Source: Fictibacillus enclensis (GTDB lineage: Bacteria > Bacillota > Bacilli > Bacillales > Fictibacillaceae). Taken from it: a stretch of DNA of 64,000 nt. The stretch lies in the NCBI RefSeq assembly GCF_001457035.1, contig NZ_KQ758619.1, positions 124,001-188,000 of the forward strand. Direction: 5' to 3'. A model generated the notes under the pieces. That model was not told the origin of the DNA, ran no database searches, and saw nothing but the letters and a program-made list of their open reading frames with translations. How positions within the stretch are numbered: the stretch's first letter is position 1; every line of letters starts with the position of its first letter. Positions 1 through 64,000 of the stretch are shown in pieces. The translations under genes were made by a program, and so were the position numbers.

Positions 1-1
1 T

Positions 2-1111
2 ACCAAGGGCATTGTGCTTGATGAGGTGAAAAAGGATATCGGACTGGACTTGAATCAATTTGGGTTGGTTGTATTTATTTTTCAATGGGGGTTCACCCTT
101 GCCAGTGTTGTTATCGGTTACCTTGTCGATAAAAAAGGGCTGAAACTGATGATTATCATCGGCTCGATTATTATGGGTGCAGGCCTGTTTGGAACAGGTT
201 CGGCTCAAACCATTCTGTTTTTTCTCGGCTTTTATATGATTGTTGGGTTTGGGCTCGGGGCAATGACAGTGGCCTCGAATGCGATTGTTCCTTCCGTCTA
301 CCCGGACAAGCAGGGGCTGATGTTTAACCTCACGATGGGTGTTTACGGCTTGGGCATGTTTGCTACCCCTCTGATTCTCCGTTGGATGTTCTCCTCCAAT
401 ATTTCCTGGCGGGTGTTCTATATTGGAATTGCGATCCTTCTTATCGGCTTGATTCTCTTTGTACTGCTGACTAAGGTACCGGATGGAAAAGCTGACCGTG
501 CAAGCTTGTCAGCGTTTAAGGTCATGTTGAAAAATGCTCAGTTCATTTTTGTGATGTTTATACTTATCTTCTATGTATCTTCTGAGGTCTCATTTTTAAA
601 CTTCTTTCCAAGCTATTTAAAGTCACTGAATTTAAGTGGAATGAGCATGTCGGATAAAGGGAAGCTGGCCACAACGATCCTCTCCATTTTTTCGCTTCTT
701 TTCACGATTGGAAGGCTCGGCGGGGGCTGGATTGCCGAAAAGATCGGCGAGAAAAAGACCATTTTGATCTTTGCCTTTCTATCGGTAGCAACAGTCTTGA
801 TCAGCAAGTTTTTTGCAGATCAATGGGTCTACCTGTTTGCAGCAGCGGGACTTTTCTTCTCTGTTTTGTTTCCTACCGCAACAGCCATCGGAACGAAGCT
901 TTCCGAAACGGGAGGCTCTGCATTGGGACTTGTATACGTTGCTTCAGGTATCGGCGGAGCATTTGCAGGCTGGCTCGTTGGCGCGGTTTCCGAAAAAGTC
1001 GGATCCGCAGCGGGTTTCAATCTTCCCATTATCTTTTTGGCGATCCTTCTCATCTTCTCCTTTTTCGTCAAAGATGTACCTGATGACAAGGCAAAAACGA
1101 CCAATGCCTGA
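2..1111 (+). CDS. MFS transporter, 5' truncated by window edge
   Basis: Multi-pass carrier of the major facilitator superfamily; the frame is open to the left edge, so the true start lies outside. The visible 370 codons contain about eleven hydrophobic segments, the loop-2/3 signature region around VDKKGLKLM, and a second such loop AEKIGEKKT in the C-terminal half, as expected for the 6+6 fold. The family moves small solutes across the cytoplasmic membrane by facilitated or ion-coupled transport. The sequence is reminiscent of the oxalate/formate and sugar-phosphate antiporter branches, but I cannot assign a substrate. It ends 146 bp before the YvrJ-type gene, with no clear T-run terminator between them. 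Confidence 0.85.
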   Translation, partial: TKGIVLDEVKKDIGLDLNQFGLVVFIFQWGFTLASVVIGYLVDKKGLKLMIIIGSIIMGAGLFGTGSAQTILFFLGFYMIVGFGLGAMTVASNAIVPSVYPDKQGLMFNLTMGVYGLGMFATPLILRWMFSSNISWRVFYIGIAILLIGLILFVLLTKVPDGKADRASLSAFKVMLKNAQFIFVMFILIFYVSSEVSFLNFFPSYLKSLNLSGMSMSDKGKLATTILSIFSLLFTIGRLGGGWIAEKIGEKKTILIFAFLSVATVLISKFFADQWVYLFAAAGLFFSVLFPTATAIGTKLSETGGSALGLVYVASGIGGAFAGWLVGAVSEKVGSAAGFNLPIIFLAILLIFSFFVKDVPDDKAKTTNA

Positions 1112-1197
1112 GAAGAAAAGAGCAAGCAGTTCCTGGGTCTTTCGACCTGTTTTTAAAAACGGTATAAGGTATGATGGTAAATTTTTCTGTTCGGGTT

Positions 1198-1203
1198 TAT
1201 ACT
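1198..1203 (+). promoter_or_regulatory. Putative -10 box of the YvrJ-type gene
   Basis: TATACT two bases before a LexA-type palindrome. No good -35 hexamer is seen at 17 bp, so the promoter may be weak or activator-assisted. The operator would cover the start point. Confidence 0.4.
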
Positions 1204-1204
1204 A

Positions 1205-1230
1205 TTTTTACGAACATTTGTTCGTAAAAA
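1205..1230. promoter_or_regulatory. LexA/SOS-box-type operator
   Basis: A perfect inverted repeat with 12-bp arms and a 2-bp centre. Its core CGAACATTTGTTCG (1211-1224) fits the Bacillus LexA (DinR) rule GAAC-N4-GTTC. It lies directly after a -10-like hexamer and 28 bp before the start codon of the YvrJ-type gene, a position where bound repressor would block initiation. The match is seen in the sequence; control by LexA is inferred. Confidence 0.6.
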
Positions 1231-1257
1231 TACATGGTGAAGTGAGGGAGATCCAAA

Positions 1258-1494
1258 ATGAATACAGCTAATGATTGGCTAGGGCTTGTTAATCTCCTAG
1301 GGAACGTAGGTTTTCCGGTCTTGCTTGCTGGTTATTTAATGCTACAGTTTGAAAAGAGGATTCAAAGTCTCGAAGGGGTCGTCAAAGGATTGCGGGATGA
1401 ACTGGTGGATAAGGAAGAATTGGAAAAAAAGATAGAGCATTACGGAAAAAAGCTGAAGGAAAAAGAAGAGTCGAAAAAAACCGATGTTTCATAA
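1258..1494 (+). CDS. YvrJ family small membrane protein, probably SOS-controlled
   Basis: 78 residues: one hydrophobic segment (about residues 10-28, NLLGNVGFPVLLAGYLML) followed by a highly charged coiled-coil-like tail rich in Lys and Glu (30-78). The LGNxGFPVLLxxYL pattern and the following FEKRIQSL match the YvrJ family, which is short and of unknown function; this tail is longer than usual. The ATG has a GTGAGGGAG ribosome site. The LexA-type palindrome directly upstream suggests induction by DNA damage. Similar one-pass proteins include holin-like BhlA/UviB peptides and SOS division inhibitors, so a membrane-acting damage response role is possible but unproven. Confidence 0.75.
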   Translation: MNTANDWLGLVNLLGNVGFPVLLAGYLMLQFEKRIQSLEGVVKGLRDELVDKEELEKKIEHYGKKLKEKEESKKTDVS

Positions 1495-1545
1495 CTTCCT
1501 TCCGTTTCTGGTATGATAAAAGAAAACCAGAGGAGTGGGTTTAAC

Positions 1546-1917
1546 ATGAAGCTGTTTTTGATTTTGGGGGCAGCCAACGCGGCGGTTGCGGTTATGCTGG
1601 GTGCGTTCGGCGCACATGGGCTGGAAGGCAAGCTGTCAGAACGCATGCTCGAAGTGTATAAAACAGGTGTTCAATATCACATGTATCATGCTATTGGTCT
1701 GCTGGCGGTTGGTCTTCTCGCAGGAAAATTAACAGGATCCGGGCAGTTGCACTGGGCAGGGTGGCTGATGTTCATCGGAATCATTCTGTTCTCGGGAAGC
1801 TTGTACGCATTAAGCACAACAGGCATCTCCAAGCTTGGCATCGTTACACCATTTGGCGGCGTTGCGTTTATCGCCGGATGGGTGCTATTTATTGTAGCTG
1901 CAGCAAAAGGACTTTAA
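1546..1917 (+). CDS. ywdK: DUF423 family membrane protein
   Basis: 123 residues with four predicted transmembrane segments; FGAHGLEGKL and QYHMYHAIGLLA are typical of the DUF423 (YwdK/YgdD) family. The function is unknown. The ATG at 1546 is chosen because AGGAGTGGG lies at good spacing; an in-frame ATG at 1513 would add a non-conserved leader. It converges on gerQ as in B. subtilis and shares a terminator with it. Confidence 0.88.
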   Translation: MKLFLILGAANAAVAVMLGAFGAHGLEGKLSERMLEVYKTGVQYHMYHAIGLLAVGLLAGKLTGSGQLHWAGWLMFIGIILFSGSLYALSTTGISKLGIVTPFGGVAFIAGWVLFIVAAAKGL

Positions 1918-1921
1918 TAGG

Positions 1922-1952
1922 AAAAGAGCTTTGCGTCATACAAAGCTCTTTT
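1922..1952. terminator. Bidirectional terminator, ywdK/gerQ
   Basis: AAAAGAGCTTTG pairs perfectly with CAAAGCTCTTTT around a 7-nt loop, with T-runs on both strands, between two convergent genes. Confidence 0.85.
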
Positions 1953-1962
1953 TTGTATATCG

Positions 1963-2535
1963 TTACCTTGGGCTGTACGTAGCCATTCCTTGTGATTGTC
2001 CTTGCCCTTGTCCCTGTGACTGTCCCTGCTGCTGGCTTGATTGGCCTCCAAACGGATAGGTGTATTCAATCGGTTCATCAAACGTAATGTAATTGACAAA
2101 GACCATCAAGAGAAGATAGCGTTTTCCGCTCTGGGGATCGCTTAAGATGATATGGTCGCGTCCTGCAGCCTCGATGGTTCCTCTGAAGACCTTAGAATTC
2201 CACTTGTCACTGCCTTCAAAGGTTTGATAGATCGTAGCTACTTTGCCTTTATTCAGCCGTAAAATGTTCTCAATGTACGACTGCTCAAGCGGAAGCTGGC
2301 CGGGAGCGGCAATATCCGTAGGAGCCTGCCCCATGGCTGAGCCAAGTCCAAACCCCTGTGGAGGCATGCCCATGGACATGCCAGGGCCGCTGTAACCTCC
2401 GCTCTGTCCCTGCTGTTGTCCCTGCGGCATTTGCCCCTGCTGTCCCATCTGGCCGGATGGCGGCATCCCGTAATAGGGTGGCATGCCGCCGCCCATTTGT
2501 CCCTGCTGTCCTTGCGTTTGCCTGTAATTACTCAT
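1963..2535 (-). CDS. gerQ: Spore coat protein GerQ
   Basis: 190 residues. The N-terminal third is a low-complexity Gln/Gly/Met/Pro stretch, as in GerQ; the C-terminal domain (about 75-170: QSYIENILRLNKGKVATIY ... DHIILSDPQSGKRYLLL) is the conserved GerQ region. In B. subtilis GerQ sits in the inner coat, is cross-linked by transglutaminase Tgl and is needed to place the germination lytic enzyme CwlJ. The start at 2535 is preceded by AAGGGGGAT; an upstream in-frame ATG would add 38 unrelated residues. The C-terminus is again Gln-rich, which suits cross-linking. Confidence 0.93.
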   Translation of the reverse strand: MSNYRQTQGQQGQMGGGMPPYYGMPPSGQMGQQGQMPQGQQQGQSGGYSGPGMSMGMPPQGFGLGSAMGQAPTDIAAPGQLPLEQSYIENILRLNKGKVATIYQTFEGSDKWNSKVFRGTIEAAGRDHIILSDPQSGKRYLLLMVFVNYITFDEPIEYTYPFGGQSSQQQGQSQGQGQGQSQGMATYSPR

Positions 2536-2691
2536 GGTGTAGATCCCCCTTGTAAAAAGGTTTTGGTATCCGAAACAGTGTTGTTTTCCTTCCTTGCCTG
2601 TATAATTGCATAACTTTTTACGCGAAAAATAATCAGGAAGGCGCCACAAAAACTACAATTTATCATATGTAAACATGCAGAAGCTTAGACC

Positions 2692-2743
2692 AAAAAAAGC
2701 TGGCTCTCTGCTGCAGACCAAATCACAGCATTAGAACCAGCTT
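2692..2743 (-). terminator. Terminator downstream of hemQ
   Basis: On the minus strand AAGCTGG pairs with CCAGCTT, with inner TCT/AGA and CTG/CAG pairing, followed by seven Ts. Confidence 0.75.
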
Positions 2744-2763
2744 ACGTTATTTTGTGATAGAAA

Positions 2764-3510
2764 TTATACGTGCAAATAGCCCGGCACTGCCTCGCGGGTC
2801 AATTGGTTCCCTACATAGAATGAACCAAATTCACCGTATCGGGCACTCACTTCATCAAATCTCATTTCGTATACGAGTTTCTTAAATTGAAGCGCGTCAT
2901 TTGCGAAAAGGGTAACTCCCCATTCCCAGTCATCGAAACCAACGGAACCGGTAATGATCTGCTTCACTTTCCCTGCATAGCTGCGGCCAATCATGCCGTG
3001 GCTGTACATCATTTTCTTTCGTTCTTCCATCGGAAGCATATACCAGTTGTCATTTCCTTCGCGGCGCTTGTCCATTGGATAGAAGCATACATACTTCCAT
3101 TTTGGAAGCTCAGGTTTCAATCTTCCCTGAATCATGGGATCATTTTCTGGATCTACATTATTGGATGGGTTGTAGTTGCTCAATTCAACGACTGATACGT
3201 AGGAATAAGCCGGAGTTGTGAATTGGGCAAAGGTGGTTTTATTAAAGGCATTTTCAATTTCATTCAAATCTTCCAGTGTGGGACGCAGAAGCATCAGCAT
3301 AAAGTCAGCCTTTTGGCCAACGATGGAATAAAGAGCATGGCTGCCTTCTTTCCTGGCTTCAGCACCTTCCCATTTTTCCAAAAATGCCGTAAATTCCTTG
3401 ATGGCAGCTTCGCGTTCATTACCCGAAATGGCTTTCCACGCAATCCAGTCAATTTTGCGGAAATCATGCAGGCAATACCAGCCTTCCAGTGTTTGTGCAG
3501 CTTCACTCAT
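2764..3510 (-). CDS. hemQ: Coproheme decarboxylase (HemQ)
   Basis: 248 residues, the usual length of Firmicute HemQ, a chlorite-dismutase-fold enzyme that uses peroxide to decarboxylate two propionates of coproheme III to heme b. This is the last step of the coproporphyrin-dependent heme pathway. The catalytic Tyr is Tyr144 in FYPMDKRRE and the proximal His is His171 in [10 protein letters not shown]. It lies next to pta, as ywfI does in B. subtilis. The ATG at 3510 follows AAGGAGTGA. Confidence 0.95.
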
Positions 3511-3574
3511 GTATTGTCACTCCTTGGAATATAATAGTGCGTTTACTCTTAACCAATATACCATAACGGATGCA

Positions 3575-3612
3575 ATAAAAAAAAATCCCCGTCTCTATGG
3601 AAATGACGGGGG
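3575..3612 (-). terminator. Terminator downstream of spo0M
   Basis: On the minus strand CCCCGTC and GACGGGG enclose an 11-nt loop, then a run of nine Ts. Confidence 0.8.
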
Positions 3613-3627
3613 AAAATACCGTGCGAG

Positions 3628-4401
3628 TCACGCAAATTGCTGAATGGCAGCAGTAAGTTTTCCGGTTAAATGGGACGTATTCTGCAGTTCATGTTCCGTA
3701 AAGGAAAGGCGGATATGTTTTTCATCCATATCCATCGCCTCTTCAAGCAGTCCAAAGAGACCATTTGCTTTCTTGTCAATTTCAAGCAGGATATCCAATG
3801 TTGATCCGTCGCTGAAGAATACGGCTTCCAGCTCATCCAGTTTGCCCCTGAACATGCCTGTCGGAACATACTCAAACTCCTGGACGAATGGAAGGCGTCC
3901 CCTGTTATACCTGGAAGCAGCTTCACACTTTGCTTTGCGAAGTACGAAATCCAGCCCTTCGATCGCTTCCATCGCTTTGCTGACAAGCGGGTCGGGATTA
4001 ACAGTAATGTAATCCTTGTCTTCCGGGTCAACAGCATTTTTGATATCCACCCCTGTTTTCAGCCAGACCGGTGTAAGTCCGATGCTAAGCGGCACATCCA
4101 TAGGAAGACGAAAGACAAAAGGAATTCTTTTCTTTTCGCCGGGCTGAATGATCAAGTGATCTGTTACTTTCTGGCGGGCGACTGCTGCATGCTCATGAAT
4201 TTTTTTTTCGTCGGTTTCTCTTATGTACTCGGTCATCAAAAACAGTGAAACGGAATCAATAGGCTGTGCTACTTTGCCTCCAATAATCTGTACGGTACCT
4301 GTGATTTCCTCACCCGGAATAAAACGGTTTGAGTTTAGAATGGTATCCACCGTTGCCGCTCCGATCCCTATACTGGCCAGCATTTTATTCATGAATGACA
4401 A
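3628..4401 (-). CDS. spo0M: Sporulation-control protein Spo0M
   Basis: Arrestin-fold protein with the Spo0M pattern ASIGIGAATVDT ... NRFIPGEEITGTVQI near the N-terminus. A TTG at 4401 is the likely start: AAGGGAG (4411-4417 on the minus strand) lies 9 nt away and it gives 257 residues, close to the 258 of B. subtilis. The ATG at 4408-4410 abuts the ribosome site and the next ATG is too far. In B. subtilis Spo0M acts in the cytoplasm and affects sporulation efficiency and cell division. A SigW-type promoter lies upstream. Confidence 0.88.
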   Translation of the reverse strand: MSFMNKMLASIGIGAATVDTILNSNRFIPGEEITGTVQIIGGKVAQPIDSVSLFLMTEYIRETDEKKIHEHAAVARQKVTDHLIIQPGEKKRIPFVFRLPMDVPLSIGLTPVWLKTGVDIKNAVDPEDKDYITVNPDPLVSKAMEAIEGLDFVLRKAKCEAASRYNRGRLPFVQEFEYVPTGMFRGKLDELEAVFFSDGSTLDILLEIDKKANGLFGLLEEAMDMDEKHIRLSFTEHELQNTSHLTGKLTAAIQQFA

Positions 4402-4434
4402 ATCCAACATCTCCCTTGATTTGATAGTACGTTA

Positions 4435-4460
4435 TACGTGATTTAGCGTAAAAGGATTCA
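4435..4460 (-). promoter_or_regulatory. SigW-type (ECF sigma) promoter of spo0M
   Basis: On the minus strand TGAATC (4455-4460) and CGTA (4435-4438) are separated by exactly 16 bases; the SigW rule is TGAAAC-N16-CGTA, so there is one mismatch. It sits 34 bp upstream of the TTG start. In B. subtilis spo0M belongs to the SigW regulon, which supports the call. Confidence 0.55.
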
Positions 4461-4525
4461 TAAAAATTTACAAAATTAACCTCTTTTCCAACACGTCAAT
4501 TTTCGAAAAATAACAACTTTTTGGC

Positions 4526-4538
4526 AGAAACGCTTTCA
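4526..4538. promoter_or_regulatory. Putative cre site (CcpA) upstream of pta
   Basis: AGAAACGCTTTCA, a catabolite-responsive-element-like palindrome with two mismatches in one half. B. subtilis pta is activated by CcpA from an upstream cre; this site, 78 bp before the start codon, is in a comparable position. Confidence 0.4.
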
Positions 4539-4615
4539 ATTTTGGGTATAGGTTTAAAACCCACCCAAAGTAGAGTACCCTAGTATGGATTGCATAGGAA
4601 CAGGAGGCTACCCGC

Positions 4616-5587
4616 ATGAGCGATTTATTTAAAGAACTAAGAGAAAAAGTACAACAGGAGAATCCGGCCATTGTTTTTCCGGAAGGAACGGATGAGCGTA
4701 TTTTGAAAGCTGCAGCCAGGCTGGCAGAAGAGAATGTCCTCCGCCCTATCCTGATTGGCAATACAGGGGAGGTTGCGGCAAAGGCTGAAGAACTCGGTGT
4801 GAAGCTCGGTGAAATTCAGCTGATCGACCCAAAAGAATATTCCGAATTTGAAAGCCTAGTATCTTCTTTCGTTGAACGCCGCAAAGGGAAAGCCACGGAG
4901 GAACAGGCCCGTCAAATTCTTTTGGATGAAAACTACTTCGGAACGATGCTTGTTTATGCAGAGAAAGCACACGGACTAGTGAGTGGAGGGGCACACTCAA
5001 CGGCAGATACCGTCCGTCCGGCACTGCAGATCATCAAAACAAAAGAAGGCATTAAAAAAACTTCAGGTGCATTCATCATGGTTAAAGGCGATGAAAAATA
5101 TGTGTTTGCCGATTGTGCGATCAATATTGCTCCAACAAGTGAAGACTTGGCGGAATCCGCTATTGTCAGCGCCCATACGGCACGCGTATTTGGCATTGAA
5201 CCCAAGGTTGGACTTCTAAGCTTTTCAACCAAGGGATCTGCGAAATCTCCGGAAACAGAAAAAGTGGTGGAAGCTACGCAATTGTTGAAAGAGAAAAACC
5301 CTGATTTTCCATTTGACGGCGAACTGCAATTTGACGCAGCCTTTGTTCCTTCCGTTGCTCAAAAGAAAGCTCCGGATTCCGTACTAAAAGGAGAGGCGAA
5401 TGTTTTCATCTTCCCTGGCCTTGAAACAGGAAATATCGGCTACAAAATGGTTCAGCGCCTTGGCGGCTATGAAGCGATCGGTCCGATCCTTCAAGGACTG
5501 AACATGCCGGTGAACGACCTGTCCCGCGGCTGTAATGAAGAAGATGTATATAAGCTCGCATTGATTACTGCAATGCAGGCGCTATAA
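4616..5587 (+). CDS. pta: Phosphate acetyltransferase
   Basis: 323 residues, the same length as B. subtilis Pta. It converts acetyl-CoA and phosphate to acetyl phosphate in overflow metabolism, upstream of acetate kinase, in the cytoplasm. Family blocks are clear: AIVFPEGTDERIL near the N-terminus, ARQILLDENYFGTMLVY mid-protein, SFSTKGSAKSPETEKV, and the C-terminal FIFPGLETGNIGYKMVQRL. This is the short form without the N-terminal DRTGG domain. Start ATG after ACAGGAGGC. It is divergent from spo0M and convergent with lipL, as in B. subtilis. Confidence 0.96.
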   Translation: MSDLFKELREKVQQENPAIVFPEGTDERILKAAARLAEENVLRPILIGNTGEVAAKAEELGVKLGEIQLIDPKEYSEFESLVSSFVERRKGKATEEQARQILLDENYFGTMLVYAEKAHGLVSGGAHSTADTVRPALQIIKTKEGIKKTSGAFIMVKGDEKYVFADCAINIAPTSEDLAESAIVSAHTARVFGIEPKVGLLSFSTKGSAKSPETEKVVEATQLLKEKNPDFPFDGELQFDAAFVPSVAQKKAPDSVLKGEANVFIFPGLETGNIGYKMVQRLGGYEAIGPILQGLNMPVNDLSRGCNEEDVYKLALITAMQAL

Positions 5588-5630
5588 CAAAAAAGCACTG
5601 TGAGATGATTTACATCTCCAGTGCCTTTTC
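5588..5630. terminator. Shared pta/lipL terminator hairpin
   Basis: GCACTG and GAGATG pair with CATCTC and CAGTGC with a single bulged T. The T-run is strong on the minus strand and weak on the plus strand. The lipL stop codon lies inside the hairpin. Confidence 0.7.
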
Positions 5631-6443
5631 GTTTCGTTCCCAGACACGCTGATAATTATAATCGTAAAGCTGAATTTCATTAACGGACAGCGGTGAGGAA
5701 ACGAGATGGCTGCTCTCCTCCTGCAGAACATAGAGAAGGCGGGTCATCAAATCGCTGACCGTTAAAGGCTGGCCGGTGAGCTCGGACAGGGATGCCATCA
5801 CTTCAGGATGTATGTCAGGGTACGTGAATTTCGTTGTTTCCCCCTGTAGGCCCCGTTCGTAAAATTTCCGGATCGCTTCCGCTCGTTCAGACCCGCTGCC
5901 ATTGACACACAAGTAGATTTGAACGGCTGCTCCATTGCGGATCCGGCGCTGCGAGATGCCTGCAAACTTCTTGCCGTCCACACTCAGATCATAGCTTCCG
6001 GGGCAATAAGAATGGACAATTTCCCTCGCTTCAAATGAAACGTGATAAGGAAGCAGCATTTTTTGAATCAGTTCCACCATCGTGTCATAGCCTTTATTGA
6101 TTTCGATGCTGCTGTCCTTTTCGGGCAGAATAATGGAGATGTTCAATACGCCTTCATCAAGAACAACGGCAAGGCCGCCGGAATTGCGGACAATGACCCG
6201 ATAGCCTTTAGATTTAAGTGCGGCTACTCCCTCTTCCAGATGAGGAAGCCGCGTATCCTGGATTCCGAGAACAATCGTGTGATGGTGAACCCACGTGCGG
6301 ACAGTGGGAGAGGATTCCTCATTCCCAACGGTCGTGCACAGGGTGTCATCCATTGCAAAGGAAGACAATGCGTCAAAGGAAGGCCCCAGACTTGATTGGT
6401 CGATAATACGCCATTTTGGCTGAAATAACAGTGATGTGATCAT
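5610..6443 (-). CDS. lipL: Octanoyl-[GcvH]:protein N-octanoyltransferase
   Basis: 277 residues of the LplA/LipB/LipL cofactor-transferase fold. In B. subtilis LipL moves octanoyl from GcvH to the E2 subunits of 2-oxoacid dehydrogenases by amidotransfer. The catalytic Cys is probably Cys147 in [13 protein letters not shown], followed by [12 protein letters not shown], typical of Lip[14 protein letters not shown] is the substrate loop. It sits beside pta, as ywfL does in B. subtilis. It follows the methyltransferase gene by three bases, so the two are probably one transcript. Confidence 0.92.
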
Positions 6444-6446
6444 GTT

Positions 6447-7247
6447 TCATCTTTTCTCCGCTTCAATGATAAATGTTTTGGGAATACCATGGTCAAAATC
6501 GCCGGGATGCGGCTCTTCCTTCAGCTCGGTAATAAACAGACCGGAAGCCCCGAGCGCGGTGACAATTTCACCGATCGTCCATTTCCGGATCGCCACTTGA
6601 TACGGCTTACGTTCTTCTTCTGTCGCATAACGAAGTTCGGGAAGGAACTTGGAATAGGAAACATCCACTGTTTCAAGTTCTGCACTGAAATAATCACCGG
6701 TTACTTTATGCTTTCTGACCGCCTGGCTTTTCCCTTGTGAGGTGATCAGTTTGGTAGATACCGGATGAAAGTCCTGCAGTATAAATTTGCCTCCGGGAGC
6801 AAGCAGGCCATGGACGGTTGTAAAAAACGGTACAAGATCTGTAAAATAGTGCAGAATTCCGTTTTCCGTTAATACCAGATCATAATCCCCGGTCAGTTCT
6901 TCTTTTGGCAGCGCCAGAACATCGCTTCGTACATACCTGAGCGGCACTCCTGCCTCCTCTGCCAGCTCTTTCGCATATCGTTCGTTCGGCTCTGACAGAT
7001 CGATCACGGTTGCCTCGGCGCCCAGCAAGGCCATGGCTACCGCTTTGCTGCCGTGAGAACCGAGCAGGTTGCAGACTTTTTTGCCTTTAACATTTCCAAT
7101 GTATGATTCAAGCGGGTTCAACCGCTTAAGAGGGTCTTTTTTTATTTTTGCGGCTGCTTTTGCCGGCTCGCCAAATCGATGGGTCCAGGCTTCGTACGAC
7201 TTTTCGTTCCATGCCTGCCCATTTTGGTCATTCTGAAATTGATCCAC
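6447..7247 (-). CDS. Class I SAM-dependent methyltransferase
   Basis: 266 residues with the Rossmann methyltransferase motifs: motif I VCNLLGSHGSKAVAMALLGA (about 60-80), acidic motif II TVIDLS, SDVLALP as motif III and YDLVLTENGILHYF as motif IV, the latter binding SAM. The substrate is unknown. GTG start after AGGAGG. It leads the lipL transcript with only three bases between the genes. I do not recognise this neighbour from B. subtilis; it may be a lineage-specific addition. Confidence 0.85.
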   Translation of the reverse strand: MDQFQNDQNGQAWNEKSYEAWTHRFGEPAKAAAKIKKDPLKRLNPLESYIGNVKGKKVCNLLGSHGSKAVAMALLGAEATVIDLSEPNERYAKELAEEAGVPLRYVRSDVLALPKEELTGDYDLVLTENGILHYFTDLVPFFTTVHGLLAPGGKFILQDFHPVSTKLITSQGKSQAVRKHKVTGDYFSAELETVDVSYSKFLPELRYATEEERKPYQVAIRKWTIGEIVTALGASGLFITELKEEPHPGDFDHGIPKTFIIEAEKR

Positions 7248-7403
7248 GAGTTAACCTCCTGATTCTATCGTTCACTCCTTAGTATAACGCAACAGTGAGC
7301 CATGCTTCCATGTCATACTATTTTATTGCAACTTTTTGGAATGTAATTACGTATGCATAGGTATAGTGAATGGAGCGAATGAAGAGAATGGGAGGGAAAT
7401 TCT

Positions 7404-7727
7404 TTGAATAGAAACTTATCGAAAACGTTAAAATGGATCTCGGGGGGATATGAAGCATTGCTTGGCATTCCGTTTGTCGGCGGGACAATTGTCCTTTCCT
7501 TTGCCTGGACGCCGCTTGCCCTTGCTCTCGCCCTCCATATCGTAACCCTGATCTTCGCTTCAAAAGAAGGAACGGCAAAACACGGAAGCATCACGGGAAT
7601 TGTCACCTCCTGCATCGCCTGGATCCCCTTCGTCGGAATGATCATGCACATTATCACCGCCATCCTGCTAATGGTCGACGCCTACAAACAAGAAGACATC
7701 GATGACCAAGTCGTAGATACCCAATAA
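7404..7727 (+). CDS. Small membrane protein of unknown function
   Basis: 107 residues, TTG start after GGGAGGGA. Three hydrophobic segments are visible (about 23-35, 37-51 and 69-92) with a Lys/Gly-rich loop KEGTAKHGSITG and an acidic tail. I do not recognise a family. It stands alone between the methyltransferase operon and a repeat element and has its own terminator. Confidence 0.7.
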   Translation: MNRNLSKTLKWISGGYEALLGIPFVGGTIVLSFAWTPLALALALHIVTLIFASKEGTAKHGSITGIVTSCIAWIPFVGMIMHIITAILLMVDAYKQEDIDDQVVDTQ

Positions 7728-7757
7728 AAAGAAGGCGCCCATGCCTTCTTTTTTTAT
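7726..7757 (+). terminator. Terminator of the 107-aa membrane protein gene
   Basis: AAAAAGAAGGC pairs with GCCTTCTTTTT around a 6-nt loop, followed by more Ts. Confidence 0.85.
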
Positions 7758-7789
7758 TTGTTCTAAAAGAATTTTGTAACAAGCTTCTC

Positions 7790-7930
7790 TGACAAGTTGA
7801 GAGTAGTGAAGGGTGCGAGACTCCAGTGGGACTAGCGTGACAGGTGAGACCAATAAGGCGCTTGCGCCTGGTGGGCTCAGCGCACGCCCCACGGAAAGCG
7901 AGCATCCCGAAACGGAAATAAACCACCTCC
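7790..7930. repeat. Dispersed Bacillaceae-type intergenic repeat, copy A
   Basis: Noncoding element with blocks GGTGCGAGACTCC, GGTGAGACC, GGCGCTTGCGCC, GGCTCAGCGC, GGAAAGCGAGCA and GAAACGGAAAT. The same blocks in the same order recur at about 29372-29615. GC-rich with several short inverted repeats (GGCGC/GCGCC), so it could fold as RNA. Similar blocks are common between genes in Bacillaceae from memory; their function is unknown. The rest of the 7728-8209 gap is AT-rich and holds only the ywfO promoter region. Confidence 0.65.
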
Positions 7931-8040
7931 AAGAACAACAACGACTAATCGTAAATAGCTTTCTTTTTTGATTACAGAAGAAAAAGAAAGCATGCAAGCG
8001 AAAAAGAAATAAAGATGTCACAAACCGCTTCTTTTGTTTG

Positions 8041-8079
8041 TTGTTTCATGGTTCGAAACAACGTAGAATAGGGTATACT
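8041..8079. promoter_or_regulatory. Possible ywfO promoter with inverted-repeat operator
   Basis: TTGTTTC (8041-8047) and GAAACAA (8055-8061) form a perfect 7-bp inverted repeat with 7-bp spacing, 12 bp before a -10-like TATACT (8074-8079). The cognate regulator is unknown. Confidence 0.35.
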
Positions 8080-8209
8080 TCACATGAAAACATTCTAATA
8101 ACCTACACGATTATCCTTCTTTCGACAATTTTTCCTGAGAAGGGATTTTCTATTTTTAGCAGAAATTTAAATATAAACTAATTGCGGCTGAAGGAGCATT
8201 TATTAAAAT

Positions 8210-9496
8210 ATGGCGAAAGAAATGGGTCAATTAAATGAAGAAAAGGTGTTCAAGGATCCGGTTCACCGTTATATACACGTAAGGGATGAACTGATCTGGA
8301 AACTGATCGGAACGAGCGAATTTCAGCGGCTTCGCCGGATTCGCCAGCTCGGCACGACCTACCTGACGTTTCACGGGGCTGAGCACAGCCGGTTCAGCCA
8401 CTCTTTAGGTGTATATGAGATTACAAGACGCATCATCGAAGTGTTTCATAATCGTCCACATTGGAATGAGGAAGAACGGATGCTGGTGCTCAGTGCAGCC
8501 CTGCTGCATGATATCGGACATGGTCCCTTTTCACACTCCTTTGAAAAAGTGTTCGGGGTGGACCATGAAGATTACACAAGAGCGATTCTGCTGGGCGACA
8601 CGGAAGTGAATGAGGTACTCCGTCTGCAAGGCAGCGATTTTCCGAAAAAAGTAGCGGAAGTCATAGAAAAGACCTATCATGATAAGCTTGTGGTAAGCAT
8701 GATTTCCAGTCAAATCGATGCCGACCGGATGGACTATCTTCTTCGTGATGCCTATTTTACCGGTGTGAGTTACGGGAATTTTGACCTCGAACGGATTCTG
8801 CGGGTGATGAGGCCAATGGAAGACGGAGCGGTCATCAAGGCGAGCGGCATGCATGCCGTTGAGGATTACATCATGAGCCGCTACCAAATGTACTGGCAGG
8901 TTTATTTTCATCCGGTTACACGGAGCGCTGAGGTCATTTTAAGCAAAATCCTTCACCGGGCAAAAGATTTATATCAGGAAGGCTACACGTTCAAGCAAAA
9001 TCTCACTCATTTCCGCTCTCTGTTTGAAGGGGAAATTACATTAGAAGATTACATAAAGCTGGATGAGGGAGTCATGCAGTATTATTTCCAGATATGGCTG
9101 GAGGAGGAAGACGGCATTCTTCGTGATTTGTGCCGACGATTCCTTGACCGAAAGCTTTTCAAATACTCGGAGATGGTTTCTGTCTCGGAAGTTCTTAAGC
9201 TGTCCGACTTTCTGGAAGAGGCAGGAATTGACCCAAAATACTACCTTGTGATCGACTCTTCCTCCGATTTGCCTTATGACTTTTACCGTCCGGGGGAAAA
9301 AGAGGAAAGGCTGCCTATTAACCTTTTAAAAGCCAATGGTGAAGTACGTGAACTTTCCAGGGAATCGGATGTGGTGGAAGCCATTTCCGGAAAAAGAAGA
9401 ACCGACCACAAGCTGTATTATCCGGCAGATCTGATTGAGCAAATAGATGACAGCCAACTAAAGAAAAAAATAAAACACATACTGAAAAATGGATGA
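8210..9496 (+). CDS. ywfO: HD-domain phosphohydrolase
   Basis: 428 residues. The metal-binding HD signature is His64 (SRFSHSLG), His100-Asp101 (LLHDIGHGPFSHS) and a later Asp in SQIDADRMDYLLRDA, as in dGTP triphosphohydrolase-like HD proteins. B. subtilis YwfO has the same layout. The family hydrolyses nucleotides or related phosphoesters; the precise substrate here is not shown by the sequence. It is followed 27 bp later by ywgA, probably in one transcript, as in B. subtilis. Confidence 0.9.
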   Translation: MAKEMGQLNEEKVFKDPVHRYIHVRDELIWKLIGTSEFQRLRRIRQLGTTYLTFHGAEHSRFSHSLGVYEITRRIIEVFHNRPHWNEEERMLVLSAALLHDIGHGPFSHSFEKVFGVDHEDYTRAILLGDTEVNEVLRLQGSDFPKKVAEVIEKTYHDKLVVSMISSQIDADRMDYLLRDAYFTGVSYGNFDLERILRVMRPMEDGAVIKASGMHAVEDYIMSRYQMYWQVYFHPVTRSAEVILSKILHRAKDLYQEGYTFKQNLTHFRSLFEGEITLEDYIKLDEGVMQYYFQIWLEEEDGILRDLCRRFLDRKLFKYSEMVSVSEVLKLSDFLEEAGIDPKYYLVIDSSSDLPYDFYRPGEKEERLPINLLKANGEVRELSRESDVVEAISGKRRTDHKLYYPADLIEQIDDSQLKKKIKHILKNG

Positions 9497-9523
9497 TAAG
9501 GATTTACGTTAGGGGGAAAAAAT

Positions 9524-10030
9524 GTGTTTGATGATCATTTAAAGGTCATAACCTTTATTAAGGAAGCAGGAGAAGTCGTTGGCCGAAAAAAGCTGCAAAA
9601 AATGATTTATATTGCAAAGAAGCTTAACTTTCCTTTTCAGGAAAAATACGAGTTTCACTTTTACGGACCCTATTCCGAGGAGCTGACACTGCGCGTTGAG
9701 GAGCTCTGCAATCTGGGCTATCTTTTAGAGAAAAAGGAAAAAGTGAGCGGCTATTCGCAATACCGCTATTCCCTGAATGAAGAGGGAGAAGGCTTTTTGG
9801 CAAGCTACGGAACATCCATACCGAAGCTCGGAGAATGCATCAGGACGATGAACAAACAATCTTCCCGGTTCCTGGAATTGGTTTCTACGATTCTGTTCTT
9901 TTACCATCTGCCTGTAGAGGAAGTTACAGACAAGATTCATACGTTAAAAGCCAAGCAAAAATATACGAAAGAGGAAATTCAGGAAGGCTACAAGTTTATC
10001 AGCCAACTTGAAGGTTGTATCATGCAATAG
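9524..10030 (+). CDS. ywgA: YwgA family protein
   Basis: 168 residues, GTG start after AGGGGGAAA. It begins DHLKVITFIKEAGEVVGRKKLQKMIYIAKKL and continues FYGPYSEELTLRVEEL, the pattern of YwgA proteins, which resemble the SocA/antitoxin-like fold. Function unknown. It lies directly behind ywfO, the conserved arrangement, and is probably cotranscribed with it. Confidence 0.85.
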   Translation: MFDDHLKVITFIKEAGEVVGRKKLQKMIYIAKKLNFPFQEKYEFHFYGPYSEELTLRVEELCNLGYLLEKKEKVSGYSQYRYSLNEEGEGFLASYGTSIPKLGECIRTMNKQSSRFLELVSTILFFYHLPVEEVTDKIHTLKAKQKYTKEEIQEGYKFISQLEGCIMQ

Positions 10031-10087
10031 CTCTTTATTCCTTTTGACGATGGCATTTGTGATCCACATGCCTTTGACAAACACAAA

Positions 10088-10268
10088 GGCAGCTACAAGG
10101 TACGCCGCTGAGCTTCCAATGCGCGAAACGTCCCCTGGCCACTATGAGGGGTACTACACAGCAACGTCCAACGTAAGGGCGACGGGAGCAACGGTGGAAG
10201 TCAGAGCGCAAGACGATTACGGCAACACGGCAAGTGAGATAGCCAAAGGAAAACTGAATATCAACTAG
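10088..10268 (+). pseudogene. Remnant of an extracellular Ig-like domain protein
   Basis: After the ywgA stop an open frame encodes RYAAELPMRETSPGHYEGYY ... VEVRAQDDYGNTASEIAKGKLNIN, which reads as the last strands of a bacterial Ig-like/cell-surface repeat domain ending in a normal stop and terminator. There is no convincing start: the only extension is a TTG inside ywgA without a ribosome site. I read it as the C-terminal stump of a deleted surface protein. An intact small secreted protein is less likely. Confidence 0.5.
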
Positions 10269-10280
10269 CATTTTTGCATA

Positions 10281-10322
10281 AAAAGAAAGCCTGCCGAATG
10301 GTGATCAGCAGGCTTCTTTTTA
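10281..10322. terminator. Bidirectional terminator
   Basis: AAAGAAAGCCTGC pairs with GCAGGCTTCTTTT (one bulged A). T-runs on both strands; serves the remnant gene and the convergent permease. Confidence 0.75.
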
Positions 10323-10397
10323 TGTTTGTGGCGGGCAAAGGGACTGCGTGGGAAGCGCTCCAGCACTTGTGGCTGAACGGCCGTTTCAGCTTTTCTC

Positions 10398-11711
10398 TTA
10401 ATGCGGTAAAAATGCGAGCTGATAGAAAAACAAAACAGCAAATAAATAAACGAGGAATGGAACTTCACGCCATTTTCCGCGGGCAGTTTTTAGCAGCGGG
10501 TAAGAAATGAAGCCAAACGCAATTCCAGTTGCGATACTTGATGTCAGCGGCATGGTCAAAATAATGATAAACGCTGGGAACGCTTCGTCCAGCTGCTCCC
10601 AATTAATTTTACCAAGCGCTCCGAGCATCAGGCTGCCAACAATAATCAATGTCGGTGCTGTGATGGCTGAAAGGCCGGAAATGGCACTTACCAGCGGCGA
10701 GAAAAAGGCGGCAATGATAAACAGTACAGCAACGGTTACCGAAGTTAATCCAGTACGGCCGCCGACTGCAACACCTGAAGTTGATTCAATATAGGCACTT
10801 GTCGGGCTTGTCCCGAGCGCGGCCCCTACTGTTGTTGCTACAGAATCGGCAAGAAGGGCTTCACGTGCTTTTGGCATTTTGTTATTTTTCATCAAACCAG
10901 CCTGTTCAGCGACACCTACCATCGTTCCTGTCGTATCAAAAATGGTAACGAGAAGGAAGGAGAAAACCACTGCAAACAGTCCATACTGAAACACATCGGC
11001 AAAAGCGGTCACCGGGTTGCCGAAAATAAATAATTCTTTTGGCATTGCAGGGACAGACATAAAACCATTAAATTTTAACTGATGCGTAAAATATGCAATA
11101 ATTCCAGTGATGATCATTCCGAAGAAAAGAGCGCCGTTCACATTGAGTGCCATCAGAATGAGCGTAATCGCCAAACCTGCCAAAGCAAGCATGACAGATG
11201 GTGAATGAAGGTCACCGAGCGCCACCAGATTTTCCTTATGGGCGGTAATGATACCGGTCATTCGCATGCCGATAAACGCGATAAAAAGGCCGATTCCTGC
11301 AGTAATCCCGTATTTTAAATTAGCGGGAATGGCTTCAATCAATTTTTCGCGAAACGGTGTCAGTGACAAAATAACAAAGATAATTCCGGCGACAAAAACC
11401 GCTCCAAAAGCCGTCTGATAGGAAATGTTGGTGTGCGTTCCTACCACGGAAAAAGCGAAATAGGCATTCAGCCCCATACCGGGAGCAATGGCGATCGGCA
11501 GGTTGGCGAACAGGGCCATCCACAATGTTCCGACCACAGTAGCGATGATGGTTGCCATAAAGACTGTATTAAACGGAACACCCGCTGAATGAAGCACGAT
11601 CGGATTGACGACAACGATATAGACCATGGTCAAAAAAGTTGTGATCCCGGCAATCACTTCTTGCTTTGCGGTGGTTCCGCGTTCTTTTAGTTTAAAGAAA
11701 GATGAAAACAT
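10398..11711 (-). CDS. NCS2 family purine permease (guanine/hypoxanthine)
   Basis: 437 residues with about 12 membrane segments. AzgA/PbuG-branch features: GITTFLTMVYIVVVNPIVL near the N-terminus, GMGLNAYFAFSVV, and FDTTGTMVGVAEQAG; the last includes the substrate-binding segment. Likely proton-coupled uptake of guanine and hypoxanthine, as for B. subtilis PbuG/PbuO. The start at 11711 has GGAGG at good spacing; an earlier in-frame ATG at 11783 falls in the promoter. Possible PurR boxes and a SigA promoter lie upstream. Confidence 0.9.
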   Translation of the reverse strand: MFSSFFKLKERGTTAKQEVIAGITTFLTMVYIVVVNPIVLHSAGVPFNTVFMATIIATVVGTLWMALFANLPIAIAPGMGLNAYFAFSVVGTHTNISYQTAFGAVFVAGIIFVILSLTPFREKLIEAIPANLKYGITAGIGLFIAFIGMRMTGIITAHKENLVALGDLHSPSVMLALAGLAITLILMALNVNGALFFGMIITGIIAYFTHQLKFNGFMSVPAMPKELFIFGNPVTAFADVFQYGLFAVVFSFLLVTIFDTTGTMVGVAEQAGLMKNNKMPKAREALLADSVATTVGAALGTSPTSAYIESTSGVAVGGRTGLTSVTVAVLFIIAAFFSPLVSAISGLSAITAPTLIIVGSLMLGALGKINWEQLDEAFPAFIIILTMPLTSSIATGIAFGFISYPLLKTARGKWREVPFLVYLFAVLFFYQLAFLPH

Positions 11712-11724
11712 GGTAGTACCTCCA

Positions 11725-11783
11725 AAAATACGAACGATTTTTAAATACTTAATTATATTATTCGTTTTTAGGTTTCGATGCAA
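11725..11783 (-). promoter_or_regulatory. SigA promoter with candidate PurR box pair
   Basis: On the minus strand TTGCAT (11778-11783) and TAATAT (11755-11760) are 17 bp apart. Two inverted PurBox-like elements with CGAA cores overlap the region (cores at 11731-11734 and 11761-11764), resembling AWWWCCGAACWWT. The gap between the boxes is about 15 bp; the usual value is 16-17, so PurR control is only suggested. Confidence 0.45.
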
Positions 11784-11922
11784 CCCATTTATACTCTTTA
11801 TCCTTATGTATTCTTACCCCTTTTAAGGTCTGTGATACCAGGCGGGAACTGCTCATGGACTTAAAATGGAGAGATTTGTGGTAAAATAAAAACAGAACTG
11901 ATATGATCTCGGGAGGTTTATG

Positions 11923-12450
11923 ATGAAAGATATTTTCGGATCTAATCCAGATAAAAATAAAAAAGGAATGGGATTTACCATTTTAAGCGGTGATTCCACC
12001 AGTGGCCATGGCGGCTACGGTGTAGGTGCGTTAAGCCTGGACCATATGACTCCGGTCATCGTCGATCCTGTAGATGGAGACGCCTATGTTGATATGGGTG
12101 CCATGCATGCCAGAAGTGATATTGAAAAGCGGATTAAATTTACGCCTGACCGCGCCAATACGCCAAACCCGCGTCCATACTGGCTCGTATGGGTAACGAT
12201 CAACAGAAATGAAGAAGGCCCATACTACTATGGTGTGACCGCTTGTGAAATGCAGATTGATGCGGAGGCGCGCCGGGGCTATAAAAGCCTGCCGGAGCAC
12301 GTGAACCGCATGGATAAATCGTTGAAAGGCCATGTGATCGTGGACGATATGGATGACAAGTCCAAAAGATTGCTTGGAGAATTTCTAAAGAACCACGATG
12401 AAGGAATATTCAACCGCTCTTCTGCCGAAGTCAGGAAATTATTGCCATAA
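11923..12450 (+). CDS. ywhD: YwhD family protein
   Basis: About 175 residues. It matches YwhD: GMGFTILSGDSTSGHGGYG at the N-terminus, PVIVDPVDGDAYVDMGAMHARSDIEKRIKF and PRPYWLVWVTINR. Function unknown; no membrane segment. The second of two adjacent ATG codons is chosen because GGGAGG is then 6 nt away (3 nt for the first, 11920). It lies convergent to the class A PBP gene, as in B. subtilis. Confidence 0.88.
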   Translation: MKDIFGSNPDKNKKGMGFTILSGDSTSGHGGYGVGALSLDHMTPVIVDPVDGDAYVDMGAMHARSDIEKRIKFTPDRANTPNPRPYWLVWVTINRNEEGPYYYGVTACEMQIDAEARRGYKSLPEHVNRMDKSLKGHVIVDDMDDKSKRLLGEFLKNHDEGIFNRSSAEVRKLLP

Positions 12451-12455
12451 AATTG

Positions 12456-12486
12456 GAAGAGTTATGAACTCTTTTTGAACATTTTA
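12456..12486 (+). terminator. Short terminator hairpin after ywhD
   Basis: AAGAGTT-ATG-AACTCTT followed by TTT. A second, stronger hairpin lies about 100 bp further on. Confidence 0.5.
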
Positions 12487-12528
12487 TAAATAACTTGTGA
12501 CAATTCTCGTTCATACAGTAAACTGAAG

Positions 12529-12602
12529 CTAGCATTGCACACACAATGTTGCTAGGACAATAAGCAGCCCGGGAGCTCTTCGTGAGCACCCGGGCTGTTT
12601 AT
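12529..12602 (+). ncRNA. Possible small RNA: two hairpins ending in a strong terminator
   Basis: The 260-bp gap 12451-12710 holds a hairpin CTAGC-ATTG/CAAT-GTT-GCTAG (12529-12555) and then a GC-rich terminator, CAGCCCGGG (12565-12573) with CCCGGGCTG (12589-12597), inner GCTC/GAGC, then TTT. ywhD already has a terminator, so this may be read-through backup or the end of an independent small RNA. No clear promoter is seen. Confidence 0.35.
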
Positions 12603-12640
12603 TTTGTGTTTGCATTTTATATGCAAGTAAATCGTGTCGA

Positions 12641-12703
12641 ACCGCAACTAATTGGGCCAACACCGCAACTAATCAGCCACGCACCGTATTAATCACTCGA
12701 ACT
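12641..12703. repeat. 21-bp period short tandem repeat (three units)
   Basis: ACCGCAACTAAT begins at 12641 and 12662 and a degenerate ACCGTATTAAT at 12683, giving an exact 21-bp period. Noncoding, downstream of the PBP gene on its own strand. Confidence 0.5.
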
Positions 12704-12710
12704 CCACCCC

Positions 12711-14777
12711 TTAATGCCACCAAGGGAAGACTTTCTGGAACCAGCCTTTTCGTTTATGATCGAGTCCGTCTGAGCCCATGGGAAGGTCGCCGGCATGTTC
12801 ATTGCAGTATTCGGTGGGTTCTGTTCCCTTAATATAGTACGTTTTTCTTTTGATCGGGCAATTTTTCGTCGCAAGCTTCCCGTTTTTCGGGTTGACCATC
12901 ACCCCTACTACCCCTTTTGGCTTCTTGAACGCCATGGCGGGTTCATCCTTTAAAGCATCTTCCATATAATGCACCCAAATTTTCTTCGAATAGCTGCCGT
13001 CATTGATCCGGTTGATCTCTTTCCCCTGGTCGTATCCAATCCATACACCTGTCGTCAACTGTGGCGTAAACCCGACCATCCAGCTGTCGGTCGGTGTGGA
13101 GCCCGATTTTCCCGCAGCCGGGCGGGTTAAATATTGATCAATGCTCGCGCCGGTAACCTTGGCGTAATCATTCAGCTTTTCATCAAACATGCCTTTCATC
13201 AGATCGGTCATAACGAATGCCGCTTTTTTGTCGAGCACTTGTTTTTGTTTGTAATGATGCTCATAAAGAACGCGGCCTTTGTTGTCGGTAATTTCCTTGA
13301 TAAAAACAGGTTCTACCCTTTTGCCGCCATTGGCAAAAAGATTGTACGCATTGGTCATTTCCATCACGCTTACGTTTTTTGTGCCAAGCGCAAGGGACGG
13401 CACACTGGCCAGCGGACTTTTGATGCCAAACTGACGTGCTGCCTTGACCAGCTTTTTCGGCCCGAGAAAAAGGTTGGTTTTTACCGCATAGATGTTGTCC
13501 GATAGAGCGAGTGCTTCAGACAAGGTAATAAAGTCGTAGGCATACAGGTTATTGTAGTTTTTCGGTTCATAATCCTGCTGCCCGTCTCCCATGGCAAAAG
13601 AGGTGGGCTCACTTTTAATGGCAGTCGACGGTGTATAGCCGTTTTTCAGCGCCGTATAGTACAAAAATGGCTTAAACGTAGAGCCGGGGGCGCGTTTGGC
13701 CTGGATGGCCCGGTCAAACGGGCTTTCGGCATAATTCCTTCCTCCCACCAGCGCTTTCACATCACCATTTCTAGGATCCATGGACACCAGAGCCGTTTGG
13801 ATTGAGGAATCTGGATCGATCCTCTCTTCAATCTCCTTTTCAGCCGCCGTTTGCATGGAGACATCGAGCGTGGTATAGATGTGAAGGCCGCCAAGCTCGA
13901 TCTGTTTGGGATCCATTTTTAACTCTTTTTTCAGGACTTTCATCACTTCGGCTTGGAAGTACGGCGCAATTTTAGGTTTTTGCACCTCTTTTTCGGCCAC
14001 TATGGTAAGCGGCGCAGCGGCAGCTTCCTGTACTTCTTTTTTGGACAGGTAGCGATTGTTCTCCATCGCCTTTAAAATGATTGCCTGCCGCTCTTTGGCC
14101 CGGTCCTCATGATAAAGCGGTGAGTAATAGCCGGGACCTTTTGGCACTCCGGCCAGCATGGCAGCCTCGGAAATACTGAGGTGGCTCGCATCCTTTCCAA
14201 AATAAAAGGCGGAGGCGCTCTGGATTCCATAGGTGCCATGACCGTAATAGATGGTATTTAAATAGCCTTCAAGGATTTGATTCTTGGAATAATTCATCTC
14301 CAGCCGGATGGTATAAAACGCCTCCATCCCTTTTCGGAGCCAGGTCTTCTCATGTGTTAAAAAGAGATTCCGTGCGAATTGCTGGGTGATGGTGCTTGCT
14401 CCCTGTACTTTTGCTCCTGCCCTCAGGTCCGCCAAAAGGGCTGCCGCAATCCGTTTAAAATCAAATCCGTGATGTTCATAAAAATTTTTGTCTTCAATGG
14501 AAAGCGTGGCTTCAATCAAAGCAGGGCTCATCTTATTCAGCGGCACCCATGTCCGTTTTTGCCCGGAGTTGCTGATTTCGCCGATTTCTTCCCCGCTGCT
14601 CGAATGAATCACAGTGGTTTGCGGCACGAGCAAAGGAGGAGGCCCCATCCATTTAGCCAAAAGAAGTACACCCGTCAGACAAACAGCCATGGCCGCGCAC
14701 AAAATGGCGGCCAGTTTGCCCGCCAATTTTACTTTTTGTAATCTGCTGTACTCCTTCCAGTGTTTAAGCCAGGACAC
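12711..14777 (-). CDS. pbpG: Class A penicillin-binding protein (PBP1A family)
   Basis: 688 residues: N-terminal membrane anchor (about 24-42), glycosyltransferase family 51 domain (about 70-240) with catalytic Glu95 in LSIEDKNFYEHHG and QGASTITQQFARN, then a transpeptidase domain with Ser366 in STFK, SDN at 426-428 and KSG at 557-559 (KSG replaces the usual KTG). It polymerises and cross-links peptidoglycan at the outer membrane face. Position next to ywhD and upstream of speE/speB on the map matches B. subtilis pbpG (PBP2d), which acts in sporulation. A late CPI...EYCNEH Cys-containing tail is present. Confidence 0.9.
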   Translation of the reverse strand: MSWLKHWKEYSRLQKVKLAGKLAAILCAAMAVCLTGVLLLAKWMGPPPLLVPQTTVIHSSSGEEIGEISNSGQKRTWVPLNKMSPALIEATLSIEDKNFYEHHGFDFKRIAAALLADLRAGAKVQGASTITQQFARNLFLTHEKTWLRKGMEAFYTIRLEMNYSKNQILEGYLNTIYYGHGTYGIQSASAFYFGKDASHLSISEAAMLAGVPKGPGYYSPLYHEDRAKERQAIILKAMENNRYLSKKEVQEAAAAPLTIVAEKEVQKPKIAPYFQAEVMKVLKKELKMDPKQIELGGLHIYTTLDVSMQTAAEKEIEERIDPDSSIQTALVSMDPRNGDVKALVGGRNYAESPFDRAIQAKRAPGSTFKPFLYYTALKNGYTPSTAIKSEPTSFAMGDGQQDYEPKNYNNLYAYDFITLSEALALSDNIYAVKTNLFLGPKKLVKAARQFGIKSPLASVPSLALGTKNVSVMEMTNAYNLFANGGKRVEPVFIKEITDNKGRVLYEHHYKQKQVLDKKAAFVMTDLMKGMFDEKLNDYAKVTGASIDQYLTRPAAGKSGSTPTDSWMVGFTPQLTTGVWIGYDQGKEINRINDGSYSKKIWVHYMEDALKDEPAMAFKKPKGVVGVMVNPKNGKLATKNCPIKRKTYYIKGTEPTEYCNEHAGDLPMGSDGLDHKRKGWFQKVFPWWH

Positions 14778-14902
14778 GGAAACCCCCTCCTTATGATTAT
14801 CTGTTTCTAGTATGGGATAACGAGAGCTCTTCTAAACGTGGGAAGAGGGGGAAATGTTATACTAGTTCCATAACGAACGAAGGAAAGCAGGAGGGTTATA
14901 CA

Positions 14903-16192
14903 TTGATTCTGAAGAATGCGCGCTATTTAATAGAAAACAACGGAACGTGGAGCGAACGGCAGGAGGATTTGCTCATCGAAGGAAATACGATTCAAGACAT
15001 CGGAAATCTTGAACCGTTATATGACCAGCATGAAGTATGGGATGTGAAAGATTATTTGATCCTCCCAGGCCTTGTCAACGGGCATCAGCATACGCCGATG
15101 TCGCTGCTTCGCTGTTATAGTGATGACCTTCCGTTAATGGAGTGGCTCAATAAAAAAATGCTCCCTGCGGAAATGAAAATGACAAGTGATGACCGGTACT
15201 GGGGTGCGATGCTGGCCATGGCTGAAATGGTAAAAAGCGGAACAACGGCGTATGCGGACATGTACATCGATATGGATACCATTGCAGCCGCTGTGCAGGA
15301 AACAGGCATTCGCGCTTCTCTTTCCCGGGGCATGATCGCCATGGATTCCAATTACAGTGACCGCATCGAGGAGTCTCGCAATCTTGTGAAGAAATGGCAC
15401 GGAAAGGTCGAAGGAAGAATCACCGTCATGATTGCGCCTCATTCTCCTTATATGTGTCCGCCGGACTTTCTGCGGGATGCAGTAATACTGGCAAAAGAAC
15501 AAAATGTACCACTGCACACCCACCTCGCAGAAACGGCAGATGAGCGGAACATGATCCAGGAGCGCCATGGCATGAGTCCGGTCCAATATTTGCAGGAGGC
15601 TGGCTTTTTTGAAAACACCAGTGTCAACCTCGCTCATGGTGTGCATTTTACAGAAGACGACCTGTCCATACTGGAAGGGCTCACAGGCGGAGTTATTCAT
15701 AATCCGGTGAGCAATGCAAAGCTCGCCTGCGGCACAGCAGATCTTGTGGAGCTCACCAAAAGAGGAATCAAAGTGGGTCTCGGAACAGATGGACCGGGCA
15801 GTGCGAGTACACTGGACATGTTTATGGAGATGAAAGCTGCCGCCTGGATGCAGAAGCTGCTGCAGGAAGATGCTTCCGCACTGAACGCCCATGAAATATT
15901 GACAATGGCGACGAGAAATGGAGCAGAAATTCTTGGAATCGGGCAAGAAACCGGAAGCATTGAGGTTGGTAAAAAAGCTGACCTGCTGTTTATGAACATG
16001 AACCAGCCCCACCTTGTGCCTGCCCACCAGGATCCTTCCCTTTTGGTGTATGCAGCCGCAGGACAGGATGTGGATTCGGTCATGATAGATGGAAAATTGA
16101 TCATGAAGCATCGTGAACTGCTGACAATGGATGAAGAAAAAGTGATGTTTGAAGCGAAGCGCCGTGCGGAAGACCTGATCAGCCGCATATAA
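14903..16192 (+). CDS. Amidohydrolase, MtaD/SAH deaminase-like
   Basis: 429 residues of the metal-dependent amidohydrolase superfamily. The first metal pair is His61 and His63 in PGLVNGHQHTPMSLL; others are His in LHTHLAETADE, the His in NLAHGVHF and Asp in GLGTDGPGSAS. These are the pattern of 5-methylthioadenosine/S-adenosylhomocysteine deaminases. It probably deaminates an adenosine derivative, consistent with the polyamine genes nearby that make methylthioadenosine. TTG start after AGGAGGG. A related specificity such as guanine or 8-oxoguanine cannot be excluded. Confidence 0.85.
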   Translation: MILKNARYLIENNGTWSERQEDLLIEGNTIQDIGNLEPLYDQHEVWDVKDYLILPGLVNGHQHTPMSLLRCYSDDLPLMEWLNKKMLPAEMKMTSDDRYWGAMLAMAEMVKSGTTAYADMYIDMDTIAAAVQETGIRASLSRGMIAMDSNYSDRIEESRNLVKKWHGKVEGRITVMIAPHSPYMCPPDFLRDAVILAKEQNVPLHTHLAETADERNMIQERHGMSPVQYLQEAGFFENTSVNLAHGVHFTEDDLSILEGLTGGVIHNPVSNAKLACGTADLVELTKRGIKVGLGTDGPGSASTLDMFMEMKAAAWMQKLLQEDASALNAHEILTMATRNGAEILGIGQETGSIEVGKKADLLFMNMNQPHLVPAHQDPSLLVYAAAGQDVDSVMIDGKLIMKHRELLTMDEEKVMFEAKRRAEDLISRI

Positions 16193-16250
16193 AACGGACT
16201 CCCGCCGGGAAATTTTGAAAAAAGTAGTATGAGAAAAGCAGAAATGCCGC

Positions 16251-16281
16251 AAAATAAAACCGCTGGCATGCAGGCCAGCGG
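16251..16281 (-). terminator. Minus-strand terminator, likely end of toxin mRNA
   Basis: CCGCTGGC pairs with GCCAGCGG around a 6-nt loop; on the minus strand it is followed by TTTTATTTT. It lies about 100 nt beyond the toxin stop codon. Confidence 0.65.
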
Positions 16282-16334
16282 CGGGCAATAGTCGGTTTTC
16301 CCCAGGATGATCGGCTACCATTTTAATCAAACGA

Positions 16335-16388
16335 AAAAAGATAGACCGTTTCCGTGAGTTGGGGCTCGAGGGCGGTCTATTTTTTATG
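16335..16388. terminator. Hairpin at 3' end of toxin gene, terminator for antisense RNA
   Basis: ATAGACCG (16341-16348) pairs with CGGTCTAT (16373-16380), with T-runs on both sides (six Ts on plus, six on minus). The toxin stop codon is inside the distal arm. On the plus strand this would end an RNA antisense to the toxin 3' region. Confidence 0.65.
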
Positions 16389-16460
16389 CGACAAAACAGA
16401 AACGATCAGCGACGCAAAAGCGACGGCAAACATCAGCGCTTCAAATATCGTCAGAGGCAT
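16377..16460 (-). CDS. Holin-like type I toxin (TxpA/BsrG family)
   Basis: 27-residue peptide MPLTIFEALMFAVAFASLIV SVLSHKK: one hydrophobic helix flanked by the family-typical -FEAL- start and a basic tail. This is the form of 'putative holin-like toxins' of Bacillus and Enterococcus type I toxin-antitoxin loci, where a stable toxin mRNA is countered by an antisense RNA overlapping its 3' end. Support: an extremely strong ribosome site (AAAGGGGGTG, 2-3 nt from ATG), a 5' leader hairpin just upstream of it and paired 3' hairpins that terminate RNAs on both strands. The peptide would act at the cytoplasmic membrane. Confidence 0.7.
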   Translation of the reverse strand: MPLTIFEALMFAVAFASLIVSVLSHKK

Positions 16461-16489
16461 CACCCCCTTTCGTGCAAAGCCTGTGCACG
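16461..16489 (-). promoter_or_regulatory. Toxin ribosome site and adjacent leader hairpin
   Basis: AAAGGGGGTG abuts the toxin ATG. Just upstream in the mRNA, CGTGCA and TGCACG (16471-16476 and 16484-16489) can form a hairpin, as in type I toxin leaders where structure limits translation. No confident -35/-10 pair is seen further upstream. Confidence 0.5.
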
Positions 16490-16705
16490 ATTGATTGCAG
16501 CTTGCTAAAGAGAGTGCGCCGACCACCCAAAGGACCTTTTACTATTGTCTTCCCATTATGCCAACTTGTGAGGGGGTGCATTCAACTTCCAAAAAGAATG
16601 GGAAAAAGATAGCTGCCGGCCGGGCGGTTCTTTTGGGTATCGCAGGTTTTTTGCGTTACTATGAAAGAGAGAAATTTCTGACTATAACAAAGGCAGGGTG
16701 ATGAT

Positions 16706-17641
16706 ATGAATATTGTAATGTTTGGAGCAGGAGCGCTTGGAGCTTATTATGGTGGCCGATGGGCCGAGGCGGGGCAAAACGTCTCTTTTTTGGTACGGGA
16801 AAAAAGGAAAAAGCAAATTGAGGAGCAAGGGCTGATCATCCATAGTGTAGCCGGGGATTATCAACTGGACCACCCCAAGCTGATCGTAGATCCAGACGAG
16901 GCAGAAGCATGTGATCTTCTGGTGCTTTCGGTGAAAGGCTATCATTTAAATGAAACACTTCCCATTTTAAAAAAGTTTGTTGCCAGTGGAGCGCGTGTAC
17001 TGCCATTATTAAACGGGATCGAACACATTTACAGATTGCAGGAGGAGCTAGGTGAAGAGGCGGTGCTTGGCGGATTGGCATTTATCATTGCTACCCTTGA
17101 TGAAAAAGGGCATGTCGTACATACGAGTGAGTCGCATGACATTGTTTACGGGCCGCTCCATCCATCTCAGGAAAATCTGTGCGCACAACTGGAGCAAGTG
17201 ATGCAAAACAGCAACATGAAGGGGAACCTGAGCCGCATGATCAGTAAAAGTCTTTGGCAAAAATATATGTTCATCACTGCTTTTTCTGGAGTAACAACGG
17301 CAGCCAACCTGCCAATCGGAAGAATAAGAGAACAGGAGGATACGCTGCTGCTGTTCCGTTCGGTGCTTCATGAAATGGCAACCCTGGCAAACACGTTTGA
17401 TATCGATTTAAGGGACGAGGATATCGAGGAAACGATGAGCCGGGTGAGTGGTCTCTCCTTTGAAGCAACTTCCTCCATGCATCAGGACAGGAGAAAGGGC
17501 TTGAATCTTGAAGTCGACCATCTACAGGGAGGAGCGCTCCGTCTGGCCAAACAAAGCGGGCTCAGCCTTCCGCATATCGAAACACTGCACGCACTGATCA
17601 AGCCCTTTGAATCAGGCAATCCTACAACAGGAACAAAGTAG
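16706..17641 (+). CDS. 2-dehydropantoate 2-reductase family protein
   Basis: 311 residues of the ApbA/PanE family. NADP-binding GxGxxG: MFGAGALGAYYGGRWA at the N-terminus; the family block LLVLSVKGYHLNETLPILK; catalytic Lys and Asn region SKSLWQKYMFITAFSGVTTA and the C-terminal EVDHLQGGALRLAKQSGLSLP. The reference reaction is ketopantoate to pantoate in CoA synthesis, but Bacillus genomes usually carry several paralogues, so this one may use another 2-oxoacid. ATG follows AGGGTGATG. Divergent from the toxin gene. Confidence 0.85.
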   Translation: MNIVMFGAGALGAYYGGRWAEAGQNVSFLVREKRKKQIEEQGLIIHSVAGDYQLDHPKLIVDPDEAEACDLLVLSVKGYHLNETLPILKKFVASGARVLPLLNGIEHIYRLQEELGEEAVLGGLAFIIATLDEKGHVVHTSESHDIVYGPLHPSQENLCAQLEQVMQNSNMKGNLSRMISKSLWQKYMFITAFSGVTTAANLPIGRIREQEDTLLLFRSVLHEMATLANTFDIDLRDEDIEETMSRVSGLSFEATSSMHQDRRKGLNLEVDHLQGGALRLAKQSGLSLPHIETLHALIKPFESGNPTTGTK

Positions 17642-17766
17642 GCGGCCTTTCATAGGCTCATACAGGGTTTAGCATAAATTGCGTGTGGAATAACAAAAAA
17701 GGAAATGCTATAATCGTAATGTTTGTTAAAAGAACAACGATGCCTGGCATTTCAAATAGAGGAGTG

Positions 17767-18600
17767 ATGACTGTGGAACTATGGTTCACGGAAAAACAGA
17801 CGAAAAACTTTGGAATTACTGCTAAGATCAAACGTACATATGTGACGGAGCAAACAGAATTCCAAAAGCTTGATATGGTAGAAACAGAAGAATTCGGCAA
17901 CATGCTTATTCTGGACGGCATGGTTATGACCACCCAGAAAGACGAGTTTGTTTATCATGAAATGGTTGCCCATGTACCTTTGTTCACCCATCCAAACCCA
18001 AGACAGGTGTTGGTTGTTGGTGGCGGAGATGGCGGCGTAATCCGCGAAGTATTGAAGCATCCTTCTGTTGAAAAAGCGACACTGGTTGAAATCGATGGAA
18101 AAGTGATCGAGTATTCCAAGCAATATCTTCCTGAAATTGCGGGTGAGCTGGAAAACTCCCGAGTGGAAGTTAAAGTGGATGACGGTTTCATGCATATCGC
18201 AATGAGTGAAAATCAATACGATGTCATCATGGTTGACTCCACCGAGCCCGTAGGACCTGCAGCAAAGCTGTTTGAAAAAGGATTTTATGAAGGAATCTCC
18301 AAAGCGTTGAAAGAGGACGGAATTTTCGTAGCGCAAACGGACAACCCTTGGTTTACGCCTGAACTGATCTCTAAAGTATTCAAAGACGTAAGCGAGATTT
18401 TCCCGATTACCCGTCTTTATACTGCGAACATCCCAACGTATCCAAGCGGCCTTTGGACATTTACGATTGGTTCAAAGCAATACGATCCACTAGAAGTTAA
18501 CGAAGAACGTTTCCATGACATCGAGACGAAGTATTGGACAAAAGAACTTCACAAAGCAGCCTTCGCGCTTCCGAAGTTCGTTGCAGATCTTATTAAATAA
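17767..18600 (+). CDS. speE: Spermidine synthase
   Basis: 277 residues; B. subtilis SpeE has 276. It transfers aminopropyl from decarboxylated SAM to putrescine. Polyamine synthase motifs: [34 protein letters not shown] (dcSAM site), [17 protein letters not shown] and the catalytic Asp in [14 protein letters not shown]. The start at 17767 gives the conserved N-terminus [13 protein letters not shown] with AGAGGAGTG before it; the earlier in-frame ATGs add non-conserved sequence. Followed 60 bp later by speB in the same orientation. Confidence 0.95.
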
Positions 18601-18660
18601 AAATCAACTACTCACAAGAGCAACAAAGGTCTGCAGAATGAGAAAGGGGCATATCACGCC

Positions 18661-19539
18661 ATGAGATTTGACGAAGCCTATTCCGGCAACGTATTTATTT
18701 TAAGCAAACCCCATTTTGAAACAGCTGATGCTGTACTTTATGGAATGCCTATGGATTGGACGGTATCGTTCCGACCTGGTTCACGCTTTGGTCCGGCAAG
18801 AATCCGCGAAGCTTCCCTTGGGCTTGAAGAGTATAGTCCTTATGCGGACAAGCACTTGGAAGAAGTGAACTATTTTGATGCAGGAGATATTCCGCTTCCA
18901 TTCGGAAATCCGCAGCGAAGCCTGGATCTTATTGAGGAATACATCACAACCCTGCTGGATGCCGGAAAATTTCCTCTGGGAATGGGCGGGGAACATCTTG
19001 TATCCTGGCCGATTTTTAAAGCATTGAACAAAAAATACGATGATTTTGCTATCATCCACATTGATGCACATGCTGACCTTCGTGAACAATATGAAGGCGA
19101 GCCGCTTTCTCACTCCACCCCGATCCGCAAGGCGTGCGGCCTGATTGGAGCTGAGAATGTTTATTCGTTTGGCATTCGTTCCGGGATGAGAGAAGAATTC
19201 CAGTTTGCCAAAGAGTCAGGCATGCACATGTACAAGTTTGATGTGGCAGAGCCCTTACGTAAGGTATTGCCGACACTGGCGGGCCGCAATGTTTATGTCA
19301 CCATTGATATAGATGTCCTTGATCCCGCTCATGCACCGGGAACAGGAACAGCAGAAGCAGGTGGAATTACGTCAAAAGAACTTCTTGAAGCCATTCAGCT
19401 GATTTCTGAATCCGATGTAAAGGTCATTGGAGCGGATCTGGTCGAAGTCGCTCCGATTTACGATCCTTCCGAGCAAACCCCAATCGCAGCCAGCAAATTC
19501 CTTCGTGAAATCCTGCTGGGATGGGTGAATAAAAAGTAA
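18661..19539 (+). CDS. speB: Agmatinase
   Basis: 292 residues of the ureohydrolase family. It hydrolyses agmatine to putrescine and urea, supplying SpeE. The Mn-binding motifs are GGEHLVSWP, IHIDAHADLR (His, Asp, His, Asp) and TIDIDVLDPAHAPGTGTAEAGG (Asp, Asp). In an operon with speE, as in B. subtilis. The ATG has GAAAGGGG 12 nt upstream. A clear terminator follows. Confidence 0.95.
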   Translation: MRFDEAYSGNVFILSKPHFETADAVLYGMPMDWTVSFRPGSRFGPARIREASLGLEEYSPYADKHLEEVNYFDAGDIPLPFGNPQRSLDLIEEYITTLLDAGKFPLGMGGEHLVSWPIFKALNKKYDDFAIIHIDAHADLREQYEGEPLSHSTPIRKACGLIGAENVYSFGIRSGMREEFQFAKESGMHMYKFDVAEPLRKVLPTLAGRNVYVTIDIDVLDPAHAPGTGTAEAGGITSKELLEAIQLISESDVKVIGADLVEVAPIYDPSEQTPIAASKFLREILLGWVNKK

Positions 19540-19549
19540 CGTTTCGATA

Positions 19550-19590
19550 AAAGACGAAAAACCGGATGACCGGGCTTTCGTCTTTTTTTG
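19550..19590 (+). terminator. Terminator of the speE-speB operon
   Basis: AAAGACGAAA pairs with TTTCGTCTTT, then more Ts. Confidence 0.85.
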
Positions 19591-19668
19591 TCGAAAAAAG
19601 TTACAGAATTGTGTCAATTTTGGTATAGTTAAACCAATGAACGCCGGACGTGGAAAGGAATGGGAAGA

Positions 19669-21423
19669 ATGGAAAACAAGCTTATACAATCTCCAATGCC
19701 ATTTATTGATCAATTGTCCGATGCCGTGTTGGTATTAACCAGGGACTATTTGATACAGGAGATGAATGTGGCAGCACAGCAATTGACCGGAAAATCCAAA
19801 ACAGAGATAGAAGGCCTTCCGATTTCGAAACTCCTTCCAGATTTTAATGGGCAATTACAGGAACAACGGGTTGTCATACCGGAAAATTTGCAGCAGGTGG
19901 TTGTCAAACTTGATGAGCTTGGTATGGACAGCGACTATCTGGTTTGCATTCTCAAACCCTGCATGCAGGATGACGATCTGGAAACCCAGTGCGATCCCCA
20001 AAAAGATTTGCTTGTCAGCCTGACCCATGTCGTGCCCGATTTTATCGGGATAAAGGATGGAAAGGGCAAGTTTGTCTATGCCAATAAATTTGCAGGTGAA
20101 CTGTTTGGCTACTCCCATGTCGGATTTATCGGAAAAACAGATGCTGACCTTGGACGATTGATTCCCTGCTTTAAACCTGTATTTGACAATTGCATTCAAA
20201 CCGACGAAACCGTGTGGCAGGAACGGAAATTGAAGCGGTGTCTCGAAAAAATCCGGATGCCTTCAGGTGACCGGGTATTTGACGTGTACAAAATACCTAT
20301 GTTTACTGAGGAAGGAAAAAGAAAAAATCTGCTGGTCTTTGGACGGGAAATCACAGACCAGGTTTCTTCCCACGAAAAATTGCTGGAAAGCGAATCGCGA
20401 TACAGATTGCTCGCAGAGAATTCGACAGACATGATTTCCACACATACGATTGATGGAAATATGCAGTATGTTTCCCCTGCCTGCGAGAAGTTGCTTGGAT
20501 ATACACCACAGGAACTGTTGAAGAAGAAAGCGTTTGCCCTCTTTCATCCGGATGATATACGCCGTTCACTGGAAGCTCATAAGCAGCTGCTTGATGGCAA
20601 AGAGATTGGCAACTATCAATTAAGGCTGAAACATAAAAATGGTGAATTCCGATGGGTGGAAAGCGCCTGCCGCGGAATCAAGGATGAGAAAACAGGAGAA
20701 GTGATTGAAATCATCGCGGTTACCCGTGACATTTCCGAGCGGCTGGCAGCGGAAGAACTGTTGAGAAACTCTGATAAGCTTTCCATCGTTGGCCAGCTGG
20801 CGGCTTCGGTCGCCCATGAGATCCGCAATCCGCTCACCGCGTTGAAAGGATTTATACAGCTTTTCCAATCAAAAGGCATCGTGGACTGTGACAAATACTA
20901 CCGGATTATGCTCGATGAACTGAACCGCATTGAACAGATAATTACGGAGCTTTTGATTCTTGCTAAACCCCAGTCAAAGACAGTAGAGAATAAAGACATT
21001 AAAGAGCTGATCCATTACGTTGTCGCACTGCTCGACCGCCAGGCGCTCATTCATAACGTGCATATTGTTTGCGAATTGGAGGAAAGGATGTCCCTCGTTC
21101 AGTGTGTGGAAAATGAGCTGAAGCAGGTTTTCATCAATCTTGTGAAAAACGCAATAGAGGCGATGCCGGATGGTGGCATTATTCATATCGACTGCGTGCA
21201 AAAAGGAGCAGAAATTGAAGTGACAATCCAGGACCAGGGATGCGGCATACCGCCGGAGAGCCTTGAAAAGCTCGGTGAACCGTTTTATTCCACGAAAGAA
21301 AAAGGAACCGGGCTCGGGTTAATGACCAGCTTTAAAATCATCCAGGAGCATCAGGGAAAAATTGATATTCAAAGCCATGCGGGCAAAGGGACGATCGTAA
21401 GGATCATACTTCCGGCCGCTTAA
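19669..21423 (+). CDS. PAS sensor histidine kinase (sporulation-kinase type)
   Basis: About 584 residues, no membrane segment, so cytoplasmic. Three PAS-like domains (about 10-100, 115-230 and 240-362), then HisKA with His383 in VGQLAASVAHEIRNPLTALKGF and an HATPase_c domain with N, G1 and G2 boxes (VKNAIEAMPDGG, DQGCGIPPE, KGTGLGL). No partner response regulator is adjacent. The soluble multi-PAS layout and H-box wording match KinA/KinE-type kinases that phosphorylate Spo0F, present at 42.7 kb here. Start 19669 chosen for spacing to AAAGGA; 19660 is an alternative. Which Kin orthologue it is cannot be told by eye. Confidence 0.87.
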   Translation: MENKLIQSPMPFIDQLSDAVLVLTRDYLIQEMNVAAQQLTGKSKTEIEGLPISKLLPDFNGQLQEQRVVIPENLQQVVVKLDELGMDSDYLVCILKPCMQDDDLETQCDPQKDLLVSLTHVVPDFIGIKDGKGKFVYANKFAGELFGYSHVGFIGKTDADLGRLIPCFKPVFDNCIQTDETVWQERKLKRCLEKIRMPSGDRVFDVYKIPMFTEEGKRKNLLVFGREITDQVSSHEKLLESESRYRLLAENSTDMISTHTIDGNMQYVSPACEKLLGYTPQELLKKKAFALFHPDDIRRSLEAHKQLLDGKEIGNYQLRLKHKNGEFRWVESACRGIKDEKTGEVIEIIAVTRDISERLAAEELLRNSDKLSIVGQLAASVAHEIRNPLTALKGFIQLFQSKGIVDCDKYYRIMLDELNRIEQIITELLILAKPQSKTVENKDIKELIHYVVALLDRQALIHNVHIVCELEERMSLVQCVENELKQVFINLVKNAIEAMPDGGIIHIDCVQKGAEIEVTIQDQGCGIPPESLEKLGEPFYSTKEKGTGLGLMTSFKIIQEHQGKIDIQSHAGKGTIVRIILPAA

Positions 21424-21456
21424 TGCACTTTTCGTATAGAGAAGTGCATTTTTTCT
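21422..21456 (+). terminator. Terminator after the first PAS kinase
   Basis: AATGCACTT pairs with AAGTGCATT, then TTTTCTTTTT. The kinase stop codon overlaps the stem. Confidence 0.8.
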
Positions 21457-21595
21457 TTTTAAATGGCAGGGTAAGGTTGAAGAATTAGGGAAGAATCCTT
21501 TATAATAGTTGAGTTATATATAATGAAGCGTGATGCAGAGGCTATTGAAAGCTCTTTTTTTGTAATAGATTTTAAATTAAAAGGACGGATCCGAT

Positions 21596-22039
21596 ATGGA
21601 TGGACAAGGTGCAGGTATTGCGGTCAATTTAACACTTGAAACCGTCATACAGCATGCTCATGAAAAAGACGTACATACAGGGGAGGCTGAAGGGACGCTG
21701 TATAAAAAAGGAGACAGCACCTATCTCAGGTATTCCGAAGTTATAGAGGGGGCTGGATCGGTCAACAATGTGATTAAATTGAATCATGAAGGCATTGTGA
21801 TCCTGAGAAGCGGCAGTGTAACCATGAAGCAGAAGTTTCTGATCGGACAGACCACCCAGGGAATGTATGATACGCCTTATGGCCAGCTGTGGATGGAGAC
21901 CACCACACATCAGATGAATTTCCGCTGGAATCAGCAGGCAAAAAAAGGCGACTTAACCCTGATTTACGGGCTTGTATTACAGGGAGAGGATACAGGAAGA
22001 TATACAATAAAAATAAAATTTCAGGAGGCAGAAGCATGA
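21596..22039 (+). CDS. ywiB: DUF1934 family protein YwiB
   Basis: 147 residues forming a predicted calycin-like beta barrel; [39 protein letters not shown] and [14 protein letters not shown] are typical of DUF1934/YwiB. Function unknown. Its stop overlaps the argS start (ATGA), implying translational coupling, the same pairing as in B. subtilis. Confidence 0.88.
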
Positions 22040-23706
22040 ACGTTGTAGATCAGGTAAAGCTCCTTTTAAAGAAGGAGATTGAGGAAGCGGTAATAAAAGC
22101 CGGATTGGCCGAAAGAGAGCAGCTTCCTGAAGTTGTTTTGGAGACGCCAAAGGATAAATCACACGGGGACTATGCGACCAATATGGCCATGCAGCTGGCG
22201 CGCATCGCAAAAAAAGCGCCTAGAGTGATCGCGGAGGAAATTCTTCAAAACTTCGATAAAAGCAAAGCGTCCATCAGCAAGCTGGAAATTGCGGGACCTG
22301 GATTCATCAACTTTTATATGGACAATGCCTATTTAACTGATTTGATCCCTGCAATCCTTGCAGCAGGAGAGAATTACGGAAGAACGGATTACGGGCAAGG
22401 CAAAAAGGTACAGGTCGAGTTTGTATCGGCGAATCCGACGGGCAACCTTCACCTTGGCCATGCGCGTGGAGCGGCTGTAGGTGATTCTCTGTGCAATATT
22501 CTAGATACTGCCGGGTTTGAAGTTTCCCGTGAATTTTATATCAATGATGCAGGAAACCAGATCAATAACCTGGCCTATTCCATCGAAGCGAGATATTTTC
22601 AGGCGCTGGGGCAGGAAAAGGAAATGCCTCAGGATGGTTATTTTGGAAAAGACATCATTGAATTTGGGAAGGACCTGGCTGCGGAATACGGAGATAAGTG
22701 GGCAACTGCGGACGAGAAGGAACGGTTTAATTTCTTCCGCAAGTATGGTCTCGAAAAAGAGCTGGAGAAAATCAAAATCGACCTCGGTGAATTTCGGGTG
22801 AACTTTGATGTCTGGTATTCTGAAACCTCTTTGTATGAGTCCGGCAAAATTGACAAAGCACTCACGAAGCTGAAAGAAGCAGGTGTGGTCTATGAAAAAG
22901 ACGGTGCAACCTGGTTCAGAACGACCGATTTCGGAGATGACAAAGACCGTGTATTGATTAAGAATGATGGATCTTATACCTACTTGACCCCTGATATTTC
23001 GTACCATCAGGACAAACTTGACCGCGGATTCGAAAAATTGATCAATATTTGGGGAGCCGACCACCATGGCTATATTCCGCGTATGAAAGCAGCGATTGAA
23101 GCGCTCGGGTATAACCGTGAACAGCTTGAAGTATTGATCATTCAGCTTGTATCCCTCTTCCAAAACGGGGAAAAAGTGAAAATGAGCAAGCGGACAGGTA
23201 AAGCCGTTACGCTGAAAGACTTAATGGAAGAAGTTGGCGTTGATGCGACCCGTTACTTCTTCGCGATGAGAAGCTCTGATACGCATCTTGATTTTGACAT
23301 GGACCTTGCCGTTTCAAAATCGAACGAAAACCCTGTGTTTTACGTTCAATATGCACATGCCCGCGTATGCAGCATGCTGCGCCAAGGAGCAGAAATGGGC
23401 TTATCCTATGATGGAGAGCTCGACCTCTCCCAGATTTCTTCTGAAAAAGAGTTTGAACTTCTGAAAAAGCTTGGAGAATTTCCGGCAGCGATTGAAGAAG
23501 CAGCCGAAAAAATGCTGACACACCGAATGACCAATTATGTTTTCGAACTGGCGTCCGCCCTGCATAGCTTCTATAATGCAGAACGTGTGCTGGATGCCGA
23601 TAACAAAGAAAAATCAACTGCCCGGTATGCCCTGATGAAAGCTACGCAAATTGCGATTGAAAATGCTCTTCGCATTGTTGGGGTTTCCGCACCGGAAAAA
23701 ATGTAA
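22036..23706 (+). CDS. argS: Arginyl-tRNA synthetase
   Basis: 556 residues, equal to B. subtilis ArgS. Class I aminoacyl-tRNA synthetase charging tRNA-Arg. The HIGH motif reads HLGH ([22 protein letters not shown]), and KMSKRTGK is the KMSKS equivalent; the C-terminal DALR anticodon-binding domain ends the protein ([19 protein letters not shown]). The ATG at 22036 overlaps the ywiB stop and follows AGGAGG; longer in-frame extensions lie inside ywiB. Confidence 0.97.
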
Positions 23707-23720
23707 ACCATAAATGCTAT

Positions 23721-23752
23721 AAACCGGCTGTCATCGCAGCCGGTTTTTTATT
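23721..23752 (+). terminator. Terminator of argS
   Basis: AAACCGGCTG pairs with CAGCCGGTTT around a 6-nt loop, then Ts. Confidence 0.88.
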
Positions 23753-23820
23753 GCCCGCATTCGGGAATGGGGATAAACCCTCTGCTGAGAGTGCACGATA
23801 AAACAGAGGAGGAATGGAAC

Positions 23821-23991
23821 GTGAAACTTGTCATTTTATCACTCATTACCGGAGCGGCTGTTGGCATCATTTTTGCTTTGTTCAAACTGCCGATTCCTGC
23901 ACCGCCTGCACTTTCAGGCATCGCCGGTATTGTTGGAATTTACATTGGATATCAGCTGTACCAATGGGCTCTTTCCCATTTCATAAGGTAA
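23821..23991 (+). CDS. XapX domain protein
   Basis: 56 residues with two hydrophobic helices: LVILSLITGAAVGIIFALF and IAGIVGIYIGYQLYQWAL, joined by KLPIPAPPALSG, the pattern of the XapX family (named from the E. coli xap locus). Function unknown. GTG start after AGGAGGAAT. It is followed 19 bp later by an alpha/beta hydrolase in the same direction, probably cotranscribed. Confidence 0.8.
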   Translation: MKLVILSLITGAAVGIIFALFKLPIPAPPALSGIAGIVGIYIGYQLYQWALSHFIR

Positions 23992-24010
23992 GACCAAGGA
24001 GGAGACGGCA

Positions 24011-24766
24011 ATGGAACAAGGAGTGCGTACCTTTTATGAAGAATCAGGATCGGGCCAGCCGGTAGTCTTTATTCACCCTCCGGCCCTCACTTCACGGATC
24101 TTCAAGTATCAGCATCAATTTTTTAGCTGTTCTTCACGGGTGATTACGTACGATTTGCGGGGACACGGAAACACGCCATGCCCGAGTGATATGGTAACCA
24201 TCCCTATGCTGGCGGAGGATTTGCTGGCATTGATGGATCAATGCGGTGTGGAAAAAGCGGTGATCTGTGGATATTCGGCGGGAGGATCCATTGCTCAGGA
24301 ATTTGCCTTGCGGTATCCTGAACGCGTCAAGGGACTTGTACTTTCAGGCGGCTTTCCCCAAGTGGCTTCATGGCTGCTGCAAAAAGAATTCCGGCTTGGA
24401 ATCTACTTGGCAGAACACCACCCCGGCATATTGGTGAACGGGTTGTCATGGACCCATCAAGTCACTTCTCAGGACGGCAGGGAAATTAAGGCTGAAAGTA
24501 AAAAAGGCAGCCCCAAACTTTGGAGCCGCCTTTATGAAGAAAGCCTGAATTACAGTTGCACAAAGCGATTATCCCATTTAGAGATGCCGCTTCTGTTATT
24601 TTACGGATCACGTTCGTTTTATTTTTTGCCTTATCGAAAGGTGTATCAAAAACTTGTCTCTCATGTGAAAACTATTATTGTTCCAGGGGCGTTTCACCAA
24701 ATCCCGGTGAAGCAGCACCAATACTTCAACCGTGAGCTGTCACAATGGCTGACAGAGATTAGATAA
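24011..24766 (+). CDS. Alpha/beta hydrolase
   Basis: 251 residues. Nucleophile elbow GYSAGG with Ser89, oxyanion-loop motif HPPA near residue 22 and a C-terminal catalytic His in VPGAFHQIPVKQH; the acid is likely the Asp-less FYGSRS region or a nearby acidic residue, which I cannot fix. Substrate unknown; family members are esterases, lipases or C-C hydrolases. ATG follows AAGGAGGAG. Its end overlaps the convergent uvsE gene by 8 bp. Confidence 0.82.
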   Translation: MEQGVRTFYEESGSGQPVVFIHPPALTSRIFKYQHQFFSCSSRVITYDLRGHGNTPCPSDMVTIPMLAEDLLALMDQCGVEKAVICGYSAGGSIAQEFALRYPERVKGLVLSGGFPQVASWLLQKEFRLGIYLAEHHPGILVNGLSWTHQVTSQDGREIKAESKKGSPKLWSRLYEESLNYSCTKRLSHLEMPLLLFYGSRSFYFLPYRKVYQKLVSHVKTIIVPGAFHQIPVKQHQYFNRELSQWLTEIR

Positions 24767-25712
24767 AGAGCGTGCCGCCCGTCAACCGCTTGATGCCCCG
24801 CACCTTGCTCAAATCCTGAAGCAGCTGAATGAGAGCCAGATCCTTTTGTTTGGCTTCAATCATCACATCGAGCTCATCGGTATAGGCTTTCACCATTTTA
24901 AAAAAGGGCAGCACATAATCAGAGCCTACGAAGTCATGGTGGCTGCGATAGGCCTTTTCTGTTTTTGGTGAGGAAAGATGAACTTTTGGGGGGCGTCCGG
25001 TTCCCTTCCACGTGTCGATAAAACGCGGAAGGAGCTCCTCTAAAGGCACAGAGCTTGGATTGGCCATATGATGATGATAATCAAACATCATTGGAATGCC
25101 TTCCTTCTCACAGATATCCAGAGTTTCTGCAGTGGTATAGGTTTTATCATCATTCTCAAGCGTCATCGCTTTTTTTACGGGTGCCGGAAGTTTTTTGATA
25201 TTTTCATAGAATCGGGCGATGGATGAGTCTTTATCTCCATAAGTTCCGCCAACATGAATATTGATCCGTGCTTCCTTTTCCAGTCCCATGGCTTCGAACA
25301 TGGCATAGTGATATTCCATGTCTTTTATGGCGTTGTTGGTCACCTGCTCTCTTTCACTGGTAAACAGCGTGAACTGGTTAGGATGCATGCTCACCCGAAG
25401 ACCATTGGCTTTCACAAGGTCACCAATGGCCCTGAATTCCTCACGGGTATACTTCAAATAATCCCAATTAACCTCGGGATGAGTGGCGAGCGGAACAATG
25501 GAAGACGACATCCGGTACAAAGGGAATTCGGAAGCGATATTATAATGAACAATCCGCAGTGTATTTTTTAAGTTGGTTTTTGTTAGTTGTATCAGCCGCT
25601 GTTCTCGTTCTTCTTTTTTCAGTTTGGACCAGGTGGCAAAGGTCATCGTTTTGGATGGCGATGAATCAAAAAGGGTAAGAGCGGTAGATACGTAGCCGAA
25701 AGATGCGATCAT
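24759..25712 (-). CDS. uvsE: UV DNA damage endonuclease (UvdE/UvsE)
   Basis: 317 residues of the TIM-barrel UvdE family. It nicks DNA just 5' of UV photoproducts, starting alternative excision repair, and is spore-relevant in Bacillus. Motifs: RIVHYNIASEFPLYRMSSSI near the N-terminus, VSMHPNQFTL, NIHVGGTYGDK, LENDDKTYT, FDYHHHMANP and KVHLSSPK, which contain the metal-binding His, Glu and Asp residues. Corresponds to ywjD beside the cardiolipin synthase gene in B. subtilis. Confidence 0.93.
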   Translation of the reverse strand: MIASFGYVSTALTLFDSSPSKTMTFATWSKLKKEEREQRLIQLTKTNLKNTLRIVHYNIASEFPLYRMSSSIVPLATHPEVNWDYLKYTREEFRAIGDLVKANGLRVSMHPNQFTLFTSEREQVTNNAIKDMEYHYAMFEAMGLEKEARINIHVGGTYGDKDSSIARFYENIKKLPAPVKKAMTLENDDKTYTTAETLDICEKEGIPMMFDYHHHMANPSSVPLEELLPRFIDTWKGTGRPPKVHLSSPKTEKAYRSHHDFVGSDYVLPFFKMVKAYTDELDVMIEAKQKDLALIQLLQDLSKVRGIKRLTGGTLFI

Positions 25713-25777
25713 TAGAGGAGCTCCTTAACTCGAGTATTACTAACTCATTCACCTAATCCGAATACAGTAAACAAAAC

Positions 25778-26968
25778 TTATAAAAAAGGTGAAAAAACTT
25801 TAGCAAACAGGATTTTTGTTTTTTTCCAATAGGACATTCGCTCCCAGACGGTCATAGTAAGGGTTTCCGAACGGTCCAAATCTTCTTTGATCGCCTTTTT
25901 TGCCTCCTCGATCAGATGTCGGTCTTCAAAAATACAATTGACCTCTGAATTGGTAAAAAAACTTCGCTGATCAAAGTTGGTTGTTCCAATATCGCAAATT
26001 TTGTCATCCACCAAAAATACTTTCGCATGAAAAAAACCTTCATAGTATTCCTCAATTTTGCAGCCTGCGTTCAGCAGATCTTTAAAATAAAAATACGAAG
26101 CTTCCTTGACCAGCAGATGATCTGACTTCATGGGCACAAGCAGCGTAACCTCTACTCCTCGCTTGATGGCTTGTAGAAGCGCATTTTGAAGCGGTCGGTC
26201 AGGAATAAAATAGGGAGAGCCGATGGTGATGCTGGTTTGAGCCTGATTAATGTGCTGCAGCCAAAAAGAATAAATAGCCTTGGCTGAAAAAAGGGTGGTG
26301 ATTTTGACTGGACCTTTTTCAAGCTCTGGAAAATACTCGCTGCCGTTGACTTTTTCTCCGCTGGCTGCCTCCCAGTCCATCATAAATTGTTGTTGAAAGG
26401 TATGGATGACCGGTCCGCTCAGCAGCAAATGATAATCCCGCCAATAGCCGAGCTTCGGATCCCTGCCCAAATATTCATCCCCCACATTAAATCCGCCCAT
26501 AAACCCCCTGCTTCCGTCGATAATTGTAATTTTCCGGTGATTCCTGCGGTTCAGTTTATAAAAAAAGTAAGGAAAGCAGGGCGTAAAGCTGTAGGCAAAT
26601 TGAACACCGGCTTTTTTTAGTTCCTTAATTGCCTTCTTTTTAAGGAAAAAGCTGCCCATATAATCCACCAGAAGCCGGACATTGACGCCTTCTTTTGCCT
26701 TTTTCTTCAGAAGAGAGGACATCTCTTGACCGATGCTGTCCTCGTGATAGATATAAAATTGAACATGCACATGATGGGTGGCTTTTTCAATTTCCTCGAA
26801 CAATGTATCGAAAAATTGTGTGCCTGTGGTCAGCAGTGCCGCCTTCCCGCTGCAGGAGGAAGGCGTTTTGATGTCATGCCGCTGAACGTTTTTTCTTCCC
26901 AGGTGTAAATCGAGCCAGATAAAAAAGACCAGAAGCAGTAATAGGATAAGAACAATAACAGCAATCAT
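25778..26968 (-). CDS. cls: Cardiolipin synthase-like phospholipase D protein
   Basis: 396 residues: one N-terminal membrane helix (about 2-20) and two phospholipase D motifs, HRKITIIDGSRGFMGG and HAKVFLVDDKICDIGTTNFD. It would join two phosphatidylglycerols to cardiolipin at the membrane. Shorter than the main Bacillus ClsA (about 480 residues, two N-terminal helices), matching the YwjE-type form, which lies at this place in B. subtilis next to uvsE. ATG after GGAGGGAAGG. Confidence 0.9.
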   Translation of the reverse strand: MIAVIVLILLLLLVFFIWLDLHLGRKNVQRHDIKTPSSCSGKAALLTTGTQFFDTLFEEIEKATHHVHVQFYIYHEDSIGQEMSSLLKKKAKEGVNVRLLVDYMGSFFLKKKAIKELKKAGVQFAYSFTPCFPYFFYKLNRRNHRKITIIDGSRGFMGGFNVGDEYLGRDPKLGYWRDYHLLLSGPVIHTFQQQFMMDWEAASGEKVNGSEYFPELEKGPVKITTLFSAKAIYSFWLQHINQAQTSITIGSPYFIPDRPLQNALLQAIKRGVEVTLLVPMKSDHLLVKEASYFYFKDLLNAGCKIEEYYEGFFHAKVFLVDDKICDIGTTNFDQRSFFTNSEVNCIFEDRHLIEEAKKAIKEDLDRSETLTMTVWERMSYWKKTKILFAKVFSPFL

Positions 26969-27051
26969 GATAACCCTTCCTCCCTTTCATAGGATCAGTG
27001 GTGTTTAGTCTATCCAAAAGGAAGAGAAAAAATTTTTTAAATAAAATTGAC

Positions 27052-27086
27052 TGAATGCTCATTCATTTCTTTTTTTATGATATAAT
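27052..27086 (+). promoter_or_regulatory. fadF promoter with TetR/FadR-type operator
   Basis: TGAATG-CT-CATTCA (27052-27065) is a palindrome that resembles the FadR box of Bacillus fatty-acid genes (TGAATGA...TCATTCA) with a shortened centre. An extended -10, TGATATAAT (27078-27086), follows 12 bp later. Binding there would cover the -35 region. Confidence 0.5.
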
Positions 27087-27175
27087 GGGTTCAGAAAATT
27101 CAACCCTTTTTGAATAATAAATCAAGATGTACCATGGAAAAGGGGAAAGCTACAGACAAAGGTGAAGGGAGCATA

Positions 27176-29320
27176 ATGATGAACGGCCTGCTGATTTTAA
27201 ACTGGATTGCCTTTATTCTTGTAACCGCTTACGCCATTTATTTATTTACCTATGTGGTCAAAACGCGGTACGAATTCATCAAAATGGGGAAAAAAGTGGA
27301 ATTCGACCATACTGTCCAGGAACGCATAAAAGCGGTGCTGGTCAATGTGTTCGGTCAGAAAAAGCTTTTAAAAGATAAAAAGAGCGGCGCGATCCATGTC
27401 ATGTTTTTCTATGGATTTCTCCTCGTTCAATTTGGTGCGATTGATTTTATTTGGAAAGGGCTTGCTCCTGGATCGCACCTGCCATTGGGACCGGTTTATC
27501 CTGCTTTCACGTTTTTCCAGGAAATCGTTACGTTTGTAATCCTGGTTGCAGTCGTATGGGCGTTTTACCGCAGATATGTGGAAAAGCTTGTCCGTCTGAA
27601 ACGCGGGTTTAAGGCAGGGCTTGTACTGCTTTTCATTGGCGGTCTCATGCTTTCGGTACTTCTTGGCAATTCCATGGAAATTCTTTGGCACAATCTCGAG
27701 CTTCACTGGACCGCACCGATTGCTTCAGGCCTGGCGTATCTTTTTGGAGGGTTGCCGGAGCCTGCCGTTGTGACTGTGTTTTTTATCGCCTGGTGGGTTC
27801 ACTTACTGTTCCTGCTGACGTTCCTCGTCTATGTTCCGCAATCAAAGCATGCTCACTTGATCGCCGGCCCGCTCAATGTGTGGCTTGGGCGAAAGGATAA
27901 GGTAGGAAAGCTGTCCTCCATCAATTTTGAGGATGAAACGCAGGAAGTGTTCGGGGTTAACCGAGTGGAAGACTTTAACCAGAAACAATTGGTTGATCTG
28001 TATGCCTGTGTGGAATGTGGACGCTGTACCAATGTATGTCCGGCGACCGGGACAGGCAAAATGCTTTCGCCGATGGATATGATTATAAAAATAAGAGATC
28101 ACCTTACTGAAAAAGGAGCGGCTGTCACCTCACGCACACCGTGGATGCCTGCATTTGCTTTTTCAAATACGAGAGGCAATCAAATTGCTTTTGAAGCAGC
28201 AGGAAAAGGTGCTGCAGCGAAAGAAATGGCTGCAGCCACTGAAGGCAGCTCAGCCTTTAAATTTGATTACAACATCGAACTGATCGGGGAGGTCATGACC
28301 GAGGAAGAGATCTGGGCATGTACAACCTGCAGAAACTGTGAAGATCAATGTCCCGTTATGAATGAGCACGTGGATAAGATTATTGATATGCGGCGTTATC
28401 TTGTTCTAACGGAAGGTAAAGTGGATGCTGACGCCAAACGCGCCATTCAAAATATCGAAAAACAAGGAAATCCGTGGGGAATCTCGAAGAAAGAAAGAGA
28501 GAACTGGCGGGAGCTTCGCGAAGACGTTTCCATTCCGACCGTAAAAGAAGTGGAGAAGGCCGGAGAAGAGTTTGAATACCTATTCTGGGTCAGCTCAATG
28601 GGAGCTTACGATAACCGAAGCCAGAAGATTGCCCTTGCTTTCGCTAAAATCATGAATGAAGCAGGTGTGAAATTTGCCATCCTTGGCAACAAGGAGAAAA
28701 ACTCAGGAGACACACCAAGACGAATCGGAAATGAGTTCTTATTCCAGGAAATTTGCACCAGCAATGTTGCACTGTTTGAAAAGCACAATGTGAAGAAAAT
28801 CATTACGATTGATCCGCACGCGTACAATACGTTTAAAAATGAGTACCCTGAATTCGGTTTTGATGGAGAGGTATATCATCATACCGAGCTCTTGGCAGAG
28901 TGGATCAAAGAAGGCAGAATTACACCGAAGTTTGAGGTCGATGAGGTCATTACGTACCATGATTCCTGCTACCTCGGCCGCTACAACGAAGTTTATGAAC
29001 CACCACGTGAGATTTTAAAAGCCATCCCGGGCGTAAAGCTCGTTGAAATGAACCGCAATCGTCAAAACGGCATGTGCTGTGGCGCGGGCGGAGGCATGAT
29101 GTGGATGGAAGAGAAAGCCGGCCAGCGTGTCAACGTGGCCCGTACCGAACAGGCGCTTGAGGTGAACCCGACCATGATTGGCAGCGGCTGCCCGTACTGC
29201 CTGACCATGCTCAGTGACGGAACCAAAGCCAAGGAAGTGGAAGACCAGGTACAAACGCTTGATGTCGTTGAGATTCTCGAACGTTCCCTCTTCCAGCCTG
29301 AAAAAGCAGTCGTTCAATAA
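27176..29320 (+). CDS. fadF: Membrane Fe-S reductase FadF (heterodisulfide reductase-like)
   Basis: 714 residues: N-terminal membrane domain of about six helices like nitrate reductase gamma, two [4Fe-4S] ferredoxin motifs (CVECGRCTNVCP and CTTCRNCEDQCP) and two C-terminal CCG domains (DSCYLGRYNEVYEPPREIL and NGMCCGAGGGMMW). B. subtilis FadF (YwjF) belongs to the fatty acid degradation regulon and is thought to pass electrons from acyl-CoA dehydrogenases via ETF to menaquinone. Start at 27176 has AAGGGAGC nearby; an upstream in-frame start at 27110 adds a hydrophilic, non-conserved leader. Confidence 0.92.
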   Translation: MMNGLLILNWIAFILVTAYAIYLFTYVVKTRYEFIKMGKKVEFDHTVQERIKAVLVNVFGQKKLLKDKKSGAIHVMFFYGFLLVQFGAIDFIWKGLAPGSHLPLGPVYPAFTFFQEIVTFVILVAVVWAFYRRYVEKLVRLKRGFKAGLVLLFIGGLMLSVLLGNSMEILWHNLELHWTAPIASGLAYLFGGLPEPAVVTVFFIAWWVHLLFLLTFLVYVPQSKHAHLIAGPLNVWLGRKDKVGKLSSINFEDETQEVFGVNRVEDFNQKQLVDLYACVECGRCTNVCPATGTGKMLSPMDMIIKIRDHLTEKGAAVTSRTPWMPAFAFSNTRGNQIAFEAAGKGAAAKEMAAATEGSSAFKFDYNIELIGEVMTEEEIWACTTCRNCEDQCPVMNEHVDKIIDMRRYLVLTEGKVDADAKRAIQNIEKQGNPWGISKKERENWRELREDVSIPTVKEVEKAGEEFEYLFWVSSMGAYDNRSQKIALAFAKIMNEAGVKFAILGNKEKNSGDTPRRIGNEFLFQEICTSNVALFEKHNVKKIITIDPHAYNTFKNEYPEFGFDGEVYHHTELLAEWIKEGRITPKFEVDEVITYHDSCYLGRYNEVYEPPREILKAIPGVKLVEMNRNRQNGMCCGAGGGMMWMEEKAGQRVNVARTEQALEVNPTMIGSGCPYCLTMLSDGTKAKEVEDQVQTLDVVEILERSLFQPEKAVVQ

Positions 29321-29371
29321 ATTTTCGTAGTCCTTTGCTTGGGGAGCATTCTTATGAAGAAGCTTCAAGAA

Positions 29372-29615
29372 TCAGTTAATTGGAGTGGAAGGTGCGAGAT
29401 CCTCGAAAATGAATTTCACATTTACTTCGTGCGATGTCTCGCTGTCGAAGCTTTCCTTGTCCTACGGGAAAAGCGGGATAGATGAGACCAGGAAGGCGTT
29501 TCGCCGGTCCCCAGGATCAAGCGACGGGGAAGTAGGCGATTACGCCGCTCAGGCTCAGCGCCCGCCCGAGGAAAGCGAGCAGCCTGAAACGGAGATTAAC
29601 CTCCCATCCACCAGG
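29372..29615. repeat. Dispersed Bacillaceae-type intergenic repeat, copy B
   Basis: Shares ordered blocks with copy A at 7790: GGTGCGAGA, AAGCGGGA, GATGAGACC, AAGGCG, GGCTCAGCGC, CGCCC, GGAAAGCGAGCA and GAAACGGA. It carries about 60-70 extra bases near its left third, which include the inverted pair GCGATGTCTCGC-like stretch. It fills most of the 425-bp gap between fadF and the thiolase gene. Open frames across it are not believable genes. Confidence 0.6.
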
Positions 29616-29689
29616 CTTTTGAAGCGAGTTATAAAAAGAGAGAAACCTGCTGTCCTATGGGCTGCAGGTTACTCCTTGGAAAAGGGGCG

Positions 29690-29707
29690 ACCGAGCGTTC
29701 GCTCAGT
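29690..29707. promoter_or_regulatory. Candidate TetR operator of the acyl-CoA operon
   Basis: ACCGAGCG-TT-CGCTCAGT, an 18-bp near-perfect palindrome 39 bp before the thiolase start. The TetR gene of the same operon (35103) is the obvious candidate regulator. Confidence 0.5.
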
Positions 29708-29712
29708 ACAAG

Positions 29713-29728
29713 TTGAAAGCGTTTACTA
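29713..29728 (+). promoter_or_regulatory. cre site (CcpA) before the thiolase gene
   Basis: TTGAAAGCGTTTACTA fits the Bacillus cre consensus with one mismatch. In B. subtilis the comparable mmgABC operon is catabolite-repressed through a cre. Confidence 0.55.
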
Positions 29729-29745
29729 TAAGGGAGGCAATCAGA

Positions 29746-30927
29746 ATGGCGAAAACAGTAATTGTCAGTGGTGTCCGAACACCCGTTGGAAAATTTGGAG
29801 GAGGATTAAGCACCCTGTCGGCTTCCGATCTTGGCGCAGTGGCCGTTAAGGAGGCGCTAAAGAGAGCGGATGTTAAGGCAGATCAGGTCGGTGAGCTGAT
29901 CATGGGCTGTGTCCTTCAGGGCGGACAGGGGCAAATTCCTTCACGCCAGGCTGCTCAAAAAGCAGGACTGCCCTGGGAAGTAAAGACAGAAACCATCAAC
30001 AAAGTTTGTGCATCCGGTATGCGAAGTGTCACCATGGGAGATCAGATTATCCGTGCGGGAGATGAAGACCTGATTGTTGCAGGTGGAATGGAATCCATGA
30101 GCAATGCTCCGTACATTCTTCCAAAGGCGCGCTGGGGCTACCGAATGGGGGATGGTCAGGTGAAAGACTTGATGACGCATGACGGCCTCACCTGCTCTTT
30201 TACAGGCGTACACATGGGTACTTATGGAAACGACGTGGCAAAGGAAATGGAAATTTCCCGAGAAAAACAGGATGAGTGGGCACTGCGCAGTCATCAAAGG
30301 GCTGTTGCCGCTACGGACAACGGAACCTTTGCAGAAGAAATAATTTCAGTGGAGGTCCCTCAGCGAAAGGGAGATCCGGTCGTTGTTTCAGCCGATGAGG
30401 CACCAAGAAAGGACACCTCTCTTGAACGGTTATCCAAGCTTGCTCCAGTTTTTTCTGCTGATGGATCCATTACGGCCGGAAATGCACCGGGCGTAAATGA
30501 CGGAGCGGCGGCGCTCGTTCTCATGTCAGAGGAAAGGGCAGAAAAAGAGGAAAAAGAAATCATGGCCACCATTCTTGGACACACCGCCATTGCGGTGGAA
30601 GCGAAGGACTTCCCGAAAACGCCGGGTCTGGTCATCAATGAATTGTTGAAAAAAACAGGGAAGTCCCTGGATGATATTGATTTGTTTGAGATTAACGAAG
30701 CATTTGCGGCTGTTGCGCTGACAAGCGCGGAGCTTGCCGGACTGGATTTGGAGAAGGTGAATGTAAACGGCGGAGCGGTGGCACTTGGACACCCGATCGG
30801 CGCCAGCGGGGCAAGAATCATTGTTTCATTGATTCATGAGTTAAAACGCCGGGGCGGCGGACTCGGAATCGCATCGATCTGTTCTGGAGGCGGGCAAGGC
30901 GACGCTATCCTGCTTGAAGTGAATTAA
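29746..30927 (+). CDS. mmgA: Acetyl-CoA acetyltransferase (thiolase)
   Basis: 393 residues of thiolase family II. Catalytic residues: Cys in [11 protein letters not shown], His in [17 protein letters not shown] and Cys in [11 protein letters not shown]. It cleaves or forms acetoacetyl-CoA; in a degradative operon it yields acetyl-CoA. The start at 29746 follows AAGGGAGG. First gene of a run thiolase-hbd-acd-acd-meaB-tetR-icmF. The first three genes correspond to B. subtilis mmgA-mmgB-mmgC. Confidence 0.93.
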
Positions 30928-30946
30928 TGAAAAGGGGGATTTATTC

Positions 30947-31798
30947 ATGAACGTTCAAACCATCATGGTCATCGGAGCAGGACAAATGGGCTCAGGCATT
31001 GCGCAGGTTTGCGCCATGGCCAATTTTAAAGTGTACCTTCACGACCTGAAGGAAGAATACGTCCAAAAGGGAGTGGCATCGATCGCAGCCCAACTGTCGC
31101 GCCAGGTGAACAAAGGCCGGATGACGCCGGAAGACAGGGACGGTGTTTTAGACCGTCTCCTTCCATCCACCAGCATCCAAAACGCTGCGGAAGCCGATTT
31201 GATCATTGAGGCTGTTGTGGAAAACATGGATGTGAAAACGCAGGTATTTAAAATGCTTGATGAGATGGCACCGGAGCATGCGATCCTTGCGAGCAATACC
31301 TCCTCCCTTCCGATTACTGAAATTGCAGCGGTTACGAAGCGGCCGGAGAAAGTCATCGGCATGCACTTTATGAATCCGGTACCGGTCATGAAACTCGTAG
31401 AGATTATCCGCGGGCTGCAAACAAGCGATGAAGTATACGAAACGATAGAATCCATCACCAAAAAAATCGGCAAGGTTCCAGTGGAAGTGCAGGATTTCCC
31501 CGGCTTTATCTCCAACAGGATTTTAATGCCGATGATCAATGAGGCTATTTTTGCCCTATATGAAGGTGTGGCAGAACCAGAAGCCATAGATGAAATTATG
31601 AAACTCGGAATGAACCATCCAATGGGACCGCTCACATTGGCTGACTTCATCGGCCTCGACACCTGTCTTTATATCATGGAAACCCTTCATGAAGGGTTTG
31701 GAGACGATAAATACCGCCCATGTCCGCTTTTACGTAAATATGTAAAGGCAGGCTGGCTCGGAAAGAAAACCGGCAAGGGGTTCTACACGTATAACTGA
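30947..31798 (+). CDS. mmgB: 3-hydroxybutyryl-CoA dehydrogenase
   Basis: 283 residues. NAD site [20 protein letters not shown] at the N-terminus, catalytic Ser/His/Glu region ([21 protein letters not shown]) and the C-terminal dimerisation domain ([18 protein letters not shown]). Oxidises 3-hydroxyacyl-CoA to acetoacetyl-CoA with NAD(P). 19 bp behind the thiolase gene; ATG after AAAGGGGG. Confidence 0.94.
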
Positions 31799-31829
31799 GG
31801 GCAGAAAAGCGTGACAGGGGGAATGAAAC

Positions 31830-32972
31830 GTGAATCTCACGTTTACAGAAGAACAGCTCATGATGCAAAAGATGGTGCGGGATTTTGCACAGAAAGAAAT
31901 TGCACCCATCATCGATGAGATGGATGAAAAAGATCAGTTTCCAACAGCGATTATAAAAAAAATGGCGGGTCTTGGCCTGATGGGCATTCCCATTCCCGAG
32001 GAATATGGCGGCGCAGGCATGGATTACACCTCTTACATCATCGCCATTCATGAATTGTCGAAGGTAAGTGCCTCGGTTGGGGTTATCCTTTCCGTGCATA
32101 CAAGTGTCGGAACCAACCCGATTCTCTATTTCGGAAATGAAGAACAAAAGCAGCGGTTTATTCCAAAGCTTGCGACCGGTGAATACCTCGGAGCTTTTGC
32201 CCTGACCGAGCAGGGAGCAGGGTCTGATGCGGCCGCTCTCAAAACAAAAGCGGTTAAAAAAGGCGTTAAGTACATCCTGGATGGCTCCAAAATTTTCATT
32301 ACAAACGCAGGGGCTGCAGATACGTATATCGTATTCGCTTCCACCTCACCGGAGGCGGGATCAAGGGGAATCTCCGCCTTTGTGGTTGAAAAAAATACCC
32401 CGGGCTTCTCCATAGGAAAAAAAGAAAAGAAAATGGGACTGAACGGGTCCAATACCTGTGAAATTATCTTTGAGCAGGCAGAAGTGCCTGTGGAAAACCG
32501 TCTTGGAGAAGAGGGCGAAGGTTTTAAAATTGCCCTGAGCAATCTGGAGGCAGGAAGAATCGGCATTGCTGCCCAGTCGCTTGGAATTGCAGATGCAGGA
32601 CTTCAATACTCCGTTGAATATGCAAAACAGCGCAAGCAGTTTGGAAAACCGATCGGTGCCCAGCAAGGCCTCGCCTTTATGCTTGCAGATATGGCTACAA
32701 AAGTGGAAGCGGCCAAACTGCTGACCTATCGCGCAGCACACTTGCGTAATCTCGGCATTCCTTGCAAAAAAGAAGCGTCCATGGCCAAACTTGTCGCTTC
32801 ACAAACGGCCATGAAAGTAGCCATTGATGCCATACAGGTTCATGGAGGCTATGGCTATACGAAGGAATATCCGGCAGAACGGCTGTTTCGAGATGCGAAG
32901 GTCTGTGAAATTTATGAAGGAACGAGTGAAATTCAACGAATCGTACTGAGCAAGCAACTATTAGCAGATTAA
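31830..32972 (+). CDS. Acyl-CoA dehydrogenase (short/branched-chain type) 1
   Basis: 380 residues with the standard N-helical, beta and C-helical domains. FAD and substrate motifs: [45 protein letters not shown]-like [21 protein letters not shown], and the catalytic Glu in IYEGTSEIQRIV, the position used by short-chain acyl-CoA dehydrogenases. Introduces the alpha-beta double bond and passes electrons to ETF. GTG start after GGGGGAATG. Its paralogue follows 18 bp later. Confidence 0.92.
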   Translation: MNLTFTEEQLMMQKMVRDFAQKEIAPIIDEMDEKDQFPTAIIKKMAGLGLMGIPIPEEYGGAGMDYTSYIIAIHELSKVSASVGVILSVHTSVGTNPILYFGNEEQKQRFIPKLATGEYLGAFALTEQGAGSDAAALKTKAVKKGVKYILDGSKIFITNAGAADTYIVFASTSPEAGSRGISAFVVEKNTPGFSIGKKEKKMGLNGSNTCEIIFEQAEVPVENRLGEEGEGFKIALSNLEAGRIGIAAQSLGIADAGLQYSVEYAKQRKQFGKPIGAQQGLAFMLADMATKVEAAKLLTYRAAHLRNLGIPCKKEASMAKLVASQTAMKVAIDAIQVHGGYGYTKEYPAERLFRDAKVCEIYEGTSEIQRIVLSKQLLAD

Positions 32973-32990
32973 ACCGGGAGGCATGAGAAC

Positions 32991-34133
32991 ATGCAGTTTC
33001 AACTTTCTGAAGAACACGACATGATCCGTAAAATGGTGCGGGACTTTGCGAAAAATGAAGTAGAGCCAACAGCGGCAGAGCGGGATGAAGAAGAGCGTTT
33101 TGACCGGCATCTTTTTGACCAAATGGCGGAGCTTGGGCTGGCAGGCATTCCCTGGCCGGAAGAATACGGCGGGATTGGCGGCGACTATCTTGGCTATGTG
33201 ATTGCGGTTGAGGAGCTTTCTCGAGTATGCGCATCGACAGGGGTAACTTTATCCGCCCATACATCGCTTGCGGGATGGCCCATTTTTAAATTTGGATCAG
33301 AAGAACAAAAGCAGAAGTTTCTGCGTCCGATGGCAGAAGGCAAGAAAATGGGGGCCTATGGCCTGACTGAACCAGGGTCGGGGTCCGATGCATCCAACAT
33401 GAAAACCACTGCCCAAAAAGACGGTGATGACTATATTATCAACGGTTCTAAAATTTTCATTACCAATGCGGGTGAGGCAGAGATTTATGTAGTGTTTGCC
33501 ATGACAGATCCAACTGCCGGGCACCGCGGTATCTCCGCTTTTATCATTGAAAAGGGAGCACCAGGTTTTTCTTTTGGCAAAAAGGAAAAGAAACTCGGCA
33601 TTCGCTCTTCGCCAACACTTGAATTGATCATGGAGGACTGCAGAGTCCCTGCAGAGAACATGCTTGGCAAAGAAGGCGAGGGCTTTAAAATCGCCATGAT
33701 GACATTGGATGGCGGGCGCAACGGCATCGCAGCACAAGCTGTCGGAATCGCACAGGGGGCATTGGACGCGGCAGTCAACTATGCCAAAGAAAGAAAGCAG
33801 TTTGGCAAATCGATCGGCCAGAACCAGGGGATTGGCTTCAAACTGGCTGATATGGCCACCAAGGTGGAAGCGGCGAGACTTCTGACCTATCAGGCGGCAT
33901 GGCGTGAGAGTCAGGGATTGCCTTATGGAAAAGAATCGGCCATGTCCAAACTGTATGCCGGCGATATCGCGATGGAAGTTACAACCGATGCTGTACAAGT
34001 ATTCGGTGGATACGGGTATACAAAAGAGTATCCTGTTGAACGGTATATGCGTGATGCGAAAATTACACAAATCTATGAAGGAACACAGGAAATCCAGCGG
34101 CTGGTCATTTCCAAAATGCTGCTGAAAGATTAA
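32991..34133 (+). CDS. Acyl-CoA dehydrogenase (short/branched-chain type) 2
   Basis: 380 residues, same architecture and a clear paralogue of the preceding gene ([44 protein letters not shown]). Catalytic Glu is in the IYEGT motif. Having two tandem copies suggests different acyl preferences, for example butyryl against isobutyryl or 2-methylbutyryl, which the sequence alone does not settle. One of the pair corresponds to B. subtilis AcdA, which lies beside rpoE. ATG after GGGAGG. Confidence 0.92.
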
Positions 34134-34143
34134 GGAGGAAACC

Positions 34144-35097
34144 ATGCATCCTTTGGCCGAACGCATAAAAAACAAAGATGAACGGGCACTTGCGAGAGCC
34201 ATTTCCTACGTTGAAAACGATCACGCTGAAAAGCTGGATTTGTTAAAAGATATTCATGCGATGCAAAAGAAGGCCCATTATGTAGGTCTGACCGGCTCGC
34301 CTGGTGCGGGCAAGAGCTCTCTGGTCAACCGGCTGATCACTTATCTTCGCAGGCAAAACCTGACGGTCGGGGTTGTGGCGGTTGATCCGACCAGCCCGTT
34401 CAGCGGAGGTGCGATTTTGGGAGACCGGGTTCGCATGAGCGAGCACTTTACAGATCCTGATGTTTTTATTCGCAGCATGGGGACACGGGGCAGCCTGGGC
34501 GGCCTCGCGAGAACGACAAAGGAAACCGTTCGGCTGATGGATGCATTCGGCTTTGATGTCATTTTGATTGAGACGGTCGGAGTCGGCCAATCAGAGCTTG
34601 ATATCATGAAGATTGCTGACAGTATTGCCGTCGTTTTAAACCCGGGAAGCGGGGATGTGGTCCAGGTCTTTAAAGCAGGGATTATGGAAATTGCCGACTT
34701 GTTCATTGTGAACAAAGCGGACCTTCCTGGTGTGCCCAAACTGCTATCCGAACTTGATGCCATGCTTGATCTGGTTAAGCATGATGCGCCTTACCAGCCT
34801 CCTGTGGTCCAGACCATTTCCGTACAGAACAAAGGCCTTGAAGAGGTATGGGGCGAGCTGAAAGCACATCGTACCTATCTGGAGACGAGCGGTGAGGGAG
34901 AAGAGAGGCGGGCGCGCCGCCTGAAACAGGAAGTGATTGAAGTCGTTCACTATGAACTGATGCGGACTCTTCTTTTAAAAGAAGAGGCGGATGGTTACCG
35001 GTGGCTAGCAGACGTGCAGGATGGAAGGCTCGATCCGTATACAGCCGCAGGGAAGATCCTTGAACGATGGGATAAAAACCAGGACGGAAAGGAGTGA
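34144..35097 (+). CDS. meaB: MeaB-type GTPase (mutase chaperone)
   Basis: 317 residues of the G3E MeaB/ArgK family. P-loop GSPGAGKSS (51-59), switch regions DPTSPFSGGAILGDRVRM and IETVGVGQSE, and NKAD for guanine binding. It protects and reloads adenosylcobalamin in acyl-CoA mutases. The next-but-one gene is icmF, which carries its own fused GTPase, so this separate MeaB may serve another mutase or be redundant. 10 bp after the second dehydrogenase; overlaps the next start region. Confidence 0.9.
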   Translation: MHPLAERIKNKDERALARAISYVENDHAEKLDLLKDIHAMQKKAHYVGLTGSPGAGKSSLVNRLITYLRRQNLTVGVVAVDPTSPFSGGAILGDRVRMSEHFTDPDVFIRSMGTRGSLGGLARTTKETVRLMDAFGFDVILIETVGVGQSELDIMKIADSIAVVLNPGSGDVVQVFKAGIMEIADLFIVNKADLPGVPKLLSELDAMLDLVKHDAPYQPPVVQTISVQNKGLEEVWGELKAHRTYLETSGEGEERRARRLKQEVIEVVHYELMRTLLLKEEADGYRWLADVQDGRLDPYTAAGKILERWDKNQDGKE

Positions 35098-35102
35098 CCC
35101 CA

Positions 35103-35735
35103 TTGGCAAGAAAGGAAGTACCTTCGCTGGTTAAGGATGAAAAACTCATCCAAAAGAGGCGGGGTGAAATGGTCAAAGCTGCGGTCAATCTGTTTAAAGA
35201 AAATGGCTTTCACCGGACGACAACAAGGGAAATTGCAAAAGCATCCGGTTTCAGCATCGGCACGCTTTATGAATATATCCGGTCAAAGGAAGATATTTTA
35301 TACTTGGTTTGTGACAGCATCTATGAAGGGGTCAGGGAAAAGCTCAACGAGCAGATCGGAATGACAGAAGGCAGCATTGATCATGTAAAAAAAGCGATCG
35401 CTGTTTATTTTAACGTGGTGGATGAAATGCAGGATGAAGTGCTGGTCATGTATCAGGAAGTCAAATCACTGTCACGGGAAGCATTGCCTTATGTATTGAA
35501 AAAAGAGCTGGAAATGACGGAGATTTTTGAGGAGCTCATAAAGCAGACCGTGGAACAGGGGGAGCTTGATCTGTGCGAAGAGGAAGTCAAACTATTGGCT
35601 CACAACATATTGGTCCATGGCCAAATGTGGACGTTCCGCCGCTGGAGCCTCAGAAAAGAATATAGTTTGGAAGAGTACACAAAAATGCAGACCCATCTGC
35701 TGTTAAATGGAGTCAAAAATAAAAGTTTCACTTGA
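35103..35735 (+). CDS. TetR/AcrR family regulator of the acyl-CoA operon
   Basis: 210 residues: N-terminal helix-turn-helix (about 20-65: AAVNLFKENGFHRTTTREIAKASGFSIGTLYEYI) and an all-helical ligand domain typical of fatty acyl-CoA sensing TetR proteins. A TTG at 35103 is preferred because AAGGAG is 8 nt away; the in-frame GTG at 35094 overlaps the ribosome site. It sits within the operon it probably controls; the palindrome at 29690 is the best operator candidate, with the FadR-like box at 27052 as a second. Confidence 0.87.
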   Translation: MARKEVPSLVKDEKLIQKRRGEMVKAAVNLFKENGFHRTTTREIAKASGFSIGTLYEYIRSKEDILYLVCDSIYEGVREKLNEQIGMTEGSIDHVKKAIAVYFNVVDEMQDEVLVMYQEVKSLSREALPYVLKKELEMTEIFEELIKQTVEQGELDLCEEEVKLLAHNILVHGQMWTFRRWSLRKEYSLEEYTKMQTHLLLNGVKNKSFT

Positions 35736-35769
35736 GTGGGTATAAAGTGTCAGAGAGGAGCAGGGGTAA

Positions 35770-38700
35770 ATGAGTAGTCCGGAAGTATATCAGCCGAAAA
35801 ACCATATCCGTTTTGTAACCGCTTCCAGCCTGTTTGACGGGCATGATGCGTCCATTAACATCATGAGGCGCATTTTGCAGTCGAGCGGTGCCGAAGTTAT
35901 TCATCTGGGGCATAACCGTTCGGTGGATGAAGTCGTAAGCGCAGCCATTCAGGAAGATGCCCAGGGCATTGCGATCTCCTCCTATCAAGGGGGGCATGTG
36001 GAGTACTTCAAATACATGATCGACCTTTTGAAAGAACGGGGAGCAAGCCACATTAAGGTGTTTGGCGGAGGAGGCGGTGTCATTATTCCGCCGGAAATAA
36101 AAGAGCTGCACAGCTATGGTGTGACCCGCCTCTTCTCGCCGGAAGACGGCAGAATCAACGGTCTGCAGGGCATGATTAATTTGATGCTGCAGGAATGCGA
36201 TTTTCAGACGGTTACCGAGATTACGGATGAACTGGAGAAGCTTCCTGAAAAAGAGAGCAGGGCAGTTGCCCGTTTGATCACAGTGGCTGAAAACAGCGAA
36301 ATGGCTCCGAAAGAAACGGCAGCTACGGCTGAAGAAGTGCTTCAGCAGGTGAAAACCTCACAGCAAAACGCACCTGTCCTCGGGATTACCGGAACAGGAG
36401 GGGCCGGTAAGAGCTCCTTGACGGATGAACTGGTCCGCCGTTTTGTGAATGAATTTGAAGACAAGACAGTGGCCATTATCTCCATCGATCCGACCAAGCA
36501 AAAAACAGGAGGTGCTTTGCTGGGTGACCGTATCCGCATGAACTCCATTTACAATCCAAGGGTTTATATGCGGAGTCTGGCAACCCGTGGTTCACGCTCC
36601 GAACTGTCGGCAGCCATAAGGGATGCGCTGTCGATCGTCAAGGCTGCAGGGTATGACCTCGTGATCGTGGAAACCAGCGGTATCGGCCAGGGGGATGCAG
36701 GGATTGTCGATATTTCAGACGTATCCATGTATGTGATGACCAGTGAATTTGGTGCACCTTCCCAGCTGGAAAAAATCGATATGATTGATTATGCCGATCT
36801 TATTGCGATTAATAAATATGAGCGCAAAGGCTCAGAGGATGCGCTTCGGGATGTGAGAAAACAGTACCAGCGCTCCCGCCAGTGGTTTGAAAAAGAACTG
36901 GATGACATGCCGGTCTATGGGACGATCGCCAGCCAGTTCAATGACCAGGGGACAAACACATTATTCCGGGCGTTAATTGAAACGTTGAATGAAAAATGCT
37001 CATTGAGCTGGCAGTTGAAGCCGTTGGCAGAAGAAACCGTCGCTAAACGAAATGTCATCATTCCCGGCGAACGGAGCCAGTACTTAAATGACCTGGTTTA
37101 TACGATCAGGAATTATTACAAAACAATGGATGAACAGGTGAAATATGCCCGCAAGAGCTATCAGCTGAAAGGCTCCATTGAAACCATTCAGGAAATCAAC
37201 AGCGATGGTGAAGTGATCCCGGTACTGGAGGAAACAAGAAGGCAAGTGGAAGAAAACCTTCTTCCGTTTTCTAAAAAGACGCTTGAAAACTGGCCAAAAC
37301 TGAAGGAACAGTACAGCGGCATGGAATTTGTAACGAAGATCAGAGACAAAGAAATCGTAACGGAGCTTACGACTAAAAGTCTTTCTGGCTTAAACATCCC
37401 GAAAGTCTCCCTTCCCAAGTATGAAGACTGGGGAGAGATCCTCAAGTGGACCATGAAGGAAAATGTACCTGGCGCTTTTCCGTATACAGCAGGTGTATTC
37501 CCGTTCAAACGAAAAGGGGAGGATCCGAAGCGGCAGTTTGCCGGAGAAGGAACGCCCGAGCGGACGAACCGCCGCTTCCACTATCTATCCAAGGACGATG
37601 ACGCCAAAAGGTTGAGCACGGCGTTTGACTCAGTGACCCTGTATGGGGAGGACCCGGATTACCGCCCGGATATTTACGGAAAAGTAGGCGAAAGCGGGGT
37701 CAGCATCTGTACACTGGACGACATGAAAAAGCTGTATGACGGTTTTGATTTGACGGCACCGAGCACGTCCGTTTCAATGACCATCAACGGGCCGGCACCC
37801 ATTATTTTGGCCATGTTCATGAATACAGCCATTGAACAGCAGCTGCGAAAATTTGAGGAAGAGCATGGACGCAAGCCGGATGAAAAGGAACTGTTGGACG
37901 TAAAAGAGAGAACACTAGCAAGCGTCCGCGGGACCGTGCAGGCGGATATCCTGAAAGAAGACCAGGGACAGAATACGTGTATTTTTTCAACGGAATTTGC
38001 CCTTCGGATGATGGGGGATATACAGCAGTACTTTATTGATCATAACGTACGAAACTATTATTCCGTTTCCATTTCGGGTTATCATATTGCGGAAGCGGGA
38101 GCGAACCCGATTACCCAGCTGGCCTTTACACTTGCCAACGGGTTCACGTACGTGGAATACTACCTCAGCCGCGGCATGAAGATCGATGATTTTGCGCCAA
38201 ATCTCTCTTTCTTCTTCTCCAACGGACTGGATCCGGAATATGCAGTCATCGGCCGCGTAGCCCGAAGAATTTGGGCCACTGTCATGAAGAATAAATACGG
38301 AGCAAACGAACGAAGCCAAAAGCTGAAGTATCATGTGCAAACCTCCGGTAGATCGCTTCATGCCCAGGAAATTGACTTTAACGATATCCGTACGACGCTG
38401 CAGGCCTTGATGGCGTTGTACGACAATTGTAATTCGCTTCACACCAATTCCTATGATGAAGCGATTACGACGCCAACGGAAGAATCGGTGCGAAGAGCTA
38501 TGGCTATCCAGCTCATTATTACAAAGGAACTTGGTCTTGCCCGCAATGAAAACTCCCTTCAGGGCTCCTTTATCATCGAAGAGCTGACAGACCTCGTAGA
38601 AGAAGCCGTCTTGCAAGAGTTTGAACGGCTCAATACGAGGGGCGGCGTTTTGGGCTCCATGGAAACCCAGTATCAGCGCGGAAAAATTCAGGAAGAATCC

Positions 38701-39030
38701 ATGTACTATGAAATGAAAAAACATAACGGAGAGCTTCCGATTATCGGTGTGAATACGTACCTGAACCCTAACCCGCCGAAAGATGAAGAGTTTAACATGC
38801 AGCTGGCGAGGGCCACAAAAGAAGAAAAAGAGCAGCAAATCGCTCATTTAAATGATTTTAAACAGAAAAATGCAGACCGCTCGGAAGAGGCGCTTCGCAA
38901 GCTTCAAACAACCGCACTCAACGGCGGAAACATCTTTGAAGAACTGATGGAGACCGTCAAAGCAGCCTCCCTTGGCCAAATCACCAGTGCACTATATGAA
39001 GTAGGCGGCAAATACCGTAGAAATATGTAA
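35770..39030 (+). CDS. icmF: Fused isobutyryl-CoA mutase IcmF
   Basis: 1086 residues. N-terminal cobalamin-binding domain (about 13-145) with the DxH motif Asp23-His25 in SLFDGHDAS; a central MeaI GTPase domain with P-loop GTGGAGKSS (about 208-216), [18 protein letters not shown] and NKYE; and a C-terminal substrate-binding TIM barrel ([39 protein letters not shown]). It interconverts isobutyryl-CoA and n-butyryl-CoA using adenosylcobalamin, and IcmF also acts on isovaleryl/pivalyl-CoA. This would feed branched-chain acyl-CoAs into the beta-oxidation genes just upstream. Confidence 0.96.
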
Positions 39031-39040
39031 ACGAATATCG

Positions 39041-39078
39041 GAAAAAGAGGACAATAGCATCCTCTTTTTCTATTTTTT
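39041..39078 (+). terminator. Terminator of the acyl-CoA/icmF operon
   Basis: GAAAAAGAGGA pairs with TCCTCTTTTTC around an 8-nt loop, followed by ATTTTTTT. The remaining 150 bp before rpoE are AT-rich and hold its promoter region. Confidence 0.88.
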
Positions 39079-39228
39079 TAACCAGTTGCACTGATTTGGA
39101 AAAAAAGATATCATTCATCTAGCATATCCTTGGAAGATTTGTTTATAATGAAGAGTATAATTCTTCTAGAACTAAACGTATGCATCCATAATATAAATAG
39201 ATTTATTGATTTGAAAGGAAGTGCCAAC

Positions 39229-39801
39229 TTGAGTTTAATCAAAACGCGTTCAAAAGAAGAAATCATGGAAATGGCCATGGTTGAAATTGCTTTTGAAATT
39301 TTGAAAGAGGAAAAAGACACCATTTCTTTTTATGAGCTTGTACAGCGCATTAAAGATTTGAAAGGTATTTCTGACGCTGCAGTGCAGCGTCGTCTTTCTC
39401 ATTTTTATACGGATATGAACATCGATGGGCGATTTGTTTCACTTGGAGATAACAAGTGGGGCCTCAAAGCCTGGTATCCGATCGAAAGCAGTGAGGAAGA
39501 ACTGGGGAATACAAACAAGCCGACCAAGCGCAAAAAAGTCGTTGCTGAAGATGAGGACTTCGATGAATACGATGAAGATTTCGAAGATGAAGACTTTGAT
39601 GCACTTGAGGTGGATGATGAGTTTGCCAAAGCAAGCAGCAGCGATGACGACGATGAAGATGAAGATGAAGACTTGGATGAGGGCTTCGGCGATATCGCAG
39701 ACAGCGATGAAGAGCTGGATGAAGATATAGAGGACGAGGAAGACCAAGCCGCTGAAGAGGAATTATACGAAGTAGAAGAGGAAGACGAAGAAGACCGCTA
39801 G
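39229..39801 (+). CDS. rpoE: RNA polymerase delta subunit
   Basis: 190 residues. N-terminal HARE-HTH domain (about 1-90: EIMEMAMVEIAFEILKEEK ... FYTDMNIDGRFVSLGDNKWGLKAWYPIE) and an extremely acidic, disordered C-terminal half of Asp/Glu repeats, the hallmark of delta. It binds core RNA polymerase and speeds recycling and promoter selectivity in Gram-positive bacteria. A TTG at 39229 after GAAAGGAAG is chosen; upstream ATGs add an unrelated leader. Directly before pyrG as in B. subtilis. Confidence 0.93.
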   Translation: MSLIKTRSKEEIMEMAMVEIAFEILKEEKDTISFYELVQRIKDLKGISDAAVQRRLSHFYTDMNIDGRFVSLGDNKWGLKAWYPIESSEEELGNTNKPTKRKKVVAEDEDFDEYDEDFEDEDFDALEVDDEFAKASSSDDDDEDEDEDLDEGFGDIADSDEELDEDIEDEEDQAAEEELYEVEEEDEEDR

Positions 39802-39808
39802 TTAGCAG

Positions 39809-39842
39809 AACCGGCTGTGCAGATGCACGCCGGTTTCCTTTA
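39809..39842 (+). terminator. Hairpin terminator after rpoE
   Basis: AACCGGC-T-GTGCA-GA-TGCAC-GCCGGTT, a near-perfect stem; the following T-run is interrupted (TTCCTTTATTA). Confidence 0.6.
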
Positions 39843-39849
39843 TTAGTTC

Positions 39850-39886
39850 TTGACAAGTTTCGCGAAAGCCGATAGAATCATTTTTG
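39850..39886 (+). promoter_or_regulatory. pyrG promoter with GGGCT start site
   Basis: TTGACA (39850-39855), exactly 17 bp, TAGAAT (39873-39878), then a start region GGGCT beginning at 39886. In B. subtilis pyrG a GGGC start allows extra Gs to be added to the transcript when CTP is low. Confidence 0.8.
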
Positions 39887-39923
39887 GGCTAAACGTATAT
39901 ATAATTCGATTATTGCAGATAAA

Positions 39924-39973
39924 AACAAAAGTGCCCCCATTAATTGGGGAGGAGTCACTTTTGTTTTTTTTAT
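39924..39973 (+). promoter_or_regulatory. pyrG leader attenuator
   Basis: AACAAAAGTG (39924-39933) pairs with CACTTTTGTT (39956-39965), with inner CCCCC/GGGG, followed by a long T-run. It lies in the pyrG leader, 38 nt after the start site and about 95 bp before the gene. The five Cs in the rising arm can pair with a poly(G) 5' end made by reiterative transcription, which would prevent the hairpin; this is the CTP-sensing mechanism known for B. subtilis pyrG. Confidence 0.75.
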
Positions 39974-40063
39974 TTTATAGCTTCTTTTTTTCTTATTCGT
40001 TTATTCTGCTTGAAACAGAGGCGGAGGGAAATACTTACTAGTGATTATCCAGAGGGGGAATAA

Positions 40064-41668
<1,605 letters not shown>

Positions 41669-41681
41669 GAAATCGTATACG

Positions 41682-41718
41682 AAAAACCCCCGGCTAATTC
41701 GGAGCCGGGGGTTTTTTA
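41682..41718 (+). terminator. Terminator of pyrG
   Basis: AAAACCCCCGGCT pairs with AGCCGGGGGTTTT, then Ts. Confidence 0.9.
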
Positions 41719-41735
41719 TCTGTTGATCAGCCCGT

Positions 41736-41850
41736 TGGCCCTTTGGAGGTAAGCTGCAGTTTTTTGAGAGGGGAAACTGCAGTGGGTAAAGGGCCACGTG
41801 CTTCGGTTGTGCCAACCTGCTTGGTGAATCCTGTTGCAGGCACGAGTTTC
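41736..41850. other. Nested inverted repeats between pyrG and ywjG; candidate structured RNA
   Basis: Outer stem TGGCCCTTT (41736-41744) with AAAGGGCCA (41788-41796) and inner stem CTGCAGTTT (41754-41762) with AAACTGCAG (41774-41782), both perfect 9-mers with an internal loop between them. A further stem GTGCC/GGCAC with CCTGC/GCAGG follows (about 41810-41842). A 30-codon GTG frame (41782-41874) with a GAGAGGGG ribosome site overlaps, but I do not recognise the peptide. The 326-bp gap 41669-41994 otherwise holds terminators only. Confidence 0.4.
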
Positions 41851-41904
41851 GGTGGAGTTTGTATGAGGTTATGACTTATGAGGAAACAAAGGTGCCATAA
41901 ACAA

Positions 41905-41942
41905 AAGGGCTGGGGAAGTTTAGGACCTTAGTCCCACCTCTA
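41905..41942 (-). terminator. Possible terminator of ywjG
   Basis: On the minus strand GGTGGG pairs with CCCA-CC (one bulge) near GGGACTAAGGTCCT, then CTTTTG. Weak T-run. Confidence 0.4.
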
Positions 41943-41994
41943 TTCAAAATTTCGCGAATAAGCGACAATATCCTTCAAAGTTTTTAAAATTTTT

Positions 41995-42522
41995 TTATTC
42001 ATACTCCTCCAATATTTCTTTTGCAGTCAAACAGATCACATGGTAAGCAAAAAGGCCTGCCATGGCAGAGGGAATGCCGGAACGTCCGCCATTTTCAAAA
42101 GGAACGAGTCCGCCTCTCAAATGTAAAGGAATATAGGAATCCCATTCCTCTTCTTGGGGTGCTCCCTCTTTTTTTCGGGTGGCAAGAAGGATGACAGGAG
42201 TTTCTGTCTGGTCTTTCACTTTACGTATAAGACCAAGCAGTCCCTCATCTTCCCGAAAGCCTGTTGCTGCAATGACAATATCTGTACTTGTCAACTCAGG
42301 AATATCCGTATCTGATAGCTCTTTGGCAGCAGGAAAAGCTTCAGCTCCGTTCAATCCTTCAGCAGCGATTGCTTTCATCTCATCTTTTGTCGCAAAATAA
42401 ACGGTACCCCGGGTGATTAGGGTCTGGGCAAGTAAACGCGCTGCATCTTCAATCGCATACTCGCTTTCTTGCTGTATTTTTGTGAATATACCATTAAGCT
42501 GGGTCGAAAATATTTTTTGCAT
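41995..42522 (-). CDS. ywjG: DUF2529 family protein YwjG
   Basis: 175 residues. SIS-like/Rossmann pattern: IEDAARLLAQTLITRGTVYFA, ELTSTDIVIAATGFREDEGLLGLIRKVKDQTETPVILLATRK, NGGRSGIPSAMAGLFAYHVICL, as in DUF2529/YwjG. Function unknown; the fold suggests sugar-phosphate or nucleotide binding. It is on the opposite strand between pyrG and spo0F, the same place as in B. subtilis. ATG after AAGGAGAT. Confidence 0.88.
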   Translation of the reverse strand: MQKIFSTQLNGIFTKIQQESEYAIEDAARLLAQTLITRGTVYFATKDEMKAIAAEGLNGAEAFPAAKELSDTDIPELTSTDIVIAATGFREDEGLLGLIRKVKDQTETPVILLATRKKEGAPQEEEWDSYIPLHLRGGLVPFENGGRSGIPSAMAGLFAYHVICLTAKEILEEYE

Positions 42523-42593
42523 AAAATCTCCTTTTTACAGGTTTTTGTATGAATGTAGTATATCTCATTCATTTTTTTATTTCACTTCAAGCA

Positions 42594-42622
42594 GCAGGAA
42601 TTTGGCAAACCTTGCCGAATAA
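42594..42622 (+). promoter_or_regulatory. SigH-type promoter of spo0F with overlapping 0A box
   Basis: GCAGGAATT (42594-42602), 11 bp, then GCCGAATAA (42614-42622), fitting the SigH rule RnAGGAwWW-N11/12-RnnGAATww. TGCCGAA (42613-42619) matches the Spo0A box TGNCGAA and overlaps the -10. B. subtilis spo0F is likewise transcribed by SigH and bound by Spo0A. Confidence 0.65.
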
Positions 42623-42670
42623 GGTTTAGAATAAGAATGTTGAACGAAAAATAAGGCAGAGGTGAGCAGG

Positions 42671-43039
42671 TTGGGTAAAATACTAATTGTTGATGACCAG
42701 TACGGGATTCGAATTCTTCTTAATGAAATTTTTCAAAAGGAAGGGTATCAGACATTTCAGGCAGCAAATGGCGTGCAAGCTTTGGCGATCGTTCATAAAG
42801 AAAGTCCTGATCTCGTGATTTTGGATATGAAAATTCCGGGAATGGATGGGTTGGAAATTCTTCGCAGAGTTAAAAAGCTGGATGCTTCCATACAAGTCAT
42901 CATCATGACAGCATACGGTGAGCTGGACATGATCCATGAAGCGATCAAGCTTGGGGCAATTACTCACTTTGCAAAGCCGTTTGACATTGATGAGATCCGG
43001 GCAGCTGTAAGGAAAGAATTACCAATTAATGCTGGGTAA
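42671..43039 (+). CDS. spo0F: Sporulation phosphorelay response regulator Spo0F
   Basis: 122 residues, a stand-alone receiver domain very close to B. subtilis Spo0F. Acidic pair Asp8-Asp9, phosphorylated Asp52 in [13 protein letters not shown], Thr in IIMTAYGEL and Lys in FAKPFDI. It takes phosphate from Kin-type kinases and passes it to Spo0B. A TTG at 42671 fits the AGAGGTGAG ribosome site; an in-frame GTG at 42662 overlaps that site. Two orphan PAS kinases elsewhere in this window are plausible donors. Confidence 0.95.
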
Positions 43040-43111
43040 TACAAAATTCGTTTAAACATTGACATATCGGCAATGGTAGCGCTTGCACGCAAAAAGCCTG
43101 ATTTATTGCGG

Positions 43112-43139
43112 TTTTCAAGCGCTATTGGTATGCTATAAT
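43112..43139 (+). promoter_or_regulatory. Likely fbaA promoter
   Basis: TTTTCA (43112-43117), 16 bp, then extended -10 TGC-TATAAT (TATAAT 43134-43139). About 110-nt leader before fbaA with no recognisable riboswitch. Confidence 0.5.
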
Positions 43140-43247
43140 GGATTTGAAAATATACTATGCATGTTTAACATATGGCATTTTCGGAAAGTGAACGAAGATG
43201 GTTCTTTTCCGTTTTTTTGTGCCAAAAGCAAAGGGAGGACATGAAAG

Positions 43248-44111
43248 ATGCCTTTAGTTTCAATGAAGGAAATGCTCGAAAAAGGAAAAGCCGAAGGATA
43301 TGCAGTCGGTCAATTCAACATCAACAACCTTGAATTTACCCAAGCGATCCTAAAAGCTGCTCAAGAAGAAAACTCTCCAGTTATTCTTGGGGTATCAGAA
43401 GGTGCTGCTCGTTACATGGGTGGTTTTAAGCTTGTTGTCAGCATGGTTAAAGCACTCATGGAAGAATATAAAATGACCGTTCCGGTTGCTATCCATCTTG
43501 ACCATGGTTCCAGCTACCAAAAATGCGCAGAAGCAATTCACGCTGGATTTACTTCTGTCATGATCGACGGATCTCACTTCCCATTGGAAGAAAACATCGA
43601 ATTAACTAAAAAAGTAGTTGAGCTTGCTCACTTCCACGGCGTATCTGTTGAAGCAGAACTTGGCCGCATCGGCGGACAGGAAGACGACCTTGTGGTGGAT
43701 GATGCTGAAGCTGCTTATGCTATTCCTTCTGAATGTGACCAGCTTGTTCGTGAGACTGGTGTGGACTGCTTTGCTCCTGCACTTGGAAGTGTACATGGCC
43801 CTTACAAAGGGGAACCAAATCTTGGTTTTGACCGCATGAAAGAAGTTAACGAATTGACTGGTGTGCCTCTTGTGCTTCACGGCGGGACAGGCATCCCAAC
43901 CCATGATATCCAAAAAGCGATTTCTTTGGGAACAGCAAAAATTAATGTAAACACTGAAAACCAAATTGCGTCTTTCAATGCAGTAAAAGAATTTATTGCT
44001 GCTAACCCAGACAAATACGATCCTCGTAAATACCTTACTGCAGCCCGTGATGCGATCCAGGAAACAGTTAAAGGTAAAATGCGCGAGTTCGGTTCTTCAA
44101 ACAAGGCGTAA
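43248..44111 (+). CDS. fbaA: Class II fructose-bisphosphate aldolase
   Basis: 287 residues. Zinc ligands lie in [10 protein letters not shown] (His), [10 protein letters not shown] (Glu), SVHGPYK (His) and LHGGTGIP (His); catalytic Asp is in LDHG. It cleaves fructose-1,6-bisphosphate to DHAP and glyceraldehyde-3-phosphate, working in both glycolysis and gluconeogenesis, with glpX 2.8 kb downstream for the latter. ATG after AAAGGGAGGAC. Followed by tal, the conserved order. Confidence 0.96.
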
Positions 44112-44161
44112 GTAATATACAGAAGCAAAAAAAGGTATTCGCTTTTTTTGCTGACTGCTAT

Positions 44162-44194
44162 GAAACCGCCTATACATGATAGGCGGTTTCATTT
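44162..44194 (+). terminator. Terminator of fbaA
   Basis: GAAACCGCCTA pairs with TAGGCGGTTTC, then ATTT; the T-run is short. Confidence 0.75.
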
Positions 44195-44313
44195 ACAATA
44201 AAAAGTGTTAAAAGCATTAAATTCGGGTATGAAAGTTGTTGTGTGGAAAAGACTAAAGAAGATTTTAGACTAACGTCTGCCCAACACTTAAATTTTTAGG
44301 AGTGAATTAAATC

Positions 44314-44964
44314 ATGAAATTTTTTATTGATACAGCAAATATTGATGAAATCCGGGAAGCACATGACCTTGGTATTTTATCCGGGGTTACAACCAACCCG
44401 ACACTTGTAGCAAAAGAAGGCGTGGATTTCCACAGCCGAATCAAAGAAATTGCTGAGCTTGTTCCGGGTTCTGTAAGTGCGGAAGTCGTATCCTTAAATG
44501 CTGAGGAAATGGTTGCAGAAGGTAAAGAGCTTGCTGCAATTGCTCCAAACGTTACTGTTAAAGTGCCGATGACGACTGAAGGTCTAAAAGCAGTAAAAGC
44601 TTTCAGCGACATGAACATCAAAACAAACGTTACATTGATCTTCAACGCAAACCAGGCATTGCTTGCAGCACGAGCTGGAGCAACTTATGTATCACCATTC
44701 CTTGGAAGACTCGATGATATTGGTCAGGATGGATTGAAGCTGATTACTGAGATCTCAGAAATCTTCGCGATTCATGAACTTCCGACCCAGATCATCGCTG
44801 CATCCGTTCGTCACCCGATCCATGTAACTCAAGCGGCTCTTGGCGGTGCACATATCGCTACAATCCCGCTTAAAGTTATTAAGAGCCTCACTAACCACCC
44901 ATTAACAGATCAGGGTATAGAGCGTTTCCTTAGCGATTGGGAAGCTGTTAAAAACCGCGGATAG
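44314..44964 (+). CDS. tal: Transaldolase (fructose-6-phosphate aldolase type)
   Basis: 216 residues, the short TalA/FSA subfamily. [14 protein letters not shown] and [13 protein letters not shown] at the N-terminus; Schiff-base Lys in [28 protein letters not shown] region with the upstream TVKVPMT. Nonoxidative pentose phosphate pathway, moving a dihydroxyacetone unit between sugar phosphates. Corresponds to B. subtilis ywjH. ATG after AGGAGTG. Confidence 0.94.
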
Positions 44965-44982
44965 ATCTGAATAAGACCTATA

Positions 44983-45013
44983 CAAGCACCACCTTTTGTG
45001 GTGCTTGTTTTTG
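44983..45013 (+). terminator. Terminator of tal
   Basis: CAAGCACCAC pairs with GTGGTGCTTG around a 5-nt loop, then TTTTTGG. Confidence 0.85.
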
Positions 45014-45119
45014 GTTTTTTCCATTAAATGAGATTTAATTAGCATGATATTCCAGTTGTCCGAGAATACTACAACAAAAGACCACCGTCAGATATGCTTG
45101 ATGGAGAAGGGAGCAGACC

Positions 45120-46412
45120 ATGGAACAAAAGCTTATGATAGAAGGGGGTTATCCCCTAGAAGGAACCGTTCATATCAGCGGAGCCAAAAACAGTGCAGTC
45201 GCGTTAATCCCAGCTACCATTCTTGCAGAATCCCAAGTCATCATAGATCAGCTGCCTAATATATCAGATGTTCACTTACTTAGAGCATTGCTTGAAGAAA
45301 TCGGCGGTGAAGCCGAACTCGATGAGAATAATACATTAACGGTCAATCCGGAAAAAATGATTGCCATGCCATTGCCCAATGGCAAGGTAAAGAAGCTGAG
45401 GGCTTCTTATTATTTGATGGGTGCGATGCTGGGCCGGTTTAAAAAAGCGGTTATCGGCCTGCCTGGAGGATGCAACCTGGGGCCAAGACCGATTGACCAG
45501 CATATTAAAGGTTTTGAAGCATTGGGCGCAAAAGTGACCAATGAACAAGGAGCCATCTACCTACGTGCAGATGAACTTATTGGAGCACGAATCTATTTAG
45601 ATGTGGTGAGTGTTGGCGCAACGATTAATATTATGCTGGCGGCTGTAAGGGCCAAAGGACAGACGATTATTGAGAATGCGGCTAAGGAACCGGAAATTAT
45701 CGATGTGGCCACTCTGCTTACAAGCATGGGAGCCAAAATAAAAGGTGCGGGTACAGATGTAATCCGGATCGATGGTGTCGATCACCTGCATGGCTGCCGC
45801 CATTCCATTATTCCGGACCGCATTGAGGCAGGCACTTACATGATCCTGGCTGCAGCAGTCGGCCAGCAGGTTGTTATAGACAATGTCATTCCTCTGCATT
45901 TGGAATCATTGATTGCCAAACTTCGCGAAATGGGTATACAGATTGAAACGAAAGACGATCAGGTTCTGATTCATAGCAGTAAAGGGCCGTTGAAAAGTGT
46001 CGACATTAAAACGCTGGTCTATCCTGGTTTCCCTACGGATCTTCAACAGCCGTTCACTTCGCTCCTTACTAAGGCTGAAGGAACAAGCCTTGTAACGGAT
46101 ACGATTTATTCTGCACGATTTAAGCATATTGATGAATTGCGAAGAATGGGTGCGAATGTAAAAGTAGAAGGCCGGTCTGCCATTATTAATGGACAAGCCC
46201 GTCTTGAGGGAGCGAAGGTAAAAGCCAGCGACCTGAGAGCGGGAGCTGCCCTTGTGGTTGCAGGCCTCATGGCGGAAGGCATCACAGAGGTTTCCGGACT
46301 TGAACATATCGACCGCGGTTATGAGTCTCTTGTTGATAAGCTGGTTGGACTCGGTGCGAAAATTTGGCGCGAGAATCTTGATATCGAGGAACTTGAAGAA
46401 GTCGAAAAATAA
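45120..46412 (+). CDS. murA2: UDP-GlcNAc 1-carboxyvinyltransferase 2
   Basis: 430 residues of the EPSP synthase fold. It adds enolpyruvate to UDP-GlcNAc, the first committed step of peptidoglycan synthesis. [13 protein letters not shown] holds the conserved Lys-Asn pair; the fosfomycin-binding Cys lies in [31 protein letters not shown] is the C-terminal family block. By position between tal and glpX it is the second Bacillus paralogue (murAB/murZ). Confidence 0.95.
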
Positions 46413-46475
46413 GGGCGGATTTCGGTCGAAATTCCGTCCTGCACTGTTATTTGTCTCAGGCCGTTCAATCTCTAA
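46413..46475 (+). other. murA2-repeat junction with weak hairpin
   Basis: GGCGGATTTCG can pair imperfectly with CGAAATTCCGTCC (about 46415-46440) as a weak terminator of murA2. The sequence then runs into a degenerate right arm (TCTCT...) of a lost repeat unit. Confidence 0.4.
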
Positions 46476-46507
46476 CCGTTCACTTCAGCATTTCTTTGTC
46501 CAGCTTC

Positions 46508-46603
46508 AGTGAACAGAGACTCGGTCATTTCACTCTTTCACGCAACACAAAAAGCGTGTTGATGTTCAAGAGTTCCAATGCCGTTCGTCTCTATCCGTTC
46601 ACT
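46508..46603 (-). ncRNA. Repeat unit 1 stem-loop (candidate structured RNA)
   Basis: Five stacked helices as listed for the array. Minus strand is assigned because, across units, the three isolated non-compensated changes become G-U pairs on the minus strand and C-A mismatches on the plus strand. No promoter was identified. Confidence 0.5.
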
Positions 46604-46626
46604 TCAGCATTTCTTTGTTCAGCTTC

Positions 46627-46722
46627 AATGGCCAAAAGCTCGATTGTTTCACTCTCTCACAAAATACAAAAAGCGTATTTGTGTTCAAGAGTTCCAACAC
46701 TTCTTGCTTTTGAGCGGCCATC
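46627..46722 (-). ncRNA. Repeat unit 2 stem-loop (covarying variant)
   Basis: Arms become ATGGCC/GGCCAT, AAAAGC/GCTTTT (4-nt bulge kept), TGTT/AACA, ACTCT/AGAGT and AAATAC/GTATTT; loop AAAAAGC is unchanged. Compared with unit 1, paired bases change together at three positions in helix 1, three in helix 2, two in helix 3 and two in the terminal helix. Confidence 0.55.
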
Positions 46723-46745
46723 TCAGCATTTCATTGTCCAGCTTC

Positions 46746-46841
46746 AGTGAACAGAGACTCGGTCATTTCACTCTTTCACGCAACACAAAAAGCGTGTTGA
46801 TGTTCAAGAGTTCCAATGCCATTCGTCTCTATCCGTTCACT
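46746..46841 (-). ncRNA. Repeat unit 3 stem-loop
   Basis: Almost identical to unit 1. One change inside the stem (G to A at 46821 on plus) makes a G-U pair on the minus strand. Confidence 0.5.
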
Positions 46842-46890
46842 TCAGCATTTCAAATTACTGTAAGCGTTTAACAAGGGGGATAATTTTACA

Positions 46891-47859
46891 ATGGAACGTA
46901 GTTTATCAATGGAACTAGTACGTGTAACAGAAGCTGCTGCACTCGCTTCCGCCCGATGGATGGGACGGGGTGTCAAGGATGAGGCAGATGATGCAGCAAC
47001 AACAGCCATGCGGGATGTTTTTGATACAGTCCCTATGAAGGGAACGGTTGTTATTGGAGAGGGAGAAATGGATGAAGCTCCAATGCTGTATATCGGTGAA
47101 AAACTAGGTACGGGTTATGGACCGCGTGTGGATGTGGCCGTTGACCCACTGGAAGGAACAAACATTGTGGCTTCCGGTACCTGGAATGCGCTGGCTGTTT
47201 TGGCTGTAGCAGACCATGGAAACCTGCTGCATGCACCGGATATGTATATGGATAAGATTGCAGTGGGTCCTGAAGCTGTGGGGATGATTGACATCAATGC
47301 CCCAACCATCGACAACTTGAGAGCGGTAGCGAAAGCCCGTAATAAGGATGTCGAGGATTTGGTGGCCATCGTTCTAAACCGTCCACGACATGAAAAAGTC
47401 ATTCAGGAAATCAGAGAAGCGGGAGCAAGGATCAAGCTGATTTCCGACGGCGATGTCGCCGCGGCCATTAATACGGCGTTTGAAGGAACAGGTGTTGATA
47501 TTTTATTCGGTTCCGGAGGTGCACCTGAAGGAGTTATCGCTGCTGTCGCGCTTAAATGCCTTGGTGGAGAATTGCAAGGCAAATTGCTCCCTCAGGATGA
47601 AGCAGAGCTGGAGCGTTGCCGGAAAATGGGGATTACTGACATTGATAAGGTACTCCGCATGGAAGACCTCGTAAAGGGCGATGATGCGATATTTGCTGCA
47701 ACGGGTGTAACGGACGGGGAGCTTTTAAAAGGCGTCCAGTTTAAAGGAACCGTCGGAACAACACATTCCGTTGTTATGCGTGCAAAATCGGGTACCGTCC
47801 GCTTTATTGATGGCAGACACAGTCTCAAAAAGAAACCAGACCTTGTTATAAAACCATAA
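46891..47859 (+). CDS. glpX: Class II fructose-1,6-bisphosphatase
   Basis: 322 residues of the GlpX family. Metal and substrate motifs: [46 protein letters not shown] (the inositol phosphatase-like DPLEGT) and [10 protein letters not shown]. Dephosphorylates fructose-1,6-bisphosphate in gluconeogenesis. Corresponds to B. subtilis ywjI, next to murAB and rho. ATG after AAGGGGGAT; the repeat array ends about 45 bp upstream. Confidence 0.95.
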
Positions 47860-47876
47860 ACATTGCAAAAAACGTC

Positions 47877-47944
47877 GGCGCTTTTGGAGCCTCTGCACAC
47901 TAACTTCTATAAAGATGTGCAGAGGAAAGCGTCCGGCATTTTTG
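47877..47944 (+). terminator. Large terminator hairpin after glpX
   Basis: CCTCTGCACA (47890-47899) pairs with TGTGCAGAGG (47916-47925), with outer CGCTTT/AAAGCG, then ATTTTT. The remaining 220 bp to rho are AT-rich, with a TTGATT...TAAAAT promoter-like pair near 47975-48002 and nothing else I can name. Confidence 0.75.
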
Positions 47945-48164
47945 CTTTTTGCGGTGTTCTTCTTTATTGGACTTGATTAAAGTCAGTATTTGTGGTTAAA
48001 ATATGAAGTATTGTATTTATTCATAGATTTTAATTATCCACTTTCGGTTATTACTTCAAAATGTATCCTTCCAACCCTTCATTTCCGTTGCCCTGTTCTT
48101 TCAATTAAACGATCAAAAACAGGAAATAAACGATTGAGAAAATAGAATAAAGTGTGGTGTCAAA

Positions 48165-49454
48165 ATGGGTTTAATATTATCTGAATTAGAAACAAAAAAA
48201 TTAAAAGAACTATATGAATTAGCACGACAATATAAAGTACCGTATTATGGAAAACTGACAAAAAGGGAATTGATGTTTTCCATTCTAAAAGCACAGGCTG
48301 AGCAGGATGGCTATTCATTTATGGAAGGGATTCTGGAAGTCATTCCTAACGAGGGATTTGGCTTTTTACGTCCGATCAACTACTCGCCAAGCTCTCAGGA
48401 TATTTACATTTCTGCTTCCCAGATCCGCCGTTTTGATTTAAGAAACGGGGATAAAGTTTCAGGCAAAGTCCGTCCTCCGAAGGAAAATGAAAGATATTAT
48501 GGCTTGCTTCAGGTTGAAGCGGTAAATGGTGAGGATCCTGATACAGCTAAGGAACGTGTGCATTTTCCTGCATTGACAGCGCTGTATCCGGAAAAGAAAA
48601 TGGTGCTTGAAACCGGGCGCACCAATCTTTCAACCCGCATTATGGATATGATTGCCCCTGTTGGCTTCGGTCAGCGTGGATTGATTGTGGCTCCTCCTAA
48701 AGCAGGAAAAACAAGCTTGCTGAAAGAGGTTGCGCACAGTGTCTCCACCAATCACCCGGATACAGAACTAATCGTTTTGCTTATTGATGAACGTCCGGAA
48801 GAAGTAACCGACATTGAACGTTCCGTTAAGGGAGATGTGGTGAGCTCCACATTTGATGAGGTGCCTGAAAACCACATCAAAGTCGCAGAGCTTGTACTTG
48901 ATCGCGCTATGCGCCTGGTTGAACATAAAAAAGATGTGGTTATCCTTTTAGATAGTATTACCCGGCTGGCTCGAGCCTACAACCTGGTCATTCCGCCGAG
49001 CGGGCGTACGCTGTCCGGAGGTATTGATCCTGCTGCCTTCCACCGTCCAAAACGCTTTTTTGGAGCGGCGCGTAACATCGAGGAAGGTGGCAGTCTGACC
49101 ATTTTGGCGACAGCGCTGATTGAGACTGGCTCCCGTATGGATGATGTGATTTATGAGGAATTTAAAGGGACAGGCAACATGGAGCTGCATTTGGACAGGA
49201 AACTGGCCGAACGCCGTATTTTCCCTGCCATTGATATCCGCCGGTCAGGAACACGAAAAGAAGAAATGCTTATTCAGAAGGATCACCTTGAATCTTTGTG
49301 GGCCATCCGCAAGACGATGGATGATTCCTATGACTTCGTAGACACCTTTATGAAGCGTTTACGAAAGACCACCAATAATGAAGAATTTTTCAATATGTTT
49401 GAAGCTGAAAAATCAGGCTCGAACAAGCGCGTGAAGTCTTTGTCGAATTCCTGA
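48165..49454 (+). CDS. rho: Transcription termination factor Rho
   Basis: 429 residues. N-terminal Rho_N helix domain ([25 protein letters not shown]), cold-shock-like RNA-binding domain ([16 protein letters not shown] ... [16 protein letters not shown]) and the hexameric ATPase core with Walker [11 protein letters not shown], Walker [17 protein letters not shown] and Q-loop SGGIDPAAF. Ends transcription at unstructured C-rich RNA. Length as in B. subtilis, no inserted domain. ATG preceded only by a weak ribosome site (AAGTGTGGTG). Confidence 0.96.
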
Positions 49455-49474
49455 AGAATATAAGGAAATTGCGG

Positions 49475-49503
49475 TTGCAAAACAACCAGCACCCTGTTAT
49501 ACT
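49475..49503 (+). promoter_or_regulatory. Promoter of the L31 gene
   Basis: TTGCAA (49475-49480), 17 bp, TATACT (49498-49503). No Zur-box-like palindrome is seen around it. Confidence 0.7.
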
Positions 49504-49566
49504 ACTGCTATGTGCTTATTTTAACTCTGGATTCACAGGATTCAGGGCAGAAGGAGTTGAGAACGA

Positions 49567-49812
49567 ATGAAGCCAAATTTACATCCTGACTATAAAAAAG
49601 TTGTATTTATGGATGCAAGCAGCGGTTACAAGTTCTTGTCCGGCTCTACAATGTCTTCTAACGAAACCATTGAATGGGAAGATGGAAATACTTATCCTGT
49701 AATTAAAGTGGATGTTAGTTCCGATACACACCCATTCTACACTGGTCGTCAGAAGTTTACTGATGTTGGCGGACGTGTTGACCGTTTCAAAAAGAAATAC
49801 AATCTTAAGTAA
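49567..49812 (+). CDS. rpmE2: Ribosomal protein L31, type B (zinc-free)
   Basis: 81 residues with [20 protein letters not shown] at the start and [27 protein letters not shown] at the end, the type B L31 signature. There is no Cys, hence no zinc ribbon. In B. subtilis the rho-tdk locus holds the zinc-binding RpmE, while the type B paralogue (ytiA) lies elsewhere under Zur control. Here the zinc-free form occupies the housekeeping place with an ordinary promoter. ATG after AAGGAGTTG. Confidence 0.95.
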
Positions 49813-49963
49813 TATGCTGCAAGTTGTAAGGGGCAAGAGAACTTCTTGCTCCTTTTTTTTGTGAATTTATGCGGAATTCCGCTGTTTTTCAGGCATTGCA
49901 GGTACGAACGAACGTACATAATATAGAATGTATTCATAAATGAACATGGGAAGGAGAACGAAC

Positions 49964-50581
49964 ATGTATGTAATGAAGCATAATGGCTGGGTTGAAGTCA
50001 TTTGCGGGAGCATGTTTTCGGGGAAATCCGAAGAACTGATTCGCAGGGTCCGCCGGGCGAAATATGGAAAGCTTGAAGTGCAGGTGTTCAAGCCGGTGAT
50101 TGACAACCGTTACAGTGAAGAGTCGGTGGTTTCCCATAACGGAACAGCTGTTATTGCCAAGCCTGTTGAAAAGTCTGTCGATATCCTGAAAAAGGTTTCT
50201 CCTGACACGGAAGTAGTAGCCATTGATGAAATTCAATTCTTTGATGAAGATGTGATTTCAGTTGTTCAGGAATTGGCAGACCATGGCATTCGGGTGATTG
50301 TTGCGGGTCTTGACCAGGATTTCAGAGGCGAACCGTTCGGTCCCATGCCCAAGCTAATGGCGCTTGCTGAAACGGTGACAAAGCTTCAGGCGATTTGCAT
50401 GGTATGCGGATCTCCGGCAAGCCGCACACAACGGCTCATTAATGGGAAGCCTGCTTCTTATGATGATCCCATTATTCTAGTGGGCGCTTCGGAATCGTAC
50501 GAGCCGCGCTGCCGTCATTGTCATGAAGTGCCGGGAAAGCCTAATACTCTGCTCACCAGCCTTGTTGAGCAGTCTGAATAA
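49964..50581 (+). CDS. tdk: Thymidine kinase
   Basis: 205 residues. P-loop [38 protein letters not shown] and the structural zinc site CMVCGSPA plus CRHCHE. Phosphorylates thymidine in the salvage pathway. The start at 49964 is chosen for GGAAGGAG and the conserved MYVMK; an upstream in-frame ATG at 49940 lies before the ribosome site. Follows L31 as in B. subtilis. Confidence 0.95.
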
Positions 50582-50582
50582 A

Positions 50583-50648
50583 AAGGGGATGGTCCTCTTG
50601 AGGTAGTGATTGCAGTGATTGCACCTTCTGGAGAACCATCCTTTTTTT
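50583..50648 (+). terminator. Terminator of tdk
   Basis: GGATGGT(C)CTC pairs with GAG(A)ACCATCC, followed by seven Ts. Confidence 0.7.
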
Positions 50649-50704
50649 GTCTGTATGTTTTGCAGAATACTCACAAACCCTATTACCTAAGGGAGGTGTT
50701 TTCT

Positions 50705-51160
50705 GTGAAAAAAACGGGAATTTTTATCATTCTATCCGTACTGCTGAGTGCCTGTTCTCCCGTTTCCAAAGATCATTTTGAGCCCACGGCCAATGAATCG
50801 AATAAAAACATAAAAGACAACATTTGGGGCCATGGCATCGTCAACTATCATGCCACTAAAAATAATCCCCGATTCAATTACAGTTCGGAAACGAATAAAA
50901 ACCCGAATGATTATCAAAAAATGAACACGGCCCGTTTTGATATTTCGGATGACCAGGATAAAATTCGCGAGGCTGTGATTAGTAAAACAGGCAGAAATCC
51001 ACAAATGGTCACAATCAATGGGAACTACGCTCATATTCATGTGAATGTCCCTGCGAGCATGTCATCCCGAAAAAAGGCGAAAATGCGCCGGGATATTGTA
51101 ACTGCTGTTGAACGGGCAGTGCCACGCTATAAATTTTCTATTAAGATTGACAGCAGATAA
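50705..51160 (+). CDS. YhcN/YlaJ family sporulation lipoprotein
   Basis: 151 residues. Signal peptide KKTGIFIILSVLLSAC with lipobox LLSAC, so the mature protein starts at Cys17 and is membrane-anchored. The C-terminal part (about 75-150: DDQDKIREAVISKTGRNPQMVTINGNYAHIHVNV ... RRDIVTAVERAVPRYKFSIKID) matches the YhcN/YlaJ lipoprotein domain found in spore membranes and linked to germination or cortex metabolism. GTG start after GGGAGGTG. Not at this place in B. subtilis, as far as I recall. Confidence 0.85.
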   Translation: MKKTGIFIILSVLLSACSPVSKDHFEPTANESNKNIKDNIWGHGIVNYHATKNNPRFNYSSETNKNPNDYQKMNTARFDISDDQDKIREAVISKTGRNPQMVTINGNYAHIHVNVPASMSSRKKAKMRRDIVTAVERAVPRYKFSIKIDSR

Positions 51161-51205
51161 AAAGGACATTTAGTGATGGTTGATAATATAAAGTATTACC
51201 AATAG

Positions 51206-51252
51206 AAAAACGGCAAACACATAAGCGCTTGCCCAGCTTTTGCCGTTTTTAT
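51206..51252. terminator. Bidirectional terminator, lipoprotein/CoA-disulfide reductase
   Basis: AAAAACGGCAAA pairs with TTTGCCGTTTTT; T-runs on both strands between convergent genes. The reductase stop codon is at its edge. Confidence 0.82.
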
Positions 51253-52583
51253 TTTTTTGCCCTTCTTGCTGCCTGCTGAATCGGATCCCAGACCCCATTA
51301 TATGGCGGGGCATAACAAAGATCCAAGTCCTCCAGCTCATGCAGATCCATTCCGTGATAAATGGCAGTTGCCAATACATCGACCCTTTTATCCACCCCGT
51401 ATTTTCCGATAAACTGTCCGCCAAGTAATCTCTGGTTGTTTGCATCAAATACCAGTTTTACTTGCAGTGGCTCAACTCCGGGAAAATACCCTGCAATATC
51501 TTTAGCCTGTGTGGTGACGGTATCGACTGGAAAACGCAGCTTTTCTGCTTCTTTTACAGAGATGCCGGTTTTGCCGAGCGACAGCTCCATGAATTTTATG
51601 ATGGAAGAGCCAACAATTCCTTTGAACGTTTTCCGTTTTCCCGCCATGTTCAGTCCGGCAATCCGGCCCTGTTTGTTTGCGGTCGTGCCAAGCGGGATGT
51701 GGTCGTCGACTTCTTTAATCAGGTGGTAATGGCTTGCGCAGTCTCCCGCTGCATAGATATCTTTTACGTTGGTTTCCATATACCGATTGACGAGGATTGC
51801 TCCGCTTTCGTGAAGCCGGACCTCCGTATTCTGAATCATGGAAACGTTGGGTTTAACGCCTGCCGCCACGATTACCATGTCTGTCGGATAGTCGCGTTTG
51901 TCTGTTTTAACGAATTGAACGCGGTCATCTCCTTTTAAGCGCTGAACTTCTTCATTCAGGCAAACCTCAATGTTATGCTTTTTTGCTTCTTCCAGAATCA
52001 GTTCGGCCATGTCGGGATCAAATATCGAGCCAAGCTGATTTCCCCGTTGAATAATCCTGACTTTTTTGCCGAGAAATTTTAAATTCTCGGCCACTTCCAG
52101 GCCGATATAACCACCGCCGATAATGGTCACATCCTGAATAGAAGCGTCCATGTCTTTGATGATCCCTTCAACATCTGGAATGGTCTTTACAACATGAACC
52201 CCTGGCAGGTGTCTGCCTTCCCATGGCGGCAAAACAGGGCTGACTCCTGTTGCGATAAGAAGCTTGTCATAGGAGAAGGTAAACTCTTCTTTTGTTTTTG
52301 TATGTACGCCATAAATTTTCTTTTCTGTCGGGTCAACGCCAGCCACTTCATGGAAGGTTCTCGCATCCATACCATACTTTTCTCTGAAGGTGGCTACATC
52401 ACGGGCAACCAGTAATTCCGAAGAGGGTATCAGCCCGCTGATCACATAGGGAAGCCCGCATTGTCCGTAGGAATAAATCCCTCCCTTTTCAAATACTGTG
52501 ATTCTCGCCTCCGGATCATTCCTGACAATCTGCATGGCCGCACTCATTCCGGCCGCATCTCCGCCAATGATACAATAGTTCAT
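51249..52583 (-). CDS. cdr: CoA-disulfide reductase / FAD-dependent NADH oxidase-like
   Basis: 444 residues of the pyridine nucleotide-disulfide reductase class with a single redox Cys: Cys42 in [17 protein letters not shown] motif [15 protein letters not shown] at the N-terminus, NAD(P) motif [17 protein letters not shown] and second FAD motif [14 protein letters not shown]. Reduces CoA disulfide with NAD(P)H, keeping CoASH reduced as a major low-weight thiol. Related NADH oxidases have the same layout, so the CoADR call is likely, not certain. ATG after AAAGGGGATG. Confidence 0.85.
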
Positions 52584-52725
52584 GGGCCATCCCCTTTCTG
52601 TTCTGCTATAGTATTCCCTATTGCTTTACTTTAATCTTATACATAAAGGATTTTCTCTATGAATCATGGGGTAACCTCTTTAATCAATTGCATTCGCTCC
52701 AGTACCATCAAGAACCTATCGTTCC

Positions 52726-52732
52726 TGTCGAA
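52726..52732 (+). promoter_or_regulatory. 0A-box match upstream of a hypothetical gene
   Basis: TGTCGAA, the Spo0A box core, 26 bp before the start codon. A single 7-mer can occur by chance. Confidence 0.25.
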
Positions 52733-52757
52733 CATTGATAGTAGAGAGGTGTAGAAA

Positions 52758-53087
52758 ATGTTGGATATTCTATCAAACGGAACAGATTGGAACGAACCTT
52801 GTGTTCCAATCACCACACTTATTAAAAAGCTAAACGAAAAGCCTCTGGACCCGATCTATGAATCCATGGGGAATTTTATTGTAAAAGTGAATCCTGTCAC
52901 GGATACGCAGCAAGATATTCGGCATAAAGGCTGTACCCAGTTCTTTGGTCACTTTGCTACCATACCCTTTGTTTTTAATATCATAACAGATGAAAAAGTT
53001 GTGATTGAAGAGCTGACAAAGGCGATCCGCATCAATCAGCAGCGTCTCGATTATGAAGCGCTGAAAAATCATACATCCATGTATTAA
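52758..53087 (+). CDS. Hypothetical protein
   Basis: 109 residues, soluble, mixed alpha/beta; mid region HKGCTQFFGHFATIPFVFNIITDEKVVIEELTKAI. Codon use and AGAGAGGTG ribosome site support a real gene. I do not recognise a family; no membrane segment or signal peptide. It stands alone between cdr (divergent) and the MOSC gene, 60 bp from the latter. Confidence 0.65.
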   Translation: MLDILSNGTDWNEPCVPITTLIKKLNEKPLDPIYESMGNFIVKVNPVTDTQQDIRHKGCTQFFGHFATIPFVFNIITDEKVVIEELTKAIRINQQRLDYEALKNHTSMY

Positions 53088-53147
53088 AAGGATTTACCAG
53101 GCGCATCTCTATAGAGTACGATAAAAGAAAAAACGAGGTGTACATAC

Positions 53148-53798
53148 GTGGAAGGGACCCTGGTCGCATTAAATACCGGAAAAGCAGGCACGATTGAATG
53201 GCAGGGGAAAGGGGTAAGCTCAGCTATCAATAAAGAGAAGGTGCAGAAGCCGCTCTATCTGTCCAGACTGAATTTTGAAGGTGATGTTCAGGCGGATACG
53301 GTTCATCATGGCGGTCCGGAAAAAGCGGTTTGTGTCTACTCGCATGACCATTACTCGTATTGGGAAAAGGGACTGGGCATTTCTCTTTCAATCCCCACTT
53401 TTGGTGAAAACCTTACCGTCAAAGGTCTGACTGAAAATCAGGTGTTCATCGGAGATATCTTTAAGCTCGGAGAGGCAGCTGTCCAGGTTTGTCAGCCCCG
53501 TCAGCCGTGTTTTAAAGTTGCGGCGAAACTGAATCAGCCGTTCATGGTGAAGTGGATTCAGGACACCGGATATTCGGGTTATTACATGCGGGTGCTTGAA
53601 GAAGGCAGGGTCAATCCTGAGGATAGTCTGGTGCTTCAAGAAAAAAATGCGCGCGGCATTTCTGTCGAGTTTGTAAACAGAATCTTATATCAAGACAAAG
53701 AAAATAAAGAAGGAGTGAAACTTCTGTCAGAGCTCGATGAGCTTGCGGAAGGTGTCAGGTCCTCCATGAAGAAGCGATTGCAGTCATTCCCGGGATAA
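53148..53798 (+). CDS. MOSC domain protein (YiiM-like)
   Basis: 216 residues. MOSC features: LNFEGDVQADTVHHGGPEKAVCVYSHDHY, FGENLTVKGLTENQVFIGDIFKLGEAAVQVCQPRQPCFKVA with the conserved Cys in the QPRQPCFK motif that is used for sulfur transfer or molybdenum cofactor binding. Related YiiM proteins reduce N-hydroxylated compounds with bound Moco. GTG start after ACGAGGTG. Monocistronic, with a terminator overlapping its end. Confidence 0.85.
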   Translation: MEGTLVALNTGKAGTIEWQGKGVSSAINKEKVQKPLYLSRLNFEGDVQADTVHHGGPEKAVCVYSHDHYSYWEKGLGISLSIPTFGENLTVKGLTENQVFIGDIFKLGEAAVQVCQPRQPCFKVAAKLNQPFMVKWIQDTGYSGYYMRVLEEGRVNPEDSLVLQEKNARGISVEFVNRILYQDKENKEGVKLLSELDELAEGVRSSMKKRLQSFPG

Positions 53799-53822
53799 GT
53801 GGCACAGCCCGGGTTTTTTGTT
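53790..53822 (+). terminator. Terminator of the MOSC gene
   Basis: CCCGGG at 53790 pairs with CCCGGG at 53809, then six Ts; the stop codon is in the loop. Confidence 0.75.
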
Positions 53823-53911
53823 TGCCATAAATCGGTGCCTGAAGCCTTTTGACTGCTTCATCCCCCTGTATTATAATTAGAATGTTATGCCATTAAAATG
53901 AGGTGAAAAGC

Positions 53912-54985
53912 GTGTTAGAACGTTTAGAAACGATAGAAGCCCGATACGATAAGCTAAATGAGCTTTTGAGTGACCCTGAGGTCATTAACGATACGAATAA
54001 ATTAAGAGAATATTCCAAGGAACAATCTTCCCTTCAGGAAACGGTAGCAGTATACCGCGAATATAAGGAAGCAAAGGAAGGCTTGGATGAAGCCAAAGTC
54101 ATGCTTGAAGACAAGCTGGATGCCGAAATGACGGCCATGGTGAAAGAAGAAATTGCCGAACTTGAAGAAAAAATTGAAGAATACACCCAGCAGCTAAAAA
54201 TCTTGCTGCTTCCTAAAGACCCGAACGATGACAAAAACGTTATCGTTGAGGTTCGTGGGGCGGCCGGTGGAGACGAGGCTGCGCTGTTTGCTGGGGATCT
54301 CTATAAAATGTACAGCCGGTATGCTGAAATGCAGGGCTGGAAAACAGAAGTAATCGAAGCAAGCTATACCGAGCTTGGCGGCTACAAAGAGATCATTTTC
54401 ATGGTGAATGGGAATGGTGCCTATTCCAAGCTGAAATACGAAAATGGCGCACATCGTGTACAGCGTGTCCCTGCTACGGAATCCGGCGGGCGTATCCATA
54501 CATCCACAGCCACGGTAGCGATTCTTCCGGAAGCAGAAGAAGTAGAAGTGGAGATTCATGAAAAAGATGTCCGCGTAGATACCTTTACTTCAAGCGGACC
54601 GGGGGGACAGTCTGTTAACACGACCCAGTCCGCCGTTCGTCTTACACATATTCCAACAGGAACCGTTGTGTCCTGTCAGGATGAAAAATCACAGATCAAG
54701 AATAAAGAAAAAGCGATGAAGGTTCTCCGTGCCCGTGTATACGATAAAATTCAGCAGGAAAAACAAAAGGAATATGATGAAAACCGAAAGTCTGCCGTGG
54801 GAACGGGAGACCGTTCAGAGCGAATCCGCACCTACAATTTCCCGCAAAACCGTGTAACCGACCACCGAATCGGACTGACTCTTCAAAAATTGGACCAGAT
54901 CTTGCTCGGCAAGCTGGATGAGTTTATTGATGCTCTCATTACAGAAGACCAGACCAGCTTGATGAAGGCTCAGACGGAAGCGTAA
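53912..54985 (+). CDS. prfA: Peptide chain release factor 1
   Basis: 357 residues, aligned throughout with B. subtilis RF1. GGQ motif in [16 protein letters not shown]; the stop-codon recognition region [15 protein letters not shown]. Releases peptides at UAA and UAG. GTG at 53912 with AGGTG is preferred to an in-frame GTG at 53903 because it gives the conserved [14 protein letters not shown] start. prmC, which methylates the GGQ Gln, follows 1 bp later. Confidence 0.97.
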
Positions 54986-54986
54986 A

Positions 54987-55865
54987 ATGGAAAATAGGAA
55001 ACGGCATGAAGCCCTGAACTGGGCTTCATCTTTTTTAAAAGAAAAGAAACGCGAACCAGAAGCGGGAGAACTGCTGCTCCGTCATGTGCTCGGTGATCTC
55101 AGCCGGACCGAGCTGCTCATGGGATTGAATGATCCCATGACAGAGGCTCAGCGAGCATCATTTGAAGCAGCGGTAAAACAACATGGTGAAGGTGTGCCTG
55201 TCCAGTATATTACGGGCTATGAAGAGTTTTACGGACGCAGGTTCATCGTAAACCGGGAAGTCCTCATTCCAAGGCCCGAAACCGAAGAACTTGTATATGA
55301 AGTACTCAAGCGTTCAGAAACACGGTTTGGGGATCAAAAGGAGATTCAGACCATCGATGTTGGCACAGGCAGTGGGGCGATTGCGATCACTTTAGCATTG
55401 GAAAATCGGAGCCTCTCTGTGTCCTCGGTTGATATTGCCGCAGAATCGATTGAAGTGGCAAAAGAAAACAGCTGGCGTTTGGGCGCGGACGTCCGTTTCC
55501 TTCATGGGGACCTCCTGCAGCCGTGGATCGAAAAAGGCGAAAAGGCGGACATTGTTGTCTCCAATCCCCCTTACATTCCTGACTGGGAAATAGAGGGGCT
55601 TGAAACGATCGTGAAGGATCAGGAACCGATGAGGGCGCTCAGCGGCGGCCAGGACGGTTATGTTTTTTACAGAAGGTTTATGGAGGAATTGCCACAAGTG
55701 CTGAAGCCAAAAGCGATTGTTGCTTTTGAAGTCGGCCATGACCAGGGCCAGACGGTAGCGGAGATGCTGCGAATTACCTTCCCGGGAGCCGACGTGGTCA
55801 CTGTGCGGGACATCAGCCAAAAGGAACGCATGGTTATTGCAGAAATTGGGTTTTCAAAATATTGA
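54987..55865 (+). CDS. prmC: Release factor glutamine methyltransferase
   Basis: 292 residues. N-terminal helical domain, then a Rossmann methyltransferase domain with TIDVGTGSGAIAITLAL (SAM), SSVDIAAESIEVAKEN and the catalytic NPPY in DIVVSNPPYIPD. Methylates the Gln of the GGQ motif of RF1/RF2. Translationally close to prfA, as in B. subtilis (ywkE). Confidence 0.95.
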   Translation: MENRKRHEALNWASSFLKEKKREPEAGELLLRHVLGDLSRTELLMGLNDPMTEAQRASFEAAVKQHGEGVPVQYITGYEEFYGRRFIVNREVLIPRPETEELVYEVLKRSETRFGDQKEIQTIDVGTGSGAIAITLALENRSLSVSSVDIAAESIEVAKENSWRLGADVRFLHGDLLQPWIEKGEKADIVVSNPPYIPDWEIEGLETIVKDQEPMRALSGGQDGYVFYRRFMEELPQVLKPKAIVAFEVGHDQGQTVAEMLRITFPGADVVTVRDISQKERMVIAEIGFSKY

Positions 55866-55871
55866 CGAAAG

Positions 55872-55900
55872 TCCTACTTTTGTTGTAGGATTACTATAAT
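55872..55900 (+). promoter_or_regulatory. Possible promoter and inverted repeat before the S-box
   Basis: TATAAT (55895-55900) with no good -35. TCCTAC (55872-55877) and GTAGGA (55885-55890) form an inverted repeat with 7-bp spacing just upstream: either the end of the prmC transcript or an extra operator. Confidence 0.4.
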
Positions 55901-55909
55901 AAAATAAAT

Positions 55910-56001
55910 CTTATCCAGAGTGGTGGAGGGACTGGCCCTATGAAACCCGGCAACCCGTTTGAAGGTGCTAAATCCAGCAGGAACACATCCTGAAAGATAA
56001 G
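55910..56001 (+). promoter_or_regulatory. SAM-I riboswitch (S-box)
   Basis: Closing stem CTTATC (55910-55915)/GATAAG (55996-56001), core GAGGGACTGGCCCTATGAAA followed by CCCGGCAACC, then GGTGCTAAATCC and CAGCAGGA: the full S-box core. With SAM bound, the downstream terminator forms and the following operon is off. Such elements control methionine, cysteine and sulfur genes in Bacillaceae. Confidence 0.96.
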
Positions 56002-56014
56002 ATTGAAGCGGCGG

Positions 56015-56047
56015 AAACTTCTTCTTATCTAAGAAGAAGTTTTTTTG
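56015..56047 (+). terminator. S-box expression-platform terminator
   Basis: AACTTCTTCTTA pairs with TAAGAAGAAGTT, followed by six Ts, just after the riboswitch. Confidence 0.92.
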
Positions 56048-56085
56048 TGTTTTTTTCGTTTTAATAAAGCAGAGGAGAGAAAGAG

Positions 56086-57138
56086 ATGAGATTTGGATTT
56101 TGGCTACCCATATTCGGCGGCTGGCTCAGAAACGTGGAAGACGAAAATATGCCTCCGACCTTTGATTATGCAAAACAAGTGATTCAGTCGGCGGAAAAAT
56201 GGGGATACGATACCACACTGATTGCGGAGCTTTATTTGAATGATATAAAAGGACCGGAACAGGACGCGTTAGAAGCATGGACAACGGCGGCCGGTCTGGC
56301 TGCAGTTACAGAAAAGATTGAAATCATGACCGCGGTTCGCCCCGGATTCCATAACCCGGCGGTTACTGCCAAAATGGCTGCCAACATTGATCAGATCAGC
56401 GGCGGAAGATTTACCTTGAATGTGGTTTCTGCCTGGTGGGAAGAAGAGGCGAAGCAGTATGGCGGCGTCTTTACCGCACATGATGAGCGCTATGAACGAA
56501 CACAGGAGTTCATCGATGTCCTAAAAGGCCTTTGGACTGAAGAAACCTTTAATTATAAAGGGAAGTACTATGAACTTGCCAATACAAAACTGTCGCCTAA
56601 ACCGGTGCAACGGCCTAATCCTGTCCTCTATGCCGGCGGTGAGAGCGAACGTGGAAAACAGGTTATCTCTTCTTCCTGTGATGCCTATGTCATGCATGGG
56701 GGCACAGTTGAGGAGATCCATACCAAGATAACAGATATGAAAAACCGTAGAGCCCGGACGGGAAAAGAGGCCTTGTCTTCGTTTGGAATGGCAGCTTACG
56801 TCATCTGCAGGGATACCGAGGAAGAAGCACAGGCAGAGCTCGAGCGAATCACGGATGTGAAAGAAACGAGCGGCTATGCAGGCTTTAAGGATTTTACAAG
56901 CAAGTCTCAGCTTGAGCAGCAGATTCAGCTGCAGGATTATTCTGTTTCCAACCGGGGTCTGCGCCCGAACCTGATCGGAACGCCTGGGCAAATCGCGAAG
57001 CGGATTGTTGAATATGAAGAAGCCGGACTAGGGCTTTTGCTGCTTCAGTTCTCACCACAGCTGGAGGAAATGGAGCGATTTTCAAAGCAAGTTATGCCGT
57101 TAGTGGAAAAATACAACCAGGTAAAGGCGTTAAGCTAG
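56086..57138 (+). CDS. LLM flavin-dependent monooxygenase, dimethylsulfone/alkanesulfonate type
   Basis: 350 residues of the luciferase-like monooxygenase family (SsuD/SfnG branch): MRFGFWLPIFGGW, GYDTTLIAELYLND, EIMTAVRPGFHNPAVTAKMAANIDQISGGRFTLNVVSAWWEEEAKQYG and LYAGGESERGKQVISSSCDAYVMHGG. With FMNH2 and oxygen such enzymes release sulfite or sulfinate from sulfones and sulfonates. The N-terminus resembles dimethylsulfone monooxygenase SfnG. Control by the SAM riboswitch fits a role in sulfur scavenging. No reductase partner is adjacent. Confidence 0.88.
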   Translation: MRFGFWLPIFGGWLRNVEDENMPPTFDYAKQVIQSAEKWGYDTTLIAELYLNDIKGPEQDALEAWTTAAGLAAVTEKIEIMTAVRPGFHNPAVTAKMAANIDQISGGRFTLNVVSAWWEEEAKQYGGVFTAHDERYERTQEFIDVLKGLWTEETFNYKGKYYELANTKLSPKPVQRPNPVLYAGGESERGKQVISSSCDAYVMHGGTVEEIHTKITDMKNRRARTGKEALSSFGMAAYVICRDTEEEAQAELERITDVKETSGYAGFKDFTSKSQLEQQIQLQDYSVSNRGLRPNLIGTPGQIAKRIVEYEEAGLGLLLLQFSPQLEEMERFSKQVMPLVEKYNQVKALS

Positions 57139-57159
57139 AAGAGAAGAGGAGAGATGAAA

Positions 57160-58110
57160 TTGAAAAAAGTATACATCATTCACGAAAACGATGAATGGAC
57201 CAACCATTTAATTAAGCGGCTGGACGAGTTAGAAGTACCATACGAAACCTGGCATCTGGATCAGGGCACGGTTAACCTGTCCGAAACACCTCCGGAAGGC
57301 ATTTTTTACAGCCGCATGAGCGCTTCCTCCCATACACGGGGACACCGTTACGCTCCTGAACTTGCTGCCAGTGTGATTGCCTGGCTCGAGCGCCATGGCA
57401 GAAAAGTGCTGAACGGCAGCCGTGCTCTGCAGCTGGAGGTCAGCAAAGTGGCACAGTATCTCGAATTGGAAGCACATGGAGTGAAAACACCGAAAACCAT
57501 TGCAGCTGCAGGCAAGGAACAAATTTTGCAGGCGGCGGAACAATTCAGCGGCCAGCCGTTCATTACGAAGCACAACCGTGCAGGAAAGGGACTCGGTGTA
57601 CAGCTTTTTCATTCCTATCAGGGATTGAAGGATTATGTACTTGGCCCGGATTTCGAGGAGCCGGTTGATGGGATTACGCTTATTCAGCAATACATCGAGT
57701 CACCGGCGTCCTACATCACACGATGCGAGTTTGTCGGCGGAAAGTTTGTATATGCGGTACGGGTAGATACGTCTGAAGGATTTGAACTCTGTCCGGCAGA
57801 TGCCTGCCAGATTGGGGACTTGTTCTGCCCGGTCGGAGAAGAAGCTCCAGCTAAACCAAAGTTTCAGATTCAGCAGGACTTCGCGGAAAGCATTATTGAT
57901 AAATATGAACAGGTACTGGCAGATAACAACATCCAGGTGGCCGGTATTGAATTTATAAAAGACGCAGACGGTACGATTTATACGTATGACATCAATACGA
58001 ATACCAACTATAATTCGGACGCTGAAGCGGCAGCAGGAAAATTTGGAATGCTCGAGCTTGCCAAATTCTTAAAAAGTGAATTGAATCAAGTAAACCCGGT
58101 CCTTGTTTAA
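57160..58110 (+). CDS. ATP-grasp ligase in the S-box operon
   Basis: About 316 residues of the RimK/glutathione-synthetase-like ATP-grasp fold: SKVAQYLELEAHGVKTPKTI, the phosphate-binding QPFITKHNRAGKGLGVQLF, IQQYIESPASYITRCEFVGGKFVYAV and metal-binding GIEFIKDADGTIYTYDINTNTNYN. It should join a carboxylate to an amine or thiol using ATP; the acceptor is unknown. A TTG at 57160 has the better spacing to GAGGAG (8 nt); the ATG at 57154 is only 2 nt away. Sits 15-20 bp behind the monooxygenase, under the same riboswitch. Confidence 0.82.
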   Translation: MKKVYIIHENDEWTNHLIKRLDELEVPYETWHLDQGTVNLSETPPEGIFYSRMSASSHTRGHRYAPELAASVIAWLERHGRKVLNGSRALQLEVSKVAQYLELEAHGVKTPKTIAAAGKEQILQAAEQFSGQPFITKHNRAGKGLGVQLFHSYQGLKDYVLGPDFEEPVDGITLIQQYIESPASYITRCEFVGGKFVYAVRVDTSEGFELCPADACQIGDLFCPVGEEAPAKPKFQIQQDFAESIIDKYEQVLADNNIQVAGIEFIKDADGTIYTYDINTNTNYNSDAEAAAGKFGMLELAKFLKSELNQVNPVLV

Positions 58111-58120
58111 GGACAACATA

Positions 58121-58153
58121 AAGAGCCTCCCGCTTAGCGGGAGGCTCTTCGTT
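58121..58153 (+). terminator. Terminator of the S-box operon
   Basis: AAGAGCCTCCCGC pairs with GCGGGAGGCTCTT around a 3-nt loop, then a short T-run. Confidence 0.88.
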
Positions 58154-58170
58154 TTCATCATCTACATGAA

Positions 58171-58220
58171 AAAGGGGGTGATAGGGATGTCTTTACTATA
58201 GCAGACCCGGTCTATAAGAA
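58171..58220 (+). other. Strong ribosome site with a 4-codon frame; possible toxin-cassette remnant
   Basis: AAAAAGGGGGTGAT is followed by ATG TCT TTA CTA TAG, then AGACC-C-GGTCT. The ribosome site and the GACC/GGTCTAT stem resemble the start and 3' hairpin of the holin-like toxin locus at 16377-16460, as if the body were deleted. The rest of 58111-58376 is AT-rich with no other recognisable element. Confidence 0.3.
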
Positions 58221-58376
58221 AGGAATTATGTGACCTTTTTGATATGTTTAAGAAATTTGTGACATCCACATCCCGTTATTTGTCACTTTTTTTCGGGATT
58301 TGTTTGATAGTTTAGTAGTATGTTTTCTCCCCACCCGGTCCACACTGAGGATAGAAAACGAAAGGGGAGCTTGATC

Positions 58377-59051
58377 ATGAAACGTTCGAAAAAATCGGTT
58401 ATGACGTTATTATTCCTATCGCTGATTGCGATGGTTCTGTTTTTTGAAACCCAGACGAAGGTGGCAAACGCGACCATGAATGAATCGGTTAAAATTCCGC
58501 ATGATGCCATCCGTCTCCGCATTCTGGCCAACAGTGATGCAGAAAAGGATCAGGCATTAAAAAGAAAGATCCGGGACAAGGTGAATGAACAGATTACCAC
58601 ATGGGTGGGCGGTCTCGATTCACATGATCAGGCAGAAAAAGTGATTAACAAGCATTTGCCAGAGGTAAGAAAAGTAGTGGAGACGTATTTGCGGGAAGCT
58701 GGCCTGGATATTCCTTATAAAGTACAATTCAATAAAGAAGTTGCTTTTCCAACCAAAATGTACGGCAACTATATTTACCCTGCGGGCAAATATGAAGCTC
58801 TTCTGATCACGCTTGGCAAAGGAAAGGGAGCCAATTGGTGGTGTGTGCTTTTCCCTCCACTGTGCTTTCTGGATTTTGAAAATGGGGATGCCGTTAAAAC
58901 CGATCAAAAGGGAGTAAAGGAAGTCGCTTCAGGAGCAGAGCAAGACGCGCCGGCTGTTCAAGAACCAAAAGAAGAAAAAGTGGAAGTGAAATTTTTTCTG
59001 GGAGAAGTCTTTACCTCTGTGGCCAATAAGATTGGCAGTCTGTTCTCTTAA
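58377..59051 (+). CDS. spoIIR: Stage II sporulation protein R
   Basis: 224 residues, equal to B. subtilis SpoIIR. Signal/anchor segment (about 9-26), conserved IRLRILANSDAEKDQALKRKIRDKV and YKVQFNKEVAFPTKMYGNYIYPAGKYEALLITLGKGKGANWWCVLFPPLCFLD. Made in the forespore under SigF and exported to the intermembrane space, where it triggers SpoIIGA to process pro-SigE in the mother cell. The start at 58377 has AAAGGGGAG; an upstream ATG adds a non-conserved leader. The tail after about residue 185 is variable. Confidence 0.94.
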   Translation: MKRSKKSVMTLLFLSLIAMVLFFETQTKVANATMNESVKIPHDAIRLRILANSDAEKDQALKRKIRDKVNEQITTWVGGLDSHDQAEKVINKHLPEVRKVVETYLREAGLDIPYKVQFNKEVAFPTKMYGNYIYPAGKYEALLITLGKGKGANWWCVLFPPLCFLDFENGDAVKTDQKGVKEVASGAEQDAPAVQEPKEEKVEVKFFLGEVFTSVANKIGSLFS

Positions 59052-59118
59052 AAGCCCTGCATAACTTTCATGGTTGTTTCATAGACTTTTAACAAAATAC
59101 TAGAGGAGAGTGAGCGCC

Positions 59119-59562
59119 ATGACCATTCGTTTGAGAGCGGCGATGCCGCATGAAGCAAGAAGTCTCGGTGATCTGGTTAAGCAGGCAGGTTTGGGCACGG
59201 ATGGAATGAGGGAAGGGATTGGAAACTACCTTGTGGTGGAGAATGATAAAGGCGAAACCATTGGGACCGTAGGACTGGAACGGGTGGAAAAGGATGGTTT
59301 GCTCCGTTCGTTTGTTTTAAAGAAGGAATATTCCAATGAACAGATATTTTTGCGATTGATCCAGCGGATTTTGCTATACTGTAAGGAAAAAGGAGTAGAG
59401 ACACTTTATTTGCTGACAAAGGCTGTTCATCTTTTTGAGCCTCTGTCATTTCGGCCAGTGCCGGCAGAAAAGGTTCCTGCTCATGTAGAAAATACCGCCC
59501 ATTATAAAAAAACAGCCGAAAAGGGTGTGGTCCTGCTGTATTGCAGCCTGCAGGAAAATTAA
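59119..59562 (+). CDS. ywlB: GNAT family N-acetyltransferase YwlB
   Basis: 147 residues with the GNAT fold: MPHEARSLGDLVKQAG, YLVVENDKGETIGTVGLERV, LLRSFVLKKEYSNEQIFLRLIQRILLYCKEKGVETLYLLT. The canonical acetyl-CoA loop is poorly conserved. Position between spoIIR and ywlC corresponds to B. subtilis ywlB; some relatives are linked to arginine synthesis. ATG at 59119 is 10 nt from AGAGGAG; an in-frame GTG at 59110 is too close. Confidence 0.82.
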   Translation: MTIRLRAAMPHEARSLGDLVKQAGLGTDGMREGIGNYLVVENDKGETIGTVGLERVEKDGLLRSFVLKKEYSNEQIFLRLIQRILLYCKEKGVETLYLLTKAVHLFEPLSFRPVPAEKVPAHVENTAHYKKTAEKGVVLLYCSLQEN

Positions 59563-59762
59563 TTATCCACAATTTATGCACAATAAATCGTCTTTTGTGT
59601 ATAAATTGTGGATAATAGTCGTGAAAGACTGCAAAAATGGAAAGCGGCGGTTTGAAAGGATAGTTGGAATGAAGGAGTTTACTACAAACATATGGTCTGT
59701 GGATAAAGAAAGCGATGCGCTTACAGGCCATCCACAAATTATACAAGCTTCCCTGTGGATAA
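59563..59762. promoter_or_regulatory. DnaA-box cluster at ywlC
   Basis: Four perfect DnaA boxes (TTATCCACA): 59563-59571 on plus, and on minus 59607-59615, 59698-59706 and 59754-59762. The first two form an inverted repeat flanking the ywlC promoter region; the others lie in its first codons. A fifth perfect box is at 60454-60462. From memory, B. subtilis ywlC is one of the stable DnaA-binding loci away from oriC, so this appears conserved. Confidence 0.8.
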
Positions 59763-60721
59763 AAAATAATGAGGTCATTGCTTTCCCCACGGAAACCGTA
59801 TATGGACTGGGGGGAAATGCGGAGAGCGATGAAGCGATTGAAAAGATTTTTGCGGCGAAAGGAAGGCCGAGCGACAATCCTCTTATTGTTCATATCTCAA
59901 GTCTAGACCAACTGGAAGGTTTGGTGGCGGAAATTCCAAAGCGGGCGCAAATGCTGATGGAAGCCTTTTGGCCAGGACCGCTAACCCTTGTTTTGCCCAA
60001 AGGAGAAAAGGTAGCCCGACGTGTGACAGCAGGGCTGTCCACAGTGGGGGTAAGGATGCCGGATCATCCTGTCGCGTTGGAGCTGATCAGTGAAAGCGGG
60101 CTGCCGCTCGCAGCACCAAGCGCAAATATTTCGGGAAGGCCATCGCCAACAACTGCCCAGCATGTTTATGAAGATTTAAAGGGGCGAATTGCGGGTATTT
60201 TGGATGGCGGTCCAACCGGTGTGGGAGTGGAATCCACGGTGGTTGACTGTACATCCGAAAAACTGACCATTCTGCGGCCTGGCGGAGTGACCAAGGAACA
60301 GCTTGAAGAAGTGGCTGGTGAAACTGCCATGGATCCAGGTCTTGTTTCTCCGGATACGTCGGCGCCAAAGTCGCCGGGCATGAAATACACACACTATGCA
60401 CCGAATGCCCCGCTTTACCTGGTGGATGGATCACCGGCATTTATCCAGAAGCTTGTGGATAAGGAAAAAGCAAAAGGCAGAAAAACAGGTGTATTGTCAT
60501 GTAATGAGCACACACACCTTTACCAGGCGGATACGGTCATAGCTTGTGGGTCCCATGACGCGCTTGAAAGTGTGGCTCATCATCTTTATGATGCATTGCG
60601 TGCATTTAACGAGAGCGAGGCCGAGATTATTTTCAGTGAGGTCTTTCCGAAAAAAGGCATGGGTACTGCCATTATGAACCGTCTTGAGAAATCGGCCGGA
60701 GGAAAAATAATAACAGAATGA
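59669..60721 (+). CDS. ywlC: Threonylcarbamoyl-AMP synthase (Sua5/YwlC)
   Basis: 350 residues: N-terminal YrdC domain (about 25-215: VIAFPTETVYGLGGNA, KGRPSDNPLIVHI, WPGPLTLVLP, VGVRMPDHPVAL, APSANISGRPSPTT) and C-terminal Sua5 domain (about 240-350: SPGMKYTHYAPNAPLYLV ... FPKKGMGTAIMNRLEKSAGG). Makes threonylcarbamoyl-AMP for the t6A modification at position 37 of ANN-decoding tRNAs. The ATG at 59669 follows AAAGGA and the conserved start; DnaA boxes lie across its 5' end. Confidence 0.94.
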   Translation: MKEFTTNIWSVDKESDALTGHPQIIQASLWIKNNEVIAFPTETVYGLGGNAESDEAIEKIFAAKGRPSDNPLIVHISSLDQLEGLVAEIPKRAQMLMEAFWPGPLTLVLPKGEKVARRVTAGLSTVGVRMPDHPVALELISESGLPLAAPSANISGRPSPTTAQHVYEDLKGRIAGILDGGPTGVGVESTVVDCTSEKLTILRPGGVTKEQLEEVAGETAMDPGLVSPDTSAPKSPGMKYTHYAPNAPLYLVDGSPAFIQKLVDKEKAKGRKTGVLSCNEHTHLYQADTVIACGSHDALESVAHHLYDALRAFNESEAEIIFSEVFPKKGMGTAIMNRLEKSAGGKIITE

Positions 60722-60753
60722 AAAAAACAGGGCGGCTGCCCTGCTTTTTTTGT
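60722..60753 (+). terminator. Terminator of ywlC
   Basis: CAGGGC-GGCT-GCCCTG, A-run before and seven Ts after; also usable for the convergent kinase gene. Confidence 0.85.
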
Positions 60754-60781
60754 GGTTTGCCATGGAAAGCCGATTCAGCTG

Positions 60782-62989
60782 TCAGGCCGGTTCGGTGAGG
60801 ATGGGAAGGATAACGGTAAAGGTGCTGCCTTGACCTACTTCGCTCGCTACCTGAATACTTCCGCCATGGTTCTCGATAATTTTATAGCACACCATCAGCC
60901 CGAGGCCTGTCCCTTTTTCCTTTGTTGTGTAAAAGGGTTCACCAAGAGCAGGCAGCATTTCTTTTGGGATCCCGCATCCTTCATCGGTAAACGCCACGCT
61001 TAATTGCTCTGCTTGCTGTCTCACAGAAATATAAATTTTACCGCCTTCAGGCATGGCTTCGATGGAGTTTTTCAGCAGATTGATGAATACCTGCTTTAAC
61101 TGACTATCGGCAGATGAGACCAGGGGCAGGTTTTCCTCGGCATGAAAATGAATCTGCACGTTCATTAAAATGGCCTGAGTTTCCAGCAAAGAAATGACAT
61201 GGCGCAGCAGATGCGTCAGATTGGTAGGAACAAGGTTCATAACCTGCGGTTTGGCAAGCACCATAAATTCACTGACAATGGAGTTGATCCTGTCAATTTC
61301 TGAAAGCATAATCTCATAATATTCATTATTGTCCTGAGCTTTGGACTCCAAAAGCTGCAAAAATCCTTTAATCGAGGTGAGCGGGTTGCGGATTTCGTGG
61401 GCCACCCCGGCAGCCAGCTGGCCAAGGACTGACAGCTTATCCGATTTTCTCAGCATCTCCTCTGTTTTTTTGCGCTCCGTCAAGTCCCGGGATACGACCA
61501 CTATGCTCTCTACCTGGTCTTTTTCATTAATGACCGGTGTGGCATTTGTTTCGAGCAAAACGTGACCACCGTTATTATGCTTCCAGCGGGCTTCAAATTT
61601 AATGGGCTTTCTGGAATGAACCATCTCCCGCATCAGCAGATGGACACGTTCTCGATCCTCCGGATGCACAAATTCGCCTGCATATTTCCCGTAATACGTT
61701 TCAGGCTCTATTCCCAGAATCATTTTGTTGGATGGCGAACTATAGATTACTTTTCCGTGGTCATCTGACACCACTATTAAATCCATTGTATTTTCGGCGA
61801 TAATCCGGTACTTTTCTTCACTTTCACGAAGCGCTTTTTCCTGCCGCTTTTTCTCTGTAATGTCACGCGAAATGCCCGAGAAGGCATGTACCCGGCCATT
61901 TTGATCCCATATCGGAAACAGCGTCACACTGGTATTAAGCAGAGATCCGTCTTTGCGCTGACAAATCATTTCATGACCCTTAATCGAAACACCTTTTTTG
62001 ACGGACTGGATCATCTGCAGTGATTCCTGCATATATTTGTCCAGTACAATGGGGATTATTGGGCTTTGACAGTCTTTGAGCTCTTCTTCCTTCCAGCCGA
62101 AGGTTTCCTCAAAGGCGGGGTTCAATTTAATGGTTTTCTTATCAAAATCATAAATGGAAATCATATCGGCTGAATGGGTAAACAGGGACTCGAGAAGTTC
62201 TTTCGTTTCTTTAAGTTCTGCTTCCTGTGCGATCCGTTCGGTAATGTCCTTTCCGATGCAATAGACTCCAAGCACTTCGTCATTCACGGTGATCGGTGTA
62301 ATCGTCAAGTTGACATAAACAATTTCGCCACTTTTTTTCTTAAGCTTCACCTCGAACGTTTGCGAGGGGCCCCGGAGCAACTTATGGAACTCATTATTGT
62401 ATTTTTCCTTTTTGTCGTTGGGCAGAAGCGGATGAAAAGTCATAGCCAGCAGTTCTTCCTCCGTGTAGCCGGTCAGTTTTTCGGCTGCGGGATTAACCAT
62501 AGTAAGTTTTCCCTGTGTATCTATGGAAAACAGGGCATCGATCGTATGGTTAATGAGAGAGTGAAACCGCTGCTCACTTTCCTTCAGTTGGTTCTCTGCG
62601 GTGATCCGGTCTTTAATGTCAAGGCAAAAACCGTTCACCTCAAAGACCCTGCCTTCATTAATAACAGGATGCAGTGCTATAAGGAACGGAACATCATGAA
62701 GTTCTGCTTCAACGGTCAGCGGCTCGCCCAGCCATGCCCGTTCAAAGCAATGGATAATATAGTCGGATAACTCAGGCATGATGAGAGCGCCTGAATTTTT
62801 TTGAAGCAGCCATTCTTTCATATATTCCAGTGGAGGAGAGAGGTCGCCGTTCCATTGTGTCACAACAAAAGCTTCCCGGGATTTTTTAAATGTAAAGGTC
62901 AGGCTACTTTGTTTTTTGATTTTCATGCGGCGGGCTTGTCTGTTTTCGTAAGCTGCGGCCGGATGAATCGACTTCCCGTATTCAGTCAT
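60782..62989 (-). CDS. Multi-PAS sensor histidine kinase (KinE-like)
   Basis: 735 residues, soluble. A divergent N-terminal PAS-like segment (about 25-130) and three clear PAS/PAC units (about 138-255, 265-380 and 390-508), then HisKA with His531 in LGQLAAGVAHEIRNPLTSIKGF and HATPase_c (LKNSIEAMPEGG, DEGCGIPKEM, KGTGLGLMVCYK). No adjacent response regulator. The design matches sporulation kinases; together with the kinase at 19.7 kb it may feed Spo0F. ATG after GGAGGCG. The exact orthologue cannot be fixed by eye. Confidence 0.88.
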   Translation of the reverse strand: MTEYGKSIHPAAAYENRQARRMKIKKQSSLTFTFKKSREAFVVTQWNGDLSPPLEYMKEWLLQKNSGALIMPELSDYIIHCFERAWLGEPLTVEAELHDVPFLIALHPVINEGRVFEVNGFCLDIKDRITAENQLKESEQRFHSLINHTIDALFSIDTQGKLTMVNPAAEKLTGYTEEELLAMTFHPLLPNDKKEKYNNEFHKLLRGPSQTFEVKLKKKSGEIVYVNLTITPITVNDEVLGVYCIGKDITERIAQEAELKETKELLESLFTHSADMISIYDFDKKTIKLNPAFEETFGWKEEELKDCQSPIIPIVLDKYMQESLQMIQSVKKGVSIKGHEMICQRKDGSLLNTSVTLFPIWDQNGRVHAFSGISRDITEKKRQEKALRESEEKYRIIAENTMDLIVVSDDHGKVIYSSPSNKMILGIEPETYYGKYAGEFVHPEDRERVHLLMREMVHSRKPIKFEARWKHNNGGHVLLETNATPVINEKDQVESIVVVSRDLTERKKTEEMLRKSDKLSVLGQLAAGVAHEIRNPLTSIKGFLQLLESKAQDNNEYYEIMLSEIDRINSIVSEFMVLAKPQVMNLVPTNLTHLLRHVISLLETQAILMNVQIHFHAEENLPLVSSADSQLKQVFINLLKNSIEAMPEGGKIYISVRQQAEQLSVAFTDEGCGIPKEMLPALGEPFYTTKEKGTGLGLMVCYKIIENHGGSIQVASEVGQGSTFTVILPILTEPA

Positions 62990-63163
62990 GAAATCGCCTC
63001 CGATTCTTCCGTTTTTCTACTATCTTATTTACGGTAAAAAAAACCATATCCCTGCTTATGTTGAAATTTGATTGTCCATTGTTTTTTAGAAACACCTCCT
63101 CGCTCATTCTAATTGATGTGGGACGCGCATAAGGTTGTACTAGCGGACTAAGGGGGAAGGTAA

Positions 63164-63721
63164 ATGGATGTTGTGACCATAGGAGAATGGCTGACCTTAT
63201 GGGTCATGTCTTTTGCTCTGGGGATGGATGCCTTTTCCATCGGACTGGGCATGGGAATGCTCCGGTTAAGGATGAAACAAATCATTAAAATCGGTGTGGT
63301 AATCGGGTTGTTTCACATGGGCATGCCGCTTGGGGGATTGATGCTTGGAAAGCAAATTTCCTCTCACTTCGGAGGAATTGCAGCCATTATCGGCGGATGC
63401 CTGCTGCTGCTGCTTGGCTTTCAGATGATCCGTTCCTCCTTTAAACCTGAGAACGAGCCATTTGTTACACCGGTCGGCTTTGGACTGCTGCTGTTTGCAC
63501 TCAGTGCTAGCCTTGACAGCTTTTCCGTCGGTTTAAGTCTTGGCATTTATGGAGCCAAAATCGTACTCACCATTTTTATGTTCGGTTTCATGAGCATGCT
63601 GCTGACCTGGTGCGGGCTGATGATGGGGCGAAAAGTGCAAAAGTGGCTCGGCTCTTACAGTGAGGCTTTGGGAGGCCTGATTTTACTGGCTTTTGGAATC
63701 AAGCTTTTGTTTCCGTTATAA
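63164..63721 (+). CDS. mntP: Manganese efflux pump MntP
   Basis: 185 residues with six membrane helices and the two MntP repeats: [16 protein letters not shown] and [19 protein letters not shown], whose Asp residues bind manganese. Exports Mn2+ to prevent overload. Corresponds to B. subtilis ywlD, between ywlC and ywlE. ATG after GGGGGAAGG. I see no yybP-ykoY (Mn) riboswitch in the 170-bp upstream gap. Confidence 0.93.
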
Positions 63722-63733
63722 ATATGATGGAAC

Positions 63734-63761
63734 GATTGGCGTACAGGCCAATCTTTTTTTA
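63734..63761 (+). terminator. Terminator of mntP
   Basis: GATTGGC pairs with GCCAATC around a 6-nt loop, then seven Ts. Confidence 0.85.
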
Positions 63762-63800
63762 TACTAAAAGTAGACTTTCAAAAATAAGAGGTGGTAACCC

Positions 63801-64000
63801 ATGAAGAATATACTATTTGTTTGTACAGGAAATACATGCAGAAGTCCGATGGCTGCCGCTCTTCTGAGGCATCTCGGCAATGGAAAACTTGAGGTGCGGT
63901 CAGCCGGAGTGTTCGCAGCAGAGGGGGCAGGGGCAAGTTCAAATGCTGTAACCGCCATGTCTGAAAAAGGTATTCCATTCAACCATGAATCAAAGCCGGT
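63801..64000 (+). CDS. ywlE: Protein arginine phosphatase YwlE, 3' truncated by window edge
   Basis: The first 66 codons of a low-molecular-weight phosphatase: P-loop CTGNTCRSP with nucleophile Cys8 and Arg14. The Thr at position 12 in the loop is the residue that favours phospho-arginine over phospho-tyrosine in B. subtilis YwlE. That enzyme reverses McsB arginine phosphorylation in protein quality control. ATG after AGAGGTGG. The rest lies beyond the window. Confidence 0.93.
   Translation, partial: MKNILFVCTGNTCRSPMAAALLRHLGNGKLEVRSAGVFAAEGAGASSNAVTAMSEKGIPFNHESKP

What the first reader, a model, noticed from the sequence alone, without database searches (positions are those of the whole stretch)
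46476..46860. 119-bp tandem units whose long stem-loops covary: a candidate new structured RNA
Three units of exactly 119 bp lie between murA2 and glpX. Aligning unit 2 with unit 1 base by base, substitutions fall as pairs: in helix 1 AGTGAAC/GTTCACT becomes AATGGCC/GGCCATC (three pairs exchanged), helix 2 AGAGAC/GTCTCT becomes AAAAGC/GCTTTT (three), helix 3 CATT/AATG becomes TGTT/AACA (two), and the terminal helix CAACAC/GTGTTG becomes AAATAC/GTATTT (two). The loop AAAAAGC, a 4-nt bulge and the 23-nt linker are kept. About ten compensatory double changes are hard to explain without selection on folding. A caveat is that the outer CGG/CCG extension of helix 3 is lost in unit 2.
Basis: seen in the sequence. 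Interest (0 to 1): 0.9.

Follow-up and report, generated by a model that had tools for sequence, protein, structure and literature searches.

The report
Mobile hairpin repeat of Bacillus-like bacteria
The three repeated units are one site of a scattered DNA repeat of Bacillus-like bacteria whose copies keep one elaborate hairpin although their sequences differ, which fits a small mobile element better than a new RNA gene.

Summary
The array (46460-46851) has three 117-nt units at a 119-bp period plus a truncated copy. Units 1 and 2 differ by nine two-sided and two one-sided changes, all of which keep the pair. The structured strand is the window minus strand. The reading as a new RNA gene is half right. 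This is one site of a dispersed family: 38 model hits in this genome, 52 of 60 near genomes, 46 of 299 in the class, 2 of 199 in a phylum sample, both of the own order. Across genera 35 of 36 pairs covary. Rfam has no match. Unit number differs between sister species, and identical units lie at unrelated sites in one relative. Resident copies change in stems about as fast as in loops, so folding is probably selected when the element propagates. Elements sit at gene 3' ends with strict polarity. The mobiliser is unknown; a REP-type transposase was considered, with mixed results. Transcription was not testable.

The parts
46735..46851 (-). unit 1 in reading order of the structured strand (117 nt, 121.5 bits)
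   Evidence: covariance-model hit
46616..46732 (-). middle unit (115.2 bits); differs from the other two by 9 two-sided and 2 one-sided pair changes
46497..46613 (-). last unit in reading order (121.2 bits); all 36 pairs identical to the unit at 46735-46851
46460..46494 (-). truncated trailing copy: the 5' part of a unit only
   Evidence: sequence and TRF end point; trailing GAAAAGC-like starts follow the last unit in 95 of 169 array sites
46733..46734 (-). 2-nt linker between units
   Evidence: gap between hits; linkers listed
46614..46615 (-). 2-nt linker between units
   Evidence: gap between hits; linkers listed
   Evidence: 430-aa ORF; name not tested by me
   Evidence: 322-aa ORF; name not tested by me

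Best explanation
The array is one site of a non-autonomous, probably mobile structured repeat of Bacillales. The standard unit (about 112-124 nt) starts GAAAAGC and ends GGAC/T on one strand and folds into a long rod of five helices with conserved G/A-rich internal loops. Shown here: the family, the fold, the spread, differences in unit number at the same site between sister species, and the position at gene 3' ends. Inferred: a trans-acting machinery recognises the folded strand (RNA or single-stranded DNA) and copies it to new sites at gene 3' ends; local tandem growth then adds units, often with a short copy of the bases before the first unit as linker; folding is kept because well-folded copies are the ones propagated, and resident copies then drift.
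For: Dispersal: 38 hits in the own genome, 81 and at least 137 in two relatives; four identical 120-nt units at unrelated sites of G023. Gain and loss: of 14 own-genome sites with matched spans in a 93-96% similar relative, 11 differ by 80 nt or more in at least one; alleles with a solo 5' half, mini-stems or almost nothing. Fold: 35 of 36 pairs with two-sided changes, 0 of 500 shuffles as high. Folded strand: G-U over A-C cells 63:4, 39:17 in the wide set without the invariant G-U pair. Resident drift: stem rate 0.052 against 59 of 891 unpaired. Position: same-direction gene pairs antisense 9:1, 24:8, 15:4, 26:6; stop codons at -6..+1 of the 5' end in 50 of 97.
Against: No mobiliser was identified. 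No target duplication at sites without a trailing copy (4 of 61, shuffled mean 3.8). In-place units show more two-sided changes than independence predicts (11 against 1.9), so some selection or arm-to-arm exchange also acts on residents. The exact stop-codon junctions are not explained by a generic mobile element. Clean empty sites are few; gain was not separated from loss.
Confidence: 0.68

Rival explanations
1. A host-useful structured RNA (sRNA or 3'-UTR element) that is dispersed because many genes use it.
For: Covariation and G-U over A-C asymmetry; exact junction with the stop codon of sense genes in 50 of 97 cases; excess of two-sided changes in place.
Against: Mostly antisense in same-direction gene pairs; unit number varies between sister species; stems drift nearly like loops in place; copy number from 0 to at least 137 between relatives.
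Confidence: 0.12
2. REP-like system: a single-copy RAYT-type HUH transposase mobilises the element as single-stranded DNA.
For: Such proteins are common in the relatives; the six tested hit only the REP-associated tyrosine transposase model, 60-76 bits; in the class they occur in 23 of 46 element-bearing and 13 of 253 element-free genomes (counted by hand).
Against: All six score below the model cut-off of 80 bits. A credible element hit lies within 3 kb of 1 of 20 RAYT-type genes. No match at 1e-10 in the own genome, G003, G004, and only an IS200-type and a broken match in G023, which has at least 137 copies and identical ones. Half of the element-bearing class genomes lack it. The association may be shared ancestry.
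Confidence: 0.1
3. The paired changes come from arm-to-arm copying in a DNA hairpin (quasi-palindrome correction) and slippage, without selection on folding.
For: Arrays grow and shrink, and linkers often repeat the 5' flank; two-sided changes exceed expectation in place.
Against: It should erase mismatches, yet G/A-G/A loops stay (30 of 30, 25 of 30, 30 of 30 in the own genome), and it predicts no G-U over A-C bias. It does not explain dispersal.
Confidence: 0.05
4. A transcription terminator acting in the direction of the neighbouring genes (the complement strand ends in a stem followed by ATTTCTTTG or CTTTTC).
For: Orientation bias; sequence of the complement strand.
Against: Pairing is better kept on the other strand; separate terminator-like hairpins lie on the element's 3' side in 108 of 184 sites (59 on the 5' side; shuffled about 40 and 57).
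Confidence: 0.05

Closest known systems
BOX repeats of Streptococcus pneumoniae (PMC3049150, abstract and outline seen)
   Same: Small interspersed repeats with extensive secondary structure, judged parasitic and slow to move by that abstract; modular tandem middle part (recalled)
   Different: Other host group, no sequence comparison made; here the whole unit is repeated and its 5' end meets stop codons
REP elements and RAYT transposases (PMC2817692, passages seen)
   Same: Intergenic palindromic repeats with compensatory changes; RAYT-type proteins present in many relatives
   Different: REPs are 20-40 bp with a GT(A/G)G head and flank the rayt gene; here 112-124 nt, no such head, and 1 of 20 RAYT-type genes near an element
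bcr1 of the Bacillus cereus group (recalled; named in passages of PMC3733652 and PMC2267715)
   Same: Bacillus intergenic repeat of similar size, filed as a MITE
   Different: Not compared by sequence; bcr1 is described as specific to the B. cereus group (title in a reference list)
Bhal-1 stem-loop family of Bacillus halodurans (PMC2267715, abstract, passages and one section seen)
   Same: Intergenic stem-loop family of a Bacillales genome, 74 bp, 36 copies
   Different: Sequence not seen, so identity with part of this family is open
Mobile/repeat sequence candidates of a 50-genome ncRNA study (PMC11109978, passages seen)
   Same: Same class of object: covarying multi-copy motif with inconsistent orientation, RNA or DNA form open
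   Different: The passages seen name no Bacillus motif; the 250 candidates were not compared

Membership tests
Any Rfam 15 family | match at gathering score, or at E up to 5, in the array | tested here: not met
   no match at the array
REP/RAYT system | transposase gene flanked by the repeats | tested here: not met
   1 of 20 RAYT-type loci with a credible hit within 3 kb
REP/RAYT system | 20-40 bp palindrome with GT(A/G)G head | tested here: not met
   unit 112-124 nt starting GAAAAGC; definition from passages of PMC2817692
REP/RAYT system | transposase present in repeat-bearing genomes | tested here: inconclusive
   23 of 46 element-bearing class genomes; none found at 1e-10 in the own genome
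MITE of a DDE transposase | fixed target-site duplication | tested here: not met
   sites without a trailing copy 4 of 61 with 3 or more bases, shuffled mean 3.8
MITE of a DDE transposase | terminal inverted repeats reaching the ends | tested here: not met
   outermost bases GAAAA and GGAC/T do not pair in the model; inner arms do
RNA-mediated element with a reverse transcriptase in the genome | RVT_1 protein in element-bearing genomes | tested here: not met
   21 of 60; none in the own genome nor in G042 with 81 copies
BOX | boxA-boxB(n)-boxC sequence modules | not tested
   no BOX sequence was compared
bcr1 | bcr1 sequence | not tested
   no bcr1 sequence was compared
Expressed structured RNA | transcript of the folded strand | not testable with these tools
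   no expression data held

The most novel reading that the evidence does not exclude
A mobile element whose folded strand is inserted by an unknown RNA- or single-strand-DNA-level machinery that reads gene ends: its 5' end lands at the stop codon of a sense gene, or its 3' end faces the end of an opposite-strand gene, without target duplication, and it then multiplies in tandem while copying a few flanking bases. This would be a new way of choosing a harmless insertion site.
Probability: 0.3. Interest if true: 0.85.

Novelty: new variant of a known kind. Interest (0 to 1): 0.62.

Why it matters
Many Bacillales genomes carry this structured repeat, which Rfam 15 does not hold and which my ten paper searches did not turn up. 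It breaks assemblies: four contigs of relative G004 end inside a unit. It also imitates an RNA gene: covariation is extreme between lineages but weak in resident copies, so covariation alone does not prove a host RNA. If the stop-codon and gene-end polarity reflects insertion rather than survival, it is a directly testable case of a mobile element that reads gene ends.

Tried and rejected
Rfam at gathering score and at E up to 5: nothing at the array. Viral contigs by one exact pattern: 0. Plasmids and phages by blastn with one G023 unit plus tail: no match. Ten paper searches gave general repeat papers and no description of this family that I recognised; only the top rows of each list were shown and most subscription papers are not held, so absence from print is not shown. 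Promoter before the element: the 5' flanks listed show no shared -10 box by eye; no formal test. Replication or transcription as cause of the orientation bias: in G006 strand follows the replichore, but so do most genes; of 4 head-on tandem sites 3 run against and 1 with the fork, so undecided. Target duplication: seen only where a trailing copy follows, so I read it as tandem growth.

Limits and dropped rows. Gene strands and stops come from a simple ORF finder, not annotation. In some searches distances of 0-3 bp can be open frames cut at the element; rechecks true stop codons. One search placed 43 of 45 G006 sites; one search had both genes for 28 of 30 G023 loci. One search used 150 of the 195 hits (the aligned ones), 40 own-genome and the G042 hits. 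Searches dropped sites preceded by another copy and used 22 of 45 G006 sites (mostly the longer, better hits) and 28 of 30 G023 loci. Copy counts are lower bounds where the first look capped scored candidates (12, 18, 61 or 150 per genome).

Full report
What is there. The array at 46460-46851 has three units at a 119-bp period plus a truncated copy. On the window minus strand each unit begins GAAATGCTGA and ends GCTGRACA. Between the first and the middle unit 9 of 36 pairs change on both sides and still pair, 2 change on one side and still pair, and none break; the first and third units are identical at every pair. Both strands fold far better than shuffles, the minus strand more so.

A family, not a locus. 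BLASTN found 19 places in the own genome; a covariance model found 38 units at 18 sites. The same model hits 52 of 60 near genomes, own included, and 23 of 30 genera. A wider model hits 46 of 299 genomes of the class, 26 of 119 genera, and 2 of 199 of a phylum sample, the own genome and one of its order. Matches per genome run from 0 to 137. One exact pattern gave nothing in viral contigs, and one unit gave nothing in phages or plasmids.

Structure. In 30 own-genome units 23 of 33 predicted pairs have two-sided changes. In 45 distinct units from 23 loci of other genera 35 of 36 pairs do, and none of 500 shuffles reaches any of the five measures; the combined set of 60 distinct units gives the same. 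Wobble pairs tell the strand: G-U against A-C cells are 63 to 4 in the own-genome set (36 to 4 without the pair that is nearly always G-U, taking its 27 cells), 68 to 13 in the other-genus set with that pair included, and 39 to 17 in the combined set without it. So the bias is strong at home and moderate elsewhere. G/A-G/A internal loops sit at four places, in 30, 25, 30 and 12 of 30 own-genome units; in the combined set the outer one is GA/GA in 42 of 62 and the one inside helix 2 in 53 of 62. Some copies carry extra side hairpins (locus L019, L101).

It multiplies and changes. At the murA2-glpX site G003 has one unit plus a truncated copy, G002 one unit with an inserted hairpin plus a truncated copy, and G005 only a truncated 5' part; two G004 contigs end there, one of them inside a unit, the G006 hit is an odd 149 nt, and I did not resolve G001. 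For 14 of the other 17 own-genome sites I had matched spans in G003 or G004; 11 of the 14 differ by 80 nt or more in at least one of them, and L088, L089 and L094 do not. In the eight site pairs that I aligned, relatives show solo 5' halves (L311, L312), outer-stem minis (L315, L332), a 10-nt remnant (L304), almost nothing (L329), no recognisable unit (L306), or one unit instead of two (L314). Linkers inside arrays tend to repeat the bases before the first unit: 35 of 142 share 3 or more, shuffled mean 8.9, maximum 19. Sites without a trailing copy show no such duplication (4 of 61, shuffled mean 3.8), sites with one do (18 of 89, mean 5.2).

Selection acts mainly elsewhere. In 20 comparisons of units at the same site (identity 0.87 or more), stems change at 0.052 per base and unpaired columns at 59 of 891 (0.066); 51 pairs change on one side and 11 on both, against 1.9 expected if independent. 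Resident copies are thus nearly free to change, with a compensatory excess, while covariation between lineages is extreme. I infer that folding is selected when a copy is propagated. The lack of any detected RAYT-type gene in G000, G003 and G004 would fit decay after loss of a mobiliser, but this is one clade.

Polarity. Where both flanking genes run the same way, the structured strand is antisense in 9 of 10 sites of G000, 24 of 32 of G006, 15 of 19 of G023 and 26 of 32 of G042. Of 187 sites examined, 97 have a sense reading frame of 90 or more codons ending nearby; its stop codon ends at -6 to +1 of the element's first base in 50, at -20 to -7 in 1, and further off or inside in the rest. Of 106 opposite-strand stops facing the 3' end none is that close and 75 are over 60 bp away. 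Terminator-like hairpins occur within 150 bp on the 3' side in 108 of 184 sites and on the 5' side in 59, shuffled about 40 and 57. One reading covers both classes: the 3' end points at the end of a gene. Whether this is target choice or survival is open.

Which enzyme. Reverse transcriptases are patchy (21 of 60). Small HUH proteins related to REP-associated tyrosine transposases are common, usually one per genome in the own family, and hit only that NCBIfam model, below its cut-off. Across the class they go with the element (23 of 46 against 13 of 253), but they are not flanked by it (1 of 20), half of the element-bearing genomes lack them, and so do the own genome and, as an intact gene at that threshold, G023. 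I keep this as a rival.

Novelty. Not in Rfam and not recognised in ten paper searches. It works most like BOX, REP and bcr1; defining features of REP/RAYT and of DDE-type MITEs were tested and not met. A Bacillus intergenic repeat of this look is familiar to me from memory, without a name or source, so some earlier mention is likely.

Noticed in passing
window 49525-49556 and 55908-56003 (+): Known RNAs: an L31-Firmicutes ribosomal-protein leader and a SAM riboswitch, both over their gathering scores.
   Followed up: no
window 46885-46919: A separate two-copy tandem duplication (period 18) across the start of the gene at 46891.
   Followed up: no
window 46413-46439: Inverted repeat right after the stop of the gene ending at 46412, between it and the array; looks like a terminator stem without a T-run (read).
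   Followed up: no
L160-L163 and other G023 loci, after the unit: A conserved AT-rich 3' tail of about 36 nt ending TTTATACTTTCTT(T/A)AC follows many units in G023; similar tails show in a few named loci.
   Followed up: partly
G042 loci such as L382, L373, L368: Many units in G042 are followed by another conserved module with two small hairpins of the type CACGTCCTGTG.
   Followed up: no
L387-L406: RAYT-type HUH proteins in Bacillales relatives, 186-289 aa as read, not flanked by the element; their own targets are unknown.
   Followed up: partly
L315, L332, L082:4143-4199: Mini-derivatives that keep little more than the outer stem, as if the rod had been deleted at its base.
   Followed up: no
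G023: Nine RVT_1 matches, most of them partial, in the genome with at least 137 element copies.
   Followed up: no
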